Shown here piece after piece: positions 1 to 64,000 of a DNA stretch of 64,000 bases. The number at the start of each line of letters is the position of its first letter. Position 1 is the first letter of the stretch. Under the pieces are notes generated by a model that worked only from the letters and a program-made list of their open reading frames with translations, was not told where the DNA came from and made no database searches. Source of the stretch: Candidatus Zixiibacteriota bacterium. Its GTDB lineage: Bacteria; Zixibacteria; MSB-5A5; GN15; JACZUZ01. The position numbers and the translations under genes are program-made. The stretch spans positions 1-64,000 of the forward strand of contig JAJRPM010000011.1 in the NCBI GenBank assembly GCA_024280775.1, read 5' to 3'.

Positions 1-105
1 AAGATTGTGCGAAGCTGGAAAACCGAAGATGGTGGCGGTGGTGGCTTGTATGAGAAAACTACTGCTGATAATACAGGCAATTATCAAAAAACAACAACCA
101 TTTAA
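1..105 (+). CDS. Possible C-terminal end of a gene entering from the left edge
   Basis: Frame 1 is open from the first base to a TAA at 103-105 and would give 34 residues with a Gly run (GGGG) and a Thr/Asn-rich tail. No family is recognisable. The last 45 bases lie inside an 81-bp repeat that recurs elsewhere without an open frame upstream, so the frame may be open by chance. Only the sequence left of the window can decide. Confidence 0.25.
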   Translation, partial: KIVRSWKTEDGGGGGLYEKTTADNTGNYQKTTTI

Positions 106-141
106 CCCAAATTACGCTTGACCAACAAGACGGTATCTACC
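61..141 (+). repeat. 81-bp interspersed repeat, copy 1
   Basis: This 81-bp stretch starts ACTGCTGATAATACAGG and ends GACGGTATCTACC. It recurs at 453-533 with about three differences and, more diverged, on the minus strand at 20405-20483. It carries the internal string TTTAACCCAAAT. It has no transposase. It is probably a non-autonomous repeat family or part of a larger composite repeat. Confidence 0.8.
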
Positions 142-375
142 GGACTAAACCGCCCAACAAACCGGGATCATCTTATTCGTTGGCCCAATGGCCTACGAAT
201 CTTCGAGAAAATGGGTTCGTTTGCCATATACAGGCGCTGGGCTTGGAATGTTGTAGTGATTTTGTCGGCGACATTCGTGTTTTGGGCGCAAGCGCCCTAA
301 TATGGTATTGGGTGGATTTTTGGTGTGGTTTTGTTGTGAAATTGTGGTGTGGTATTTCTTGGTGTGACATTGGAG

Positions 376-449
376 CGAACCCGACATTTTGGTAATCGGT
401 GGAGGTGTCGGGTTTCTTCGCGTCTACGACGCTACGGAACCCGACCTAC
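376..449. repeat. Degenerate copy of the palindromic AACCCGAC repeat
   Basis: The stretch holds CGAACCCGACA, then TGTCGGGTTTCTTCG and ends CGGAACCCGACCTAC. These match the right half of the 112-bp palindromic elements at 39064-39175 and 39556-39667, including the terminal 15 bases. The left terminal repeat is missing, so this is a truncated or diverged copy. It abuts copy 2 of the 81-bp repeat with a gap of three bases. Confidence 0.65.
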
Positions 450-452
450 GAG

Positions 453-533
453 ACTGCTGATAATACAGGCAATTATCAAAAAACAACAGCCATTTAACCC
501 AAATTACGCTTGACGGACAAGACGGTATCTACC
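453..533 (+). repeat. 81-bp interspersed repeat, copy 2
   Basis: This is a near-identical second copy of the repeat at 61-141, of the same length. It lies directly after the palindromic element ending at 449. The junction (GACCTACG, a few bases, ACTG, then TGATAAT) is matched in the flank of the minus-strand copy near 20484-20495, so palindrome and 81-bp repeat appear to travel together. The rest of 142-375 is GT-rich and holds no gene I can support. Confidence 0.8.
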
Positions 534-570
534 CGGCTGTACAACGAATCTTGCTTCAAGACATTCATAC

Positions 571-864
571 TTAGCGCCCTACCCAAAGCTCGGGCCAGAA
601 AAACAAGACAAACCCATAGATTATTATGACAGTCCCTGTCGCTATGAAAATCCGGCCCAAAAAGATAACTATCTCCTTGGAGATGTTCGCGATTTTCACA
701 TTGAATTTTCCCATCGGATTCTCAATCTTTTGATACGCTCCCTTGTAGAGCCATCCGGACAAGCGAGCCCTAATTCGCCACTTGAATCCCAGGCCAGCAA
801 TCAGAACCATAGAACCAAAAAACAAAGATGCCGCCCAATGGTGACTGTTGATATATTCATTCAT
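571..864 (-). CDS. Small two-helix membrane protein, unknown function
   Basis: The predicted 97-residue protein has one hydrophobic stretch near residues 12-27 (ASLFFGSMVLIAGLGF) and a second near 65-88 (IVIFLGRIFIATGTVIIIYGFV), with a basic segment between. This suggests a two-pass inner-membrane protein with a cytoplasmic or periplasmic loop of about 35 residues. No family is recognised. It lies downstream of glnA on the same strand after a 92-bp gap. No strong ribosome-binding site precedes the ATG, which lowers confidence. It could still be a real small membrane gene because no better frame covers the region. Confidence 0.5.
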   Translation of the reverse strand: MNEYINSHHWAASLFFGSMVLIAGLGFKWRIRARLSGWLYKGAYQKIENPMGKFNVKIANISKEIVIFLGRIFIATGTVIIIYGFVLFFWPELWVGR

Positions 865-942
865 GAGCTATCGCGTTTCATATTATTTCTACAATAGCAA
901 ACAGAATGTATGCACAAAACACCCAGCTTCGTAAATGTAATT

Positions 943-957
943 GGCGACAACGTCGCC
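943..957 (-). terminator. Hairpin at the end of glnA
   Basis: GGCGAC-AAC-GTCGCC forms a perfect 6-bp stem with a 3-base loop overlapping the glnA stop codon. On the minus strand it is followed by an A/T-rich stretch but no clean T run, so it is at best a weak intrinsic terminator. Confidence 0.35.
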
Positions 958-2348
958 TACAACATCCGCAAATACTTATCATTCTCAAATGTTGAGACAT
1001 GGGTGCGGTATTCGTCCCATTCCAATCGTTTGTTTTCTATTAGTTTGTTGAAGATGTGGTCGCCTAGGACTCTTTTGCAGAATTCGGAATTTTCGAAGGC
1101 GACAATAGCGCTATCCAATGAACCAGGTATCGCAGTAATCCCGAGCTCCTTGCGCTCATCGGCGCTCATTCCATAAATGTTTTGCTCAATAGCATCCGGC
1201 AAAACCATCTTGTTCTCAATTCCGTCGAGACCAGCTTCAAGCATCAATGCAAAAGCCAAATAAGGATTACAAGCGGGATCAGGTGAGCGAAGCTCAACTC
1301 GCGTCGCCTTTTCCTTACCCACCCGATACATAGGAACCCGAACCATCGACGAACGATTGCGCCGTCCCCAACTCACATAGACAGGAGCCTCATACCCGGG
1401 AACCAGTCGTTTATAGGAATTAACCCACTGATTGGCAACCAATGTAATAGCAGAAACATGTTTTAGAATCCCCGCGATAAACTGACGCGCCTTTTCAGAA
1501 AGATGGTATTCATCACTCTTATCAAAAAACAAATTGCTCTCATTCTCAAACAGTGACATGTGAACATGCATCCCGCTACCATTAACCCCAAACATTGGCT
1601 TGGGCATAAAAGTGGCGTACAACCCATTCTGACGACTAATCTCTTTGACCACATATTTGTAAATCTGAGCAAAGTCAGCCATTACAAATGCTTCCTGATA
1701 TTTCAAATCAATCTCATGTTGCGACGCCGCAACTTCATGATGCGAACACTCAACAGGAATTCCCATCAGCTCAAGCGTGTTAACAGTTTTCTTACGCGCC
1801 TCGGTTCCAATGTCATCATGGCCGAAATCGAAGTAACCATCATTATCCACCGCCTCAGGATGTTTGTCAGACCCGAAGCAAAAATACTCAATCTCCGGTC
1901 CGAGATAACCAGTCCAGCCTTTGGCTTCGAGACGGTCGATAACTCTGCGCAAGACATAACGCGGGTCACCGTCATATGGTGTGCCATCGGGTTTCTGAAT
2001 ATCAGCAATCATCATAGCGACTTTCTCGCCACCGATCTCCCAGGGCAGAATCCTGAAAGTGCGGAAATCCGGAATCGCCATCAGGTCTGATTCTTCGATG
2101 CGCACAAATCCTTCAATCGAAGAGCCGTCAAAACCCTGCCCCTGTTCCAGCACATCCTCGATTTCCGATCGCGTGATGCTCATGCCCTTGAGGCGACCCA
2201 GCACATCGGTGAAAAATATGCGGACAAAATGCACTCCGGCTTCATCAATTTGGGCCATAATGTCTTCTTTGGTGCGCTTGGCCTTACGCTGAGATTCTGA
2301 AATAACCCCGCCGATTCTGGTGGCGGCGCTGTTGGTTGTTGCACTCAT
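957..2348 (-). CDS. glnA: Glutamine synthetase, type I-alpha
   Basis: This cytoplasmic enzyme joins ammonia to glutamate using ATP and is the central step of nitrogen assimilation. At 463 residues it has the usual length plus about 20 extra N-terminal residues. The beta-grasp and catalytic signatures are visible: FDGSSIEGF (residues 73-81), GPEIEYF, the ATP-binding NGSGMHVH and the catalytic SWGRRNRSSMVRVP. The C-terminal part reads QNIYGMSADER, like the Bacillus I-alpha enzyme, instead of the NLYDLP adenylylation site of the I-beta class. Arg83 in GFVRIEESD matches the feedback-sensing Arg62 of Bacillus. Control is therefore inferred to be by feedback or transcription rather than by adenylylation. 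It is monocistronic, with a 456-bp leader region. Confidence 0.97.
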   Translation of the reverse strand: MSATTNSAATRIGGVISESQRKAKRTKEDIMAQIDEAGVHFVRIFFTDVLGRLKGMSITRSEIEDVLEQGQGFDGSSIEGFVRIEESDLMAIPDFRTFRILPWEIGGEKVAMMIADIQKPDGTPYDGDPRYVLRRVIDRLEAKGWTGYLGPEIEYFCFGSDKHPEAVDNDGYFDFGHDDIGTEARKKTVNTLELMGIPVECSHHEVAASQHEIDLKYQEAFVMADFAQIYKYVVKEISRQNGLYATFMPKPMFGVNGSGMHVHMSLFENESNLFFDKSDEYHLSEKARQFIAGILKHVSAITLVANQWVNSYKRLVPGYEAPVYVSWGRRNRSSMVRVPMYRVGKEKATRVELRSPDPACNPYLAFALMLEAGLDGIENKMVLPDAIEQNIYGMSADERKELGITAIPGSLDSAIVAFENSEFCKRVLGDHIFNKLIENKRLEWDEYRTHVSTFENDKYLRML

Positions 2349-2804
2349 TCTTATTACTCCCGCTTAGTGATATTTATCAATGAAATATGAAACCCTCTCG
2401 ATAGTCGAATTAGAGATTCCCGACTGTCGCAATACTGTTATACTTATACTATTCGGTATACATCCTGAGAAAACTATATCTCTCAAAAGCAATATCTCTC
2501 AAAAGCAATATCTTTGAAAAGCAATCGGGCGGAAACTCCGCCCACTGTATGAAGGCCTGAAGCTATACCCAAGCGCAAGAAAAATCAAAGGAAAAACGTG
2601 AAGAATTTGCATAAGAAATTCTCCTCGCCCATAGATTTCCAAACAAACCCTATCAAAGCCCCAAGAAACAGCTTTACATCCGCGCCTCTGTATGTTTGTA
2701 TGCCAACACAAGCTATTGGCAAGCCCGTTCTTCGATTGCATCCCAAAGGTCAGACGGCGCCCAATAATGAATGTATAAGAGAATGGAGCGAAAGGAGATT
2801 CGAG
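2349..2804. other. Intergenic region between glnA and the secreted paralogues
   Basis: The two genes diverge here, so promoters for both should lie in this 456-bp stretch. I see the 16-bp tandem repeat at 2476-2523 and A/T-rich blocks (TTATACTTATACTATTC at 2439-2455), but no promoter I can assign with confidence. An open frame runs upstream of 2805 in the same phase but has no ribosome-binding site or family resemblance. Confidence 0.5.
2476..2523. repeat. Three tandem 16-bp repeats upstream of glnA
   Basis: Two identical units of ATATCTCTCAAAAGCA are followed by a third, ATATCTTTGAAAAGCA, head to tail without gaps, about 130 bp upstream of the glnA ATG. Iterated units of this size can be multiple binding sites for a regulator, or just slippage products. 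They lie between two divergent genes and could serve either. Confidence 0.8.
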
Positions 2805-3575
2805 ATGAAGAGACGAACTAGAATGGCTACTTCAGTTGTCACTGCTGTATTGATTCCTGCCAGTTGGTCTACGGCTGGGGCTACTCCCCCATCGTGGGGG
2901 CCGGAACCGGGGTTTGTTGCACAGGCAACGTATACTGGTATTCCTGCGCCCGGCGCTGTGTTAGAGGTGACCTGTAGCTTCATGATTCCTACAGATGCTC
3001 TTGGAGTGGTGTACCTTGATTCGTTGAAAAAAGAATCCCTCAAGCGCCAAGAGAAAGCAGGCTTTAGACCAGAAATCGAGGGACCGGATAGTTTACTATT
3101 GTCTGCGAGTACGAACATTGAGGTAATTGGCGCGGCAGGATGGGGCGGTCAAATACAACCTGGACTAGAATACGTCTTTACCACTACAATCCGCCTCAAG
3201 TCAGGAAAAACACCTTCGCAGATTTCTTTCGGCTTATTAACACGCTACGGCAGGCAACTCATAAGAGGGCTGGCCTTTTTCACTGAGAGGCCCCCAGAGC
3301 CTATTGGATACGTAACCAAAGTCATAGTCGATAGTCTAGGAAACTACTGGCACAAACATGAGACGGTAGCGGATTCGACTCTAAACGGGTTCGTTCCATT
3401 TGGCGCCAAAAAGGGCGTCCCCCCTGACACGTCTTTTGACAAAACAGGGAAGGTACTGCTTATCTTGCAGGTACTTGATCCAAGCAATAGTAAATTCCTG
3501 CCACATGGAATTCAGCCCGGGATAAAACATGTACAGCGGAATCCATATAGAGAGAAGGCAAATGATATTTTCTAG
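2805..3575 (+). CDS. Secreted protein of unknown family, paralogue A
   Basis: I place the start at ATG 2805, eight bases or so after AAAGGAG, although the frame stays open upstream to 2598. The 256-residue product begins with basic residues (MKRRTRMA) and a hydrophobic stretch ending near ATPPS, a plausible signal peptide. The mature protein is beta-rich, with conserved GPEPGFV, a PGAVLEVTC segment, PTDALGVVYLDSL, and a Tyr/His segment GNYWHKHETVADSTLNGF. Paralogue B at 3632-4411 shares all of these. I know no named family. A cell-surface or periplasmic role is inferred only from the signal peptide. The two Cys-containing segments do not suggest a metal site. Confidence 0.85.
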   Translation: MKRRTRMATSVVTAVLIPASWSTAGATPPSWGPEPGFVAQATYTGIPAPGAVLEVTCSFMIPTDALGVVYLDSLKKESLKRQEKAGFRPEIEGPDSLLLSASTNIEVIGAAGWGGQIQPGLEYVFTTTIRLKSGKTPSQISFGLLTRYGRQLIRGLAFFTERPPEPIGYVTKVIVDSLGNYWHKHETVADSTLNGFVPFGAKKGVPPDTSFDKTGKVLLILQVLDPSNSKFLPHGIQPGIKHVQRNPYREKANDIF

Positions 3576-3631
3576 GCGTGAACAAAAACTTAAACCGCTT
3601 CAAGGCATTATAGAGTGAAAGGAGATTCAAG

Positions 3632-4411
3632 ATGAAGAAACGAGGCACAGTAAGTGTTCTGATGCTAACAGCTATTCTGTTCCTTGCTGGAGTAAGAACC
3701 GGCGAAGGAAGTAAGATTACCAGAGGACCCGACCCCGGCTTTGTTTCTGAAGTTACATACTCTGGCACTCCTGAGCAGGGAGCAATTCTAGAGGTCACTT
3801 GTAGATTCTCGATACCAACCGACGCGATTGGAGCAGTTTACCTCGATTCTCTAAAACAGGCTTCTCTGGTGCACCCCGCGGACACGTATCTCAGGCGAGA
3901 CATTGGGCGGCCAGATAGTGTTCACATCAGAACAGTTGGGGGAATCGACATTGTCTCCGCCGCTAGCTGGGGAGGGAGCATTGATCCGGGTCAAGAATAT
4001 ATTTTTACCGTTACCATTCAGCTTAATTCTCCGTTAGAATCCCAAGTCTATTTCGTAACATCCTCACGATACGGCATTCAAGTCCTTGGCACGCTGGTTT
4101 TCTTTCCTGGCAAGCGATCTATTCCGCTAGGATATATAACCGAAGTAACAGTCGATAGCACAGGTAATTACTGGCATAGGCATAAAACGGTGATGGATTC
4201 TACTCTAGCCGGGTTTGTTCCGTTCGACTCTACTGGAACCAAACCTCTCGACACATTATACGATAGGTCCGGGAAGGTCCTGTCTGTACAGCAAGTCACG
4301 GTCAAAGTCATTAGAGTGGGAGATGAAGAGATCAGGAAACTCATGAAGCCACTTAAGATCGGGCCCGGACTTCGCCACATCCAACAGAAGCCGACTCATA
4401 AAAAGCCCTAA
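3632..4411 (+). CDS. Secreted protein of unknown family, paralogue B
   Basis: This 259-residue protein is a tandem paralogue of the preceding gene, and both have the same leader AAAGGAGATTC before the ATG. The signal peptide is MKKRGTVSVLMLTAILFLAG. Shared blocks are GPDPGFVSEVTYSG, GAILEVTCRFSIPTDAIGAVYLDSL, ASWGGSIDPGQEY and GNYWHRHKTVMDSTLAGFVPF. The tail differs, with an inserted acidic/basic segment before the shared GPGLRHIQ motif. The 56-bp gap suggests one transcript. A 6-bp hairpin (CGTTCC-AAGAC-GGAACG, 4433-4449) follows the gene but lacks a T run. Function is unknown; duplication followed by divergence is clear. Confidence 0.88.
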   Translation: MKKRGTVSVLMLTAILFLAGVRTGEGSKITRGPDPGFVSEVTYSGTPEQGAILEVTCRFSIPTDAIGAVYLDSLKQASLVHPADTYLRRDIGRPDSVHIRTVGGIDIVSAASWGGSIDPGQEYIFTVTIQLNSPLESQVYFVTSSRYGIQVLGTLVFFPGKRSIPLGYITEVTVDSTGNYWHRHKTVMDSTLAGFVPFDSTGTKPLDTLYDRSGKVLSVQQVTVKVIRVGDEEIRKLMKPLKIGPGLRHIQQKPTHKKP

Positions 4412-4546
4412 ACATTTCGCCTTTGTAACTTACGTTCCAAGACGGAACGCTAATCGAATAAGGGATACGCGCCGAGTTGTTGAAAAAGCGCACAGGCGTA
4501 TGGTGATTGTCTATAGTCGTGGGGCTAATTAGCCGTTTATAGAGGT

Positions 4547-5263
4547 ATGAACGCGATTTCTCTTAATCGGGTCCTGAATGCCAGTTCGTTTGTCTCAACC
4601 GGTATCCCTCGCTCAGAATCCATACCCAATTCAGCGCAGAACCCTGGTTCCGCCGACGAGCAATCTTCTGCCGCGAATTCTAAGAAACCCGCAGGCGCCT
4701 TAGAGAAATCGACTGTAGAAATATCGAAGGCTGGCCGAGCCAAAGCCAGAGAGTTAGAGCGCTCCGGCAAGGCTGACAAATCCGGCGAGTCAAAAGAACC
4801 TAGCGCCAGCAACCTTACCGATGAAGAAAAGGCGCAAGTCGCCGAGCTTCAGAAATCCGACCGACAAACACGCGCGCATGAGCAGGCGCATCTCGGAGCC
4901 GCTGGAGGTCTGGCAAAGGGCGGGGCGAGCTTCAACTTCACCAAAGGACCTGATGGCCGACTCTATGCTGTAGGCGGCGAAGTCTCAATCGATACCTCAC
5001 CAGTTCCAGGCGACCCCGACGCTACCATCCGTAAAGCCGACACAATTCGCCGCGCCGCGCTGGCTCCCTCAGAGCCGTCTTCGCAGGATAAATCTGTAGC
5101 GGCTCAGGCCGGAAAAATGGCCAATGAAGCTCGCACTGAAAAGCTGAAAAGCAAACAGTCCGACGCATTCTCGAATACCGCTGACGGTGAAGAGAAATCT
5201 GAATTGGGAAAGAAGTTTGACTCAGCAAACGAGCTTGGGGAGCTACTAGATTTGGTGGTGTAG
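4547..5263 (+). CDS. SprA-related family protein with an HExxH motif
   Basis: The protein has 238 residues. The first ~95 are low-complexity (Ser, Ala, Lys, Glu). The conserved core is TDEEKAQVAELQKSDRQTRA followed by HEQAHLGAAGG (His111, Glu112, His115), then a KGGASF..GPDGRLYAVGGEVSIDTSP block. This matches the SprA-related (CJM1_0395-type) putative metalloprotease family, where the HExxH-like motif is conserved but activity is not proved in the members I know. There is no signal peptide, so it is probably cytosolic or exported by an unusual route. The gene stands alone, 30 bp from the convergent gene at 5293. Confidence 0.8.
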   Translation: MNAISLNRVLNASSFVSTGIPRSESIPNSAQNPGSADEQSSAANSKKPAGALEKSTVEISKAGRAKARELERSGKADKSGESKEPSASNLTDEEKAQVAELQKSDRQTRAHEQAHLGAAGGLAKGGASFNFTKGPDGRLYAVGGEVSIDTSPVPGDPDATIRKADTIRRAALAPSEPSSQDKSVAAQAGKMANEARTEKLKSKQSDAFSNTADGEEKSELGKKFDSANELGELLDLVV

Positions 5264-5292
5264 TTTTTGTGAATGTGTATGCGGATAAAACG

Positions 5293-7122
5293 CTAGGCCA
5301 AGCGCGCTAGAAGCGACAAAGTAGTGGCGCTTTCGATCTTGGCGTGGATACTGTCAATTTCCTCAAACAATGAATCAAGCGCAGAGTGGAAACGCTCCTT
5401 TTGCTCTTGATTGAATCTTTCACCTAGTTCTCGATAATGCTCAATCCCGACGTTAAGATTGCCCTTGAATTCAAGGAATCTTTTGGCAGTTTTTTCGGTA
5501 AACTCATCGCTGGCCACCTGAAACTCTTCACGGAAATAATCCACATATAGTGACAGCTCTTTGATGAAAACATGCGGCCTGTCAGCATTGGTAATCAGAC
5601 ACAGTCTGCCATAGATGTGATCAATCATCTCTTCGAGCGTGGCAATCTTGGAGAAATTCACAATGTTAGGCCCGCAACATACAGCCGGTGTCGCTTTGGG
5701 GTCAATGTCATACTTGAGAGTGGCCCCTCCGGTGAGGTCTAAGCAAAGGCAAGACTTGCGAAGCGCCTTCTCGCGAACATCCGCCATCTCGTCGCATGAA
5801 TCAGCGGCGTCGCCTAATTGCTTCATTTTCCTGCGCTGGAAATTTCGTGAGGCTGAGCAAATCGGCACATCGGTAAATTCAGTGTTAGAAACCAAAAACC
5901 CTTTCGGGCAGGGACTACCGGGACGGTTGCGCTCAATTCGCGCCAAACGATTCTCTTCACTTGCGGAGGTTTCCAAACTCCAAAACGGAGCTCCGAGCGG
6001 TGAATGATTGCTGAGAGAAACATCATCCTCGGTAGCTTCAATGAGCTTGGCAAGATGCGCCTCATCGACATTGGTAACTTCCGGCACCAGCAGAAACGGC
6101 GTAGCCCAACCAACGCAATCAATATCATAACGCTCAAACATCAATTCCTGCTCTTCGCTATTACCGATGCCTCCCTGCACTGTCACCAGCATCTCATGGG
6201 GAGAGCTTATCGGAGTTCGGTCGTTAGATTCTAGGGCTTTGTTGTAAAACACATGAAGCATTTCCACCATTTCACTTCGTTTCTGCGCAAACTCTTCCAT
6301 GATAGGCCCAAGCAAATGCCCGTCGGTCGGGAAGGCATGACCGCCACAATTAAGTCCCGATTCAATCCGGTACTCAGAAACCCACAGGCCTCGCTTGGCG
6401 AGGTACTTCCCTTGAATAACTGCGGAACGGTAATCGCTGACTTTCAGCGTAATCGTTTTGCGTAACTTGCCATTGCTATCGGGAAAGAAATCTTCAAACG
6501 TGGTCAAGTAGGCATATAGCCGGCGATTGAGCCCCGCCGAAAAGATAATCGAAGAACGCAATGTGCTATTTGCGAAACCACGTAGAGCCGCCATGGCATC
6601 GGCAAACTCCGGAGCCAGTTTGTTCTTATTCTTATCGTAGTTGTCGCTATCAAGCTTGGTCATGATATTGACATCAATACTGCCCGGAATCGCCTGCTTC
6701 CGCAACGAGTCCTGCATCGCCAGCTTTTCTTGTTCGGAGTCCTGAGCCAGCATAGCGGTATAGTCACTCCTGAGGGGTGAATCAGGCAGCATTTCGAAAT
6801 AACGCGTAATTTCGCTTCCTTTTTCAAAAGCAGATTTCTGTAATGCGGAAACTTGCTCAGCAACCAGAATATCCAACAGGTTCAAGTAAGCGGTAATTCG
6901 ACGAGCCCGCTTATCCTCGGAATCCTCAGGTATTTCGATGTACTCCAAATCATTCTTACGACAATAGACCCCGCGCATTTGCTCGGCCAATTCATCATCC
7001 ATAACCGAGACAACCGAAGAAATGCCATATCTGGCTACTTTCAGGGGAGTGTCGATACTGAATCCGGTTCCCATTACCGGTATGTGGAATTTATGCGGGG
7101 GTATGTAGTCGTTCTGGCTCAT
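5293..7122 (-). CDS. Large conserved protein, TIM-barrel oxidoreductase-like
   Basis: This 609-residue soluble protein has no signal peptide or membrane segment. The N-terminus (PVMGTGFSIDTPLKVARYG, residues 15-33) and the later ESGLNCGGHAF (254-264), VTVQGGIGN (313-321) and DCVGWATPFLLVPE resemble the phosphate-loop strands of nitronate-monooxygenase-like FMN TIM barrels. A Cys-rich part follows (PCPKG, VPICSASRNF, KSCLCLDLTGGA, PAVCCGPN), then a helical C-terminal ~120 residues. I have seen similar ~600-residue proteins in Bacteroidetes without a known function. The cysteines could bind a metal cluster, but spacing does not prove it. The call as an FMN-type enzyme is tentative. Confidence 0.7.
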   Translation of the reverse strand: MSQNDYIPPHKFHIPVMGTGFSIDTPLKVARYGISSVVSVMDDELAEQMRGVYCRKNDLEYIEIPEDSEDKRARRITAYLNLLDILVAEQVSALQKSAFEKGSEITRYFEMLPDSPLRSDYTAMLAQDSEQEKLAMQDSLRKQAIPGSIDVNIMTKLDSDNYDKNKNKLAPEFADAMAALRGFANSTLRSSIIFSAGLNRRLYAYLTTFEDFFPDSNGKLRKTITLKVSDYRSAVIQGKYLAKRGLWVSEYRIESGLNCGGHAFPTDGHLLGPIMEEFAQKRSEMVEMLHVFYNKALESNDRTPISSPHEMLVTVQGGIGNSEEQELMFERYDIDCVGWATPFLLVPEVTNVDEAHLAKLIEATEDDVSLSNHSPLGAPFWSLETSASEENRLARIERNRPGSPCPKGFLVSNTEFTDVPICSASRNFQRRKMKQLGDAADSCDEMADVREKALRKSCLCLDLTGGATLKYDIDPKATPAVCCGPNIVNFSKIATLEEMIDHIYGRLCLITNADRPHVFIKELSLYVDYFREEFQVASDEFTEKTAKRFLEFKGNLNVGIEHYRELGERFNQEQKERFHSALDSLFEEIDSIHAKIESATTLSLLARLA

Positions 7123-7344
7123 CGCGCTACATAATCGTCTAATGCCCGCGCCGTGTCAACCAATTACAGCCATGACAACCATTTCTTTATATAGCTTTAT
7201 CTAACGATTATCTGAAAAATCATGAATGAGCTCTCAATACAAGCAATCTCGACTTTTTTGTCCAGATACTCCGCTGATTTCGGCCATACACAAACTACGG
7301 CCCCCATTATGAATGGTAGTAAAACGTAACGCAATACCTTTTGA

Positions 7345-7839
7345 TTGACTTTCACTGCGTCAAAGCGTTTTTTGTGGGCGATGGAAAATGGTCAGATAAT
7401 CAATCAGAGGAATATCATCACCTCCACCCAGCTGAGATACGTCGCACTATTCGTATTGGTGTATTTCAGTCAGATAACTCCGTTCTTCCACTCTCATCAT
7501 TCCCACCAAGACAGTCTTTCAGATTCTGGAATCAGTTCTCATGTCAGTAGTCATGACCATAAGAATTTGCCGAACCATGAGCATGATGGAGATACTCCGC
7601 GCCCCAATGACCACCATCACACCTTCGACAACCATTTCGACTGGCATACATTAAGAATAGAACGAACCAGAACAATATCGACCGAGCAATTTTCAGCGCC
7701 TTCCAGTATATCCATTCTCCCGTCTTACAGAAAGCTATCTTATGCGGTTCTTAAACCCGTGGGATTCGCGGAAGAATACTACGAGCGCACATCAATCATT
7801 CGCGGCCCTCCCGCCTTTTCGGTTTTTCTTTCAGTCTAG
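7345..7839 (+). CDS. His-rich exported protein, probable metal-binding
   Basis: The longest frame gives 164 residues; an internal ATG at 7381 would give 152. Neither start has a strong ribosome-binding site. A hydrophobic stretch (LRYVALFVLVYFSQITPFF) is followed by a His/Asp-rich segment with HSHHSHQD, SSHDHKNLPNHEHD and NDHHHTFDNHFDWH, typical of weak metal binding. The C-terminus contains RGPPAFS, a tail seen in small proteins next to metal-transport genes. It lies 111 bp upstream of a HupE/UreJ permease gene on the same strand. A role in buffering or delivering a transition metal is inferred from composition and context. Confidence 0.7.
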   Translation: MTFTASKRFLWAMENGQIINQRNIITSTQLRYVALFVLVYFSQITPFFHSHHSHQDSLSDSGISSHVSSHDHKNLPNHEHDGDTPRPNDHHHTFDNHFDWHTLRIERTRTISTEQFSAPSSISILPSYRKLSYAVLKPVGFAEEYYERTSIIRGPPAFSVFLSV

Positions 7840-7950
7840 TTCAATTCACGAAACTCATTTAACGCCCGAAAACGAAGCTGGATGTTTGCGGCTTCTCAAA
7901 GGCGAGATATCTGTTTTTTAATCTGATATGGAACTCAAAAAGGGTAACCA

Positions 7951-8670
7951 ATGATTGATTATTTCAAACAAACTCTAAGTCTAAAGAATCTACTGTTAGT
8001 CTTCGGTGCTTTGGCAGTCGGTTTAGCCTTGATTACTGAAGTCGGCGCGCATGGAGTCACCGATGGTGACAAAGGCTATATTCAGGAAAGCTCTGGCAGG
8101 ATGATCATACCGTTCATCTACCTCGGAGCCAAACACATGGTGACCGGGTATGACCACCTACTATTCCTGCTAGGTGTCATCTTCTTTTTGTATCGATTGA
8201 AGGATGTAGGCATTTATGTAACGCTGTTTGCCGTGGGACACTCGGTGACTCTTCTCTCTGGTGTCATCTTTGACATTGGTGTCAACGCCTATATCATTGA
8301 CGCTATCATCGGATTCTCAATTGTCTACAAAGCCCTGGATAACATGCAGGCTTTCCAACGATGGTTTGGGTTTCAACCGAGTACAAAGATTGCCACCTTG
8401 GTATTTGGACTCTTTCACGGGCTCGGCTTAGCCACCAAGATTCTCGACTACAACATCTCACCCGATGGCCTAATCCCCAATCTGCTCGCCTTTAACGTAG
8501 GAGTTGAATTAGGTCAGATTATGGGGCTGTCGATCATACTCATTCTGATAGGCTATTGGCGACGCACTGGTGGATTCATTCGCCATGCGTATACCACCAA
8601 CGTAGCTCTAATGGTAGGCGGGTTCATCTTCGTCGGCTACCAAATGACCGGGTATTTCATAAACAAATAA
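7951..8670 (+). CDS. HupE/UreJ-type membrane permease
   Basis: The 239-residue protein has about seven hydrophobic helices. It carries the family's conserved GYDHLLFLLGV (residues 66-76), GHSVTL, FGLFHGLGLA and AFNVGVELGQ motifs. A leading hydrophobic segment ends at TEVGAHGVTDGD. HupE/UreJ proteins are inner-membrane carriers associated with nickel or cobalt and, in this longer subgroup, with other metals. Conserved His residues in the helices are the likely metal path. A His-rich protein gene lies upstream and a membrane-anchor gene 12 bp downstream, so the three probably act together. There is no hydrogenase or urease gene in the window, so the substrate is open. Confidence 0.9.
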   Translation: MIDYFKQTLSLKNLLLVFGALAVGLALITEVGAHGVTDGDKGYIQESSGRMIIPFIYLGAKHMVTGYDHLLFLLGVIFFLYRLKDVGIYVTLFAVGHSVTLLSGVIFDIGVNAYIIDAIIGFSIVYKALDNMQAFQRWFGFQPSTKIATLVFGLFHGLGLATKILDYNISPDGLIPNLLAFNVGVELGQIMGLSIILILIGYWRRTGGFIRHAYTTNVALMVGGFIFVGYQMTGYFINK

Positions 8671-8682
8671 AAGGACAACTTC

Positions 8683-9279
8683 ATGAATAACAATTCTCCA
8701 TCAACAACAGAACTTCCGTCACTAGCCAAACTAATCAAATCGACCATACTGGCAGTCTGCATTGCCGGTGTGGTTTTAATGACTGTCGTGCTCCCCGCCG
8801 AATATGGAATCGACCCAACTGGTATTGGCAATGCAATCGGACTGCTAAAAATGGGTGAGATAAAAACTTCTCTCGCCGAGGAAGCCACTAGCGAACACCA
8901 AACTCAGATACAAGCGGATACCACTTCCATTCCCGAGGAGAAAGCAAATACCAACTCAGGTTCAAAGCATGACGTAGTAACAGTGAATCTTGAACCCAAT
9001 GAAGGCAAGGAAATCAAACTCACAATGACCAAAGGCGCCAAGGTTGAGTATTCATGGCGAACCGATGGAGGAAAAGCGAGCTTTGACGCACATGCCGACT
9101 CCAAAGAACTCCAAATAGACTACCACAGTTACCAGAAAGGCAAACTTCAGAAAAGCAAAGGGGTTCTCGAAGCGGCTTTTGACGGTAATCACGGCTGGTT
9201 TTGGAGAAACCGAACCGCAAAAACCATGACTGTCACTCTGCAAGTCAATGGTGACTACGGAGAGATATTGAGATACTAG
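8683..9279 (+). CDS. Transmembrane anchor protein, HupE partner
   Basis: The 198-residue protein has one membrane helix at about residues 20-42 (STILAVCIAGVVLMTVVLPAEYGIDPTG), a Thr/Glu-rich linker, and a C-terminal beta-rich domain with EYSWRTDGGKASFDAHADS and AAFDGNHGWFWRNRT. This is the 'transmembrane anchor protein' commonly encoded beside HupE/UreJ-like genes. The ATG has AAAGGAC upstream and follows the permease stop by 12 bp. The domain after the helix is probably periplasmic. Its biochemical role is unknown; its helical YGIDPTGIG motif is typical of the family. Confidence 0.85.
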   Translation: MNNNSPSTTELPSLAKLIKSTILAVCIAGVVLMTVVLPAEYGIDPTGIGNAIGLLKMGEIKTSLAEEATSEHQTQIQADTTSIPEEKANTNSGSKHDVVTVNLEPNEGKEIKLTMTKGAKVEYSWRTDGGKASFDAHADSKELQIDYHSYQKGKLQKSKGVLEAAFDGNHGWFWRNRTAKTMTVTLQVNGDYGEILRY

Positions 9280-9295
9280 AAGTAGTCACAGCACA

Positions 9296-9334
9296 CCTGC
9301 TGAGGATGTAGCGCGATGCTACATCCTCAGCAGG
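9296..9334. terminator. Perfect 17-bp hairpin between convergent genes
   Basis: CCTGCTGAGGATGTAGC, loop GCGAT, then the exact reverse complement form a 17-bp stem. It lies between the anchor-protein gene (plus, ends 9279) and the serine hydrolase gene (minus, ends 9363). There is no T run on either strand, so it may terminate weakly in both directions or protect 3' ends. Confidence 0.7.
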
Positions 9335-9362
9335 CGCAAGTATGATTCAACGCCGTGAGGGA

Positions 9363-11099
9363 TCAGTTGTTCTGGCGCTTGAATGTGGTCTCACCCTCAG
9401 GTCCCTCTAAGACTAAAGAGCCAGCACCGTCAAAACGAACAAGAGTTGTTCCGCTTTGAGGCGAGAAAGATGCAAACGAATTCTCGGAAGTTGGCAACAT
9501 TCTTCGCTTTGGCAAATCCACTTCGGTCAGGAAACCCAAACACTCACCCATCATCCAATCACATCGATATTCAACACTACCATTGGCAAAATTAACAGAC
9601 ACAAAAGCTTCAGCAACTTCACCCATACGAACACCGTGCGGAACAACACTAACTAGCGGCCCTAGCGAATCATGTGTGGCCCAACTTGATTTAAGCATAG
9701 AAGCAATTTCCTCTAACGGCGCCTGAGACGCAAAGGCTCCCGCCGCTGATGAGAAATCACCATCTCCCATACTCTGCAATAATTCTACAGTCTTACTGTT
9801 ATACTTGACCAACATCGGGGCCATCGGTGAGGGGAAAAGCGCATTCATTGCCGATTGACCATCAGCGCCTATCTCAAGAGCGCCGTCACTAGCTGTGACA
9901 ACTAACGCTGAACCGTCGCCCATCAGGTATCTACCTGATCTTGAGTTTAGTTTCGCAGAAGCAACATCAATGACTTCTGTCGGCATTGCATAGTCATCCC
10001 CGAACAGAATTTGAGAACATGTAATTGCGACCGCGTCCATCGGGTACCCGCCATTTAGTCGCTTGTTAGTAAAGACAATGAAGACAGCCGAGTCTTTAAC
10101 GTATTGATAAATAGCGAAACCACCGGAGGCGCCACCGCCGTTATGCCAAATCACATCTCCGCCACGGCGCGTGTCCTGAATTACCCAACCATAACCGTAG
10201 TAAGAACTACCCTCTTCATTTTCCGGAACAAAGCGTGTGAACATTTTTGCCTTCGCGGCCTTAGTGAGAATCCTGTCCTCTTGCAAGGACAAATACCAGC
10301 GATACATATCTGATGGAGTCGAGAACAGCCCTCCGTTGCCTTCCACATTCCATCTATCTGCAGGCATATCAAGAATTGAGTTGTGATCATCGAATGATTC
10401 ATGTGCAACCGCTACTTCCGCCTTATCCCATTTGGGGATTCTCCAACCGGTATTCTCCATCCCGAGCGGCGCGAAGAATGATTCCCGCAGGAACTCTTCA
10501 TAGCCCATACCGCTAACTTGTTCAACTATCATAGCCAGAAGAGAATATCCGACATTTGAATACTCATATACTTCACCGGGAGGCGCTATAAGTTCAGACG
10601 CCAACGTTTCCCTTAGATATTCGTCCTTGTCAATTGCGTCAAAATCATCACCGATGGCATCGGGCAATCCCGCAGTATGTGTCAACAATTGATGTATTGT
10701 GATTCCCTTCTTATCCGCTGGAACACGCTGGAAATATTTGCCAATCAAATCCGCTGTTGAAAGTTTGCCCGCGGACTCAAGTTTCATTATTGCCGCGGCA
10801 GTAAACTGCTTGGTAACTGAACCGATACTTGCAGGCGTTGCAGTAGTCCACTTGACACCGTTCTCCGGTTGCGAAAGCCCATAAGCGTTGTGCAGAATCA
10901 CCTTTCCCCTTTGGGCAACCAACACCGAACCGTGAAAACCATACTTGTTTAGTCGCGACAAATATGTATCAATCTCCCGGCCTTTTTCTGAGTCCACTAC
11001 TTTGTCCTTGATTGTGGGCGAAGCCCCGAGCAAACCAGTTTGCAGAATGAAGAGAAAAAAGCTCGTTATGGCGATACATGAAACTCTAGATATTCTCAT
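9363..11099 (-). CDS. Exported serine hydrolase, beta-lactamase/PBP fold (S12-like)
   Basis: I start at ATG 11099 (578 residues), which gives a clean signal peptide (MRISRVSCIAITSFFLFILQ); the frame extends upstream to 11174. The catalytic domain has SVTK (nucleophile Ser94, Lys97), YSN in YEYSNVGYSLL, and HNGG in VIWHNGGGASGGF as the third motif. These are the three active-site elements of the class C/penicillin-binding fold. About 200 C-terminal residues form a beta-rich add-on, as in many S12-like esterases and D-aminopeptidases. The substrate cannot be told: peptide, ester or drug. The gene stands alone on the minus strand. Class C resistance is not implied. Confidence 0.9.
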   Translation of the reverse strand: MRISRVSCIAITSFFLFILQTGLLGASPTIKDKVVDSEKGREIDTYLSRLNKYGFHGSVLVAQRGKVILHNAYGLSQPENGVKWTTATPASIGSVTKQFTAAAIMKLESAGKLSTADLIGKYFQRVPADKKGITIHQLLTHTAGLPDAIGDDFDAIDKDEYLRETLASELIAPPGEVYEYSNVGYSLLAMIVEQVSGMGYEEFLRESFFAPLGMENTGWRIPKWDKAEVAVAHESFDDHNSILDMPADRWNVEGNGGLFSTPSDMYRWYLSLQEDRILTKAAKAKMFTRFVPENEEGSSYYGYGWVIQDTRRGGDVIWHNGGGASGGFAIYQYVKDSAVFIVFTNKRLNGGYPMDAVAITCSQILFGDDYAMPTEVIDVASAKLNSRSGRYLMGDGSALVVTASDGALEIGADGQSAMNALFPSPMAPMLVKYNSKTVELLQSMGDGDFSSAAGAFASQAPLEEIASMLKSSWATHDSLGPLVSVVPHGVRMGEVAEAFVSVNFANGSVEYRCDWMMGECLGFLTEVDLPKRRMLPTSENSFASFSPQSGTTLVRFDGAGSLVLEGPEGETTFKRQNN

Positions 11100-11432
11100 T
11101 TTGACTTTAACCTTATGAATACGCTCTGACGAGAGCTGTGAGCGGCTCTTGATTGATCTCCCCGCTTTCGCCATTGGTTGCTGATACTACCAATAATACA
11201 GACACATATCAAACGATTCAGGTTGCGTCAAATATCAACTATTTCGTAACTAGTTACCTAAAGGCGCGGTGAATATTCGACAATCGAATCCAGGCGGATT
11301 CACCGGAAAGGATGAAAACATGGTTGACATATTCATATAACTACCCATATTTCCCCTTATAAACAGGCTCGAAAGCCTTGGCGAAACAACTTCATATCAC
11401 GTTTCATCATATCACAATTCAGTGGAGGAGTT
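11100..11432. other. Divergent intergenic region, 333 bp
   Basis: It holds the upstream regions of the serine hydrolase and the propeller lipoprotein. Only short A/T-rich stretches are visible. I see no repeat, RNA gene or defined operator. Confidence 0.4.
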
Positions 11433-12539
11433 ATGAAATACTACAATGTCGCTACGGGGGCAGTGGCTTCGGCTCTCGCCGCGATTGTGCTGTTCTCACT
11501 TTCCTGCGAGCAGGCAACAGATCCTCCCCCGCCGATTCAGGTTGACTCACGAGTCTTAATAAAAGCGGCCGAAGAAAACGGCCGTTATTTTGTACTCGAC
11601 ATCAATCAGAAGGCATTTGTCGATACTTTTACCCTGCCTTTCGACGGCAATGGACCAATAGTTTCCCGCGATGGTAAGAGACTGTACCTCCCCGGCAGAG
11701 ATTCAGCCAGAGTTTTTGCTTTACCCGGTCGCACACTAATCAATACCCTGCCTTACAACACGTTGCCCGGATCCAATGAAGGTGTAGCCGAATCACCGGA
11801 TGGGAGCATCTTCGCAATTCTCGACCGTGACTCTATCTTCTCTGAGTCTAGAGAACTGTATATTCTTAGCACAGCGGACTACAGCGTTCTATATCACGAC
11901 ACCGTCAAAGTTGGGGCTTTCGGGTTCTCACCGAACGGCAAACTACTCTTCGCACAAACCAAAAAGATTGACACGTTACCGTGGGACAGGTCAATCAGAG
12001 TTTTTGGCATAGGAGCGACAGTCACATTGGAGCGCACAATTCCATTCGACCTGGGTTGGCCATGGAGAATCACCGGTACCTCTGACGGAAGCAAAATTTT
12101 TGTCTACACTTCCAGCTCGTCCCGATTCGTAGTACTAAACGGGTTTACAGGTGATGTCTTGCTCAATATACCCTTGAATAGTTTCAATGGCGCAGGCGCT
12201 ATGGCCTTAACAATGTTTGAAGACCGTGTCTACTTCTCTTCACCCGGTACTTTCTTTTCTCCAGGCGACACTAAAATCCGCGTCTATAGCATCGCAAAAA
12301 ATGCGATATTGGATTCGATTGAAACTGCTGATGCGCTTCCGAGATATCCACATGGGGTCTTTGTATCGGAATGCATAGTAACCACTGATGGACGATGGCT
12401 CGTCGGTGTCCCTCCAAATCTCGGTGGCTATAGTATTCTGATACTAGATTTGTCTTCTAATACAGTAAACAATATAATCGACATTGACCCTCCAAACATG
12501 AGTCCCGGCTGGGTTACTCTTTGGCCAACGCAAAACTAA
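11433..12539 (+). CDS. Lipoprotein with beta-propeller-like repeats
   Basis: The 368-residue protein begins with a hydrophobic signal ending in SLSC (Cys25), a lipobox, so it should be lipid-anchored. A GGAGGAG ribosome-binding site lies seven bases before the ATG. The rest shows repeated short strands such as SRDGKRLYLPGRDSARVFAL, ESPDGSIFAIL, FSPNGKLLFAQ and TSDGSKIFVYTSSS, spaced 40-50 residues. This is the pattern of YVTN/WD40-like surface propellers. No catalytic residues are apparent. It probably binds a ligand or protein at the cell surface. Neighbours are two serine hydrolases, without an operon link. Confidence 0.85.
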   Translation: MKYYNVATGAVASALAAIVLFSLSCEQATDPPPPIQVDSRVLIKAAEENGRYFVLDINQKAFVDTFTLPFDGNGPIVSRDGKRLYLPGRDSARVFALPGRTLINTLPYNTLPGSNEGVAESPDGSIFAILDRDSIFSESRELYILSTADYSVLYHDTVKVGAFGFSPNGKLLFAQTKKIDTLPWDRSIRVFGIGATVTLERTIPFDLGWPWRITGTSDGSKIFVYTSSSSRFVVLNGFTGDVLLNIPLNSFNGAGAMALTMFEDRVYFSSPGTFFSPGDTKIRVYSIAKNAILDSIETADALPRYPHGVFVSECIVTTDGRWLVGVPPNLGGYSILILDLSSNTVNNIIDIDPPNMSPGWVTLWPTQN

Positions 12540-12673
12540 GGAATACCTATGCTCCACATCATTGGTATGATCGATCCCTGTTTCACGTACCGCGCCGCTA
12601 CAGCAAGACTATTCCTTCTTACGTTTCTATTAGCAAATAGAATTTCTCAAATCCTCTAATGTTTCACTACAAG

Positions 12674-14461
12674 TTACCTAATCGCGCGCAGAATATACTG
12701 AGGCACATACTCACGTTTGGTCACATGCATCACTTTTTGACCGTAGTTGGCCGCCAAGAATGTAACCAGAAGGTCCAATTCAGGCACACCTATCACATAC
12801 TGCCCGCCATTGCCGCCGGCATAGAATGCTTTCACTTTCCGGCCTTTGTACTGGTAGTCTATCAGCCAAAAACCGTAGCCATAGTCCTCATTCCACATAT
12901 GCGAATGTTTCGACAATGCGTTTCTTACCCAATCGGAGCTCAAAACTCTCCTACCGTTCCACATCCCGTCATTCGAATAGAGATAGCCGAGCTTAAGAAA
13001 GTCTCTCCCCGTTAGCCTTAAACCTCCGCCGCCATATCCCTCTCCTGAAGGTGTCAGATTCATATGATACAATCCTAATTGCAGTGGTTCAGCGTAGCGC
13101 CTCTGGAAAAAGTCGGGGAGCCAAAGGCCCGTAACCTTACTTACAACCGCGCCCACCAGGTTCATTCCCCCGCTGCAATACGCGGCATGTTCCCCCGGTT
13201 CATGTTCCATTGGTAAATCCAAAGTAAACCTAGCCCAATCAGCCTGCTCAGACTGGCTTTGCATTACATCCTCATTTCCCGGCGAGTCTCTGTCGCCGTC
13301 ATAGCATGCAAACCCCGAGGTCATAGTCATCAGATGCTCCAAAGTCATTTTCTTCATTCGTGAATCCAGCAACTTGCGCTCTTTGGGAGTGTAAAACACT
13401 TCGCTGATGTTTGTTGAACCATCCAACGGATATCCGGAGTTGATAGCCGCTCCGACTAAAGTCGTAGTTATGCTCTTGGACGCCGATCTTGTGTCATGTG
13501 GCTCTTGGCCATTATATCCGTGAAAGTACTCTTCAACTACCAACTTTCCTTTTCTGCTTATCAGAAGCGCTTGAATGTATTGTGAGTTGATTGAATCAAT
13601 GCCCGCAGAGGCAATGTGTCTCACTAGCTCTTCAATGGGCTCGGTGTCCATTCCGACATCTTTAAGTGATGCAACCTCCCATCCGTCGTTTGATTCAACT
13701 GGTTGGCTGTAGATGTACTCTGGATTTGATTTTGAGCGAGGATAGAAGTCACTCAGAGACTCGTCTACTCTCCAAAAATCATAGGTACCCCCAGCGTCCG
13801 GGATCATAATCGAAAACATTTCCTGACCTTCATAGTATTTCCCCGGCAGTCGTGTTCCCTCTCTTCCCTCTTCCAGAAACTCGATGTCATCACCTTTAAT
13901 CGTCACATTGGTGATATTGAAGAATCTACCAACATTGAATTGAGGGTTGCGTAACAGCGCTGAAATTCTCCCGCTGCTGTCAGTCCTTATCTTTAAGAAA
14001 AATGTTACATAGTCGCGCATAGGCTCGACTATACCGAGCCATCTTCCTAGCGAATCCCGGGTTAGTTTCACAGGTGTCGCGAACTTGACATTCATCGAAA
14101 CCACAGGCGGTTGAACCCAATGACCGGTAACAGTGTCAGCCTCATCGCTAATCCTGGCTCTGAACTCTCCTTTACTTCCCGGCAATTCAAGTGACAACAC
14201 TCCATCGGTGAATGTAACAGCCGCTGTATACCCTGCGATCCGCGCTTTCCATACGCTTCCTTTGCGCTGGACCACAAGAGAGCCACTAGCTTCGGGCGGG
14301 AACTCACGCTGAGCCTTCCACACCCCCAACAACTTCTGCGCCCCTTTACTCTTTGACGTTCCCGGCGCTTGTGAGTAGCCTATCGCAAATGCGAGTTGTG
14401 AAAATAGCGCTACCAGCGCGACTGTGCTCTTCCAGCTGAATATTCTTCCTTTATATCTCAT
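12674..14461 (-). CDS. Exported serine hydrolase, 6-aminohexanoate-hydrolase/class C-like
   Basis: This protein has 595 residues. The N-terminal signal (residues ~10-31) is followed by a ~210-residue beta-rich domain and then the hydrolase domain from ~260. The nucleophile motif is SASK (Ser326, Lys329); the second is YCSGGMNLVG. A late GGNGGQYVIGVPEL is probably the third. This arrangement resembles NylB-type 6-aminohexanoate-oligomer hydrolases and EstB-type esterases. The product is probably periplasmic. It is encoded 23 bp after a GntR-family gene in the same direction, so the two are likely co-transcribed and the regulator may respond to the hydrolase's substrate or product. Confidence 0.88.
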   Translation of the reverse strand: MRYKGRIFSWKSTVALVALFSQLAFAIGYSQAPGTSKSKGAQKLLGVWKAQREFPPEASGSLVVQRKGSVWKARIAGYTAAVTFTDGVLSLELPGSKGEFRARISDEADTVTGHWVQPPVVSMNVKFATPVKLTRDSLGRWLGIVEPMRDYVTFFLKIRTDSSGRISALLRNPQFNVGRFFNITNVTIKGDDIEFLEEGREGTRLPGKYYEGQEMFSIMIPDAGGTYDFWRVDESLSDFYPRSKSNPEYIYSQPVESNDGWEVASLKDVGMDTEPIEELVRHIASAGIDSINSQYIQALLISRKGKLVVEEYFHGYNGQEPHDTRSASKSITTTLVGAAINSGYPLDGSTNISEVFYTPKERKLLDSRMKKMTLEHLMTMTSGFACYDGDRDSPGNEDVMQSQSEQADWARFTLDLPMEHEPGEHAAYCSGGMNLVGAVVSKVTGLWLPDFFQRRYAEPLQLGLYHMNLTPSGEGYGGGGLRLTGRDFLKLGYLYSNDGMWNGRRVLSSDWVRNALSKHSHMWNEDYGYGFWLIDYQYKGRKVKAFYAGGNGGQYVIGVPELDLLVTFLAANYGQKVMHVTKREYVPQYILRAIR

Positions 14462-14484
14462 TTACCTCTCTCATTCTGATTTGG

Positions 14485-15138
14485 TTATTGTGACTGTTTG
14501 TCACTATCTTTCCTGCCGAGCCACTCGATAACTGGAATTACTCCGGAGCTAAGGCTCTTCTTCAGCCTGGAGCAAGCCTTCTTCAATTCACCTCGTTTCA
14601 AATGCTCCACAATCTCTCGCTTTGAGGAGAATGAAGAATCCAAAGAGCTGCGCTCCCTCATCGACGCAAATTCATAGCGTCTGGTTTTGACCATATACTG
14701 CCTAATAAGATTGAGTAATTCAGGATTGGGGCAGTTTGAATAGAGACTTAAGTGCCACTTATCATCCAACGCGATTGCTTCTTCTGCCTTCGTCGCCAAA
14801 TGAAGCGCCTTGTTGATCTTTGTGACTTCCTTGATTTGATCTGGGCTTGGGATTCCTGATAGAAGTAATGCTTCAGGATCAAGAATAGCGCGGATAGAGT
14901 AAATCGCCCTGGCCTCTTGAGCGGTCAAAGCGCGGACAAAGAAACCCTTTCGGGGCTCAATCTCCAACGCTCCTTCCACAACCAAAGCAGCCAAACATTC
15001 TCTTAGCGGGGTTCGACTCACCCCAAGTCTCTCTGCTAGGTGTACCTCATTTATACGCTCTCCAGCGGCCAGACTGCCCTCGAAGATCATCTTACGAATC
15101 ACATCCCCCAATTCCTCACTTAGATTTCTACGTTTCAT
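14485..15138 (-). CDS. GntR-family regulator, FCD (FadR-like) subgroup
   Basis: The 217-residue protein has a winged-helix N-terminus (LGDVIRKMIFEGSLAAGERI, then HLAERLGVSRTPLRECLAAL, residues ~10-60) and an all-helical C-terminal FCD ligand domain. The DDKWHLSLY segment probably supplies metal-binding Asp/His residues. FCD regulators sense small organic acids or sugars and act as repressors. A palindromic site overlaps the region 22 bp upstream of its ATG, which suggests self-control. It leads a two-gene unit with the serine hydrolase gene at 12674-14461. The effector cannot be named from sequence. Confidence 0.92.
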   Translation of the reverse strand: MKRRNLSEELGDVIRKMIFEGSLAAGERINEVHLAERLGVSRTPLRECLAALVVEGALEIEPRKGFFVRALTAQEARAIYSIRAILDPEALLLSGIPSPDQIKEVTKINKALHLATKAEEAIALDDKWHLSLYSNCPNPELLNLIRQYMVKTRRYEFASMRERSSLDSSFSSKREIVEHLKRGELKKACSRLKKSLSSGVIPVIEWLGRKDSDKQSQ

Positions 15139-15159
15139 CTTAGCCTTTCCGTACGTCCT

Positions 15160-15178
15160 ACTGTATACAGTATACAGT
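15160..15178. promoter_or_regulatory. Palindromic GntR-type operator
   Basis: ACTGTATACAGTATACAGT is nearly self-complementary: two overlapping GTATAC half-palindromes and only the central base breaks symmetry. FCD/FadR-type regulators bind short T-G-T-A-T-A-C-A-like sites. Its place, 22 bp before the regulator's start codon, fits autoregulation. Confidence 0.75.
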
Positions 15179-15232
15179 TATTTATTGAAAATGTTTCGCT
15201 ACCCGAGGTAGAATCTTGCAAAACAATTTACT

Positions 15233-15874
15233 CTAAACCGGAGTTTTTTGGCTGGCGAATATCTGGGCTATTAGTTTGTCGGAGGATTTGATCTTGGGTG
15301 AATCCGCCAGCGCCAGACGTATCATCTCGGTGGCTTCGGCGCGGTTGTATTGCAGTTGCAGTAGTACATCAAGCGCCTCATCGGCAATTGAATCTCGTCC
15401 GCTCCTATCTTCAGGAGCCAGCGGTCTTCCGCCCTGCGCAAGGGCATATTTCGCAGTCTTGCCGGCCAGCGAGGCTACGATTTTTTCAGCCAAACGAGGA
15501 CCAACGCCCGGGAGACGTGATAATCCCGCCGGATCCTTTTCCTCAATATACCGCGCAATTTCGCTAATCGGTAATATCAATGACTTGAGAGCTTTCTTGA
15601 CTCCTAAACCGGGAACTGAGATAAAAAGCTGAAAAAACGCCATATCAACTACATCTGTGAAGCCGACTAGACGCGGATAATGAGATGACTTCATATCGCC
15701 TGCTTCTATATAATAGATAGTATGCAAGCTGATTGTCTTATCTTCATTAAGATACGACTTGAGTGTCTCAACCAACCCTGATGGCACATATAGGTTATAG
15801 CATATCCCACCCACCTGCAAAGTCGCAGTGTCATTAGCCAGCCCAACAAGTTTTCCGGAAATACGAGATATCAT
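15233..15874 (-). CDS. ruvA: Holliday junction branch migration subunit RuvA
   Basis: The 213-residue protein binds four-way DNA junctions and loads the RuvB motor. Domain I (MISRISGKLVGL..GGICYNLYVPSG) is an OB fold. Two helix-hairpin-helix motifs follow (VPGLGVKKALKSL and LPGVGPRLAEKIVASL). A C-terminal helical domain (DEALDVLLQLQYNRAEATEMIR) is the RuvB contact. The acidic pin region is present as in other members. It lies 32 bp after ruvC in the same direction. No ruvB follows; the GntR gene is downstream. Confidence 0.97.
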   Translation of the reverse strand: MISRISGKLVGLANDTATLQVGGICYNLYVPSGLVETLKSYLNEDKTISLHTIYYIEAGDMKSSHYPRLVGFTDVVDMAFFQLFISVPGLGVKKALKSLILPISEIARYIEEKDPAGLSRLPGVGPRLAEKIVASLAGKTAKYALAQGGRPLAPEDRSGRDSIADEALDVLLQLQYNRAEATEMIRLALADSPKIKSSDKLIAQIFASQKTPV

Positions 15875-15906
15875 AATTTTATTACCTAAAACTTAGAACC
15901 CGGGGC

Positions 15907-16428
15907 CTAGAACATTGCGGCCTTCTGCAATTGGCAATGCGTATGCCAGTGACAAAGCGCAACCGCTAATGCATCAGCGGCGTCCGCAGGTTTTGGTACC
16001 ATATCCAATCCCAAGCGGGACTTAACCATCAATTGCATTTGCTCTTTCGAGGCCCGGCCATTCCCGGTTAGCGCTGATTTGACCTTAGTGGCGGCATAAG
16101 TCTCAATTGGCACACCCTCCTGCGCCGACTGCAGAAATACCATCGCTCGCGCATGACCCATGATTATCGCCGTCTTAGGATGACCATAATGTGAATACAA
16201 ATCCTCGACCGCCATCAGGTCGGGACGAAACTCCCGAATCACCCCGCCCAGACCGCAATATATTTCGTTGAGACGCGAGGCAAGCTCTTCGCGTGGATTA
16301 GTTCGCACTACTCCCGCTTCAACTAGCTTGACTTCACTGGAATCATTCGTAACGACTGAAATCACACCGTAACCAGTGTTGTTCAACCCGGGATCAATTC
16401 CCAATATGACTAGATTCTCACTCTGCAT
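15907..16428 (-). CDS. ruvC: Crossover junction endodeoxyribonuclease RuvC
   Basis: The 173-residue enzyme resolves Holliday junctions by paired nicks. The RNase H-like acidic residues are visible: Asp12 in LGIDPGLNNTGYG, Glu75 in VEDLYSHYG, and Asp149/Asp152 in KPADAADALAVALCH. Length is normal. It lies between yebC (96 bp upstream) and ruvA, the common yebC-ruvC-ruvA order. The final TGG..HTHCQLQKAAMF tail is short and variable in the family. Confidence 0.97.
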   Translation of the reverse strand: MQSENLVILGIDPGLNNTGYGVISVVTNDSSEVKLVEAGVVRTNPREELASRLNEIYCGLGGVIREFRPDLMAVEDLYSHYGHPKTAIIMGHARAMVFLQSAQEGVPIETYAATKVKSALTGNGRASKEQMQLMVKSRLGLDMVPKPADAADALAVALCHWHTHCQLQKAAMF

Positions 16429-16524
16429 GTCTTATGACCTCTCCCACAGAAGTGAATCTGCTTGAAAACCGAGGCCAGGACAAGCAAAACTAACCAGCCA
16501 GTCTCACATTTATTTATCCCACAT

Positions 16525-17277
16525 TTATTCAGCGGAGATTTTCGCTAGTACATCATCAGGAATATCAAAATTCGCCCAGGCCTTCTGAACATCCTCGTTG
16601 TCATCTAGAGCGTCATAGAGCTTGAGGAATTTGATTGCCGTGTCTTCATCCAGCGTAACTGTAGTCGCCGGTGTCAGCACAGTTTCAGCGGATTCGATTT
16701 TGAATCCGGCTCCATCGAGCGCATCACGAATAGAGTTCAAATCCGCCGCGATAGTGGTTATGACAAAGACATCGCCCTCATTCTCAAAGTTTTCAGCGCC
16801 CTTATCGAGAGCCAACTCCATCAAGGCCTCTTCGTCAACTCCCTCGCTGAGGATTTGAATCTGTCCCTGACGTTGGAAAAGGTATCCCACACAGCCGTTC
16901 TCACCAAGATTGCCGCCATATTTCGAAAGAATGTGCCGAACATCAGCAACTGTCCGTTGCTTGTTGTCGGTGAGACATTCTACAAATAGCGCCACTCCGC
17001 CGGGCCCATAGCCTTCATAGGTGGTCTCTTCATAGACCACACCCGGAATCTCACCAGTTCCCTTTTGAATACCACGCTTGATATTATCAGCTGGCATATT
17101 CTGCGCCTTGGCGCTCAACACTGCAGTGCGTAATCTCGGATTCGCGGCCTCATCGCCGCCGCCATTACGCGCCGCTACTGTGATTTCTTTGATAAGCTTG
17201 GTGAATATCTTACCACGAGCGGCATCCGCCTTACCCTTTTTGCGCTTAATCGTCGACCATTTACTGTGACCGGACAC
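16525..17277 (-). CDS. yebC: YebC/TACO1-family protein
   Basis: The 250-residue protein opens with the family signature MSGHSKWSTIKRKKGKADAA and continues with KLIKEITVAARNGGGD, NMPADNIKRGIQKGTGE and YEGYGPGGVALFVECLTDNK. The family was long annotated as a transcriptional regulator; recent work links members to translation of proline stretches. The cytoplasmic protein starts the yebC-ruvC-ruvA unit. The ATG is preceded by AGGAGG at the expected distance. Nothing is unusual in length or motifs. Confidence 0.96.
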   Translation of the reverse strand: MSGHSKWSTIKRKKGKADAARGKIFTKLIKEITVAARNGGGDEAANPRLRTAVLSAKAQNMPADNIKRGIQKGTGEIPGVVYEETTYEGYGPGGVALFVECLTDNKQRTVADVRHILSKYGGNLGENGCVGYLFQRQGQIQILSEGVDEEALMELALDKGAENFENEGDVFVITTIAADLNSIRDALDGAGFKIESAETVLTPATTVTLDEDTAIKFLKLYDALDDNEDVQKAWANFDIPDDVLAKISAE

Positions 17278-17411
17278 GACATCCTCCTAATAATATATTG
17301 CTAGAATAGATTTCAGAACCATTGCCAAATTATCTGCCAAGCTCGGTAACCATAGAAACCGATACAGGCGCAAAGATAAGTAGAACAACGACTCTTGGCA
17401 ATTCGGCCATC

Positions 17412-17441
17412 GACAATTAGAAACTGGACAACTAGAAACTG
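17412..17441. repeat. Two tandem 15-bp repeats
   Basis: GACAATTAGAAACTG is followed directly by GACAACTAGAAACTG, upstream of the large secreted protein starting at 17565. One base differs. They may be slippage products or a doubled binding site. The rest of 17278-17564 shows nothing else I can name. Confidence 0.7.
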
Positions 17442-17564
17442 CGCCATACAAAACTTGGAACTTGCATGGGCATAAACTATGTTACCCCGAGAAGGCCTGG
17501 CCTCTACTTCCTCACGCAGGCCCTTATGCCAAATAGAGAATCCGCATACACAAAGGAAGTAGCC

Positions 17565-19952
17565 TTGAGTTATCCCATGAAAGACAATCTCCAAACTCGC
17601 ACACTTCTCAAAGTACTTTTGGCTCTGATTCTGCTACTTGCCACCACCCTGGACGCTAGCGCTGAAGAAGAGGAGATTTTCTCGGCTCCGAACTACAATC
17701 TTAGCTTGCTTGCAAATCGACAGGTCTCCAGCGGAGCCGCAGAGGACATTTGGGGGTGGACAAACCCGGTTGACGGCAAAGAATATGTCCTGTTATGTGT
17801 GGGAAGCGGATTGGAAATCTACGACATTAGTGTTCCGACTAATCCTATTCTCGTCTCAACAGTCAATGCGCTAGGCTCCAACCTCATAGACGTCAAGACC
17901 TATCAACACTACGCATACGGAGCCGAACAGGGCGGCCCAATTCAAGTAATCGACCTGCAATTTCTACCTGATAGCGCCATGACAGTCGGAGCCTTCACCG
18001 CTCCGAACATCACCGGCTCACATAACATATATATAGACACTCTCACCGGATTCGGATATCTGGCAATGAACGGCGCCGGCCAACGTGACGTTCGTATTCT
18101 GGATTTGTCTGACCCGGTAAACCCCGCCGCCGCCGGGTCAATCAATCAGGCCTTCACGTTTTGTCCGGTGGGCTTTGATGACACACATGATATGTGGTGC
18201 GAAGGTGACACCTGCTACTATGCCTCACTTAATTCGGGTATACTAGTAGTAGATGTAACCGACAAAAACAATCCGGCATTCATCCAAATCCACCGCTACC
18301 CTGCAAACTTCACTCATAGCGTCTGGCCCAGCGCTGATAGAAACTATATTTTCACCACTGACGAAGTCCCCAATGGACACATGCGCGTCTTTGATGTGCG
18401 TGACAAGAATCGCATTCACCAAGTCGGCTCCTATCAGGCCGCCACCAGCACAATTATTCACAATGTCTTCGCGCGTGACACACTGATGTTTATCTCCTAC
18501 TACGGTGAAGGAGTAAAAGTCCTCAACATAGTCGATCCGACAATGCCCGTCGAAGTAGCCTCCTATGACACCTACCCGCAAGGAACCGGAACCGGATTCA
18601 ATGGCTGTTGGGGAGTTTATCCTTATTTTGCCTCAGGTGTAATCGCGGCCTCTGACAGAAGTAACGGACTCTTTCTTCTTTCGCTCAATGAAGTCGATCA
18701 CGGCTGGTTAGCCGGTACTGTAAGAGATCAAAACGGCCTGCCGGTCCCCGGAGCGCGAGTCAGCATCGACAATACCGCCTACGAAACCTACAGCGCCGCT
18801 GATGGCTCATATAGACTACCGGCTCCGAATCAAACTGAATTCGTCACTGTGTTCCGCTCAGGTTATGACATTCTATTTGCGCAGGTAGTAATGTCACAAG
18901 CAATGACCACAACCTTCAACCCCGTGATAACCGCGCAAAGCGGAGCTGTTGTATCCGGGGCAGTATTTGTGAGTGATAACAACGGCGCTCTCTCGGTAGA
19001 CACCTCAATTCGCTTTGGTGTCAGCGCACACTTTACCGGACCAATCATCCCGGCAACCGACGGCTCCTTTGAACTAGGCGCGCTCCGTAGCGGAACAGAA
19101 CAAATAACCGCCTATCGCTGGGGGTACATTCCGGTAGACACTATAGTAGACGCACAAAGCCAACCAATAGATATTACCTTAGTCATGGAGCCGGGCTATA
19201 GTGACGATTTCGAATGGGATCTCGGCTGGACAGTCGGAGAGCAATCCAGCGCCAGCGGCGCCTGGGAGCGCGCCATTCCATTTGGAACGTTTTTCGGAGG
19301 CAATCTTGTCCAACCGGATTTCGATCATGGCGCCAACGGTGACCGTCTTTGCTGGATAACCGGCGCCTCTTCTCCGGGGGCTTCGGTATCTTTGAATGAT
19401 GTCAACCGAGGCTCGACTACTCTCTTCTCACCCCTGCTTGATCTCAGCGCCTACATCAACCCGCATGTCAACTACTGGCGCTGGTTCAGCAATGACCAAA
19501 GCGTCAACTCCGGCGCTGACCCCTGGGTCACGAGGGTTTCCAATGACTCCGGTGTCACCTGGGTGACACTGGAGAACACTACCACAGCCGCCGCGTCATG
19601 GACCATGCAAGACTTTCGACTTCGTGACCACATTCAACTCACTAACCGTATGATGTTCAAATTCGTGGCGACTGATAATTGCAACAATGTACTTATCGAA
19701 GCGGCGCTGGATGACTTTTCTATCTATGATGACACATCAGGTTGCTGCAGACTCGGCGGCGACACCAATGGTGACGGTACAGCAAATATCGTCGATATAA
19801 CTTTCATGATAAGCCATCTATTCCAAGGCGGCCCGAATGCAACTTGCGCAGACGAAATGGACGCCGACGGTGACGGAACATTCAACATCGTAGATATCAC
19901 ACGCCTAATAGGTCACGTCTTTAGCGGTGGCCCGCCTGCTGTGTGCCCGTAA
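17565..19952 (+). CDS. Choice-of-anchor B secreted protein with dockerin repeats
   Basis: I favour a TTG start at 17565, five bases after GGAAG; the first ATG, 17577, is too far from it. The product has about 795 residues. After a signal peptide (LLKVLLALILLLATTLDASA), residues ~50-420 hold LVIVD-like repeats (LEIYDISVPTNPILVS, VRILDLSDPVNPA, ILVVDVTDKNNPAF, VKVLNIVDPTMPVEV) of the choice-of-anchor B type. A carboxypeptidase-regulatory-like fold follows (AGTVRDQNGLPVPGARVSI), then a jelly-roll-like part. The C-terminus has two Ca-loop dockerin-type repeats, GDTNGDGTANIVDIT and DADGDGTFNIVDIT. It is probably surface-anchored or secreted. Binding partner is unknown. Confidence 0.9.
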   Translation: MSYPMKDNLQTRTLLKVLLALILLLATTLDASAEEEEIFSAPNYNLSLLANRQVSSGAAEDIWGWTNPVDGKEYVLLCVGSGLEIYDISVPTNPILVSTVNALGSNLIDVKTYQHYAYGAEQGGPIQVIDLQFLPDSAMTVGAFTAPNITGSHNIYIDTLTGFGYLAMNGAGQRDVRILDLSDPVNPAAAGSINQAFTFCPVGFDDTHDMWCEGDTCYYASLNSGILVVDVTDKNNPAFIQIHRYPANFTHSVWPSADRNYIFTTDEVPNGHMRVFDVRDKNRIHQVGSYQAATSTIIHNVFARDTLMFISYYGEGVKVLNIVDPTMPVEVASYDTYPQGTGTGFNGCWGVYPYFASGVIAASDRSNGLFLLSLNEVDHGWLAGTVRDQNGLPVPGARVSIDNTAYETYSAADGSYRLPAPNQTEFVTVFRSGYDILFAQVVMSQAMTTTFNPVITAQSGAVVSGAVFVSDNNGALSVDTSIRFGVSAHFTGPIIPATDGSFELGALRSGTEQITAYRWGYIPVDTIVDAQSQPIDITLVMEPGYSDDFEWDLGWTVGEQSSASGAWERAIPFGTFFGGNLVQPDFDHGANGDRLCWITGASSPGASVSLNDVNRGSTTLFSPLLDLSAYINPHVNYWRWFSNDQSVNSGADPWVTRVSNDSGVTWVTLENTTTAAASWTMQDFRLRDHIQLTNRMMFKFVATDNCNNVLIEAALDDFSIYDDTSGCCRLGGDTNGDGTANIVDITFMISHLFQGGPNATCADEMDADGDGTFNIVDITRLIGHVFSGGPPAVCP

Positions 19953-19993
19953 AGGTTCGACACATTCAATTCATTGCAAGGAGACCTCTGACA

Positions 19994-20356
19994 ATGAGCG
20001 CCGAAACAAAAGACAATTGTATTTTCTGCAAAATAATAGCCGGTGATATCCCCGGCAAAATAGTCTATCGTGATGAACAGTACGTCGCCTTCCTCGATGT
20101 AAACCCCAAAGCGCCGCTACACATACTAGTATGCCCAATAGAGCACACCGACAACTTCCAACAAACCAAGCCAGACGTAATCGCCGGAGCCACCAAGGTA
20201 ATCCAAACTCTAGCCACCCAATTAGGCATCGCAGACAATTACACCCTACAAATCAACAACGGCGAAAGCTCCGGCCAGGAGGTTTTTCATTTGCATATTC
20301 ATTTGCTAAGCCGCGACATAGAGTCAGTTGACGAGGCATTAGCTATGACCGAATAA
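19994..20356 (+). CDS. HIT-family nucleotide hydrolase (HinT-like)
   Basis: I start at ATG 19994, after AAGGAGA, although the frame is open from 19943. The 120-residue protein has CIFCKIIAGDIPGKIVYRDE and YVAFLDVNPKAPLH at the front, and the histidine triad HLHIHLL near the end. HIT enzymes cleave the bond between AMP and an amine or phosphate. The N-terminal Cys pair of HinT members is present. The gene follows the large secreted protein by 41 bp but functional linkage is unlikely. Confidence 0.95.
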   Translation: MSAETKDNCIFCKIIAGDIPGKIVYRDEQYVAFLDVNPKAPLHILVCPIEHTDNFQQTKPDVIAGATKVIQTLATQLGIADNYTLQINNGESSGQEVFHLHIHLLSRDIESVDEALAMTE

Positions 20357-20404
20357 AGAAGATTCTGAAACTTGCCATTACAATTTCATTAGCGGGAAAA
20401 TCCA

Positions 20405-20483
20405 GTAGATACCGTCTTGTCCGTCAAGCAATATTTGGGTTAAACGGTTGTTGTTTTTTTATAATTGCTTATATAATCATCAG
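20405..20483 (-). repeat. 81-bp interspersed repeat, diverged copy 3
   Basis: Read on the minus strand this is CTGATGATTATATAAGCAA...GACGGTATCTAC, matching the repeats at 61 and 453. Just beyond it (20484-20510, on the minus strand upstream) lies AACCTACGGAACTG, which matches the palindrome/repeat junction seen at 444-458, and a hairpin GAAACC-CTTGC-GGTTTC. The composite structure is therefore conserved. The rest of 20357-20709 has no gene. Confidence 0.75.
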
Positions 20484-20709
20484 TTCCGTAGGTTGAAACC
20501 CTTGCGGTTTCGAGACTCTCCTCCAAAAGAAAATGTCAACAGTTACCCGCTTCCCGCATTTTCACCATCAACTCACTGCACATTTTACGTCACTCCATTA
20601 GTAGGAGCCATACACAAACAGCCAACAAAAACACTACAACATTCATACCGCGCACATCTTATCTAACCAAACGAACCCATTTCAAGGGCAGGAAAGGAAT
20701 TCTATAGAA

Positions 20710-23700
20710 CTACTTCAACAGAACCATCTTCTTAGAGGCCGTGAAATCTCCGGCTACAAGTTTGTAGAAGTACATTCCGCTTGAAACCGCATCTCCGTAC
20801 TCATTGTCGGCGTTCCAGGTGACACTGTATCTGCCTGCTGACTGCGTACCTTGATTTATCGTTCGCACCCTGCGTCCTAGGATATTATAGATGGTGATAG
20901 TAACGTCCGCCCTCTTTGGCAATGCGTAGGATATTACAGTCGTCGGGTTGAATGGGTTTGGGTGATTCTGCGAGAGGGAGAATTCTCTCGGTAATGCGGA
21001 TACATCCTCGTCTCCAATTCCTGTCTGGATATCCCGGGCGAATGAGGAATCGACACCAACATTATCAAGCGGGTTTATGTCATCTTCGTTTGCGAATGCC
21101 ACAGCTCTGTTTTCTATCAAACCCAAACTGTTCACAGTTGCAACCAGTATCACAGTAGCGCTATCTCCCGGTGGCAATGTGCCCAAATCGCAGGTGAGGC
21201 GCCCGTCGAGGAATACACAGGGTCCGTGATCGGATGTATGTGAAACATAACTAATCTGAGGCGGCAGGGTGTCGATTAGTGTTACACTAGTTGCCGAATC
21301 AATCCCGTGATTTGCAACGGTGATTTCATAGCGGATAGTATTATTTACTGAAGCGCTATCTGCATCGTCGGATTTGCTGACGACTAAGTCCACCCGTTTA
21401 TCGAAGACACTACTGCAGTTCGAGAATTCTGAGGTGCTACCGAATCTGTCAGTTGCAGTTAGTGTCACATTCGCCGGAGCAACAGTTAAAGGCAATGTTG
21501 TAAAGTTTATGCGAGCGGCTCCAGATGCATCGGTGGTGACTGATGCATTGCCAATCCACAACTGCCCCTGCCCCAACCCCAATGGATCACAGGCGTCATT
21601 TGCATAGGCGACAATTGAGTATTCTTCATTCGGTTTACTATTGAGAATTCCAACAATTGTAGCTTCATTTGATTCACTGACAAACACCGAGAAGAGTCGG
21701 GGTGAGTTTTGGCCATCATTGGCCCCGCCGTCAGCATCAAGAGGGTCTCTACTGTTTGGCCCGACTGGATCTAGGTCTATCCCGCCTTTGACATTGGCGA
21801 ATATACTGTTGAAATTCAGAGTGTTGAAACTTGTGCTGTTATCCGGACTATCAATGACTCGTATGCCGACACCATTGTTCCTGGCGATGATTTGGGTAGA
21901 AGGAAAAAAAGAATTGTTAATAGTGTTCCCGAATCCGTCAATGACTAGACCATCACCTGCGGCAGGTCCCATACCGGGGACAGCCACAAAACCATTGCGT
22001 TCAATTCGGTTGCTTGCAACACTACACTCATTGGAAAACAGAAGAATACCTGACTGTTTATTCTCTCTTACCTGATTCCCTAGTCGAGAGTTTTCACCAA
22101 TGGAAATTCCGATATTTGTTCCCGATGACTCAAGAACCCTGATGCCGGTCAAGTTGGGTAACGCTGTTGCATTGTCTATCCCTACGCCAACAAAGTTTCC
22201 ATAAACCCTGACGCCTCCAATAGCCGGAACAAAGGGGGAGCTGACAACATCAATACCAATGCCATCATTGGCCGAAATCAGGTTGCCTTCATCGAGCTCG
22301 CCGTTAACAGTGTTGGACCCGCCGATTATTATGTCGCTGGTAGAGTTAAGTTCGATTCCCACTCCCCGATTCCCATTAGCGCTAAGGCCCAAAGTGTCGA
22401 CGCCAATATAGTTTCCGCTGATTCGGCCACCCACTACACCTCTTATCGATATCCCTCCAGCGCCATTGTCGGAGATAACATTTCCGCTATCATTAGTTCC
22501 ACCCACTAGGCACGAATCGGTAAAGATCTCCACTCCAAAACCACCATTGCCTGCGGCGGCGCCTTCCTCGGTTAGGCCAATGAAGTTATTGAGGATGATG
22601 TTTGCTGAACCAGCAAGTCCGGCAGCGCCAGAGTTATTCCCTGCTCTCAGCGATGTAGAAGTAACACTGATGGTTACTCCAGCTCCGGTATTGCCAGAGA
22701 TAATGTTTCTCTCCTGGTCCTCAACACCGCCAACAATATTCCTGTCCGAATCGAGGATTGTGACACCCGAGACATGGTTGGGAAGTTTGGTTCCGTCTTT
22801 ACGCAAGCCTATGACATTGTGATGGACAGAATTGTCGGTTGAATTCGACGCGATGCGAATTCCATCTCTACGGTTTCCGGCTATATAATTCCATCCGCTG
22901 TAACTCCTATCCGCCGACGAGCCGCCGGGAGTTGTAACAAAAAAGTCGCGACTTCCTAGAAAATTTCTGCGACCAAAAGCGACATTGATTCCATCGCCAA
23001 GGTTACCAAAGTCCATCTGTGAATCACTTCTGAGTCCAATGTAACAGTCTATTATACTGACTCCATCGACAGTTTCATCAGCGTCGCCTGTGAGCTTGAT
23101 TCCCGCGCCGCCAAAACGTCCGATTTCCAGCCCTGCAATAGTCCTGCCACTGCCAGTAATCTCGAGTCCGTTGACTCCAGCTCCTGTGTTTACTCCATCG
23201 AGCACAATTGGCCTGCCGTCCGGTTGTGTGTTTCCATCGATTGTGACGGCAGAGGTAATTGCAGGAAGCGCTGATAGAGGAGAAATAGTGGTATTGCCCT
23301 TTATATCGAAATCAATGTTCTTCAGACCGCCCTGAGCGTTGGCTTCCATTATCGCCGCTCGTAAGGTGCATTCTATCTCACCATTGGGTAGCTCATTGCC
23401 TGTGTCGCAAATCCCATCTGTAGTATCAATGTCTGGAGCGTCACCATTTGAATTGACTATCATCCCGCCGGGCGTCGCTAATATCAGGCCGAATTGGCCT
23501 CCTTGGAAATTAGCGAAAAGTAGAATATCTCCATTGTCATTAAGACCGGTAGGCTGACCGTCGGCTCCAGTGCTAGGAATGGCGTCATTGATAATAAAAG
23601 CGTCATCCACAATCAGCGTACCAGCCGAAGGATCCTCGACGATGTCACCGGACTGCACAGCTAACTGCAACCCTCTCCCTGTCCTTCCTATCCAAACTCC

Positions 23701-24975
23701 TACATAACCGGAATCTGTCACCGTATCTACCGCCAAGTCGCTGAAGGCCACCAAACCATTGCGGTTTATGTCCATATTGTTGACACGCCAGAAAACGAAA
23801 TTACCGGGCCTGCCGGGAGCAGGATCGCCAACCATTGCGATTTTCTTTATCCCGCTGGCGTCACCTCCCCAAATACCCAATTTGCCATCGGAGGTTGCCC
23901 CTTGAAATACAACCGAGTCGTTATCATACAGACCGAAATTGATGAATGCATTGGCGGCGCGAAAAGTCGCTCCGTTTGCGCCGTCAGCTAAGTCACCATC
24001 AGATACGATTGGAATCTCATCTGTGTTGAAGAGGCTGTAGGATAACCCTATTTCCTTCCAACTCTTGTGCACATTATTGCCTTGAGTGTTTAGCTGGTAA
24101 TTCCCAAATACCGCGAAAGTACTGTCTAAACCGCTAACCCTCAGAGGCACATGCCCATTAACCGGATCCCAGGAATACACTACTCCGATCCCATTGTTAT
24201 CAGCTATTCTCCCCGCCTGTACCGAAAAAATCGTCTTTCCCGCCGACGTAACAATTTTTTGTGACTCCGAACGAGAGAACAGCCAGCCTCCCGGGATATT
24301 TGGAATTGAATGCTCTGACTGACTGAGGATATTGAATCCTTGAGGTCCATACTCCCCAATGACTATATCTGAGCTCCCAAATACCGTAGGCCCTCTTACT
24401 GCGCCGGTGAACAAGAATCTCCCGGCGTTGAAAGCAACGAGAGAAGCCGCGAACAAAGTGTCGCCGGAAGGCAACAGATTCGTGGAGGTAAACTTCTGAA
24501 CCATTACTCCATTTTCTTCGGCAAAGAAAGCATGCACGACGCCGTTGAAAGTTCCATCTTGTGAATACGAGGCGGCCATCCCTATCTGCCCGTCCGGGCC
24601 CATGAAAACCTGTGGAAGTCCGTCCTTCAAGAGTATCACGCCGGTAAAACGAGGCACAGAGCCACCTTTCTGTACAAGTAGGCGCAGAGTGTCACCCTCA
24701 AAAACCCAAATTCCTTCATTGTTGTCTGCCGTTATCCCGCCTACGCCCATTTCAAGTCTTGCTGAAAAGACCGCCTTGCCGCCATCACTCAGCGATATTC
24801 CATTTAACCCAAATGAACTAGAGAAAAGCGCTCCTGGAATACCTGGAGCGGATGTTCCAGATAATACGACAAGCTTACTTGTATACTCCGCTTGAGCTGT
24901 TGAAATCAACAAACACATGCTTGCAACTAGCAAGCCCCATAGCTTCCTGAACCTGTTTGAGTAAGTATGATTCAT
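20710..24975 (-). CDS. Giant secreted beta-helix protein with type IX-like sorting domain
   Basis: The 1421-residue protein has a signal peptide (LWGLLVASMCLLISTAQA). Residues ~30-500 form a propeller-like region with repeated blocks on products such as SLSDGGKAVFSARLEMG and FAVFGNYQL. A CSLREP-type motif (GEIECTLRAAIMEANA, ~540) starts a long right-handed beta-helix with repeats of 'N.I.GN.GDGI'. A DUF11-like domain follows (LVVSKSDDADSASVNNTIRY). The C-terminus (LSQNHPNPFNPTTVISYALP...MYFYKLVAGDFTASKKMVLLK split here) is a FlgD-fold sorting domain typical of type IX secretion cargo. It should be exported and attached at the surface. Whether the beta helix is an adhesin or a polysaccharide lyase is not clear. 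Confidence 0.9.
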   Translation of the reverse strand: MNHTYSNRFRKLWGLLVASMCLLISTAQAEYTSKLVVLSGTSAPGIPGALFSSSFGLNGISLSDGGKAVFSARLEMGVGGITADNNEGIWVFEGDTLRLLVQKGGSVPRFTGVILLKDGLPQVFMGPDGQIGMAASYSQDGTFNGVVHAFFAEENGVMVQKFTSTNLLPSGDTLFAASLVAFNAGRFLFTGAVRGPTVFGSSDIVIGEYGPQGFNILSQSEHSIPNIPGGWLFSRSESQKIVTSAGKTIFSVQAGRIADNNGIGVVYSWDPVNGHVPLRVSGLDSTFAVFGNYQLNTQGNNVHKSWKEIGLSYSLFNTDEIPIVSDGDLADGANGATFRAANAFINFGLYDNDSVVFQGATSDGKLGIWGGDASGIKKIAMVGDPAPGRPGNFVFWRVNNMDINRNGLVAFSDLAVDTVTDSGYVGVWIGRTGRGLQLAVQSGDIVEDPSAGTLIVDDAFIINDAIPSTGADGQPTGLNDNGDILLFANFQGGQFGLILATPGGMIVNSNGDAPDIDTTDGICDTGNELPNGEIECTLRAAIMEANAQGGLKNIDFDIKGNTTISPLSALPAITSAVTIDGNTQPDGRPIVLDGVNTGAGVNGLEITGSGRTIAGLEIGRFGGAGIKLTGDADETVDGVSIIDCYIGLRSDSQMDFGNLGDGINVAFGRRNFLGSRDFFVTTPGGSSADRSYSGWNYIAGNRRDGIRIASNSTDNSVHHNVIGLRKDGTKLPNHVSGVTILDSDRNIVGGVEDQERNIISGNTGAGVTISVTSTSLRAGNNSGAAGLAGSANIILNNFIGLTEEGAAAGNGGFGVEIFTDSCLVGGTNDSGNVISDNGAGGISIRGVVGGRISGNYIGVDTLGLSANGNRGVGIELNSTSDIIIGGSNTVNGELDEGNLISANDGIGIDVVSSPFVPAIGGVRVYGNFVGVGIDNATALPNLTGIRVLESSGTNIGISIGENSRLGNQVRENKQSGILLFSNECSVASNRIERNGFVAVPGMGPAAGDGLVIDGFGNTINNSFFPSTQIIARNNGVGIRVIDSPDNSTSFNTLNFNSIFANVKGGIDLDPVGPNSRDPLDADGGANDGQNSPRLFSVFVSESNEATIVGILNSKPNEEYSIVAYANDACDPLGLGQGQLWIGNASVTTDASGAARINFTTLPLTVAPANVTLTATDRFGSTSEFSNCSSVFDKRVDLVVSKSDDADSASVNNTIRYEITVANHGIDSATSVTLIDTLPPQISYVSHTSDHGPCVFLDGRLTCDLGTLPPGDSATVILVATVNSLGLIENRAVAFANEDDINPLDNVGVDSSFARDIQTGIGDEDVSALPREFSLSQNHPNPFNPTTVISYALPKRADVTITIYNILGRRVRTINQGTQSAGRYSVTWNADNEYGDAVSSGMYFYKLVAGDFTASKKMVLLK

Positions 24976-25228
24976 GCTTACCTCTCGTATATGATACTTG
25001 TCTCAGAATCCCAACTGGAAATTGGCAGTCTATTGCAATTACAAATCGCGCCGGATGGCATTTGCCTAATGGATGTCTTAACAATATACGGTATAATCAG
25101 AAATTGCCAAGGGGTGATTTCCTGCGTGGTAGAAACTTGAACACAAAAAGCGCTAGTGTCTCCTATCTTCTAAGAGACACTAGCCCCGTCTTGGCTTCAA
25201 AATAATCGCTGACCCTGCTGAACTGGAG

Positions 25229-27037
25229 CTACTTACCAGTGGAACCACAAATCGGGGCCGGGCCGCCGCTGAAGATTCGAGCTATACCGTAAGTTACATC
25301 TGCGATATTGTACATATTATCACCATTGGCATCAGCTTCATCCTGGCAGGCGGGCGCGGGGCCGCCGCTGAAAATTCGCGCGATTCCGAAAGTTACATCA
25401 CCGATGTTAAAGGAGCCACTAGAGTCTGCATCTCCTGGAATTATGCAACAGCCTTGATTCTTTAGAATCTGTCCGCGCAATTCTCCGGCTCCTGCCGGAA
25501 AGAGTGGTGTGTGTAAGTTGATATACAATTCGTCGCGCATCAAATCGATAATGTCCGTATGAGACAAATACCATATTTCCTTGATAGGACTGGTAAATTG
25601 GGTAAACTGAAATACTACCGGACCGACCGTGCATTCAGGTCCTCTGTGTAGATGTCCGGCAAATGCGCTATCCGGCGGGAAATCATGATTGATAGAGACA
25701 TTTAACTGCCGTCCGCCCTTCTTGAGCTCCACAAATCCACTAGCGGTATTTGAACTTCCAGAACCTGCGCAAGCGGCGGCTTGCTCTGCATCAATTGTCA
25801 CATCACAAGAGGGGTAGGCGCTGGTCAGTAATGTATCTGTCACTCCAGGAGCCTGTCCTCTGATTTCGCCAGAGGGATTGTTGGGCGTGACAATATCCAC
25901 ATAGATTTGGCCTGAAACAAGTTGCTCGAATTCAACGTCAGTTATTGGCCAGGTATCAGTAATAGGACTAGCCGCGGAGGCAAAAGAATGTAGCGCCGCG
26001 CCATTGTTACCCGGAAGTCCAAGATGGATATGCCCGGCGCTGGCGCTATCGAACGGTATATCATGTTCCATATAAACAGAAACTTCCGAACCATCACCGC
26101 TAAGTGTCAGTATTCCAAATCCCTTATTTGCGCTCCCGCTTCCTCCATTGGCTTGCGCGCCATTCAATCCAAAAACAAAGCGTAGTTCCTCTTGTACTAT
26201 TTGACCACGTATCTCACCATCAAAATGCAAATTTGAATGCTGATTCAAATACAAATTCGAGGTAAACAAGTCAACGAGATCTTCCTTTGTGATATTCCAA
26301 CTGGTGTCCACCGGACTAACGGGATCGAGGATGAAGAATATCACCGGGCCCTTAATTCCGACCGGACCGCGATGGACATGCAGCCCACTGAAAAAGGGCG
26401 GCTTTACATCGTGACAGAGGCGGATACGCAAAGAATCCGCAGTTGCGTTCAACTCGCAAAGGGCAACTCCATTGTTATGCGAGAAAGACCGGGGTGTCAA
26501 AGTCGTCAGCGTTTGTGATTCATCGAGAGTAAAATTGAATTTCCGCGGCGCTTGAACTATCTGACCGCGAATCTCTTCAGCAGGGTTCGCAGAAGTGTGA
26601 AAGTTAATATAGAGCTCGCCGTTGAGAAGTCTTTGCAGGTTGGTTGGATCAATCGCCCAATTGATGTCAATGGGACTTGTCAGAGCTCCGAACCCGAAAG
26701 CAATCGGGCCGCTAGTGCATTCAGCCCCGAAGTGAATGTGGCCGCCAATAAGATTCGCCAGGTTGATGTCATGCTCGACATGGATGGACAGTTGGGTAGA
26801 ATCAGAATTGAGCACACATATAGCAAATCCAGTTCTGTCACTGCCATTACCGGCGCAGGAGTTTGTCTGCCCCCCATCGAGTGTGATAGCGAAAATCGTA
26901 GAGTCCGCCACTTTTGCCATTGTCTGACTATGGAGCGCAAGGACTCCGAAAACGCAAGAAACAACAAAGACGCTAAATCTGCGGACTAAGAAGTTTGAGA
27001 TAATATCACGCTTTGACACATCATTAGAGAGCCTCAT
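25229..27037 (-). CDS. Secreted protein with four CHRD domains and dockerin repeats
   Basis: I start at ATG 27037 (602 residues), with GGAGTAAAG upstream and a hydrophobic signal (FSVFVVSCVFGVLALHSQTMA); the frame is open to 27226. Four repeats of ~120 residues each carry GHIHFG or GHLHRG (SGLHVHRG in the second) and end in EIRGQI, GEIRGQA or ELRGQI. This is the CHRD (chordin-like) domain. The tail has two dockerin-type loops (GDADSSGSFNIGDVTFGIA and DANGDNMYNIADVTYGIA) with SGGPAP. The arrangement resembles the proteins at 17565 and 55780, suggesting one shared export or anchoring scheme. Ligand is unknown. Confidence 0.9.
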   Translation of the reverse strand: MRLSNDVSKRDIISNFLVRRFSVFVVSCVFGVLALHSQTMAKVADSTIFAITLDGGQTNSCAGNGSDRTGFAICVLNSDSTQLSIHVEHDINLANLIGGHIHFGAECTSGPIAFGFGALTSPIDINWAIDPTNLQRLLNGELYINFHTSANPAEEIRGQIVQAPRKFNFTLDESQTLTTLTPRSFSHNNGVALCELNATADSLRIRLCHDVKPPFFSGLHVHRGPVGIKGPVIFFILDPVSPVDTSWNITKEDLVDLFTSNLYLNQHSNLHFDGEIRGQIVQEELRFVFGLNGAQANGGSGSANKGFGILTLSGDGSEVSVYMEHDIPFDSASAGHIHLGLPGNNGAALHSFASAASPITDTWPITDVEFEQLVSGQIYVDIVTPNNPSGEIRGQAPGVTDTLLTSAYPSCDVTIDAEQAAACAGSGSSNTASGFVELKKGGRQLNVSINHDFPPDSAFAGHLHRGPECTVGPVVFQFTQFTSPIKEIWYLSHTDIIDLMRDELYINLHTPLFPAGAGELRGQILKNQGCCIIPGDADSSGSFNIGDVTFGIARIFSGGPAPACQDEADANGDNMYNIADVTYGIARIFSGGPAPICGSTGK

Positions 27038-27274
27038 ACACTTTACTCCATTCAAAAAACAAGAGAGCGATATTCTCATTGAGAGGTCCGTGAGAGGGAG
27101 AAAAGGACGGAGAGAGAATGACTGCCCGGAGATTGGCCAACGTTGCACGACTTGATTTCCAGGCCGCAAGACGCGCAATGCCGGTATGAAACGGTGAAAG
27201 GAGACGAATTGTGTCTCAATTACCACAACATAGCATTTGATGAAGTGTTTGCCTAGAAGAAAATTTACGCTCCC

Positions 27275-28249
27275 CTAATGCGTCGGAATTAGGTCTTCGG
27301 AGTTTTGTTGGCGCATCTTCTCTCTTGTCCGGTACTCACCGGGTGGGAGACCCATTATCCTCCTGAATGCTTTACTAAACGAAAACTCGGATTCATAACC
27401 AATCTCGCGAGAAATCTCACTAAGAGACTTACCCGACTCTCGAATACTGCGCGCGGCGATTCCTATTCGCCAGCGAGTCAAATACGAATGCGGCGGCTCT
27501 CCCACCAAGGCGCTGAACCTCTTGGCGAACACCGCTCGTGACATTAGTGATTCACTTGCCAGAGAATCAACTGTCCAGGGTTTCCCGGGATTTTCATGCA
27601 TCAATGCAAGTGTCTTTCCGATTTGCGGGTCTTCGAGAGCAGTTAGCCAGCTCGCGGAGGTTGTTGGCTCGTTCGCCACCCAGTAGCGCAGGACGTAAAC
27701 GAATAGAACATCCACCAACCTTGAGATAACTGTCTCAGCGCCGGAGGATTTCTCATATACCTCATTTCGCAACAGACGAAAAACCGTCTGCAGTCCTCCT
27801 CCTTCTTCCATCCTATCCGCGGGGATATGGATTATCGGTGGCAGAAGCGATAGTAGCGGATTTCTCTCTTGATGGTCAAAGCTGTATCCACCGCAAATCA
27901 GGGCTGTCGAACTGGCGCCTGTACCCGAGAGGGTTTCGTCGCTGGTCCTGCAATGCAGACTACGGGAACAGTTTTCCAGCGCTTCTGCCATTGGTAGAGC
28001 TGGAGTGTCAGGTGAATCGGAGAGAATATGCCCGCCTCCAAAGGGAGCTAGAACTACATCGCCCTGAAATAACTGTAACGGCTTCGCATCCTCATTAAGC
28101 CTGAGCCAACAATTCCCGCGGCTGATTATATGGAAATGGGCCCTATTCTCAGTATCAAATCGGATACCCCATGGCGGCCGGAATTCCGCTCCACAAAGTA
28201 TCGCATTACCTATTCTCGTCGCCGCTATCACATTTGCAAGTACATCCAT
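27275..28249 (-). CDS. AraC-family regulator with an N-terminal cupin
   Basis: The 324-residue protein begins with a cupin-type sensor (residues ~20-190: RAHFHIISRGNCWLRL, LFQGDVVLAPFGGGHIL). The C-terminal AraC DNA-binding domain has two helix-turn-helix units (DSLASESLMSRAVFAKRFSALVGEPPHSYLTRWRI and SLSEISREIGYESEFSFSKAFRRIMGLPPGEYR, each split into parts here). I use ATG 28249, nine bases after GAGAGG; a TTG codon precedes it. The gene is divergent from 28662-29492, which is a plausible target. The cupin effector is unknown. Confidence 0.93.
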   Translation of the reverse strand: MDVLANVIAATRIGNAILCGAEFRPPWGIRFDTENRAHFHIISRGNCWLRLNEDAKPLQLFQGDVVLAPFGGGHILSDSPDTPALPMAEALENCSRSLHCRTSDETLSGTGASSTALICGGYSFDHQERNPLLSLLPPIIHIPADRMEEGGGLQTVFRLLRNEVYEKSSGAETVISRLVDVLFVYVLRYWVANEPTTSASWLTALEDPQIGKTLALMHENPGKPWTVDSLASESLMSRAVFAKRFSALVGEPPHSYLTRWRIGIAARSIRESGKSLSEISREIGYESEFSFSKAFRRIMGLPPGEYRTREKMRQQNSEDLIPTH

Positions 28250-28661
28250 CAAGCATTTCCTCTCAAGCTAATCTGATGCAACCAACTACCACCCTATATA
28301 CACTCAAACCAGCTCCCAAGCTACCTAACAAAGACGAATGGACATAGAATCAAGCGAATACCCCATTATCTTTCTTCTATTTTGCGCGTATATGCATAAC
28401 GAACGGACGATAGTCACTGAATTGGACTAATCTCAAGTTCTAGTTGGCCAGAGGACACCAGGAAAATTGAAGAGCGCATAAGACAGAAGAACTGACAGAT
28501 TAACAAATAAGGGAAAAGGAGACAAAAACAGATGACCACAGCAGACCCGAGAGAGGGATCCCCTGCTGACCATTGGATTCATCAAGTCTTACTAAAGAAC
28601 ACTTTGTAGGAAACAACCGAATACAAATCGTATGACATATCGTCATGCAAAAGGAGGTAAC
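28250..28661. other. Divergent promoter region, 412 bp
   Basis: It separates the AraC gene and the secreted barrel gene. I see A/T-rich blocks and a strong ribosome-binding site AAAAGGAGGTAAC at 28648-28660 for the rightward gene, but no clear inverted repeat or promoter. Confidence 0.45.
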
Positions 28662-29492
28662 ATGTTTAAGAGCACATCATCAAAACTTGTAAAAAGACCC
28701 GTAAGAAGACCTGCAAAAAAAATTGCGATTCTCGCCGCAATAATCACCATCAGCCTTGGCACCGATGCAACCACCGGATGGAGCGCCGGCAAGACTGGTG
28801 AGAAGTCTGGTAACAAGACTCAAACCGTTTCATTCAAAAAAGGGATGATCTACGACATCGCCTATTTCTCGGTAAAGTCCGGTAAAGAGAAACAATTGAA
28901 CGAAGACTATTTCCCGCAGGCGCTGCGTATCGGTAAGGATTATGGCGTGAGTATGTTGGCGTCTTTTGGTGTGACTGATGTCACCGCCGGAGATATCAGC
29001 CCGCAAATGGTGGCTATTTTTGAGTGGCCGAGTCTTGCGGTGAAGGAGAGATTTGAAAAAGACAAACGCTACAAGAAGATAGTCCCCCTGCGAGACGCCT
29101 CACTAAGCTTCATTAAGGTTGCATTCTATGAAGTCGCGGAGGATGTGGAAGTCGTTTTCCGAGACGACAAGTCGTATGAGTTTTTCGGAGCCTGGCTGAC
29201 TCCTGAGGCCGAGACATTTCTCCCCAAGTATTTTGAGGTTTCAGAGCCTATCAAGCGCACCTATGGTCGCCCGTATCCTGAATTCAAGGTCAATTTTGCA
29301 TTAGTGAAAAACGCCCCCAAGGGCGACTTCTCGTATGCGCCGCATATGGCCGGTATTGTAGAATGGGACAAATCGGAGGACTTTCAGGTCCTCAATTCAA
29401 ACAAGAGATTCCAAAAGGAAGCCGCGCCACTGATGGCCAAGGCGCTGACCCGAATCGATATGTTGCATACCAAGCTACAGATTAAACTTTAG
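28662..29492 (+). CDS. Exported protein with two dimeric alpha/beta-barrel domains
   Basis: ATG 28662 follows AAAAGGAGGTAAC exactly, so I choose it over the upstream start in the same frame. The 276-residue protein has a basic N-terminus (KLVKRPVRRPAKK) and a signal-like hydrophobic stretch (IAILAAIITISLG). Two related ~105-residue halves follow, with YDIAYFSVKSGKEKQLNEDYFP and the repeat EFFGAWLTPEAETFLPKYFE, and VAIFEWPSL/AGIVEWDKSE. The fold resembles DUF1330/EthD-like ferredoxin barrels. The gene is divergent from an AraC regulator. Function is not established; many relatives bind small aromatic or heme-like ligands. Confidence 0.82.
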   Translation: MFKSTSSKLVKRPVRRPAKKIAILAAIITISLGTDATTGWSAGKTGEKSGNKTQTVSFKKGMIYDIAYFSVKSGKEKQLNEDYFPQALRIGKDYGVSMLASFGVTDVTAGDISPQMVAIFEWPSLAVKERFEKDKRYKKIVPLRDASLSFIKVAFYEVAEDVEVVFRDDKSYEFFGAWLTPEAETFLPKYFEVSEPIKRTYGRPYPEFKVNFALVKNAPKGDFSYAPHMAGIVEWDKSEDFQVLNSNKRFQKEAAPLMAKALTRIDMLHTKLQIKL

Positions 29493-29705
29493 GGTTCAGC
29501 CTTGGTATTCTACGAAAAGAGCCCATTCATATCGGGGAGTATGCGCACGAAACTGTTGCATGCTCCCCACTTGTTTTTGTCCGACACTCGAAACAGCGCC
29601 CAGCAATTGGTTTTTCTCAACAAACAGGATATTTCTATTGACTTGCGGCTTTTATCCGATATACTTCATATGGTCGGTGGGGAAAGTCTATCCATCGGGT
29701 TTTTA

Positions 29706-29753
29706 GGTGTCTTTGGATACCTCCCTCATATTTTTGATATGTTTGAAAGAGGT
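29706..29753 (+). promoter_or_regulatory. Possible translational control element before rpsU
   Basis: ACCTC (29719-29723) can pair with GAGGT (29749-29753), the rpsU ribosome-binding site. An alternative hairpin GGTGTCT-TT-GGATACC (29706-29721) would use the same ACC bases and free the site. CATAT-TTTTG-ATATG sits in the loop. The mutually exclusive pairs suggest control of translation, but the stems are short and this is inference. Confidence 0.35.
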
Positions 29754-29761
29754 GATTTTTT

Positions 29762-29959
29762 TTGACAGGTGTCAGAGTTCGCGACGATGAATCATTTGAA
29801 AAAGCGTTGCGTAGATTTAACAAATTTTGCGAAAAAACCGGTTTACTATCGGATATGAAGAAGCATTCTCGCTTTGAGAAGCCGTCTGACCGTCGCAAAC
29901 GCAAGCTAAATGCTGCGAAACGCCGTAATAGGCGCGTGGTTAGGATGCGTGAGTACTAG
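29762..29959 (+). CDS. rpsU: Ribosomal protein bS21
   Basis: The 65-residue protein starts at a TTG (29762), nine bases after AAGAGGTGA. The family core is visible: VRVRDDESFEKALRRFNKFC, GLLSDMKKHSRFEKPSDRRK, and a basic C-terminus (RRNRRVVRMREY). bS21 sits near the anti-Shine-Dalgarno end of 16S rRNA and helps start translation. It leads the genome-maintenance run, followed by a terminator and yqeY, in line with rpsU-yqeY/dnaG arrangements elsewhere. The non-AUG start and the leader hairpins suggest autogenous control. Confidence 0.95.
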   Translation: MTGVRVRDDESFEKALRRFNKFCEKTGLLSDMKKHSRFEKPSDRRKRKLNAAKRRNRRVVRMREY

Positions 29960-29993
29960 GCCGCATTGTAACACGATTTATGGCAAGTTATTA

Positions 29994-30022
29994 GCTCGCT
30001 TCATTTTGAGGCGGGCTTTTTT
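29994..30022 (+). terminator. Intrinsic terminator after rpsU
   Basis: GCTCGCTT-CATTTTG-AGGCGGGC gives an 8-bp stem with G-U pairs followed by TTTTTTC. It lies 35 bp after the rpsU stop. The rest of 30023-30202 has no gene I can support. Confidence 0.75.
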
Positions 30023-30202
30023 CTTGCATACCTTTGGGCCGGCATACACTATCCCTTGTGGAGGGAGATATGCTTTTAACAGAAGCGTAAACCAAAATAG
30101 CCTCTTGTGGGGTTGGCATCATCCTTATAGTGTGGCTCCCTCCACTCCTTTCGGGCTTCCAGTGACTATGTGATTCTAACCTTTTGAGAAGGACGAACAA
30201 AT

Positions 30203-30673
30203 ATGAGCTTGATGAAAAGAGTTGAAGATGATCTTGTCGTAGCCATGAAAGCTCGCGATAGTTTTACCCTGACTGTGTTACGAGGCCTCAAGTCAGATAT
30301 GAAGAATCTGCAAATCGCCAGCGGGACCAGAGACCAAGAGCTCTCCGACCAGGACGCTATCAAGGCTCTGAGCTCGGCGGCTAAACGTCGTCGCGACTCA
30401 ATCGAGCAATTCAGCGCCGGAGACCGCCAGGACCTCGCTGACAAGGAGACCAAAGAACTGGAGATAATCCAACGATTTCTGCCAGAGCAAATGTCGGAGG
30501 AGAAAGTCCGCGAGATTGTCTCAGCGACCATTGCGGAGCTGGGAATTGGCTCGATGAAAGAGGTCGGGAAACTGATGCAGGCCCTTATGCCCCAACTAAA
30601 AGGCAAGGCTGACGGAAAAGTTATCAACACTATCGCCAGAGAGATTCTCAGCGGGGCGAACCCGAACTCCTAA
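30203..30673 (+). CDS. yqeY: GatB/YqeY-domain protein
   Basis: The 156-residue helical protein begins MSLMKRVEDDLVVAMKARD and includes TVLRGLKSDMKN, EKETKELEIIQRFLPEQMSEE-like (here DKETKELEIIQRFLPEQM) and GSMKEVGKLMQALMPQLKGKADG, the family signatures. The C-terminal domain is that of GatB, the tRNA amidotransferase subunit, and may contact tRNA. Function in YqeY proteins is not settled. It commonly lies between rpsU and dnaG, as here. GAGAAGGACG upstream of the ATG supports the start. Confidence 0.95.
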   Translation: MSLMKRVEDDLVVAMKARDSFTLTVLRGLKSDMKNLQIASGTRDQELSDQDAIKALSSAAKRRRDSIEQFSAGDRQDLADKETKELEIIQRFLPEQMSEEKVREIVSATIAELGIGSMKEVGKLMQALMPQLKGKADGKVINTIAREILSGANPNS

Positions 30674-30850
30674 GTTGCTTTAGCCCTTTTCATCTGAGGA
30701 GTAGCTTTAGCGGGTAAAAGTTATTTTTTTCTTGCTTTATGCCCTTTTCGAACGTAGAAAGTAATGCAGAAGACGTTGAAAAGAGCTACAAAGGATTGTG
30801 GCGGCCATCGGCGCAAAGTACGTCATAGTACGCCATAAGGAGAGTTTTTG

Positions 30851-31492
30851 ATGGATCTGAATTGGGTTGATATGGGCTTGCTGATTCTCTTGGTCAGCAT
30901 GGTAGTCGTGGGGTCTCGCAAGGGACTGGTGCGCGAATTGATGGCGTTTTTCATTTTTGCGGCGGCCCTGATAGTCTCGATTCGATATATTGACCAGGTT
31001 GCAATCAAAGTCCAGGAGGAGATGGGCCTCGCAGGATTGGGATCTGCTCTGCTTTCATTTTTGATTGTGATGGGAATAGCATACGCCGCTTTCAAATTGC
31101 TCGGAATCGTGTTCTACCGCGTGGCGCATTTGCAGGCGTTGGGACCCAAAGACCGTTTCGGTGGGGCTTTGGTCGGCGCTTTGCGCGGCTGGCTGGCTCT
31201 TAGTTTGCTAATCTTCCTCACATTTTTGGCTCCGCTTCCGGATGGATATTACCGTGAGTTTAAATCCTCGGTATTGGGCCAGACAGTGGCCCGGACTCTT
31301 CCTCTACTCTACGATACCGCTACACCATTGCATTCCTCTGATGAAAACTTCTCCAATAAAGTCGAGAATATGCTACTGATGCGTGTCGATAAGAGCAAAC
31401 TCTCAGTGGAAGAAATCGCAGACCTGCGCAAGAGCCGCCGTGAAGTCTATCGTAAGATATACAAAATGGACTCTGTATATCTTGGTCGCTAG
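30851..31492 (+). CDS. CvpA-family membrane protein
   Basis: ATG 30851 follows AAGGAGAG by five bases and gives 213 residues. Four hydrophobic segments are visible: GLLILLVSMVVVGSRKGLVREL, FFIFAAALIVSIRYIDQ, LLSFLIVMGIAYAAFKLLG and ALRGWLALSLLIFLTFLAPLP. SRKGLVREL near the N-terminus is the CvpA-family motif. CvpA is an inner-membrane protein needed for colicin V export in E. coli and for envelope function elsewhere. The C-terminal ~60 residues are soluble and variable. It lies between yqeY and mutS2, a neighbour pattern seen in several phyla (cvpA-mutS2). Confidence 0.92.
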   Translation: MDLNWVDMGLLILLVSMVVVGSRKGLVRELMAFFIFAAALIVSIRYIDQVAIKVQEEMGLAGLGSALLSFLIVMGIAYAAFKLLGIVFYRVAHLQALGPKDRFGGALVGALRGWLALSLLIFLTFLAPLPDGYYREFKSSVLGQTVARTLPLLYDTATPLHSSDENFSNKVENMLLMRVDKSKLSVEEIADLRKSRREVYRKIYKMDSVYLGR

Positions 31493-31720
31493 ATTATCTC
31501 ACTGAACAAGAAACTCGTTTCCCTCCAAAAGCCTCCTTGTGAGCATCGGCAACCGCTTGGTTTGCTGATTCATACGCAATTTCATTGTCAGACTAAGTTG
31601 GTAGCCTTAACGTTTCGAGCTATATTCACCCGGTAGCTGAAACGCATTTGAGTTTCTCCACAAACAGCCAATATCAAAGTATCGATAATTCAAGTATTTT
31701 CATGTAGTAAGCCAATATCT

Positions 31721-34084
31721 ATGAACACCAAGACACTGGAAGCGCTAGAGTTTCCGAAAATAATCAACGCCATAATCGGGCAGTCACTGACACCCTACGG
31801 CTCTGAACATACCCATCGGATAGAGCCACTTCATTCGCTTGACGCCATCCGCGCCCGTCTTGCTGAGGCTCAGCAGATGCGGGATATAGCGCTTTTTGGG
31901 GCGCCCTTCCCGCTTGAGCGACTCGATGATATTCGGGAAGCTTTGAAACGAGCTAGTGTTGAGGGTTCACGGATTGACGCTGATGAATTCCGCAGAATAC
32001 AACTTACCCTCGCCGTCACTGCAAAGCTGAAAGCCTTCAACAAAGGCGAACGCGATAATATGCCAGACCTCGCGGTACATCTAGAGGCGCTGGGGACCTT
32101 TACTGAACTCAAAGATGCGATTGAGCGGACATTCGACAAGTATGGCGAAATCCGCGATACAGCATCGCCTGCGTTACGCAAAATCCGTAACGATATTACT
32201 GACACCAGACAGCGAGTAATCAACAAACTCGAAAAATCTTTACGCTCGCGCACAAAATCCGACGGCTGGCAAGATGATGTAGTGACACAACGCAACAATC
32301 GCTATGTGATTCCTGCGCAGGCGAACTTGTATCGCGCCTCAGATGGAATTCTAGTAGACCACTCACAATCCGGCGCCACAGTCTATTTTGAACCGCCATT
32401 CGCGGTGGAACTAAACAACCAGCTCACTCTTGCGCTAAAAAATGAACGGCTTGAAATTGATCGTATTCTAATAGAGCTAACTACTCTGGTGCGTAATGTC
32501 AGTGGCGCTCTGCAGGAGACATTGAAGACCATCGGTGTATTGGATTCACTGCACGCACAGGCGCAGTTCGCTGTTAAGACAGACTCAATTGCCCCTCGCG
32601 TAATCGACGAAGCAACAATAGACTTAGTAAAAGCGCGCCATCCATTGTTGCTTTTCTATACTGACGATAAGGACAGCATTATCCCTCTCGATCTTACTCT
32701 CGATGATTCACATCAGGGAATCCTGATAACCGGACCTAACACCGGCGGAAAAACTGTTGCGCTGAAAACAATCGGCCTACTCACCGCAATGACTCAAAGC
32801 GGCTTGCTAATACCTGCCGAGGAACGTTCGACAGTTGGAATATTCAATGACATATTCGCCGATATTGGTGATGAGCAATCATTGGAGCTATCACTATCGA
32901 CTTTCAGTTCGCATATCACTCGTGTGATAGAGGCAATCAAGGCCGCCGATGAGCGTAGCTTGTTATTATTTGATGAAATCGGCGCTGGCACCGACCCGGC
33001 TGAAGGAGCGGCGCTCGCTGAGGCGATTATTCTTGAAGCTCTCGCCGCCGGAGCGCGAATGATTGCCACAACTCACTACTCGCAATTGAAAACTCTGCCA
33101 CTGGAACATGCGGAACTTGAGAATTGCTCGCTTGAATTCGACCGTGAGTCCCTGCAACCAACCTATAGACTACTTCTTGGTCTACCGGGTTCATCGTATG
33201 CAATAGAAATCGCCGCTAGACTGGGGATGCCCAAGCGAGTCATCGAACGAGCCTCGGCTGGTCTTGATAGCAATGAACGCTCTTTGGCTGAGCTTATCTC
33301 CACTATGGAGTCCCAGCTGAAACAAATGCGATCCGACAGCGCAACTTTGACCGAGAAACTCGAAGCCAGCGAAGCAATGGAGCGAAGCCTAAAAGAGCGC
33401 CTTGAGAATCATGAGAAAGAACTAAGCGACCAGCGAGAATCCGCGCTGGCGGAAACTGACGAATTGCTCAATGAAACCCGACAGGAAATTGAACGACTGG
33501 TCAAAGAGATTCGCGAAAGCGACGCCGAGAAAAGCAAAGTCAAAGAGGCGCATCGCTCACTTAAAGAACAAACCAGCAAACTCGAAAGCGCTCGAGCAAA
33601 CAAATCTAAGAAACCGGCGGGAACCAAACGTAGTGAGGTTCTTCAGCCGGGCGATCAAGTTTGGATAAACTCCTTACGCATATCCGGCGAAATCGCCGAA
33701 CTTGTAGGCAAAGACAGAGTGCGAGTGCGTGTGGGCAATATTCTCAATTTGGTAAAACGTGAGGATGTGCTTCGCGCCGATGTTGCAACACCGGGCGCAA
33801 AGCCGCGCCGTGACCCCATCGGACTGCGCGCTGAAACCGCCGCGGCGCCGGAGATTCATTTGCGCGGCCTGACAGTCGAAGAAGCCAAAGAGAAACTTGA
33901 CAAATTTCTCGATAGAGCGGTTCTTTCAGAGATGAGTCAGATCTATGTGATACATGGCAAGGGTTCAGGGACTTTGCGAAAATCATTGACCGCATTTCTC
34001 AAGTCCCATCCGGTAGTGAAGTCAGTACAAATCGGCGACTGGAATCAGGGCGGCGCCGGTGTAACTGTGGTGCAAATGAAATGA
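31721..34084 (+). CDS. mutS2: MutS2 endonuclease/ATPase
   Basis: The 787-residue protein has MutS core and ATPase domains but no mismatch-recognition domain. Walker A is GPNTGGKT (338-345), Walker B is LLLFDEIGAGTDP, and the switch is HITRVIEAI. A coiled coil spans ~510-620 (Glu/Lys/Arg-rich). The C-terminal Smr nuclease domain begins IHLRGLTVEEAKEKLD and has HGKGSGTLR. MutS2 acts against recombination and rescues collided ribosomes in some bacteria. The stop overlaps the dnaG start in ATGA, so translation is coupled. Confidence 0.97.
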   Translation: MNTKTLEALEFPKIINAIIGQSLTPYGSEHTHRIEPLHSLDAIRARLAEAQQMRDIALFGAPFPLERLDDIREALKRASVEGSRIDADEFRRIQLTLAVTAKLKAFNKGERDNMPDLAVHLEALGTFTELKDAIERTFDKYGEIRDTASPALRKIRNDITDTRQRVINKLEKSLRSRTKSDGWQDDVVTQRNNRYVIPAQANLYRASDGILVDHSQSGATVYFEPPFAVELNNQLTLALKNERLEIDRILIELTTLVRNVSGALQETLKTIGVLDSLHAQAQFAVKTDSIAPRVIDEATIDLVKARHPLLLFYTDDKDSIIPLDLTLDDSHQGILITGPNTGGKTVALKTIGLLTAMTQSGLLIPAEERSTVGIFNDIFADIGDEQSLELSLSTFSSHITRVIEAIKAADERSLLLFDEIGAGTDPAEGAALAEAIILEALAAGARMIATTHYSQLKTLPLEHAELENCSLEFDRESLQPTYRLLLGLPGSSYAIEIAARLGMPKRVIERASAGLDSNERSLAELISTMESQLKQMRSDSATLTEKLEASEAMERSLKERLENHEKELSDQRESALAETDELLNETRQEIERLVKEIRESDAEKSKVKEAHRSLKEQTSKLESARANKSKKPAGTKRSEVLQPGDQVWINSLRISGEIAELVGKDRVRVRVGNILNLVKREDVLRADVATPGAKPRRDPIGLRAETAAAPEIHLRGLTVEEAKEKLDKFLDRAVLSEMSQIYVIHGKGSGTLRKSLTAFLKSHPVVKSVQIGDWNQGGAGVTVVQMK

Positions 34085-35307
34085 GCGCCAAGAACAGCGG
34101 ATACATACCGGAAGATATAGTCGAGCAAGTTCTCACTGCGACTGACATTGTTCAATTGGTGGACGGTTATGTGAAGCTCAAGCGCCGGGGTGTGAATTTT
34201 ATCGGCCTCTGCCCTTTTCATGACGAAAAAACACCCTCGTTTACAGTGTCTCAGGAAAAGCAAATCTTCCACTGCTTCGGTTGCGGACAGGGCGGCAATG
34301 CGTATCGCTTCCTGATGGAACATGAGCGTATGTCATTCCCCGAAGCCGCACGATTTTTGGCCGACAAGGCTGGAATCACAATTCCAGAGGCCGCTGGCAG
34401 TGGTCGCAATCCCGATGAAATGGAAGCGCTCTACTATGCGCACAACCTAGCGCTGGAGATGTTTCAGGCAAACCTTAAACACGAGCGCTATCGCTCAGTG
34501 TATGTAGACTATTTGCAGAAATCTCGCGGACTTGCGCCTGAAACCATTGAGCATTTCAGCTTGGGTGTCGCCGGAACTAGCTTTGAGGATTTGGTGAAAC
34601 TTGCGCAGAAAAAAGGAATCGCTCCGACCACTCTGGCCAAAGCGGGATTAGCGTCATACTCCAGTAAACGGAACACACACTTCGACCGTTTCCATCACCG
34701 GTTGATGATTCCGATTCAGAATCTAAGCGACAAAGTGATTGCCTTTGGCGGCAGAGCGCTGAAAAAAGACGAGCAGGCGAAATACATCAACTCGCCGGAG
34801 ACGCCTCTATACTCCAAAGGTTCGACTCTCTACGGATTAAATCTAAATCGCGATGCAATTCGCAAAGAAAACTGCGCTATTGTTGTCGAGGGATATTTTG
34901 ATTTGATATCACTGTGGCAAGTGGGTATCAAAAATGTTGTCGCAAGTTCAGGAACAGCCTTTACTTTGCAACAAGGGCGTTTACTGGCGCGTTATGCCGA
35001 TACGGCATACTTGTTTTTCGATGCAGACTCGGCAGGTATTAAGGCGGCGATTCGTTCGGTGGATTCATTGTACAATGCAGGTGTCGAGGTAAAAGTTATC
35101 AGCGCTCCGACCGGCGAAGACCCGGACTCAATGGCGCGACGTGGCGCTGAGACAATCAAGGAGTTGATAAAGAGCGCCGAGAGATATTTGCAGTTTCGCT
35201 TTCGCGCATTCGACCGCGCCGGCTCGGGGTTAGTTGAACGCAATAAACTTATCGGCGAGCTGAAGGAAATCTCTGCGCGTATTGGTGATGACTCACTAAA
35301 ATCATGA
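34081..35307 (+). CDS. dnaG: DNA primase DnaG, N-terminal and catalytic part (TGA-interrupted)
   Basis: The first 408 residues hold the CHC2 zinc finger (Cys44, His47, Cys65, Cys68 in CPFHDEKTPSF..FHCFGCG), the RNA polymerase domain and the TOPRIM fold (Glu270 in VVEGYFDLI; Asp314 and Asp316 in FDADSAG). DnaG makes RNA primers for replication and binds DnaB with its C-terminal domain. Here an in-frame TGA at 35305-35307 ends the product in a helix (ISARIGDDSLKS). The same frame continues with the missing C-terminal part at once. With the stop read through the length is 591, normal for DnaG. Start ATG overlaps the mutS2 stop. Either a truncated functional primase, a mutation or an assembly error. 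Confidence 0.95.
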   Translation: MSAKNSGYIPEDIVEQVLTATDIVQLVDGYVKLKRRGVNFIGLCPFHDEKTPSFTVSQEKQIFHCFGCGQGGNAYRFLMEHERMSFPEAARFLADKAGITIPEAAGSGRNPDEMEALYYAHNLALEMFQANLKHERYRSVYVDYLQKSRGLAPETIEHFSLGVAGTSFEDLVKLAQKKGIAPTTLAKAGLASYSSKRNTHFDRFHHRLMIPIQNLSDKVIAFGGRALKKDEQAKYINSPETPLYSKGSTLYGLNLNRDAIRKENCAIVVEGYFDLISLWQVGIKNVVASSGTAFTLQQGRLLARYADTAYLFFDADSAGIKAAIRSVDSLYNAGVEVKVISAPTGEDPDSMARRGAETIKELIKSAERYLQFRFRAFDRAGSGLVERNKLIGELKEISARIGDDSLKS

Positions 35308-35856
35308 TTCGTCAATGAGGCCGCAGAGATTCTGCAAGTTGATAGGGCATTGTTTCAACCATCCAAGTCCGCCGAAGCGCCCAAAAGAGTTCCATCGGCG
35401 CCGAAAAGAACCGGCGACGATTGGGGCAAACGCAGTCAGGCCACTATTGAGGCTGAGTTTGTCTCACTGCTTCTAGCTCACCCCCACCTAATAGGCGCCG
35501 CCACCGAATCGATAGCCCCGAAGCGTCTTGCTAATATTAAATTACGCAATCTCTATCAGAGAATACTCACAGCAGTCGCTACCGGAGGCGTAACTGACAC
35601 CGCCTCGTTTATCGGCTCTCTCGATGATGACAGCCTTCTCACAACTGCGACATTCCTAACTACCAGCTCCGACCGTTGGAATTCAGAAACCGCTCCGGTA
35701 GCGCTCAAAGATTTTGTAGTCTCACTATCCACACAACCTGAACATCGCACTTCTATCAAAGAGCTATCCGAGCGCCTGAAAGCCGCCGAAGCGGCAGGTG
35801 ACAAGGAACAGACACAAGCTATTTTGCGCGAATTTGAAGAAGTTAGGAAACGATAG
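35308..35856 (+). pseudogene. dnaG: dnaG C-terminal part, separated by an in-frame TGA
   Basis: This is the direct in-frame continuation after the TGA: FVNEAAEILQVDRALF, a Lys/Pro linker, and the helical DnaB-binding region (EAEFVSLLLAHPHLI, IKLRNLYQRILTAV, LSERLKAAEAAGDKEQTQAI, ending FEEVRKR). The codons show no frameshift and no other stop up to TAG at 35854-35856. The best independent start is a TTG at 35350, without a clear ribosome-binding site; that would drop ~14 residues. It could be a second polypeptide, the product of read-through or dead sequence. Conservation of the frame argues for a recent event. Confidence 0.8.
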
Positions 35857-35865
35857 TCTGCGCCT

Positions 35866-37587
35866 ATGCTCTATTCCCTACACATTCAGAATCTAGCTGT
35901 TGTTGAAAACGCCAGTGTGACTTTCCAAAAAGGTTTGACTGTAATCACCGGCGAAAGCGGCGCCGGAAAATCTCTTCTGATTCGCGCCCTGGCTTTGGCG
36001 CTTGGAGCGCGGGCTGACAAAGATGATTGCGGTTCATTCAGCTCCACGACAGTGATTGAGACGGAATTTGCGCTTGCGCCTCACTTGCTCTCGATTCTGA
36101 GCAAACTTGATGTTACTATTGACTCCGCTGATAGTGACGATACACGAGTGACTCTCAGACGTGAGCTAACTGCAAACGGCAGGTCACGTTGTTTCGTCAA
36201 TGACCAGCTGATTCGCCTGAGTGATCTCGCGGATATTTCGACGGCCTTGTGTGAGATTTCCGGTCAATCATCTAGTATCGCCCTTAGAGATTCCATGCGG
36301 CAACTGGCTCTCCTTGATGACTATGCAGGGTTATCCAAGGATGTTGCTACTCTAGGCGCTTTGTATGACAACTGGATGGCAGTCCGCGCTGACTTGCGCA
36401 AGCTGGAAAAGAATCGCGAGGCTCTCAAAGTTGAACGCGAATTGTTGCAGTTTCAGCAAAGCGAACTCGAAAGCGCTGAACTGTCCCTTGAGGAAGAAGA
36501 TAATCTAAGCGCCGAGAAGAAACGTCTTGATGACTTTGAGCGTTTGAGCCAAACCTGTGATTTGATTCTCTCTACTCTGGAGAACGACGGTTCCCCGCTG
36601 GAAAGCTTGCAAGCGCTACGCGGCGCCTTTGCTGAGGTCAATGCAATTGATGAGCGCTTTTCCGAACAGCACGAACTTTTTGATTCATCGTTGATTCAAC
36701 TCGAAGAAGTCAGACGTAGTGTTGCGACATTCAGTAGCGCTTTGCAATTCGATGCAGAGCGTCTTGAGGAACTCAACCAAAGATTATCAGATATTTACCA
36801 ACTAAAGAACAAGTACGGTGGAACAGTCGCAAATGCTATCGAGGAACTTGGACGAATACGTCAACGACTAAACGACCTGCCCGACCCTGCGCTGGCAATT
36901 ACGGGGTTACAATCCAATGAATCCAAAGCTTGTAAGGCTTACACTAAACTGGCGCTGAAAATCCGTGAGACTCGCAAGAAAGCCGCTGCGTCTTTAGCAA
37001 AAGTAACACGCAAAGAGTTTTCACATCTTGCGCTGGAGAAAGCGCAAATTGAGTTTGTACTTGAAGAAGAGCATGGCTCCCCGGAACTCGAAATAATAGA
37101 TGGCGACAAGCAACTAACGCTCAAAGCCCAACGTCACGGACTCGAAAACGGATCTTTCTTCTTCTCGGCAAACCCCGGCGAGTCGCCCAGACCACTAGCG
37201 CGAGTTGCATCCGGCGGTGAGCTTTCTCGCGTGCTGTTGGCCCTGAAGATTGCCACCAGAAAAAGCGCGGCGAAAAAGAGTCTCTCCCCGAACGCACCGT
37301 CCGCACCGTCCGCACTGGTCGCACCTGTTGCTGTATTCGATGAAATCGACACCGGTGTCAGTGGCGCCACAGCAACTGCTATGGGCAAAAAACTCAAAGA
37401 GCTATCGACGCAAAATCAAACGATTGTGGTTACCCATTTGCGGCAGGTTGTCGAGCAGGCGGACAATCATCTGCTGGTAGAAAAGACTCCGACCAAAGGC
37501 AAAAACCACGTCTCAATCCGCCCATTGGACAAATCCGAATCCGGGCGCGAGCAAATGAAAATGGTCGATTTGGAGACGGTTGGATAG
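35866..37587 (+). CDS. recN: DNA repair protein RecN
   Basis: This 573-residue SMC-like ATPase helps repair double-strand breaks. Walker A is GESGAGKS (29-36) in a LTVITGESGAGKSLLIRAL segment. A long coiled coil spans ~150-400. The ABC signature is ASGGELSRVLLALK and Walker B is VAVFDEIDTGVSG. Before Walker B there is an inserted Pro/Ala/Ser stretch (SPNAPSAPSALVAP) that I do not see in standard RecN. It starts nine bases after the dnaG end, so it belongs to the same run. Induction by DNA damage is usual but no LexA site is visible here. Confidence 0.96.
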   Translation: MLYSLHIQNLAVVENASVTFQKGLTVITGESGAGKSLLIRALALALGARADKDDCGSFSSTTVIETEFALAPHLLSILSKLDVTIDSADSDDTRVTLRRELTANGRSRCFVNDQLIRLSDLADISTALCEISGQSSSIALRDSMRQLALLDDYAGLSKDVATLGALYDNWMAVRADLRKLEKNREALKVERELLQFQQSELESAELSLEEEDNLSAEKKRLDDFERLSQTCDLILSTLENDGSPLESLQALRGAFAEVNAIDERFSEQHELFDSSLIQLEEVRRSVATFSSALQFDAERLEELNQRLSDIYQLKNKYGGTVANAIEELGRIRQRLNDLPDPALAITGLQSNESKACKAYTKLALKIRETRKKAAASLAKVTRKEFSHLALEKAQIEFVLEEEHGSPELEIIDGDKQLTLKAQRHGLENGSFFFSANPGESPRPLARVASGGELSRVLLALKIATRKSAAKKSLSPNAPSAPSALVAPVAVFDEIDTGVSGATATAMGKKLKELSTQNQTIVVTHLRQVVEQADNHLLVEKTPTKGKNHVSIRPLDKSESGREQMKMVDLETVG

Positions 37588-37642
37588 AGGTCGAAAAAAG
37601 TATCTTTTTCATGAATAGATCCCAAAACCCAGAGTATCCCCT

Positions 37643-38269
37643 ATGAGAGCGCCAGAAGAAGTCCAAATTGTGACGGACAAACAATCCGCCAGCAAGGACC
37701 TTGATGGGCGAATATTGAGGACACTGATGGAAAACCGTAAGAGCGGCATGGATTTACTTGCCCGGACATATTACCGCAAAGCCTATGGCATAGCGCTGGG
37801 AATTGTCGGAAATCGGGACGACGCCCTGGATGTCACTCAGGAGACGTTCATCCGCATCCAGAAGTCATTCGATACATTCGACCGCAAACGCGAGTTTTTC
37901 CCGTGGTTCTATACTATTCTCTCGAATTTGTGTCGCACCTCATTGAGCCGTCGCGGTAAGGCCGCTTCTCGTGAAGTCGATTTCGAAACTTTGCAATTAT
38001 CCGCCAAAGCCACCAACAACCCTGAGACTGAAATGCTGATGAAAGAGCGCTTACAACATCTGCGCGAGGCGCTCAGCGCCCTTTCATTTGAAGATCGTGA
38101 GATAATTACACTCAAGACCTTCCACGAATTCAGCTATGATCAAATTGCCAAGACTTTGAAGATTCCACGCGGCACTGTGATGTCGCGCTTGTACTACGCG
38201 CGCAAGCGCTTGGCGGAACATATGAATGCTAGTGACAGTAGCAATTCAAAACACACGGGGGCAATATGA
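37643..38269 (+). CDS. ECF-type RNA polymerase sigma factor
   Basis: The 208-residue protein has sigma region 2 (YGIALGIVGNRDDALDVTQETFIRI, then REFFPWFYTILSNLCRTSLSRR) and region 4 (SALSFEDREIITLKTFHEFSYDQIAKTLKIPRGTVMSRLYYARKRL). Regions 1 and 3 are missing, as in the ECF group. The TGA stop overlaps the ATG of the next gene, which encodes a membrane anti-sigma protein. The pair likely responds to envelope stress. Target promoters cannot be read from this window. Confidence 0.95.
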   Translation: MRAPEEVQIVTDKQSASKDLDGRILRTLMENRKSGMDLLARTYYRKAYGIALGIVGNRDDALDVTQETFIRIQKSFDTFDRKREFFPWFYTILSNLCRTSLSRRGKAASREVDFETLQLSAKATNNPETEMLMKERLQHLREALSALSFEDREIITLKTFHEFSYDQIAKTLKIPRGTVMSRLYYARKRLAEHMNASDSSNSKHTGAI

Positions 38270-38715
38270 GCTCGGCAGATAAATTCCGGGAAATGGCGGC
38301 TGGCTATGTTGATAATGAGCTGACGCCTGAGGAAAGAGAGGAGTTTGAGACGATGATGGAGGAACATCCTGAACTGCGTGCGGATGTGACAGCCTTCGAG
38401 AAAATCAACAATCTCACCTCGCAAGTGCGATTCGAAGAACTTCCCGATCCACTTTGGGAGGCGTATGGCGCCTCATGGTATCGCAAAGCCGAAAGCGCCC
38501 TCGGTTGGATTCTGCTTTCTTTGGGGGCGGTAATTACGATACTCTTTGGCGGTTTCGCCATGTGGTCTGATTTCTTCAGAGACCCTTCTGTGCCTTTGCT
38601 TGGAAGAGTCGGCGCCGGCGCGGCGATGGGCGGCTCGGTTATCATTTTGGTTTCCAAACTTCGTGAGACATTTTTCATGCGTAAGCGTGACAGATACAGA
38701 AAGGTAATGAAATGA
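38266..38715 (+). CDS. Membrane anti-sigma factor, zinc-finger-less
   Basis: The 149-residue protein opens with a helical ASD-like region (FREMAAGYVDNELTPEEREEF, residues 7-27), typical of anti-sigma proteins that hold an ECF factor. It lacks the HxxxCxxC zinc motif of many relatives. Two membrane segments follow: SALGWILLSLGAVITILFGG and LLGRVGAGAAMGGSVIILVS. Coupled by ATGA to the sigma gene before and to the UPF0145 gene after. The soluble N-terminus is expected in the cytosol. The signal sensed is unknown. Confidence 0.85.
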   Translation: MSSADKFREMAAGYVDNELTPEEREEFETMMEEHPELRADVTAFEKINNLTSQVRFEELPDPLWEAYGASWYRKAESALGWILLSLGAVITILFGGFAMWSDFFRDPSVPLLGRVGAGAAMGGSVIILVSKLRETFFMRKRDRYRKVMK

Positions 38716-39041
38716 ACGCAAGAGATATCATGGTTGTCACTAGTGAGAACATTGCTGGAAAAGAGATTGTAGAAGTAAAGGGCTTAGTGCGCGGTAACAC
38801 AATTCGCTCACGTCACATCGGCAAAGACATCGGCGCCGTATTCAAAAATATCGTAGGCGGTGAAATCACCGAATACACTAAAATGCTAGCCGAATCCCGC
38901 GAGCAGGCGCTAGATAGAATGCGCGAAGAAGCCGCCGCGCTAGGCGCTAATGCCGTAATAATGACCCGCTTCTCCACCAGCTCAATGATGCAAAACGCCG
39001 CTGAGTTGCTGGTGTACGGCACTGCGGTTGTTGTTAAGTGA
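38712..39041 (+). CDS. UPF0145 (YbjQ-like) protein
   Basis: The 109-residue protein has the family features: MVVTSENIAGKEIVEVKGLVRGNTIRS, IGAVFKNIVGGEITEYTKML and MREEAAALGANAVIMTRFSTS, with a C-terminal VYGTAVVV. YbjQ proteins form pentameric rings and are often called heavy-metal-binding-like without strong evidence. The ATG overlaps the anti-sigma stop, so three genes form one transcript. It may be a stress-linked surface or membrane adapter of the ECF pair. Confidence 0.93.
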   Translation: MNARDIMVVTSENIAGKEIVEVKGLVRGNTIRSRHIGKDIGAVFKNIVGGEITEYTKMLAESREQALDRMREEAAALGANAVIMTRFSTSSMMQNAAELLVYGTAVVVK

Positions 39042-39063
39042 GGTTATTGGCCAGATAAATGAC

Positions 39064-39175
39064 GTAGGTCGGGTTCCGGCGTTCGCTTCAGCGAACAAAG
39101 AAACCCGACATGCCTGCACAAACGAAAATGTCGGGTTTCTACGTCCCATAAATGGAACTCCGGAACCCGACCTAC
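39064..39175. repeat. 112-bp palindromic repeat, copy 1
   Basis: Terminal inverted repeats GTAGGTCGGGTTCCGG (39064-39079) and CCGGAACCCGACCTAC (39160-39175) frame it. Inside are a hairpin GTTCGC-TTCA-GCGAAC and an inverted pair AAACCCGACAT/ATGTCGGGTTT. Copy 2 at 39556-39667 has the same length and about 93% identity. No target duplication is obvious. The form is that of a REP-like or small non-autonomous element. Confidence 0.9.
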
Positions 39176-39203
39176 TAACTAACCAGACAAGTGTCATAAG
39201 ATC

Positions 39204-39551
39204 ATGGATATTAAGCTCCGTGAGCGAATCGTTGGAAAGATGTACATCCCGTATGGGTTTGCTATGTACGCCGCATATATTGGGATGCGAAGAGACCTCA
39301 CTGAATTGCCTCAGTGGCTGGATTTCCTGCATTTGCCTCTCTTCCATGCTGCATGGTCAATCTTGTTGTTCGGAAGCACAGCAGTGGGGTTGGTAGTGTC
39401 TTACCTTACACTAAACTGGAAAAAACCGGCAGAACTCTATGACGCAGGTGACCCAACAGGACGAGCATTTTTGCCAATCCTCTATGCGCTCATGGCGATA
39501 GCATTTTCTGAGATTGTCATATGGCTGGTAAGTATCGTTAAAAGCTTCTAG
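39204..39551 (+). CDS. Membrane protein of unknown function between twin repeats
   Basis: The 115-residue protein has three hydrophobic segments: MYIPYGFAMYAAYIGM, PLFHAAWSILLFGSTAVGLVVSYLTL and FLPILYALMAIAFSEIVIWLVSIV. A polar segment NWKKPAELYDAGDPTGRAF links the last two. I know no family. A 112-bp palindromic repeat lies 28 bp before the ATG and another starts 4 bp after the stop. No strong ribosome-binding site is visible. It may be a cargo or bystander gene. Confidence 0.6.
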   Translation: MDIKLRERIVGKMYIPYGFAMYAAYIGMRRDLTELPQWLDFLHLPLFHAAWSILLFGSTAVGLVVSYLTLNWKKPAELYDAGDPTGRAFLPILYALMAIAFSEIVIWLVSIVKSF

Positions 39552-39555
39552 TGAC

Positions 39556-39667
39556 GTAGGTCGGGTTCCGGCGTTCGCTTCAGCGAACAAAGAAACCCGA
39601 CATGCTTGCACAAAAGAAAATGTCGGGTTGCTACGCCCCATGAATGGGACCCCGGAACCCGACCTAC
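39556..39667. repeat. 112-bp palindromic repeat, copy 2
   Basis: Same layout and orientation as 39064-39175, with about eight substitutions, most in the loop and right arm. Both ends keep the GTAGGTCGGGTTCCGG and complement. The pair flanks the 39204-39551 gene like a composite element. Confidence 0.9.
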
Positions 39668-39675
39668 CTATTCTG

Positions 39676-40113
39676 TTAGCATAGGTATTCAATGACAGAG
39701 TCCCAATCGGGAAACTTGTCCGTCAGAAAGTGGATGTGCTCGCCTGCGAATTCGGCGGCTCCGTTTTTTGTGCGGTCGTCGATTAGGTAGTCGCCCTTGT
39801 TGAGATTCTTGTGATGTGTCAATATTAGTCGCTTGTAAGCCAGCTCGCCCATGTGCTTGTGAACCCATTCAATCTTATCCCTCCAGGCTGAAGGATTCCC
39901 CCAGGGGGCTGTCGAGAGAATGTAAGTGTCATACTTACCGGAGAGAATCTCATAGGCCGAAATAGCCCCTGCAACCGGGTCCATCAAAGCGAATATCCCC
40001 GGAACTTCATCCAAACGTCCTTCGAATTCCTTTTGTATTGACGCATCCAGCCTGTCAATCCCGGACTGAAAATCCACCAAGACGTTGTCCATATCTACGT
40101 ATAGTGTTTTCAT
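39676..40113 (-). CDS. 5'(3')-deoxyribonucleotidase-like HAD protein (NT5C type)
   Basis: ATG 40113, 9 bases after AAAGGAGAA, is preferred to the TTG three bases before it. The 145-residue protein begins KTLYVDMDNVLVDFQSG, the HAD motif I, and has motif II-like LSTAPW and motif III/IV with KGDYLIDDRTKNGA. The fold and short size match the deoxy-type C 5'-nucleotidases, which dephosphorylate dNMPs. Cytosolic, single gene. It may help balance nucleotide pools; deoC nearby supports the theme, though not adjacent. Confidence 0.88.
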   Translation of the reverse strand: MKTLYVDMDNVLVDFQSGIDRLDASIQKEFEGRLDEVPGIFALMDPVAGAISAYEILSGKYDTYILSTAPWGNPSAWRDKIEWVHKHMGELAYKRLILTHHKNLNKGDYLIDDRTKNGAAEFAGEHIHFLTDKFPDWDSVIEYLC

Positions 40114-40145
40114 CAATCAGTTCTCCTTTGAGACCCAAGCTGATA

Positions 40146-40547
40146 TTAGTGAGCGAGAGGAACTATCGTCTTGCCTATCGGCGCCACCGCAAGTTGCGCT
40201 AGTTTCAAATGTTGCAATCCGAAGGGTATGCCAATTATGGTGACGAAGCACAGCAAGGCTGAGATAAGATGTCCGATTGCCAGCCACAACCCGGCGAAGA
40301 TAAACCAGATGATGTTTCCCAAGGTCCCGAATGCCCCGGTGCCTATGTCTTCTCTGCCAGTTAGATCGTCACGCGCCACGATAGTTTGGCCAAAAGGGAA
40401 AAACGCGAAGATACCGATCGTAAAACAGGCCCTTGCCCATGGGATACCGATTATCGAAATGTAAGCCAATATCCCGATAAACAACCAGGCCAGCCCCATC
40501 TCAAGCCCGCCGAAAATAAACCAGATTACGTTTCCTAGAGTCTTCAT
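40146..40547 (-). CDS. YccF-domain membrane protein
   Basis: I place the start at ATG 40547; the frame is open to 40679 but the extra stretch overlaps a tRNA-terminator region and shows no family match. The 133-residue protein has two copies of the YccF half: LGNVIWFIFGGLEMGLAWLF..ISIIGIPWARACF and LGNIIWFIFAGLWLAIGHLI..VTIIGIPFGLQHL (each split). These are four to five membrane segments in two repeats. Function of YccF is unknown. It is transcribed toward the NT5C gene, 32 bp away, so the two may be co-transcribed. Confidence 0.9.
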   Translation of the reverse strand: MKTLGNVIWFIFGGLEMGLAWLFIGILAYISIIGIPWARACFTIGIFAFFPFGQTIVARDDLTGREDIGTGAFGTLGNIIWFIFAGLWLAIGHLISALLCFVTIIGIPFGLQHLKLAQLAVAPIGKTIVPLAH

Positions 40548-40615
40548 ATCTTGATTTTCTTTACCTTGTCCAAGTAAGGGACATTTACAGGGTGGATTCC
40601 TCCCACTTCGCTCAA

Positions 40616-40661
40616 ATAAAAAAAATCCCGCCGTCTGGAAAGGAACTCCAACGGCGGGATT
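40616..40661 (-). terminator. Strong intrinsic terminator after tRNA-Ala
   Basis: On the minus strand AATCCCGCCGT ... ACGGCGGGATT forms an 11-bp stem followed by eight T. It lies about 10 bp after the tRNA 3' end and ends its transcript before the YccF gene. Confidence 0.92.
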
Positions 40662-40670
40662 AGTATCTAT

Positions 40671-40743
40671 TGGAGCCAAGGGGGGTCGAACCCCTGACCT
40701 CTTGACTGCCAGTCAAGCGCTCTCCCAACTGAGCTATGGCCCC
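40671..40743 (-). tRNA. tRNA-Ala (anticodon GGC)
   Basis: The 73-base gene folds as a cloverleaf: acceptor GGGGCCA pairs with TGGCTCC (one G-U), D-arm GCTCAGTTGGGAGAGC, anticodon arm TTGACTGGCAGTCAA with GGC in the loop, and T-arm AGGGGTTCGACCCCCC-like. Discriminator A is present and CCA is not encoded. It reads alanine GCC/GCU codons. Confidence 0.97.
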
Positions 40744-41047
40744 GTAACCGCCCTAGCGGCTCTGAAAATATATCGTATCCTATTTGCCTTTATCGGCTCT
40801 GATTCTTCGGGTCTTACCCTCAGATGCCGATTTCGTGAATATACGCCTGAAGTCAAACAAGTCAACCCTGAACTGACTCGGAGCGTAATGAATTGTATAA
40901 GCTATGCGGGCGATTAGGACGACAACATCCAAAGGAAAGGTGATTCTTGGATTAGTCGTCAAACCGCAATATATTGAGGGGCGCCCAGCTCACGTAATGC
41001 CGGGCCATTGACAGCTGGGACACAGCACGCTAAGAAACACGCTCTCT

Positions 41048-42694
41048 ATGACTACCAAACCGACTACAACATCAACAATCCGCTTGAGGCAACTCCGTCC
41101 TGCTATGGCCCTACTCGCGGCATTGCTGGCTATGGCTCTTTTCCAAACTCTGCCTCTTCTCGGCTCGCAACTTGACCCGCCACGTCAATACTACTATCAA
41201 CCTGAGAATCGAATCTATTTGAAATTGCTCGACGCTCAAGAGCGCGATATCACCGAGATTATCCGTCAACGAATGCAAAAAGTCTGGGGCGCCGATGCCA
41301 CACCTTATTTGTCAGCGCTGACCCAAGAGCCGTATCGGGGATACTACCAAAGCGACTCGGTTCTCTCGCAACGACGCTCAATCTGGCGCTCTTCACTTTT
41401 CGCCAAAGACCTCGATTTCATTGAAGTGGCTATTTCCACTTTCGATGGACGCTACTCTCTACGAGAAACGTATGCAATCAACCGTGATGACAAACGCTGG
41501 GTAGTTATCGACTCCGCCGGCTTCCCTCTCTTTGAACGAATACTCGATATCACCGAGGACAACATCGACACTGAGCAAGGCCGGAGAGATTTTCTGCTGA
41601 CCCTTCTCTCGTATGCCGGATATGGTTCATTCGATATTCTCAGCTCTCCTGATACTATGTACCATGAAATAGATCTCGATGAGAAAATCGGTGAGGACTA
41701 CTATCCGTTCAAGTCTGTCACCAAGGGTGACACCACCGAGACAACTTTCACCTGTTGCCTGCGTGACGGCGTCGAGGTTTCTCGCTGGCGGATAAAGTAT
41801 TTTGGAGACGGCTTGTTGATAGATGAGAGCGAACAGCTGGTAACCTATGAAGACCTCCCGAGTAATGAAGATACTACAACGACAACAACGACCGATACAT
41901 CAGCCTTAGCAGGTTTACTTACTGATGTTCCCGCTGATTCAACATCTGATAGCGCCAAATCAAGACCCACAGCGCCCCCTCGTCCTCAAGCTCCCGGCGG
42001 TGATATTCGATTGGCGGACCTACTGAGAATGCAAACTCAGCCACAACTGGCCAGCGGTAACGTATCCTATGAAATAGTCTCAGCGAAACTTGTGAATCCT
42101 GCCGACTCAACGCCGATTGACCAAATGCCCGAATTCAGCAAATTCGTTGAACCAATATATCCCCCGAAGGCGTTAGCAGAACAGGCCGAAGGGACAGTCG
42201 AAATAATGCTCCGTGTTGATTCCACTGGTAAAGCAAGACAGACAATGATTCGCAAGCGCTCGGACAAAAATAAACTCGGCTTCGAGATAAGCGCCAAGAA
42301 AGCAGGAGAACAATCAGAATTTAGACCAGGCTTTGCCGCAGGCAGACCAGCTGATATGTGGTTTACGTATAGATTGAAATTCCGCCTGACAGGCGCTAGC
42401 GCACCAACCAAAACGGCTACAACTCCTGGGGCTGTATCTGATTCCACTGTTCCCGATACAAGCATTCCAAAGACAGACACAATCCCCAAACCTGATTCAC
42501 TCTCTGATTCGGTTTCAAGTCCTGATTCGACAGTATCTGATTCGGCGGATCCTGAATCAACAGCGCCTGATTCAACAGTGTCTGATTCAACGAAGAAAAA
42601 CACCCCTCAACCTGATTCGTCAACTGTGCCTGACTCTTTGGATTCATCAAAAGATACAAGCGCGACAAGTGACACAACCAAGGGAAACAAATGA
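41048..42694 (+). CDS. Envelope protein with a TonB C-terminal domain and a PDS-rich tail
   Basis: The 548-residue protein starts with a basic N-terminus and one hydrophobic stretch (MALLAALLAMALFQTLPLLGS), so it is anchored or exported. Residues ~25-290 form a domain I do not recognise. A TonB C-terminal fold follows (~365-455: PEFSKFVEPIYPPKALAEQAEGTVEIMLR, split). It normally ends a TonB protein, but here about 90 residues rich in Pro, Asp and Ser (PDSTVSDS and variants) follow. The stop overlaps the deoC start in ATGA. The function may be TonB-like transduction or a structural role. Confidence 0.85.
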   Translation: MTTKPTTTSTIRLRQLRPAMALLAALLAMALFQTLPLLGSQLDPPRQYYYQPENRIYLKLLDAQERDITEIIRQRMQKVWGADATPYLSALTQEPYRGYYQSDSVLSQRRSIWRSSLFAKDLDFIEVAISTFDGRYSLRETYAINRDDKRWVVIDSAGFPLFERILDITEDNIDTEQGRRDFLLTLLSYAGYGSFDILSSPDTMYHEIDLDEKIGEDYYPFKSVTKGDTTETTFTCCLRDGVEVSRWRIKYFGDGLLIDESEQLVTYEDLPSNEDTTTTTTTDTSALAGLLTDVPADSTSDSAKSRPTAPPRPQAPGGDIRLADLLRMQTQPQLASGNVSYEIVSAKLVNPADSTPIDQMPEFSKFVEPIYPPKALAEQAEGTVEIMLRVDSTGKARQTMIRKRSDKNKLGFEISAKKAGEQSEFRPGFAAGRPADMWFTYRLKFRLTGASAPTKTATTPGAVSDSTVPDTSIPKTDTIPKPDSLSDSVSSPDSTVSDSADPESTAPDSTVSDSTKKNTPQPDSSTVPDSLDSSKDTSATSDTTKGNK

Positions 42695-43371
42695 GTAACT
42701 TAGCCCAACCGCTCAATCGCTATTTCGACCACGCAATTCTCAAGAGTGACACTACCGAAGCGCAAGTTTTCGCGGCATGCGCCGAGGCTCGTGACGGGCA
42801 TTTTTTTGGGTTGGCGGTGAATCCCTGCTGGACAGGACTAATTGCAGCAGAATTGAAAGACAGCGACGTGGCTGTAGTCGGTGTGGCGGGATTCCCGTTA
42901 GGAGCGACTACAACTCATTCGAAAACCTCCGAGGCGGTTGAAGCCGCCAAACTTGGCGCTAGCGAAGTCGATATGGTGGCAAATATCGGACGCATCGTCG
43001 CCGGAGATTTGCATTATGCTGAAACTGAAATCCGTGAGATTCGCAATGCCCTGCCCGATGCAGTCCCTCTGAAAGTAATCATCGAAACCCCTCTGCTAAC
43101 AGCACAACAAATCCACGCCGCCACTACGGCAGTGATCAACGCCGGAGCGCAATTTGTCAAAACCGCCACGGGTTTCTTTGGAGGAACTACTTCAGAGACT
43201 CTCAAAGCCGTCGTCGAGGCAAACGCCGGCCAGATAAAGGTCAAAGCTTCCGGCGGAGTGCGAACTTTGGCGCAAGCTGAGGAATTCATCGCGCTAGGCG
43301 CAGACAGACTAGGCTCCTCAGCCAGCGTGACTATCATGCGCGAACACGCCCATCGCTTGGCAAAGGTGTAG
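42691..43371 (+). CDS. deoC: Deoxyribose-phosphate aldolase
   Basis: The 226-residue TIM-barrel enzyme splits 2-deoxyribose 5-phosphate to glyceraldehyde 3-phosphate and acetaldehyde. Key residues are the Schiff-base Lys157 in QFVKTATGFF and Lys185 in KVKASGGVR. Other signatures are DHAILKSDTTE, VAGFPLG and EVDMVANIG. The ATG overlaps the stop of the TonB-domain gene; the join is unexpected in function. It is followed within 10 bp by a palindromic repeat. Confidence 0.97.
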   Translation: MSNLAQPLNRYFDHAILKSDTTEAQVFAACAEARDGHFFGLAVNPCWTGLIAAELKDSDVAVVGVAGFPLGATTTHSKTSEAVEAAKLGASEVDMVANIGRIVAGDLHYAETEIREIRNALPDAVPLKVIIETPLLTAQQIHAATTAVINAGAQFVKTATGFFGGTTSETLKAVVEANAGQIKVKASGGVRTLAQAEEFIALGADRLGSSASVTIMREHAHRLAKV

Positions 43372-43380
43372 TGGCAGGAG

Positions 43381-43479
43381 TGTAGTGGCGGGGCTTGCCC
43401 CGCCTTGCCAGCATAAGCTGGAAGCCTCGGTTTTTGGCGTTTGATTCGATGCAAGGCGCCCCAAGGGACGCCACTACAC
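43381..43479. repeat. GTAGTGGCG palindromic repeat
   Basis: TGTAGTGGCGGGGCTTGCCCCGCC at the left and CGCCCCAAGGGACGCCACTACA at the right give imperfect inverted ends about 100 bp apart, with a GGCGGGGCTTGCCCCGCC local hairpin. It is another small non-coding repeat of the REP type. The string GTGTAGTGGC also occurs at the deoC stop, suggesting insertion at or duplication of its target. Confidence 0.75.
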
Positions 43480-43528
43480 CTAGAAGCGCCGCGCTCAACC
43501 AACTTGCGGTGACGCCGATACATTATTC

Positions 43529-43735
43529 ATGGCTGGTACAAATCCACAAAACCGTTCCCCGCGCACAAAACTCTCATTTGTCGGGGTTACCTATGCCTGT
43601 TGCAAAGTATATGGCCGGGTGTATTTGCCGCCGGGCAAGTCAGTGGTCTGGGGTTTCTGCCCAAAATGCGGCGCACGAATGGAAATCCTGCTAAGTCCCA
43701 ACGGCTCCAAGAAGCGCTTCTTCACTGCACGATAA
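43529..43735 (+). CDS. Small Cys-containing protein, possible zinc ribbon
   Basis: The 68-residue protein has CC in VTYACCKVYGRVYLPPG and CPKC in GFCPKCGARMEI, then GSKKRFFTAR. Two Cys pairs about 26 residues apart suggest a zinc ribbon. I have seen similar short proteins ending in RFF.AR in other bacteria, without known function. No clear ribosome-binding site precedes the ATG. It lies between two interspersed repeats. Confidence 0.6.
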   Translation: MAGTNPQNRSPRTKLSFVGVTYACCKVYGRVYLPPGKSVVWGFCPKCGARMEILLSPNGSKKRFFTAR

Positions 43736-43754
43736 TCTCAATCACGTTTATCAG

Positions 43755-43859
43755 GTCATTGCGAGGAGTAAGGCGCAAAGCGCCTTATGACGTGGCAATC
43801 TCGTTGATAATTGCTAGCTCTATGAATCTACGAGATTGCCGCGCTTCGCTCGCAATGAC
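43755..43859. repeat. GTCATTGCGAG palindromic repeat, copy 1
   Basis: Begins GTCATTGCGAGGAG and ends CTCGCAATGAC, about 105 bp, with inner hairpins (GGCGCAAAGCGCC; GCAATCTCG/CGAGATTGC). A second copy lies at 58306-58411. This consensus occurs in many unrelated bacteria as a short palindromic repeat. It is non-coding. Confidence 0.9.
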
Positions 43860-43895
43860 TGGTAGTTCCGAATGATTGTGTTATAAGCGCTTTTG

Positions 43896-45614
43896 CTATT
43901 TGTATAGCGTGCGCTTGATTTTTTTTGAGGAGGTTTTTTCGAACTCTTCGGGTACTATTTCCCAATCAACTATTTTCTTATAATCAGCCATGCGTTGATT
44001 AACATCACTAACTACTTCCGCCACAAGTTTTCTAACTGAATCACTATCGGGCTTAGCGCTCTCACATTCAGGATGCGCCTCACAAATACACTCAAGGTCA
44101 GGGTAAATCAAAGCGCAGACTTTCTCGCCCTGTTTGTCTGCCAGCGGACGTCCAAGGATTAGCGCCTCGGCGATGAAATCATTTTCCAGCAGGCCGATTT
44201 CGATTTCCTCGGGATAAATGTTCTTACCTCCGGCCGAGACAATCAGGTTCTTGGCGCGACCGCAAATGTACAAGAAGCCTCTATCGAGTCTGCCCAAATC
44301 ACCAGTGCAAAGCCAGCCATCGCGGATAACGCTACGTGTTTTCTCGTCATCATCCAGATAGCCCGGAGTAACCGACTCGCCGGCAACTAGAATCTCACCT
44401 ATACCCTGCGCGTTGGGATTGTCAATACGAATCTCAATCCCTTCTAACGCCGGTCCGACTGAGCCAATGCGATTTTTGTCAGGAAAGTTCACACTAATCA
44501 CCGGAGAGCATTCAGTCATGCCATACCCCTGTAAGAAATCAAAACCAAGTGTGGCATAGAACTCGGCAATCGCCGGATCAAGCGGCGCTCCGCCGGAGAC
44601 CATCATGCGCAAAGTTCTCATCCCCGCTTTAGCGCGTAATGACTTAAAGAGTACTTTGCCCGGTGAAGCTCCTAGTTTTCTGCCTAGTGAGCTTATTGAA
44701 TAGAATGTATTGAATAGATTCTGTTTAGATTTCGGCGCGCGTTGGAGATTTCGTTTCATCCCGCGCACCATCTTCTCAAATAGTAGCGGCACACCAATCA
44801 GAATCGTTATTCTGTGATTTCTCAAATCCTCTACTACCTGATTAGCCGCTAGTGACCGGGCATATATTATTGTGGCCCCGGCAATCAACGGCGTCAGGAA
44901 ACCAGTGGTGCATTCATATACATGCGAGAGCGGCAGTAAAGACAAGAACCGGTCCTGCTCATGGAAATTCAAACCGGCGAAGATGCCTTTGATATTGGCC
45001 TGCAGATTTCTATGGGTAAGTATCACAGCCTTGGGAGTTCCCGTCGTGCCTGAGGTGAATATCAATGATGCGGGTTGGCCTGGATCGATAGTTTCGCACA
45101 AGTATGGCTCACTGTCATAGAGAGACTCTATGAATACCTGTTCGTCATCACTGTTATCATCATCCAAAAGGATAATCCTAATATCCGGAAAGGTCGAGGA
45201 TAATGTTTCTCTTAGAGACGGATAGAATCTCTTTGAGATAAAGAACGCAGACGGTTTCCCGACGCTTAACAGAGTCTGGTGTTCTTCAGGCTTTAGTAGC
45301 ACATCCAGAGGCAATACAGTCGCTCCGGCGGCTTGAATCGCCAAATACGAAATAGCCCACTCAGGACGGTTTTCAGAGAGTATTGCAATCCTGTCACGTT
45401 GCTTTATACCAAGTCCTTTCAGCCCTCCTGCGACTGCCTCAACGCGTCTGGCAAGCAGGCCATAGGATAACTCGCCTCCCTCCGAGGCCACTATAGCAAC
45501 ATGTTCTGGCTGTCGCTGGGCAACAGCGAGAAATGTCGCCGGAACAGATTTGGAGAATTCTAACCGGGTCACAGTCTCGCCTCTTGGTTGTGTTTGCGCG
45601 TCATACTTGGCCAA
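43896..45614 (-). CDS. Long-chain fatty acid-CoA ligase
   Basis: The 572-residue ANL-family enzyme activates fatty acids to acyl-AMP and then acyl-CoA. Motifs are the P-loop LIFTSGTTGTPKAVILTHRN, the GYGMTECSPVI core, GWLCTGDLG and the C-terminal GRAKNLIVSAGGKNIYPEEIE. Length is near the FadD norm. It ends with KKIKRTLY, which holds the conserved catalytic-lysine region. It is alone on the minus strand. The exact acyl chain is not readable; medium or long chain is most likely. Confidence 0.93.
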   Translation of the reverse strand: MAKYDAQTQPRGETVTRLEFSKSVPATFLAVAQRQPEHVAIVASEGGELSYGLLARRVEAVAGGLKGLGIKQRDRIAILSENRPEWAISYLAIQAAGATVLPLDVLLKPEEHQTLLSVGKPSAFFISKRFYPSLRETLSSTFPDIRIILLDDDNSDDEQVFIESLYDSEPYLCETIDPGQPASLIFTSGTTGTPKAVILTHRNLQANIKGIFAGLNFHEQDRFLSLLPLSHVYECTTGFLTPLIAGATIIYARSLAANQVVEDLRNHRITILIGVPLLFEKMVRGMKRNLQRAPKSKQNLFNTFYSISSLGRKLGASPGKVLFKSLRAKAGMRTLRMMVSGGAPLDPAIAEFYATLGFDFLQGYGMTECSPVISVNFPDKNRIGSVGPALEGIEIRIDNPNAQGIGEILVAGESVTPGYLDDDEKTRSVIRDGWLCTGDLGRLDRGFLYICGRAKNLIVSAGGKNIYPEEIEIGLLENDFIAEALILGRPLADKQGEKVCALIYPDLECICEAHPECESAKPDSDSVRKLVAEVVSDVNQRMADYKKIVDWEIVPEEFEKTSSKKIKRTLYK

Positions 45615-45659
45615 TATACGAATTGGCAGGCTGTGAGCAAACCCTACTGGATGGCATAC

Positions 45660-45692
45660 AAAAAGCCGCCCCCGGAACGAGGACGGCTTCGT
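45660..45692 (-). terminator. Intrinsic terminator of the Ig-like lipoprotein gene
   Basis: On the minus strand AAGCCGTCC and GGGGGCGGCTT form a GC-rich stem followed by TTTT. It lies 80 bp after the stop at 45771 and just before the ligase start at 45614. Confidence 0.75.
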
Positions 45693-45770
45693 GAGACTAA
45701 ATAGCTGGATTGAAACGCTCTTTAGTTGGCTCTCAAAAGAAGAGGATGCAAATTTTACTAGTCTACTTTC

Positions 45771-47900
45771 TTAGTGAACAATGACTACTTTCTTCGTAAT
45801 CTTCATTCCGTTACCACGAGGATCTGTGTCAGTTACGATAATAACCGCCTCTTTTATGAGTGTATCCAGAGGAGCGGTGAATTGGAACCCGGAGGCTTCA
45901 CCATAAAGATTCGTGGATTGCGTTCCTGTTGAAATAGTTCCGGCTGATGCGGAGGCGACCAAAGTATGCGAACCAAGAGGATTGCCGAAGCGATCTTTCA
46001 CAGTCGCGCCAAACGGAGCAGTTTGGCCACCAGTCAACGAACCAACTAGCTCATCCAATGATGAGTTTTTCGAATAGCTTGAACCGGTGAACAAAGTACA
46101 AACTTTAGTCTGCGAACCATATTCGAGGAAGAACGTAACATTATCAACAGCCCCAATACCGTCATCAATACCCGCGCTCATTACATAGTCGCGATTCAAC
46201 GGCCCGCTACGAGTCACAGTGCCGGTTGCAAATGAACCTGCGCATTGATTCTCAGATCTCTCAAGGCTTACCGTCAGGAATCTCTCGTTGTGTTTGATTT
46301 CAAGACCATTGATTACCGGATTATTATTGAGGTCATAGAGTAACAATGAGAAGTCAGCATTGTCCTCGCCATCGACGACAAGACTACTCGGCCATCCGAT
46401 TGCGTTGATTGAATCCAGGAAGTATGAATTGTAGAAGAACACAGAGTCCTTCAAGGTCCCGCCGTTTGTCTCAACGATAATCCAGACAATTCCATCATCA
46501 CCAACATCGTTGCCCGCAGAAATCCAGGTAGTCTTAGCGACACCTTTGTGGTCTTGGGTGGCAATCTGATGGGCCATTACAATACTCTCATCGGTTGTGA
46601 AATACACTGCGGTAGAATCAGACACCGGATTGTCATAGATATCACCGACCACGACGGTAGCTCCGACTTCACCATTTACAACTGCCCAATAGCGGATATT
46701 ACAAGTGTCAACACCTATATCCAGCTGAGCAGGCGGACCCGCGTCGATAACCATCTGAGTAGTGTTGGAAAGTACGGTATCTGAAGAGGCGCGGATGCGC
46801 ATCGTTCCGGAAATTGTACCGGAGGAAATCGGAGCGCTGACCATGCCCTGTGAATTTGTTACAGCGCTATAAGGGCCATTACCAAGGTTGGCGATATTCT
46901 CACCGCCACCGGGTCCGTCAGTAATGACAAACAATACGGTGATACCCTCAGGAACTGGATTACCATTGAGATCATAACACCAGGCGTTAAGTCTGGTTGT
47001 CTCAAAACCACCTGTCTGCTTTACAGCCAAATGGATAGAGTCTGCATCTAAATAAATGGAGTTGACTGCCGCATCCGGAGTCAACTGAATCGAGGCTTCC
47101 ATATCACCGGTAAAAGCGCCATCATCAACACTCGCATGAATATACACCGTTGATGCGGTTGTACCTGAAGTATAGGTGATAACCGCGGCTCCGGCGCCGC
47201 CAGCGACAACTGCTGTAGCGGCGATTGAACCGTTGGCATCCCATGTTCCATTGCCGTTTACATCAAATACCAAGGAGTCGATACCAACTGACCAATATCC
47301 GTTACCGTCAACATCTACAAACTTTTCACCAGCAACCAAGCGAATAACTGTGCCATCTGGGGCCGGATTGCTGAGCGCGTCACGGACCGTGACGGTAACT
47401 GTAGCGTTCGTCGAACCATTTGCAAGCAAAAGAGATGTGCTGACATTTACACTGATGTTGCCGCTACCGGATGATTGAGAGCTTTGAATCGTTACCGGAG
47501 TTGTGCTTGCGCCGCCGCCTTCAACCGAAGCCGTGATTGTAGCAGAACCTACAGAAGTGGCAGTGAACACTGTTGCCACTAATCCGTTGGCGTCTGAAGT
47601 CGCGCTTGCCGGGCTAAATGAACCTGCAGTTGAAGGGGAAACAGAAAACGTAACCAGCTTGTTGGCGGTAACTGTGCCATTGTTGGTGACAGTTCCCTCC
47701 ACGACTGTTGTTGAACCATCATCTACTGTTCCCGGAGTTGCAGTCAGTGAGCTAACCTGTAATCCACCAGTAGTTGTGCTACTGTCTGAACCGGTACAGC
47801 CACTAAAGACTGTCAGAGAAGCGATGAGCCCCAAGGCGGTAAGCGCCTTAAGTGACTTCGATAATGAAGCTGAGTAAGAAAGTGATTTTGGGGAACGCAT
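45771..47900 (-). CDS. Lipoprotein with Ig-like (Big_1/invasin-type) domains
   Basis: The 709-residue protein has a signal with lipobox VFSGC (Cys ~35) and several Ig-like repeats. Visible copies are: GTVDDGSTTVVEGTVTNNG..AGSFSPASATSDANGLVATVFTATSVGSATI, LANGSTNATVTVTVRDALSNPAPDGT, and TRLNAWCYDLNGNPVPEGI (each split). The central part has a putative calcium-type segment with DVDGNGYWSVGIDSLVFDVNGNGTWDANG. It is probably on the outer surface as an adhesin or matrix protein. It follows pilQ after 351 bp with a terminator between, so it is a separate unit. Ligand unknown. Confidence 0.88.
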   Translation of the reverse strand: MRSPKSLSYSASLSKSLKALTALGLIASLTVFSGCTGSDSSTTTGGLQVSSLTATPGTVDDGSTTVVEGTVTNNGTVTANKLVTFSVSPSTAGSFSPASATSDANGLVATVFTATSVGSATITASVEGGGASTTPVTIQSSQSSGSGNISVNVSTSLLLANGSTNATVTVTVRDALSNPAPDGTVIRLVAGEKFVDVDGNGYWSVGIDSLVFDVNGNGTWDANGSIAATAVVAGGAGAAVITYTSGTTASTVYIHASVDDGAFTGDMEASIQLTPDAAVNSIYLDADSIHLAVKQTGGFETTRLNAWCYDLNGNPVPEGITVLFVITDGPGGGENIANLGNGPYSAVTNSQGMVSAPISSGTISGTMRIRASSDTVLSNTTQMVIDAGPPAQLDIGVDTCNIRYWAVVNGEVGATVVVGDIYDNPVSDSTAVYFTTDESIVMAHQIATQDHKGVAKTTWISAGNDVGDDGIVWIIVETNGGTLKDSVFFYNSYFLDSINAIGWPSSLVVDGEDNADFSLLLYDLNNNPVINGLEIKHNERFLTVSLERSENQCAGSFATGTVTRSGPLNRDYVMSAGIDDGIGAVDNVTFFLEYGSQTKVCTLFTGSSYSKNSSLDELVGSLTGGQTAPFGATVKDRFGNPLGSHTLVASASAGTISTGTQSTNLYGEASGFQFTAPLDTLIKEAVIIVTDTDPRGNGMKITKKVVIVH

Positions 47901-48251
47901 GAATTGCTCCTGTCTGAAAGGTATATGGTAGATTGTTTATCTTTTTTGAAATCTGTCTAATCTTGGGTTTACCAGGTCCTTCCCTGCCTCACCCTCAACT
48001 TCCGACAAATCGGGTTGTTCTCTATGAGTTATCGGCCACAAATAGTAGAACTTTTGCGCTTTTGATGTCGATATTTACCGACCGCTATCATTTTTTTCGG
48101 CGCTCCAAATCCCGCATCATTCCACTTTTCAATCACCAAACATTAACCGCTTCGAGAAACTAAATCCCACAAAAAAACTCCAGCGAAGCGTTGCAAAGCG
48201 CTTGCGCTGGAGTTTCAAAAAGAAACATCTCACATGAATGAGCTAACTCAA
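47901..48251. other. Gap between pilQ and the Ig-like gene
   Basis: It holds the pilQ terminator (48175-48215) and the presumed promoter of the Ig-like gene. I see nothing else; short open frames here have no support. Confidence 0.45.
48175..48215 (-). terminator. Intrinsic terminator after pilQ
   Basis: AAACTCCAGCGAAGCG and CGCTTGCGCTGGAGTTT form a 16-bp stem with one bulge and an 8-base loop. On the minus strand it is followed by a T run. It closes the pil cluster. Confidence 0.9.
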
Positions 48252-49574
48252 CTACTCAAGGCTAGAGCCTGCAGTATTTGAGGCCAAGTCCTGCTGAACA
48301 ATTGTCGGTGTGACCAGGATGATAAGGTCGCGTGACTCTTTGGTCTTTTTGGTATACTTGAACAAATTGCCCAAGATTGGAATATCCTTAATAATAGGAA
48401 TACCGACTTCCAATTCATTCGAATCTTCTGTGGTAAGACCACCGATTACCGCTGTCTGGCCGTCACGAACAATGATATTCGTGGAAGCGTTGTTGGTGCT
48501 GATAATGACGCCAGCGGCTGAAATCTCCGCAAAACTACGCTCAGGGGACAACTGCATCAATACATGATCATCAGCAGTAATATGCGGAGTCACTCGCAAA
48601 ATCGTTCCGACTTCCTCAAAGATAGTAGTCACATTTCCCGACCGGTCAAACTGCTTGATAGGAACTTTCTGGCCCATCTGAATACGCGCTTCTTTGTTCT
48701 CAATGGTCGTAATCTCAGGATGAGCGACAATCCTACCTTTACCGTCACTAACGATTGTGGCAACCAACGCATCTAGTGTCCAGTCGGGATTGATTGCTCC
48801 GACTTTGTATCTGCCAAACTCGTCGGCAACCCTGTCTGTGACACCCGTTGTGGCGCCCGTGTTACTAATAGCGGTAGCGCCACTTGTTCCGGTTGTGGAA
48901 AACGCCAACTCGGCGCCAAGCTCAAGTAGGTACTTGGAGTTGACCTCAAGAAGCTGGGTTGAAATCTTAATCTGACGCGGCGGTTGATCCAACTCGGCGA
49001 TAAAACGCTGCATTTCCGGGATGTTATCTGGCACGTCACGCAGAATTATAGAGTTAGTGCGAGGATCGGAAATAGCTTTTCCGCGTATCGTCAATAACCC
49101 TTCAACAGCATTGACCACATCCTCAGACGTGGAATTATTGATACGAATAATCATAGTCTGCAAAGGTGTTAATGTCTGCTTATCGAGCTTATGCTTTTCG
49201 ATATCAGTGGTTTCCTGACGATATACTGAAGCCGGCAACACGCGAATGTAGCCACTCTCTTCATAAACAATCGCCAACTCATAGGTGCGACCAATAATCT
49301 CCAAACCCTGTTTCCAGGTAACGTTCTTTACCGAAATCGTAACTGAGCCCTTAACATCAGGAGCCACTACAACATTGACATCACCGTAGTCAGCCAGGAA
49401 ATAGATAACAGTGCGAATATCAGCGCCCTGAAATTCCAACTTCTCAATTGGTGTGCCCGGCGCTTGTACATCGGCGGACTGCGCTTGTGCGCCTGTCGCA
49501 AAACTCAGGCAAGCCACAACCGCCAACGCCCAAATCTTTTGGCCTAACCTGTGATTGTTAATTGTACTCAACAT
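48252..49574 (-). CDS. pilQ: Type IV pilus secretin PilQ, short form
   Basis: The 440-residue outer-membrane secretin has a signal peptide (WALAVVACLSFATGAQA), an STN/N0-type domain (IEKLEFQGADIRTVIYFLADY), one N1-like domain (QTMIIRINNSTSEDVVNAVEGLL) and the secretin core (VEVGTILRVTPHITADDHVLMQLSPERSF-like, split; and GGLTTEDSNELEVGIPIIKDIPILGNLF). At 440 residues it is much shorter than the usual ~700, and its AMIN domain is missing: that domain lies in the gene just upstream. The GGAGATAGC site before the ATG and 22-bp gap suggest co-transcription. Confidence 0.95.
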   Translation of the reverse strand: MLSTINNHRLGQKIWALAVVACLSFATGAQAQSADVQAPGTPIEKLEFQGADIRTVIYFLADYGDVNVVVAPDVKGSVTISVKNVTWKQGLEIIGRTYELAIVYEESGYIRVLPASVYRQETTDIEKHKLDKQTLTPLQTMIIRINNSTSEDVVNAVEGLLTIRGKAISDPRTNSIILRDVPDNIPEMQRFIAELDQPPRQIKISTQLLEVNSKYLLELGAELAFSTTGTSGATAISNTGATTGVTDRVADEFGRYKVGAINPDWTLDALVATIVSDGKGRIVAHPEITTIENKEARIQMGQKVPIKQFDRSGNVTTIFEEVGTILRVTPHITADDHVLMQLSPERSFAEISAAGVIISTNNASTNIIVRDGQTAVIGGLTTEDSNELEVGIPIIKDIPILGNLFKYTKKTKESRDLIILVTPTIVQQDLASNTAGSSLE

Positions 49575-49596
49575 GCTATCTCCGCCTTTCTACTTG

Positions 49597-51672
49597 TTAT
49601 CCTTCAAGGGAGAGCGCAACAGTGCGACTCCAGCCATATTCAAATATCTGGAAGTATGCCTTGTGTTTCGTAACTTTCAGCACTGTTCCGTTGCGTACTT
49701 TATCGCCCTTAGAGAGGATGTATCCTCTGCCATCAATATCTTCAAAGAGGCCACGCGTTTTGCCGTTAGTATCGCGCAGAATACCGACCATAGTTAGCGC
49801 TTCAACGTTAGGCAATTCGTTCATCATGCCATCGTTTCGATTGGATGACTCAGCCAAAAGTGTTCCAAACGGATCGCGAGTGCCATGCGTTTTGTACTTG
49901 ATAGTTAAGCGCTTCGGGAATTCCGCCACTTGAGCGCCTTTTAGCTTAATCCTGCGCTGATCCATTGACCGGCGATACTGCGCCTTATACTGACGTTCTT
50001 TGGCCGCTTTGGCCGTCGCATCCTGATCCGCAGACGCCGCGTTGGCGACAGTTGCAAAAAGAGAGCTGGGTTTCTTTGCGGCTTTCTTCTTATTCGCTTT
50101 GTCTTTCGAAGACTCTTTGCCTTTCGAAGACTCTTTCTTAGCAACTTGCTTCTTCGCTACCTTCACTGATGCAAGAGCCTTGTCCTTTTTTGCTGGTGAG
50201 GATTTGGCCTTAAGAGACTTGGCGCTTGAGGCAAGCATACCTGAAGTTGACGGTGTTGATTTAGCTTTCGCGCTCTTCGCGGTTTGCTTCTTCTTAGCAA
50301 CAACCGGTTTCTTCGTCTCTACCTTAGCTACAGTCATCGCAGGAGTTTTTACAACACTCTTCTTCACAACAACTTGTTTCTTAGGCGCAACCTTCTTCAC
50401 CGGATCAGCCTTCTTGGTTACGACCGCCAAAGCCTTCTTCTTCGTTGCCGGCTTGGAAACAGTTGCCGGCGTGGAAACACTGGATTTCGCAACTGTAAGA
50501 CTCGGAGATGTTAGTTTCGGAGCCGCCTTCCTAATTGACGGTTTCACTACAGACATCTTCTTAGCAGGTTTCTTTGCCGCAAGCATAGTTTTCGGCGTAG
50601 AGGCCTTGGCCATTGCTGGCTTTTCGACAGTCTTTTTTGCCGCGACTACTGTCTGCTTCGCAACAGGTTTCTTCTTCTGGGATGTCTTAATAGCAAGATT
50701 CGTCTTCGGCGCTGAGACCTTAGCGATTACTGGCTTTTTGACAGCTTTCTTAGCTTCGCTTTTCGGCGAGGCTTTAGCTATTACGATTTCCGGCTGTGCC
50801 TGAGTTTTGGCGATATTTCTTTTCGCCTTGACCGGTAACGCTGTTTTGACTTGCGCCATCTTAGATGCACTAACGCTCTTCTTTTGCGTTGCTTTCTTGG
50901 CTGGCGCTTTCTTGGTGGACGCTTTGGCAACAACCTTGATCTCAGCTTTAGGATGCGAAGCCAATTTTACCGGAGTGACTTTCGGCGCAGGCGCTACAAT
51001 TTTCGGAGCGCTGTCCTTTGAAGCAAGAGCGCTTTTGGTAGATGACTTCTTCTCAATTGACTTTGCTGGCGCTGACTTCTTAGTCGGCGTCTCCGCTAGC
51101 ATTGTCTTCTGAGAACTTTTCTTAGATTGTGACGCCAACCAGCCTGCGCTACTCCATGAAGTGAAGCGCTTAGCTTTGCGGTCGGTGACGAAAAGGTCAA
51201 TGTAATCAGCCTTTTGCTCAACTCTATAGAACGCTTCTTTGCCCAGATCCAATACTATTCTAGTAATAGGCTGAGGCTTAACTGCAAACTGACTCGTGCG
51301 AATACGTTTAATAACCGAAACCGGCAAAGCGCGAAACTGCTGAGCGCCAAGATTATGATTGGAGTTCAAGCAATCTAGTATGATGCGGTACGGTTTACCG
51401 TTTTTGGCCGGCTCAATTTGATGTGAGAATTCAATGCGCGAACCAGTGTGCACACGAACGCGCACTCCACCGTCGGCGTAAATCAATTCAAGATTCCCAA
51501 CCTTAGCAACCGGAGCCTTCAAAGAGGAAGGACCAGTTTTAACGACTGTCGATGACTTCTCGGGGCCTGCTTGATTCAAACCGGCGGAAGCGTCACTTAC
51601 AAAGAAGCAAATAGCTAGCGTGAGAATCCCTATCCACTTGAGACTATCTATAATGGAAACTCTCTTAGTCAT
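49597..51672 (-). CDS. AMIN domain and PilP domain joined by a Lys/Ala-rich linker
   Basis: ATG 51672 overlaps the pilO stop and follows GGAGGAAGAC, so I prefer it to 51696. The 691-residue protein starts with a signal (WIGILTLAICFFVSDASAG), then an AMIN domain (~40-150: LELIYADGGVRVRVHTGSR..RIVLDLGKEAFYRVEQKADYIDLFV). Residues ~190-560 are Lys/Ala/Pro/Val repeats of the KKPVAK type, like histone H1. The last ~100 residues read RDPFGTLL, VEALTMVGILRD, GRGYILSKGDKVRNGTVLKVTKH, typical of PilP. In most systems AMIN domains are part of PilQ and PilP is a ~180-residue lipoprotein. The linker could cross the periplasm or bind peptidoglycan. Confidence 0.9.
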   Translation of the reverse strand: MTKRVSIIDSLKWIGILTLAICFFVSDASAGLNQAGPEKSSTVVKTGPSSLKAPVAKVGNLELIYADGGVRVRVHTGSRIEFSHQIEPAKNGKPYRIILDCLNSNHNLGAQQFRALPVSVIKRIRTSQFAVKPQPITRIVLDLGKEAFYRVEQKADYIDLFVTDRKAKRFTSWSSAGWLASQSKKSSQKTMLAETPTKKSAPAKSIEKKSSTKSALASKDSAPKIVAPAPKVTPVKLASHPKAEIKVVAKASTKKAPAKKATQKKSVSASKMAQVKTALPVKAKRNIAKTQAQPEIVIAKASPKSEAKKAVKKPVIAKVSAPKTNLAIKTSQKKKPVAKQTVVAAKKTVEKPAMAKASTPKTMLAAKKPAKKMSVVKPSIRKAAPKLTSPSLTVAKSSVSTPATVSKPATKKKALAVVTKKADPVKKVAPKKQVVVKKSVVKTPAMTVAKVETKKPVVAKKKQTAKSAKAKSTPSTSGMLASSAKSLKAKSSPAKKDKALASVKVAKKQVAKKESSKGKESSKDKANKKKAAKKPSSLFATVANAASADQDATAKAAKERQYKAQYRRSMDQRRIKLKGAQVAEFPKRLTIKYKTHGTRDPFGTLLAESSNRNDGMMNELPNVEALTMVGILRDTNGKTRGLFEDIDGRGYILSKGDKVRNGTVLKVTKHKAYFQIFEYGWSRTVALSLEG

Positions 51673-52303
51673 TGTCTTCCTCCGTTGCAAGCGCAAGCTC
51701 CTTAAGGCGTCCTTCGGGACGTATGTAATATATTGATAACTTAAACTTTGCTACGACCGTCTCGACTTTGTCCTTGCCGTTTTCTTTGGGACTCGATGGC
51801 GGAACGCGGCCACCTCCGACTAGAGGAGACTTGATGTCCATATCCGAGACGTTGGTGATAAACGGGAAGTTTGCTATATAGCTAATAAACTGCCCGAAAT
51901 TGTGATAGTTTCCGGTCAACTCTACATTGAATGACACCCTATCGTAGAACGAGGCAGTCTCAACCTTTTGAGAATCAATGATCGTTATCTTTGAACCTGA
52001 CAATGATGACGCAGTGTGTAGTTGCACCAAAAATGACGGGATTTGTTTGACTTCTGGTAGAAGCGCTTCTATCTCGTGATAGCGCTTCAACAAATCGCCA
52101 TACTCTTTCTTCAAATCCTCAAGAGAGCGCGCCTTGATTTCCACATTCTTGAGCTTGGTAACCAGTCGTTCACGTTCAACTATTTTGCCTTGAATAGTCG
52201 CCGCCTTGGGGGCGTAGACACGGGCATTCCAGAAGTATCCGATAACGACCAGTGACAGCGCTATTAGCGCAATCTTCTGTATTTTGGGGTCCTTGAAATC
52301 CAT
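51665..52303 (-). CDS. pilO: Type IV pilus inner-membrane protein PilO
   Basis: The 212-residue protein has one N-terminal membrane helix (KIALIALSLVVIGYFWNARVYAP), a coiled coil (ERERLVTKLKNVEIKARSLEDLKKEYGDLL) and a ferredoxin-like C-terminal domain with FYDRVSFNVELTGNYHNFGQFISYIANFP, the family core. PilO pairs with PilN in the alignment complex. It follows pilN by 135 bp and overlaps the AMIN/PilP gene by 8 bases. Confidence 0.93.
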   Translation of the reverse strand: MDFKDPKIQKIALIALSLVVIGYFWNARVYAPKAATIQGKIVERERLVTKLKNVEIKARSLEDLKKEYGDLLKRYHEIEALLPEVKQIPSFLVQLHTASSLSGSKITIIDSQKVETASFYDRVSFNVELTGNYHNFGQFISYIANFPFITNVSDMDIKSPLVGGGRVPPSSPKENGKDKVETVVAKFKLSIYYIRPEGRLKELALATEEDND

Positions 52304-52438
52304 AGAATATTTCCTGCGATTCGCTCTCTGTTCGTGATATTCAACGTTGCGGTGTTCGTGTTGCTTCCTGCTGACGTGACGTATTCGCTCTCTGTGCTAG
52401 GTCTGCGTTAGGCCTGTGTTAGGCTAATTGCGCTGGCG

Positions 52439-53128
52439 CTACTTTCTTGCCAGTAGTTTCAATTCCTTTTCGGCCGCTAACAGCGTGCGGAGTTCATCGT
52501 CTGATAAATAATGCAAACGTCCCTGCACTTTGAAAGTAAACGCTCGCTTGCTCTCTATCGTCAATTCCTTGGCATAGACTAAATCCACTTCGTCAAAGAA
52601 ATTCGAACGCATCATCTTAATCATGAAAGCCGCCAAGGCATTCAGAGTAAACGAATACCCTTCAATTTCTATCGGGCGAATCGGAAGCCCATCGATTGTC
52701 GTATTAGCTTCGTCAATCTCAGGTTTATCAACTCGCGATGTGGACTTGATTGGGTCAACCTCGGCAAATGAGGAAAGCCACACAAAATCCGGAATTCTAC
52801 GATTCATGTCTTCCAGGATTCTGACCCAAGAACTACGATGACGATCGAGCTTTTCGACAGCTTGCATGCGCTCGGCAATCTTTTGTTTCATATCCATCAA
52901 GCCATCAACCAATTGGATATCCTGTTGTAGCTGAACGGTGCGTCTTTGCGCTTCAGCTATATCAGCGTTTAGATTAGAGATGTCTTTGTCCTGCTGAAAA
53001 GATAAACCGACCATAGCCAAGACAGTAACCGCGGCAACGGAAAATGCTATCATTTCCACTTTGCCAATTTTGAAGCGGCCGTCTTGTTTGCGGTACCTCT
53101 TCGGCAGAAGATTTATTTGAACCATCAT
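52439..53128 (-). CDS. pilN: Type IV pilus inner-membrane protein PilN
   Basis: The 229-residue protein begins MMVQINLLPKRYRKQDGRF, the conserved INLLP motif that binds PilM. A membrane helix follows (MIAFSVAAVTVLAMVGLSF), then a coiled coil and a periplasmic ferredoxin-like domain (LPIRPIEIEGYSFTLNALAAFMIKMMRS). The ATG overlaps the pilM TGA. Length is typical of PilN. The 135-bp gap to pilO contains short direct repeats (ATTCGCTCTCTGT twice) and no gene. Confidence 0.94.
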   Translation of the reverse strand: MMVQINLLPKRYRKQDGRFKIGKVEMIAFSVAAVTVLAMVGLSFQQDKDISNLNADIAEAQRRTVQLQQDIQLVDGLMDMKQKIAERMQAVEKLDRHRSSWVRILEDMNRRIPDFVWLSSFAEVDPIKSTSRVDKPEIDEANTTIDGLPIRPIEIEGYSFTLNALAAFMIKMMRSNFFDEVDLVYAKELTIESKRAFTFKVQGRLHYLSDDELRTLLAAEKELKLLARK

Positions 53129-54183
53129 TTCTTCTTCTTCGCCTTTCTCATGGCCAGACCAATCGGCACCGCTAGTAACGGAGCAATTTTTTCCGGCTGA
53201 AGATATTCAAACATCTCAGGGTCATATTCAATGTTTCTCAATGGATTAAAAATCTCGATAGGGGTTGCCAGCTTGGCCTGCACATGCTCTGCAAGATAAG
53301 GAACCAAAGCGCCTCCACCAGCGAGAACAATCCAGTCAACTTTCTTGGTCTTAGCTTGGGATTTGAACCATGAGAACGCCTGCTCAACTCCAGTCACTAA
53401 CTCATCAGCGCTTGAGACGATTGTTGCTTTCAGCATATCCTGATCAATCGACTCTCCCAACTCACCTTTCATAGCCTTGGTGGCCAATTCCAAATTGAGC
53501 CTGAACTCTTTTTGGATAGAGTTGAATATCTCTCTGACACCAGAGGACACATCGCGAGTCGAATGCAAAGCGCCATCCACCAAGTAGCTGACATTAGTCA
53601 CATCCTGACCGATATTCACAATCGCCGTGATTCTCTCAGGATCCACATCGTAGTTGTATTCATAAGCGTTGAGCGTCGCAAAAGCGTCAATATCAACCAA
53701 AACCGGTTTTAATTCGCACTCTTCGATAAGGTCTAGATAGGCGTCCAGAAACTCATTACGAGCGGCGACCATCAGGACATCCATTTTGTTATCATCAACT
53801 GAACTCTCACTGATATGGTAATCCAGTGTTACATCATCGATATCGAACGGAGCTCTTTGCTCGGTTTCAAAAATAATCGCCTGCTCTGCCTCGGCGCCAG
53901 TCTTTTTGTCGATGGTAAATTTATCGGTGATAATGCCATGCCCCGAAATAGAGACATTGACTTCTTTAATTTTGGGATCAACCTGGTCAACTAACGCTTG
54001 AATATTGAAAATAACCGCGTCGCGGTCACGAATCTCATCAGAGACAATCGCCTCAGCCGGGAGTTCACGTACACCCATGCCAGAAACAAAGTACCCGGTT
54101 TTGGTATGGTCGAGCTTTATCAGCTTGATTGAGTTAGCGCCGACATCGAGCCCAACTAATGACTTGTTATTACTTCCAAACAT
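53125..54183 (-). CDS. pilM: Type IV pilus assembly ATPase-fold protein PilM
   Basis: The 352-residue actin-like cytoplasmic protein has the phosphate-1 motif VGLDVGANSIKLIKL, phosphate-2-like TAIVNIGQDVTNVSYLVDG, and the late ADENOSINE-type VLAGGGALVPYLAEHV. It binds the PilN N-terminus and connects the pilus machine to the cytoplasm. It starts the minus-strand pil cluster. Length is typical. ATG is supported by the ATG AACATTTG region; a separate terminator lies upstream after the pilin gene. Confidence 0.95.
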   Translation of the reverse strand: MFGSNNKSLVGLDVGANSIKLIKLDHTKTGYFVSGMGVRELPAEAIVSDEIRDRDAVIFNIQALVDQVDPKIKEVNVSISGHGIITDKFTIDKKTGAEAEQAIIFETEQRAPFDIDDVTLDYHISESSVDDNKMDVLMVAARNEFLDAYLDLIEECELKPVLVDIDAFATLNAYEYNYDVDPERITAIVNIGQDVTNVSYLVDGALHSTRDVSSGVREIFNSIQKEFRLNLELATKAMKGELGESIDQDMLKATIVSSADELVTGVEQAFSWFKSQAKTKKVDWIVLAGGGALVPYLAEHVQAKLATPIEIFNPLRNIEYDPEMFEYLQPEKIAPLLAVPIGLAMRKAKKKK

Positions 54184-54562
54184 TTGTTACCCGATCCTCT
54201 TAAAGTCCGTGTTCATCATATTCCTTTATCGACCGTCACTTGCCGCCACTTAACTGATTATTAGTACTACCATACTCGGTGAACATTTGGTGAACACTTG
54301 GTTAACCTAGTCCCGATCGATGGGGATGGAATGTACTCACAAAGTATCGGCGCTAGCGACGCTCGCTTGAGTGTCACAAGCAATCCAGTTATCTACAAAA
54401 TGCTACTTTGCTGTGCAACAGTTGCGCATCAAGGTAGTGTTTTCCCAAATGAAACAAATTTCAGAGTCATCACTAGCAAACAAGCAATCCCAAACAAGAA
54501 AAGCGCGTCACCACAGAATGGTGACACGCTTATTCGTTATTGCGATCTCTGATCTGACGCAC
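54184..54562. other. Gap between the pilin gene and pilM
   Basis: It holds the terminator of the pilin gene at 54501-54531 and the presumed promoter of pilM in the last ~200 bp. I recognise no other element. Open frames here are short and unsupported. Confidence 0.45.
54501..54531 (-). terminator. Intrinsic terminator after the pilin gene
   Basis: AAGCGTGTCACCA, loop TTCTG, TGGTGACGCGCTT on the minus strand, 13-bp stem with one mismatch, followed by TTCTTG. It ends the pilin transcript 32 bp after its stop. Confidence 0.82.
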
Positions 54563-55141
54563 TTAGTAGTTTTGCATATCATCCATACGAACACGTCCTG
54601 TGGAGCTCAAAACACTTATGGTCGCATAGCTGGTAGCCGATCCTGCCTCAGACCCATAAGAAATCGGAGTTACGCTCCCCGATTCTGAAGCTGAACCATT
54701 GGCTCTAAATAGCACGGCGCCACTAAAGGTTGAGGTGATTGTGGCGAATTCCCCCGGCAGAGTGTCCACACTTAAAGCAGAATCACCGGTTTGGAAACCG
54801 GGGGGGGTCGAGGCTACGATGTCCTTGAAAAGGGTGAAAGTTGAATTAGTGTTATCAAATGCAACTCCATAGAGCGCTTTCTCACTAATCGCCAAAGAAC
54901 GCGCTTGACGCATTTTAGAAACTATATCCCTGGCAGAGCCCCGGAATTCCATTTTTTGCATCTCGTGGGCAAAACGAGGACCAGCCATTGCCGAGACAAC
55001 ACCTATGATTACAACTGTGGTCATCAGCTCTATCAATGTCACCCCGCGCTGATTATTCGCCAGTTTGCCCACCGGCCGACTTGGCGACTTCATCTGCAAG
55101 GAGAAAACTTCGCGAAATCTTCGTTTGTATGCTTTGAACAT
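54563..55141 (-). CDS. Type IV prepilin-like protein (FimT/GspH type)
   Basis: The 192-residue protein has the prepilin cleavage motif RGVTLIELMTTVVIIGVVSA (residues ~33-52) after a long, basic leader, with Glu at position 5 of the mature part. The rest includes RGSARDIVSKMRQARSLAISE, the FimT/GspH signature of minor pseudopilins. Leader-length is unusual (~32 residues); a downstream ATG at residue 17 (MKSPSRPVG) gives a shorter one. It lies upstream of pilM in the same direction, likely in its own transcript. Confidence 0.92.
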   Translation of the reverse strand: MFKAYKRRFREVFSLQMKSPSRPVGKLANNQRGVTLIELMTTVVIIGVVSAMAGPRFAHEMQKMEFRGSARDIVSKMRQARSLAISEKALYGVAFDNTNSTFTLFKDIVASTPPGFQTGDSALSVDTLPGEFATITSTFSGAVLFRANGSASESGSVTPISYGSEAGSATSYATISVLSSTGRVRMDDMQNY

Positions 55142-55779
55142 ATCTTTGACCTTTCTTACAGGCGGCTATTATTGCGCTTCCGTTGACGCCACGAGCCTCA
55201 TCTCGTAAATCCCCTACGAGTGGTTCGGGCTACAAATTACCTGTCGCATAAACTGTGCCCTCAAGCGTCTTCATCAATGGTTGGATCAATGATTGGTCCG
55301 GCCAAAAGCCACCCTCTTGCCTAACAACACATTACGACTCCTCACACAAAACCACAGCCACAACAAGTCTCCCAATTGGATCCCGGAACACCTGGATTTA
55401 CTAAGCAGTTATGGGAGACAGGCCATAGTTATGGTCAGCGGCCAAGTATTTTGCCCTTCTCGGTGTTTCAAGGCGGGACATTTGTCGCTCTTGGATAACC
55501 CTGGGCAGTCCAAACCCCAATTTTTCGTTGGGTTATTCATGAATTATCGGCTATATTGTCAGAGAGACAGAAAAGTCTCTGCTTTGCCCTTACTCTGCGT
55601 CCCTGTTGTTTCATCCCTCATAATTGATGACACTTCACCAATAGGAATATGTCTCTGTGTCTTGTTGCACTGACAGGGATGCGCAAGAAATAACCTGGTA
55701 AGACGACAGTATATAACAGTTGATAGAAACGCCCGCTTCGTTATCATCCGAGCGTGACACCAATAGGATAGGAACTCAC
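55142..55779. other. 638-bp intergenic region between divergent genes
   Basis: It holds promoters for the pilin gene and for the subtilisin gene. A hairpin AACCCAA/TTGGGGTT (~55514-55535) and a near-palindrome TATGG-GAGACAGG-CCATA (~55411) are visible. I could not match it to a known riboswitch; a search for class I cyclic di-GMP signatures by eye failed. Open frames of up to 126 codons lack support. Confidence 0.5.
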
Positions 55780-58278
55780 ATGGAACGCCTCAAAAACTCA
55801 TCGACTCTGGCAGGTCTGGCTCTAACTGGCGCCTTGATGGCGTCCATTATTACTCCCGCATTAACAGACGCTCAGCCATCTATCGGCGCGAACAACAATA
55901 AGAACCTCTACGACGCTACGAGCGCCAGCAGACTAAGCGAGTTCTCCTCAAAATACTTAACGTCAACTCCTGTAGTCTTGGACAAAGCAGAGGTTGTTGT
56001 TACACCCAAGGCTATTGATTACTTGGAAAAGTCTGAGGCGTCCAGAGGAGTAGCCAAATTCTGGGTTTTCTATTCAGATAAAGGCGCCTCTGCGGCATCC
56101 ATGCTAGCAGGCGCTCCGCAAGACTTCGCGGTTTTGAGAAAGTCTCTCAAACGCCGAGCCAAAGTAGGAATGGATAAGATTGTATTCGCCGATTTACCTG
56201 TGGAGCAAAATTACGTCGCGAGAATCGAGGCCCTGGGCGCAGTCGCCATCCGCAATTCCCGCTGGCTCAACGCTACTGTATTTTCAATGTCATCCAAATC
56301 CAACACAACTCTGGCACAATTTCTTGACAGATTAGCCTCACTTCCCTTTGTTATCGAAATAAAACCAGCTCTTGCTTTCTCCCGCAAACAAGACCCGCAA
56401 AAACTCGGCCAAAGCGGACAAGACTTTCAAGGCCCCAACGAATCATCCCTTTACCGTTCCGCAGGCCAATTGAACTACGGCTCCTCATTTGCTCAAATCA
56501 CACAGATCAAATCTGATGTCGGACACCAAAAAGGATTCAAAGGGCAAGGTGTCACAATCGCCATGCTGGACACTGGTTACCGTAAGAGCCATCAGGCATT
56601 TGCAATCGCTTTCATTGAAGGCCGGGTCCTTGCTGAATATGATTTCATAAACAACGACAACAACACAGCCAACGAAGTAGGTGACGCAGGAAGTCAATGG
56701 AGTCACGGCACCCTAACCTGGTCAACCGCCGGCGGCCAATTGGACGGAACTATTTACGGCCCGGCCTATGGCGCCAATTTCTTGTTAGCCAAAACTGAAA
56801 ATGTGACACAGGAAACAATTCAAGAGGAATTCGACTGGGTGTCAGCTGTGGAATGGGCGGATTCGCTGGGCGCCGATGTAGTCTCCAGCTCGCTGGGATA
56901 TATCGACTGGTACACATTTGCGGATTTAGACGGCGCCACAGCAGTGACAACAGTTGAGGCGAATATCGCCGCGGCTATGGGCATTGTGGTGTGTGACGCC
57001 ATGGGTAATTCAGGACCGTCAGCCAGCACTTTGATAGCTCCAGCTGACGCACATGATATACTTTCCGTCGGCGCGGTCGATGTCGCAGGAAACGTGGCTA
57101 GTTTTTCCTCACGCGGCCCGACAGCAGACGGACGAATCAAACCAGATGTCAGCGCGCGAGGAGTGTCAACCTGGAGCGCAAGTTCCAATAGTGACGCGGC
57201 ATTCACCAGCGCCAGCGGCACATCGCTATCAACACCTCTAGTAGCCGGAGCAGTAGCACAGATTATTTCGGCAAAACCGACATTCCCACCAGTTCTGATA
57301 ATACAAGCGATGAAAGAAACCGCATCGCAGGCGCAAGCCCCTGACAACAACATCGGTTGGGGAATCATCGATGTAGAGGCGGCGCTCGAGTGGGGAGTCA
57401 ATTTCACGGCAGACGGCTCTCGCACCAGCATAATCTTTTCTAACTCGCCAGCAACTGTCACTTTCAACGATGTCTCGGATATTACCGCCTCGGATTGGTC
57501 ATGGGATTTTGGGGATTCGCAAAGCGATTCAGGCAATTCCTCTCCGGTACACAACTATGACACGACCGGACTGTATGATGTATCACTCACAATCCAAAGC
57601 GCCTTTGGCGCCTTTTCAAAAACTAGCTCAGGAATGGTGCTAGTTACCGCTGATACAATTCAGCTCGCATCTGATTCAGGATACGCAGGCAATTCATTTG
57701 CGGTTTCAGTACTCCTGACAAATTCACAACCACTGCAAAGCATCGAAATACCAATTTCCTACGCCGATCCGCTAATTGCATCCCTGGATTCTGCCACCGC
57801 CGGAGCACGCACAACGACATTCCTTGCGCCACAGCAAACGGCGGTTAATCCACTTAACAGTACCGCAGCATATCGCATCACCAGCGCCGGAGCGCCACTT
57901 GATCCCGGCGCCGGCGAGGTAATGAAATTGTATTTCACTCTTGACCCGCTGGCTTTTGGTGGCGCAACCGCCACAGTCGACAGCGCCACTATTAGCGGTT
58001 CCCCACTACAGCTAACCGCGCCAGTTGCAAGTTATCCGCCTCAATTTATCTCAGGAGCTATCTCAACCAAATTCGTTTTACGAGGAGATGCAGACAATAC
58101 CGGAGTAATCAACATCGCCGATGTCACTTACGTGGTTGCATGGATTTTTGCAGGCGGGCCCGGTCCTGTCACTGTTCAATCCGGCGACGCGAACGCAGAC
58201 TTTGATATAAGAATTGATGATGTGTTGTATTTGATAGAATACATATTCCGAGGCGGCCCCGCGCCACCGTCTCCATAG
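55780..58278 (+). CDS. Secreted subtilisin with PKD, cohesin-like and dockerin parts
   Basis: ATG 55780, after AGGATAGGAA, gives 832 residues and a signal peptide (TLAGLALTGALMASIITPALTDA). The catalytic triad is Asp264 (AMLDTGY), His309 (WSHGT) and Ser482 (SGTSLSTPLVAGAV); the oxyanion Asn is in DAMGNSG. A propeptide-like region precedes it. Next come a PKD domain (WSWDFGDSQSDSG), a cohesin-like beta-sandwich (~626-735; IQLASDSGYAGNSFAVSVLL) and two dockerin loops (GDADNTGVINIADVTYVVA and GDANADFDIRIDDVLYLIE). It is an S8 protease of the outer surface or medium. Having both cohesin-like and dockerin parts in one chain is notable. Confidence 0.94.
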   Translation: MERLKNSSTLAGLALTGALMASIITPALTDAQPSIGANNNKNLYDATSASRLSEFSSKYLTSTPVVLDKAEVVVTPKAIDYLEKSEASRGVAKFWVFYSDKGASAASMLAGAPQDFAVLRKSLKRRAKVGMDKIVFADLPVEQNYVARIEALGAVAIRNSRWLNATVFSMSSKSNTTLAQFLDRLASLPFVIEIKPALAFSRKQDPQKLGQSGQDFQGPNESSLYRSAGQLNYGSSFAQITQIKSDVGHQKGFKGQGVTIAMLDTGYRKSHQAFAIAFIEGRVLAEYDFINNDNNTANEVGDAGSQWSHGTLTWSTAGGQLDGTIYGPAYGANFLLAKTENVTQETIQEEFDWVSAVEWADSLGADVVSSSLGYIDWYTFADLDGATAVTTVEANIAAAMGIVVCDAMGNSGPSASTLIAPADAHDILSVGAVDVAGNVASFSSRGPTADGRIKPDVSARGVSTWSASSNSDAAFTSASGTSLSTPLVAGAVAQIISAKPTFPPVLIIQAMKETASQAQAPDNNIGWGIIDVEAALEWGVNFTADGSRTSIIFSNSPATVTFNDVSDITASDWSWDFGDSQSDSGNSSPVHNYDTTGLYDVSLTIQSAFGAFSKTSSGMVLVTADTIQLASDSGYAGNSFAVSVLLTNSQPLQSIEIPISYADPLIASLDSATAGARTTTFLAPQQTAVNPLNSTAAYRITSAGAPLDPGAGEVMKLYFTLDPLAFGGATATVDSATISGSPLQLTAPVASYPPQFISGAISTKFVLRGDADNTGVINIADVTYVVAWIFAGGPGPVTVQSGDANADFDIRIDDVLYLIEYIFRGGPAPPSP

Positions 58279-58305
58279 GATCACGAGCCTACCGCCTCCG
58301 GAACC

Positions 58306-58411
58306 GTCATTGCGAGGAGTCACGCGCAAAGCGCGAGACGACGCGGCAATCTCGCAGGTTCCAAGTTAGCTCTATGAACCTGCGGGATTGCCCCGCTTCG
58401 CCCGCAATGAC
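58306..58411. repeat. GTCATTGCGAG palindromic repeat, copy 2
   Basis: Begins GTCATTGCGAGGAG and ends CCCGCAATGAC (106 bp), with ATCTCGCAGG and CCTGCGGGAT as inner arms. It matches 43755-43859 in layout. It lies 28 bp after the subtilisin stop and may act as a terminator or mRNA-end structure. Confidence 0.9.
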
Positions 58412-58466
58412 ACGTCAACCTGACTCCTCAGAGATGCCCGCCCCGCAGAATTCTCCAAAGAAATCG

Positions 58467-59012
58467 TTACTTCTCGATTCGTTCGCTTTCCAATCGAAGC
58501 AGCTTCCGCTTCATTGGTAATCCACCACCATAGCCGCCCAGTCCATTGCTGGCAACGACTCGGTGACAAGGGATAACAAACGGTAACGGATTGGTCGAAT
58601 TCGCTGTACCAACTGCGCGCGCCGCGCGCGGGGAGCCGACTTTCTTCGCAATATCTCCATAAGAACGCGTTTCTCCATAAGGAATCTTTGAGACTCCCTG
58701 CAACAGCGCTTTGCGATAGAATCCGGTCTTTCTTAAATCAATCTTGAAGTCAAAACTCTTACGTTTTCCCCTAAAATATTCCAGCAATTGCTTTGATGCC
58801 TTACGGTTTTCTTCCCCGCCAATCCGCACTGTGACTGCATTGCGACTTAGCTGAACAATATCTTCGACATTGACTTTCTTACCCGGCAGAGAAATCTGAC
58901 AAACCCCTTTGGAGCTGGACAATAACTCAATTTTCCCCATTGGTGAAGAAAATGAGTGCATCCAAATAATCTCGGAATCCCCTGCACGGCCCTTAGTATC
59001 GTTCTTCTTCAA
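58467..59012 (-). CDS. ogt: Methylated-DNA-protein cysteine methyltransferase
   Basis: The 181-residue protein removes O6-alkyl groups from guanine by transfer to its own Cys149 (PCHRV motif in PFVIPCHRVVAS). The helix-turn-helix region SYGDIAKKVGSPRAARAVG has the arginine finger (RA.AVG), and the N-terminal ribonuclease-H-like domain is present. The C-terminus GGYGGGLPMKRKLLRLE is typical. It is a suicide repair protein of the Ogt/MGMT type. An alkA-like remnant lies 99 bp upstream on the same strand, which points to a former alkylation-repair unit. Confidence 0.96.
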   Translation of the reverse strand: MKKNDTKGRAGDSEIIWMHSFSSPMGKIELLSSSKGVCQISLPGKKVNVEDIVQLSRNAVTVRIGGEENRKASKQLLEYFRGKRKSFDFKIDLRKTGFYRKALLQGVSKIPYGETRSYGDIAKKVGSPRAARAVGTANSTNPLPFVIPCHRVVASNGLGGYGGGLPMKRKLLRLESERIEK

Positions 59013-59110
59013 GATATGTTCCTTTGGTTTGGCCCATTTCCATAATGATAAGAAACATTAGCATGACTCGACTCCTATGTCAATCACATATTAGCCATTA
59101 ACCATAGACC

Positions 59111-59407
59111 TCAGGCAAATCCCTGCCACAAATAAAACGTGTATAAAGAGCGATAAGGCCGAAACGGCTCAGCTAATTCAGTAATCTTATCATCGGACGG
59201 CGCATCGCCAAGATTGTAAGCGCTACAAACAGCGCGACGCAAGCCTGCGCAACCAAGCGGAAGCGCATCAAGCTCTCCAACCGGACTGCGTTGAGCAAAA
59301 ATTCTCGCGGCCATCGACAGATCATAGGGCGCCTGAGGAGCCACCTCGCAAGCGCCACTAGCGAGCGTCTCTGACACTACATCTTGTTTATCTTGTTTTA
59401 CTGACAT
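59111..59407 (-). pseudogene. Probable remnant of an AlkA-type DNA glycosylase
   Basis: The 98-codon frame starts 14 bp after the HAD gene. Its second half, LPLGCAGLRRAVCSAYNLG..DKITELAEPFRPYRSLYTFYLW, matches the C-terminal end of 3-methyladenine glycosylases (DLGLRRAV..LAEPWRPYRS..WYLW). A full enzyme has about 200-290 residues; the helix-hairpin-helix and catalytic Asp are missing. APYDLSMAARIF near residue 26 might be the original N-terminus, implying an internal deletion. The partner ogt gene is adjacent. It may be a short expressed protein, but loss of the active site argues for decay. Confidence 0.6.
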
Positions 59408-59421
59408 GAGACATAAAGCTG

Positions 59422-60135
59422 CTAGGCCAGCCCTTGTGATTTACGAGTATTTGCCTCACATAGAAACTCCGCTACCTCGCGCAAATTATTCAATTGCCTC
59501 AGTAGCGGATATGAATCCAATTCACCCGGTTTCCCGAAATCACTAGCGACTGTAACAATCGGAATTCCTGCGGCCTCAGCGGCAAGTACATCGCTGATTG
59601 TATCACCTATAATCATTGTCGATTCCTTAGCGGCGCCAAGTCTATCGAGAGCCAGCAGAAATATATCCGGCGAAGGTTTCGGCTCTGCCTCATCCCCGCC
59701 CACCAAGGCCTCAAAATACTCCTCCAGAGAAAACTTCTCCACAACTCCCACAATATGAGCGCGTACTTTCGTTGAGCCAATCGCCATTCGATATCCAGCA
59801 GACTTCAAACGCACCAAAGTTTCCACCACATAAGGCAATAGCTCAGTTGTTTGCACAATCACCTCTTTCGCCCGCTCTTTGAAAAGCGGGCGAATCCGTT
59901 CGTAATCAACACCCGGAGAAAAATCAGCGAACATCTTGGGAAGCGGACGACCTATATGGATTTTTATTTCGTCGGGACTACGTTCAGGGCAATTGATATT
60001 CCTCAAAACATAATTGGTTGCATCAATAATCCCGTCACTGGAATCTATCAAAACACCATCAAGGTCAAAAATCACTGTCTTTATGGAGTCAAAACTCTCC
60101 AAAGAACTCGCGGGGGGAATTGGCTTATCTTGCAA
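59422..60135 (-). CDS. HAD hydrolase, phosphoglycolate phosphatase-like
   Basis: The 237-residue protein has motif I VIFDLDGVLIDSSDG (nucleophile Asp, residues ~24-26), motif II IGSTK, motif III KPSPDIF and motif IV GDTISDVLAAEAAG. The cap is the small helical C1 type of Gph and related phosphatases. Substrate could be phosphoglycolate, a sugar phosphate or pyrophosphate. The start appears to be a TTG at 60135 after AGCAGGATAAT. It is upstream of the alkA remnant on the same strand, and three 12-bp repeats lie in its leader. Confidence 0.9.
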   Translation of the reverse strand: MQDKPIPPASSLESFDSIKTVIFDLDGVLIDSSDGIIDATNYVLRNINCPERSPDEIKIHIGRPLPKMFADFSPGVDYERIRPLFKERAKEVIVQTTELLPYVVETLVRLKSAGYRMAIGSTKVRAHIVGVVEKFSLEEYFEALVGGDEAEPKPSPDIFLLALDRLGAAKESTMIIGDTISDVLAAEAAGIPIVTVASDFGKPGELDSYPLLRQLNNLREVAEFLCEANTRKSQGLA

Positions 60136-60153
60136 TTATCCTGCTCTCCAGTT

Positions 60154-60189
60154 CACATATTTCTGCACATTTTTCTGCATATTTTTCTG
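60154..60189. repeat. Three tandem 12-bp repeats in the leader of the HAD gene
   Basis: CACATATTTCTG, CACATTTTTCTG and CATATTTTTCTG follow head to tail, 19 bp upstream of the TTG start at 60135. They are A/T-rich on the opposite strand (CAGAAAAATATG) and could set translation or promoter spacing, or reflect slippage. Confidence 0.8.
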
Positions 60190-60340
60190 AATGACAACCG
60201 CAAAACCACCGATTAACTAAATAGACGCATTCTCAACTGCCACAACGAGAAAGGCGAATCCTGCCAGACTATAACTACTTAATTGAAGCTAAATTGGCGA
60301 TGTATTTGCTCTATACTTGATTGCTGAACAGCGCTTGCGC

Positions 60341-60358
60341 CAAGCATTTCAATGCTTG
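60341..60358. promoter_or_regulatory. 18-bp palindrome upstream of ctpA
   Basis: CAAGCATT-TC-AATGCTTG has perfect 8-bp arms and a 2-base centre. It is about 190 bp before the ctpA ATG. The form is that of a regulator binding site or tight hairpin; with a 2-base loop the first is more likely. The binding protein is unknown. Confidence 0.5.
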
Positions 60359-60550
60359 AACACTGTAAAGCAATGAATTATATTAGATTAACGTATGCAA
60401 GTGAAACCATTATCAGGAAATAAGTGTATTAGTATATGAAAGCGCGTTCCGGAGAGACCAATTCAAACTTGTCTCTTTACAAATGGAAGGAACGCTGACC
60501 ACGAAGCTGACTTTCAACTCAATTGATGTCCGCCAAGAGATAGGAATCTT

Positions 60551-62077
60551 ATGAAACGATTTATGCTCCAACTCACCACGATTACTACATTCGCAATTGG
60601 CCTAATATGGTTTGCTGGCGAGGGCGAAGCAATACAGACAAACGCCCAAGCCAGCGGCCCTGCTCTATACTCTCAAGCGGACATTTTTGCGGCGGAAACA
60701 CTGCAAATAAATATCGACGAGCAAAACGGTCACAATGCCAAAGTCGGTAAAGATGAAATAAAGAAGAAAAAAAGCAATCCCTATACCAGCGCGCGGAAAC
60801 TCACCAATGTCATAATGGACATCCGCAACCGCTACATGGATGAAGTAGATATCGACGAGCTGGTAGAAGCAGGCATCCAGGGAATGTTGAAAAATCTGGA
60901 TCGTTATTCGATTCTGATGAAACGCGAGTCCTATGACAACCTTATGGAGCATACTTCCGGCAGGTATCAGGGTGTCGGAATGCAAATAGACTCACGCAAT
61001 GACTATATAGTAGTAGTAGCGCCGCTTGAAGGCGGCCCGTCCGAAAAACTTGGCCTGCGCGCCGGCGATGTAATCAAAAAAATCGAAGACAAGAGCACCT
61101 ACAAAATGAAAACCTCCGCGGCATCCAAGTTGATGCGTGGCAACGCGGGCACCGAAATCAAAGTTTCGATTGCAAGACAAGGTATCCCCGACTTGCTGGA
61201 CTTCACTATCAAGCGTGACTTTATCACCTTACACTCAGTGAACTATTCGGGAGTTATTCCCGGTACCAATGTTGGCTACATGAGGCTCTCTACTTTTGCC
61301 TCCAATAGCAAATCAGAGCTAAAAACCGCTATTGAAGAACTAAAAGCTAAGAATGTCGATGGAATAGTTTTCGACCTTCGCTCAAACGGTGGCGGATTGC
61401 TGGACCAGGCCGTCTCTATCTCAGAGCTCTTCCTGCCCAAGAACAGTTCGATTGTGTACACTCAGGGACGTGACGAATCATCAAGACGTTCCCTCTACTC
61501 ACGCCGCGAGCCGATTTTCCCGGACAAACCTTTGATTGTCCTGGTCGATGAAGGCACTGCATCAGCTTCTGAGATTGTCTCGGGCGCTCTGCAGGATCAT
61601 GACCGCGCAATTGTTCTCGGCGCCACTACCTTTGGCAAAGGACTTGTCCAGCAGGTATATAGTATAGACGGTGACCCTGATACGCATTTGAAACTCACCA
61701 CTGCGCGTTACTATGTCCCGTCAGGCCGTTGTATCCAGCGCCTCGATAGACAGTGGAAGACCAAAGAAAAGAACGAGCATGAGTCAGAGATTCAGTCTGA
61801 TAGCCTGACACTGGCTGATCGTGAAGTTTTCCACACTGACAACGGACGTGTCGTCTACGGCGGAGGCGGAATTGTACCGGATGTGGAGGCCAAGCGCGAA
61901 TTTTGGAAACCAATAACCAGCAATATGCGCCGCAAGACACTCTTCTTTGATTTTGCCTCAGCATATTTGGCCGAGCATCCAGAAGTGAAACTTGACGATG
62001 AAATCACTGACGATATAGTTTCTGAATTCAGAGAGTTTATCAAGTCACGTGACTTCGACTACAAAACAGCCCTGTAG
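60551..62077 (+). CDS. C-terminal processing protease CtpA (S41), shortened by a TAG
   Basis: The 508-residue protease has a signal peptide (TTITTFAIGLIWFAGEGEA), a PDZ domain (~140-225: YQGVGMQIDSRNDYIVVVAPLEGGPSEKLGLRAGDVI, split) and the S41 core. Catalytic residues are Ser338 (GTASASEIVSG) and Lys363 (FGKGLVQQVY), 25 apart as in Prc; Gln367 completes the site. It cleaves exported proteins near their C-termini. The frame ends with TAG at 62075-62077, before the helical C-terminal extension that family members usually have. That extension is present just downstream in the same frame. Confidence 0.95.
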   Translation: MKRFMLQLTTITTFAIGLIWFAGEGEAIQTNAQASGPALYSQADIFAAETLQINIDEQNGHNAKVGKDEIKKKKSNPYTSARKLTNVIMDIRNRYMDEVDIDELVEAGIQGMLKNLDRYSILMKRESYDNLMEHTSGRYQGVGMQIDSRNDYIVVVAPLEGGPSEKLGLRAGDVIKKIEDKSTYKMKTSAASKLMRGNAGTEIKVSIARQGIPDLLDFTIKRDFITLHSVNYSGVIPGTNVGYMRLSTFASNSKSELKTAIEELKAKNVDGIVFDLRSNGGGLLDQAVSISELFLPKNSSIVYTQGRDESSRRSLYSRREPIFPDKPLIVLVDEGTASASEIVSGALQDHDRAIVLGATTFGKGLVQQVYSIDGDPDTHLKLTTARYYVPSGRCIQRLDRQWKTKEKNEHESEIQSDSLTLADREVFHTDNGRVVYGGGGIVPDVEAKREFWKPITSNMRRKTLFFDFASAYLAEHPEVKLDDEITDDIVSEFREFIKSRDFDYKTAL

Positions 62078-62407
62078 GTTTCATTCGAAGATTTCAAGAA
62101 AACCGTCACCGAAGAAGAGCAAGAGGATGCTTTCAAAGACTAAATCGCCTCAATGGAAAAACTGATAGCATCCGGCAAGCAGGACGATTTTGAGAAAGCG
62201 CTGGATGACATCAAGATGGGAATCAAACGCGAGTTTGTCTCACATATCGGTGGCGAGAAAGCGCGATATGCGAACTTCTTCCTGAAAATCGACCCGGCGA
62301 TTAAGCAAGCGGCGAATATCATCGCCTCGCCCAAAGAATTCTCACGAATCCTTACCGAAGGCGCTGACAGAGCGCAAGTCGAGTCGAAAGCGAAATCCAG
62401 CGAGTAA
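62078..62407 (+). pseudogene. ctpA C-terminal extension behind TAG and TAA stops
   Basis: Same frame as ctpA. It reads VSFEDFKKTVTEEEQEDAF..KD, then a TAA (62141-62143), then IASMEKLIASGKQDDFEKALDDIKMGIKREFVSHIGGEKARYANFFLKIDPAIKQAANII (split). This matches the helical tail of S41A proteases (FKKxL..eeae..l..lk..i..EI.s.y.g..gry...l..D..i..A..il). Two stops make a single sequencing error unlikely. An internal ATG (62153) could give an 84-residue protein. Decay of the tail, or its production as a separate peptide, are both possible. Confidence 0.75.
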
Positions 62408-62453
62408 GACTCAATACTCCATAGCAACACTCCAAAACAACACTCCAAAAACA

Positions 62454-62489
62454 AATAGGGCCGACGGATTAAACTCCGACGACCCTATT
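62454..62489. terminator. Bidirectional hairpin terminator
   Basis: AATAGGGCCGACGGA and TCCGACGACCCTATT pair (two mismatches) around TTAAAC. It follows ctpA and precedes, on the other strand, the lipoprotein gene ending at 62569. A short T run follows on the plus strand (GCTTTTTATG) after a gap. Confidence 0.7.
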
Positions 62490-62568
62490 CTGTTATGCTT
62501 TTTATGAGATGTTCTTAGCGCTTTTCTCAAATTTCTCTTAGCCTTTTACACTCTCATAAGTCTTCACC

Positions 62569-63033
62569 TCAAAAACCAATCGGCTCTTGAGGTGTAATTT
62601 TCTCAACTAACCATTGTCCCTTTTCGTGGTTCAAACGAATCTTCACCGGCAACAGACTATCAGTTGTCGAGTCAGGACTGCGATAGCGCATCTTCAAATC
62701 CACTTCTGCTATTTTCTTGGTGTAGAAGAATGACCGATTCGCAAAACCATGAAACGGCCAGGCGACACCGTCAACATTCAACGCTCCCCATTGTCCCTGC
62801 TTACCCATTTCGGCATAGAATCTTCCGGTAAGAAGACTATCAAGCGAACGATCATATTCTCCGCGATAGAACTTTTCCAACTTCCCCAACTGTTCCTTAA
62901 TATGCGGAATCTCATCACGTTTGGGCGGACGATCCACGCACCCGGTGAGAGTAATTAGCCCCACAGCAAACGCAGGCATCAGCAAGGATACCAATCCCTT
63001 TGGTTTGCTCACAAAATTTGCCCGATTTATCAT
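62569..63033 (-). CDS. Small lipoprotein of unknown function
   Basis: ATG 63033 overlaps the stop of the gene before it and starts a signal with lipobox LTGC (Cys ~33; LVSLLMPAFAVGLITLTGCVD). The 154-residue protein then has an acidic/basic helix (DEIPHIKEQLGKLEKFYRGEYD) and a beta-rich part with LNVDGVAWPFHGFANRSFFYTKKIAEVDLKMRY (split) and KGQWLVEKITP. No family is recognised. An NTF2-like fold is possible from the pattern of strands. The overlap suggests translation coupling with the upstream gene. Confidence 0.8.
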   Translation of the reverse strand: MINRANFVSKPKGLVSLLMPAFAVGLITLTGCVDRPPKRDEIPHIKEQLGKLEKFYRGEYDRSLDSLLTGRFYAEMGKQGQWGALNVDGVAWPFHGFANRSFFYTKKIAEVDLKMRYRSPDSTTDSLLPVKIRLNHEKGQWLVEKITPQEPIGF

Positions 63034-64000
63034 TTTGGCGCCCGCTCTCTCCAGGTAAAAAACCTGCCCCATTCTTTATCCAAAACTTTTGCATCCACTA
63101 GCCGTCGCACAGTGATTGTCACCAATCTATTCCAAAGCCAGAATCGATGCGCTGGCAGTAACTCAACCCCGCTCTTCTTGAAGATAGACTCAACCTTCGA
63201 GCTAAACTTCTTTCGAATCGGTATCAGAGGTTTAGTAAGTAATTTCACTGCATCCTCGACACGGTCAATGTCATGCGTATACATCAGCGCCGTCTCTTTG
63301 GACGGCAGAAAGTAATTGGGGGCCATATTGGCCGTCGGGATACGCCTGGTGCACATCACCGCCGGGACATGATCGCCAAAAACTCGACGCCTTGAAGATG
63401 GGTCGTAGTAGTAGAATTCGCCACCATCACGCAAACTACTATCTAGCAGAATATACCCATAGCCCTCGGTAACCATATCGCATGGCGCATCAAGACTGAT
63501 AATCTGCGGCGGCCCTTCGCCTCGAATAAGGAACTCCGAACCGACTTCTTCCCACATAACAATACCGCCAACTAAAGGAAACAGATGGTGCATCATGCCA
63601 GTGCCTTCTAGTGTCTCCTTTTTCCCCTGAGTTATCAACCCAGCGTCCATCATCTTCTGCCGCTTCTCAATAAACTTCGGCATTGCTTTTCCGATAGCTT
63701 CGGCAAAACTGTCGGCAAATGTGTCAATAAGGGAATTAATTTCGTCGGCGGGAAGCCCCTCAATAGTGGTCAAAGCGCTTTGATATGTATTATCACCGTT
63801 GGCTTTGACTATTCCGAACTCCTCCATTGATCTGATAATACGTGAGAGAACTGCAAAAGGAACACCGAGTTTTTTGGAAAGCGCGCCAATAGAACTTCGC
63901 TGTTGCAGTGACTTGTGGATAAGCAGAGCAAGGTCTGTTTTCAACGAGGCGTTGTATTTCAACACACTTCCGGCTTTCGGGAGGGACTTCTCATAGTCCA
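63030..64000 (-). CDS. Conserved protein with an N-terminal winged helix, cut by the window edge
   Basis: The frame is open to the right edge, so the true start may lie outside; a GTG at 63965 is the last internal candidate. Visible residues include an HTH (HKSLQQRSSIGALSKKLGVPFAVLSRIIRSMEEFGIV, split). The rest (FADSFAEAIGKAMPKFIEKRQ, GGIVMWEEVGSEFLIRGEGPP, DSSLRDGGEFYYYDPSSRRRVFGDHV) forms an unrecognised sensor-like domain. There is no membrane segment. It overlaps the lipoprotein gene by four bases, so it may control or share a pathway with it. Confidence 0.75.
   Translation of the reverse strand, partial: DYEKSLPKAGSVLKYNASLKTDLALLIHKSLQQRSSIGALSKKLGVPFAVLSRIIRSMEEFGIVKANGDNTYQSALTTIEGLPADEINSLIDTFADSFAEAIGKAMPKFIEKRQKMMDAGLITQGKKETLEGTGMMHHLFPLVGGIVMWEEVGSEFLIRGEGPPQIISLDAPCDMVTEGYGYILLDSSLRDGGEFYYYDPSSRRRVFGDHVPAVMCTRRIPTANMAPNYFLPSKETALMYTHDIDRVEDAVKLLTKPLIPIRKKFSSKVESIFKKSGVELLPAHRFWLWNRLVTITVRRLVDAKVLDKEWGRFFTWRERAPK

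Follow-up and report, generated by a model that had tools for sequence, protein, structure and literature searches.

An in-frame TGA in the primase gene dnaG of an uncultured Zixibacteria genome, probably an assembly consensus error or minor variant

Results

The interrupted dnaG and its neighbours

The window, a stretch of 64,000 nucleotides, lies in contig C14 of a Candidatus Zixiibacteriota genome of 3.17 Mb in 17 contigs that is 97.5% complete. It carries the primase gene dnaG between two intact genes, whose names were given by reading the sequence, without family search:

31721..34084, plus strand: mutS2-like gene, intact, upstream; ATGA overlap with the dnaG start
34081..35304, plus strand: first 408 codons of dnaG, with zinc-binding domain, catalytic core and Toprim domain (Pfam, NCBIfam; PDB relatives 2au3, 5guj and 1dd9)
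35305..35307, plus strand: in-frame TGA, codon 409; a Leu column in nearly all Zixibacteria, within predicted helix 404-418
35308..35856, plus strand: remainder of dnaG, with the end of the catalytic-domain helix, a disordered linker (428-446), a putative helical DnaB-binding domain (453-590) and a normal stop (predicted structure, purifying selection)
35866..37587, plus strand: recN-like gene, intact, downstream

Translation of the frame 34081-35856 confirmed the mid-gene TGA reported by an earlier sequence-only reading: one interior stop occurs, at codon 409 of 592, and no other was found in this frame. Read across it, the product runs MSAKNSG...DDSLKS*FVNEAAEIL...EEVRKR*, with a normal stop at its end. 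Upstream of the TGA, the CHC2 zinc finger (PF01807, E 3e-38), the DNAG_N catalytic core (PF08275, E 2e-36) and the Toprim domain (PF13155, E 8e-24) are present, and the 408 amino acids match the NCBIfam dnaG model TIGR01391 with an E value of 2e-125, a match that extends to model position 412 of 414 once the TGA is read through. A working full-length DnaG calls for one uninterrupted frame, and the frame is broken at this codon.

Downstream of the TGA

The C-terminal DnaG features that had been called clear beyond the TGA were not recovered by family searches, which gave no DnaG C-terminal family match in the window's own sequence; they show up in the predicted fold and, as a sub-threshold match to PF08278 (E 0.007), in the sister dnaG described below. 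The read-through protein is predicted at a mean pLDDT of 82. In this model the TGA residue belongs to helix 404-418, with which the catalytic domain ends, and not to the inter-domain linker; a disordered linker (428-446) and a helical domain (453-590) come next. The predicted fold of the segment downstream of the TGA resembles 2r6c_G and 1z8s, both the DnaB-binding domain of DnaG, with E values of 0.01-0.4. Folded alone, the domain 453-590 (pLDDT 84) is most like the DnaB N-terminal domain and the DnaG helicase-binding domain (HBD), a fold common to both. The HBD of DnaG mediates the interaction with DnaB (PMC6163395).

Past the TGA, the differences from the sister gene number 47, 42 and 117 at codon positions 1, 2 and 3, respectively, and 10 changes are private to the studied genome versus 14 in the sister, showing no acceleration. 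Judged from these counts, selection on the protein acted normally on the segment behind the TGA up to the very recent past. Given this purifying selection without faster change, the stop is very recent, translated through, or absent from the genome. Were it a genuine mutation, the 182 codons without a further stop would limit neutral divergence after it to less than about 0.16 per site.

Relatives and the ancestral codon

The dnaG gene is intact in about 40 relatives and has an interior stop in none of them; 3 relatives were at first flagged as carrying a stop, and on inspection none had one in the middle of dnaG. In the alignment, the TGA column holds Leu in nearly all Zixibacteria, with one Ile and one Val; bacteria further removed have Tyr, Leu, Phe, His, Asp or Glu there. 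Neither Cys nor Trp occurs in this column among the aligned homologues. The nearest DnaG, that of the congener Candidatus Zixiibacteriota JAJRPJ010000002.1 (hereafter the sister), has the same kind of neighbours (mutS2-like and recN-like), domain order and length, and aligns over its full length, through the TGA as the one stop, at 73% identity. It differs in carrying CTC (Leu) where the studied gene has TGA.

From this alignment, the ancestral residue at codon 409 was almost surely Leu. TTA is the only Leu codon one base away from TGA, and the neighbouring genes use it less than any other Leu codon (15 of 234). The recent nonsense mutation proposed by the sequence-only reading thus remains apt in kind, as a single recent base change, but the CGA or GGA codon it had named as parent does not, since an ancestral Leu points to TTA. 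Moreover, neither a second DnaG nor a stand-alone HBD was found elsewhere in the genome, where dnaG is single copy.

Genetic code, tRNAs and release factors

That TGA is a stop in this organism, read earlier from ATGA overlaps, is borne out: it ends 63 of 238 long open frames, TGA, TAG and TAA all terminate long genes, and RF2 is intact. A second release-factor match, RF1-like and presumably RF1, is intact as well. None of the 43 tRNA matches in this 97.5% complete assembly is a non-Sec tRNA with a stop-reading anticodon, and the sole UCA anticodon is that of tRNA-Sec. An altered code or a suppressor strain was therefore rejected, given the intact RF2 and the restriction of UCA to tRNA-Sec.

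Isolated stops in other genes

We scanned 1.36 Mb, about 43% of the genome, for stops with coding-like sequence on both flanks, gene identity being read by eye. Isolated stops interrupt three further genes:

C1:250144-251460 (L249), minus strand: secY, single copy; in-frame TAA at a Gln position, at locus position 728
C8:212-2665 (L191), minus strand: lon; in-frame TAG at a Gln position, at locus position 2164
C11:43069-45921 (L235), minus strand: subtilase with sorting tail, broken by one TAA at locus position 5408

SecY and DnaG are indispensable proteins. The secY of the studied genome is 92% identical to the intact secY of its congener, and a stop was found in no relative's secY. Two further lon paralogues of the genome are intact, and lon and the subtilase, taken alone, could be genuine pseudogenes. 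The sister has isolated stops of its own, in a hemW-like gene (L275:383), a pyrE-like gene (L270:2955), an unnamed third gene (L276:13310) and a lon paralogue, lon-3 (L280:8679); in a gene-by-gene comparison, no stop was common to both congeners. Every stop for which the expected residue is known lies one base away from that residue, and the gene-to-gene comparison gave no convincing frameshift, with one weak candidate in each direction. Lesions that are nonsense changes without a convincing frameshift fit short-read substitution errors and not gene decay.

In a control pair from another Zixibacteria genus (G012 and G024), compared over 400 kb, a conserved frame is interrupted by a single TAG (G012, L290:10100) and a further gene by two in-frame TAA codons (G012, L289:5384-6254). 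The comparison did not show a raised stop load special to the studied genus: with occasional stops in the control pair too, the level of isolated stops is not peculiar to this genus.

The four isolated stops in 1.36 Mb correspond to a substitution rate of roughly 8e-5 per base, within a wide range of 2e-5 to 2e-4. The sister stretches had been picked partly for holding dnaG and lon, which biases the gene-by-gene count for the studied genome, and this count was kept out of the rate. The contig ends of C1, C2, C4, C5, C8, C9, C10, C12, C14, C16 and C17 share exact overlaps of 132-141 identical bases; overlaps of up to 141 bases indicate a short-read de Bruijn assembly with k=141, and a contig name of the congener ('k141_95024') indicates k=141 there too.

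Discussion

We consider it probable, at roughly 0.6, that the dnaG TGA is a consensus error or a minor variant in a short-read metagenome assembly and does not represent the working gene. A one-base substitution would have entered the consensus, either as an error or as a low-frequency variant that the contig picked up, and the TGA base would be absent from most reads. Living cells would then make an intact DnaG of about 591 residues from a gene with a Leu codon at 409. In favour of this reading are the single substitution-type lesion, the selected frame intact on both sides of it and the fact that dnaG is a single-copy essential gene. Other isolated substitution-type stops were found in secY, lon and the subtilase, and such stops in other essential genes shift the balance towards an assembly error or minor variant. 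Against it, the Leu parent that it requires, TTA, is the rarest Leu codon nearby, short-read assemblies of good depth usually have fewer errors than 1e-4, and the stops in lon and the subtilase, by themselves, could mark pseudogenes. The pattern is like that of isolated stops in draft and metagenome-assembled genomes, with one substitution-type stop, an intact rest of the frame and other conserved genes hit. Our literature searches on dnaG nonsense mutation or read-through, and on stop load in metagenome assemblies, gave nothing.

Second in rank, and unlikely, is a genuine and very recent nonsense mutation, lethal or nearly so, that would be segregating in the population or would leave a truncated catalytic part that barely sustains the cell. 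The one-base change, the intact downstream frame with no sign of relaxed selection and the low upper bound on neutral divergence set by its 182 open codons all speak for it. However, dnaG is single copy, the HBD mediates the interaction with DnaB (PMC6163395), and secY is interrupted likewise; that a lineage could live with both lesions is less probable still.

Read-through of the stop, in which near-cognate decoding would give a low level of full-length DnaG and would likewise serve secY, lon and other genes, seems improbable to us. It would account for stops in essential genes whose frames beyond stay under selection. However, the stops of the interrupted genes are of all three kinds and lack a common context, each of TGA, TAG and TAA ends long genes, no stop is shared between the two congeners, and the tRNA set without a stop-reading non-Sec member, like the intact RF2 and RF1-like genes, argues against it. 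In E. coli, moreover, TGAT terminates translation strongly. The read-through offered by the sequence-only reading thus gained no positive support, neither a suppressor tRNA nor a SECIS being found. A wider version, that this Zixibacteria genus makes DnaG, SecY and the sister's PyrE-like protein through scattered stops of all three kinds and without a suppressor tRNA, is very improbable.

We give slightly less credit still to a split primase, in which a catalytic polypeptide of 408 residues and a separately started helicase-binding polypeptide would act in trans. DnaG domains are modular and the putative HBD starts about 45 residues past the stop, but the TGA, within helix 404-418 of the catalytic domain and outside the linker, is a poor split point. 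Moreover, an ATG overlapping the TGA leads into a frame only four codons long, and the first in-frame start, a TTG at 35350, has AGGG two bases upstream, too close for a good restart. No relative has a split dnaG, and the two-polypeptide primase suggested earlier is left without positive support.

The insertion of selenocysteine at the dnaG TGA we dismiss almost entirely, even though the genome encodes SelB, tRNA-Sec and a SelD whose gene has a Sec-type TGA:

C15:182497-183417 (L315): selD, a selenoprotein gene; TGA at locus position 1531, SECIS-like hairpin with a GGU loop
C4:12958: selB
C10:808: tRNA-Sec

In bacterial SECIS elements, a loop G followed by G or U lies 16-37 nt downstream (PMC13188914). 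The selD gene served as a positive control, since 20 nt past its Sec-type TGA lies a 7-bp hairpin whose loop is GGU. Like selD, dnaG has an in-frame TGA and sits in a genome that encodes SelB and tRNA-Sec, and a hairpin 20 nt past the dnaG TGA fits a loose bacterial SECIS model. However, 26% of random window codons fit that model too, the dnaG loop is GAU and so departs from the strict pattern of G then G or U that selD shows, and the fold energy at the site is ordinary (z 0.63 and -0.38). An Rfam search returned chance matches only. The homologues of dnaG, for their part, have Leu at the site, and across the aligned set the column holds L, Y, D, F, H, E, I and V, with no Cys or Sec.

The likeliest reading is thus not a new kind of primase, and the dnaG finding by itself is most likely ordinary. 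When a stop turns up in an essential gene of an uncultured organism, the rest of the assembly should be considered alongside it; in the present genome secY and lon are hit alike, and a biological puzzle becomes one of consensus quality. Should reads bear out the dnaG and secY stops, they would argue strongly for a bacterium with general stop read-through.
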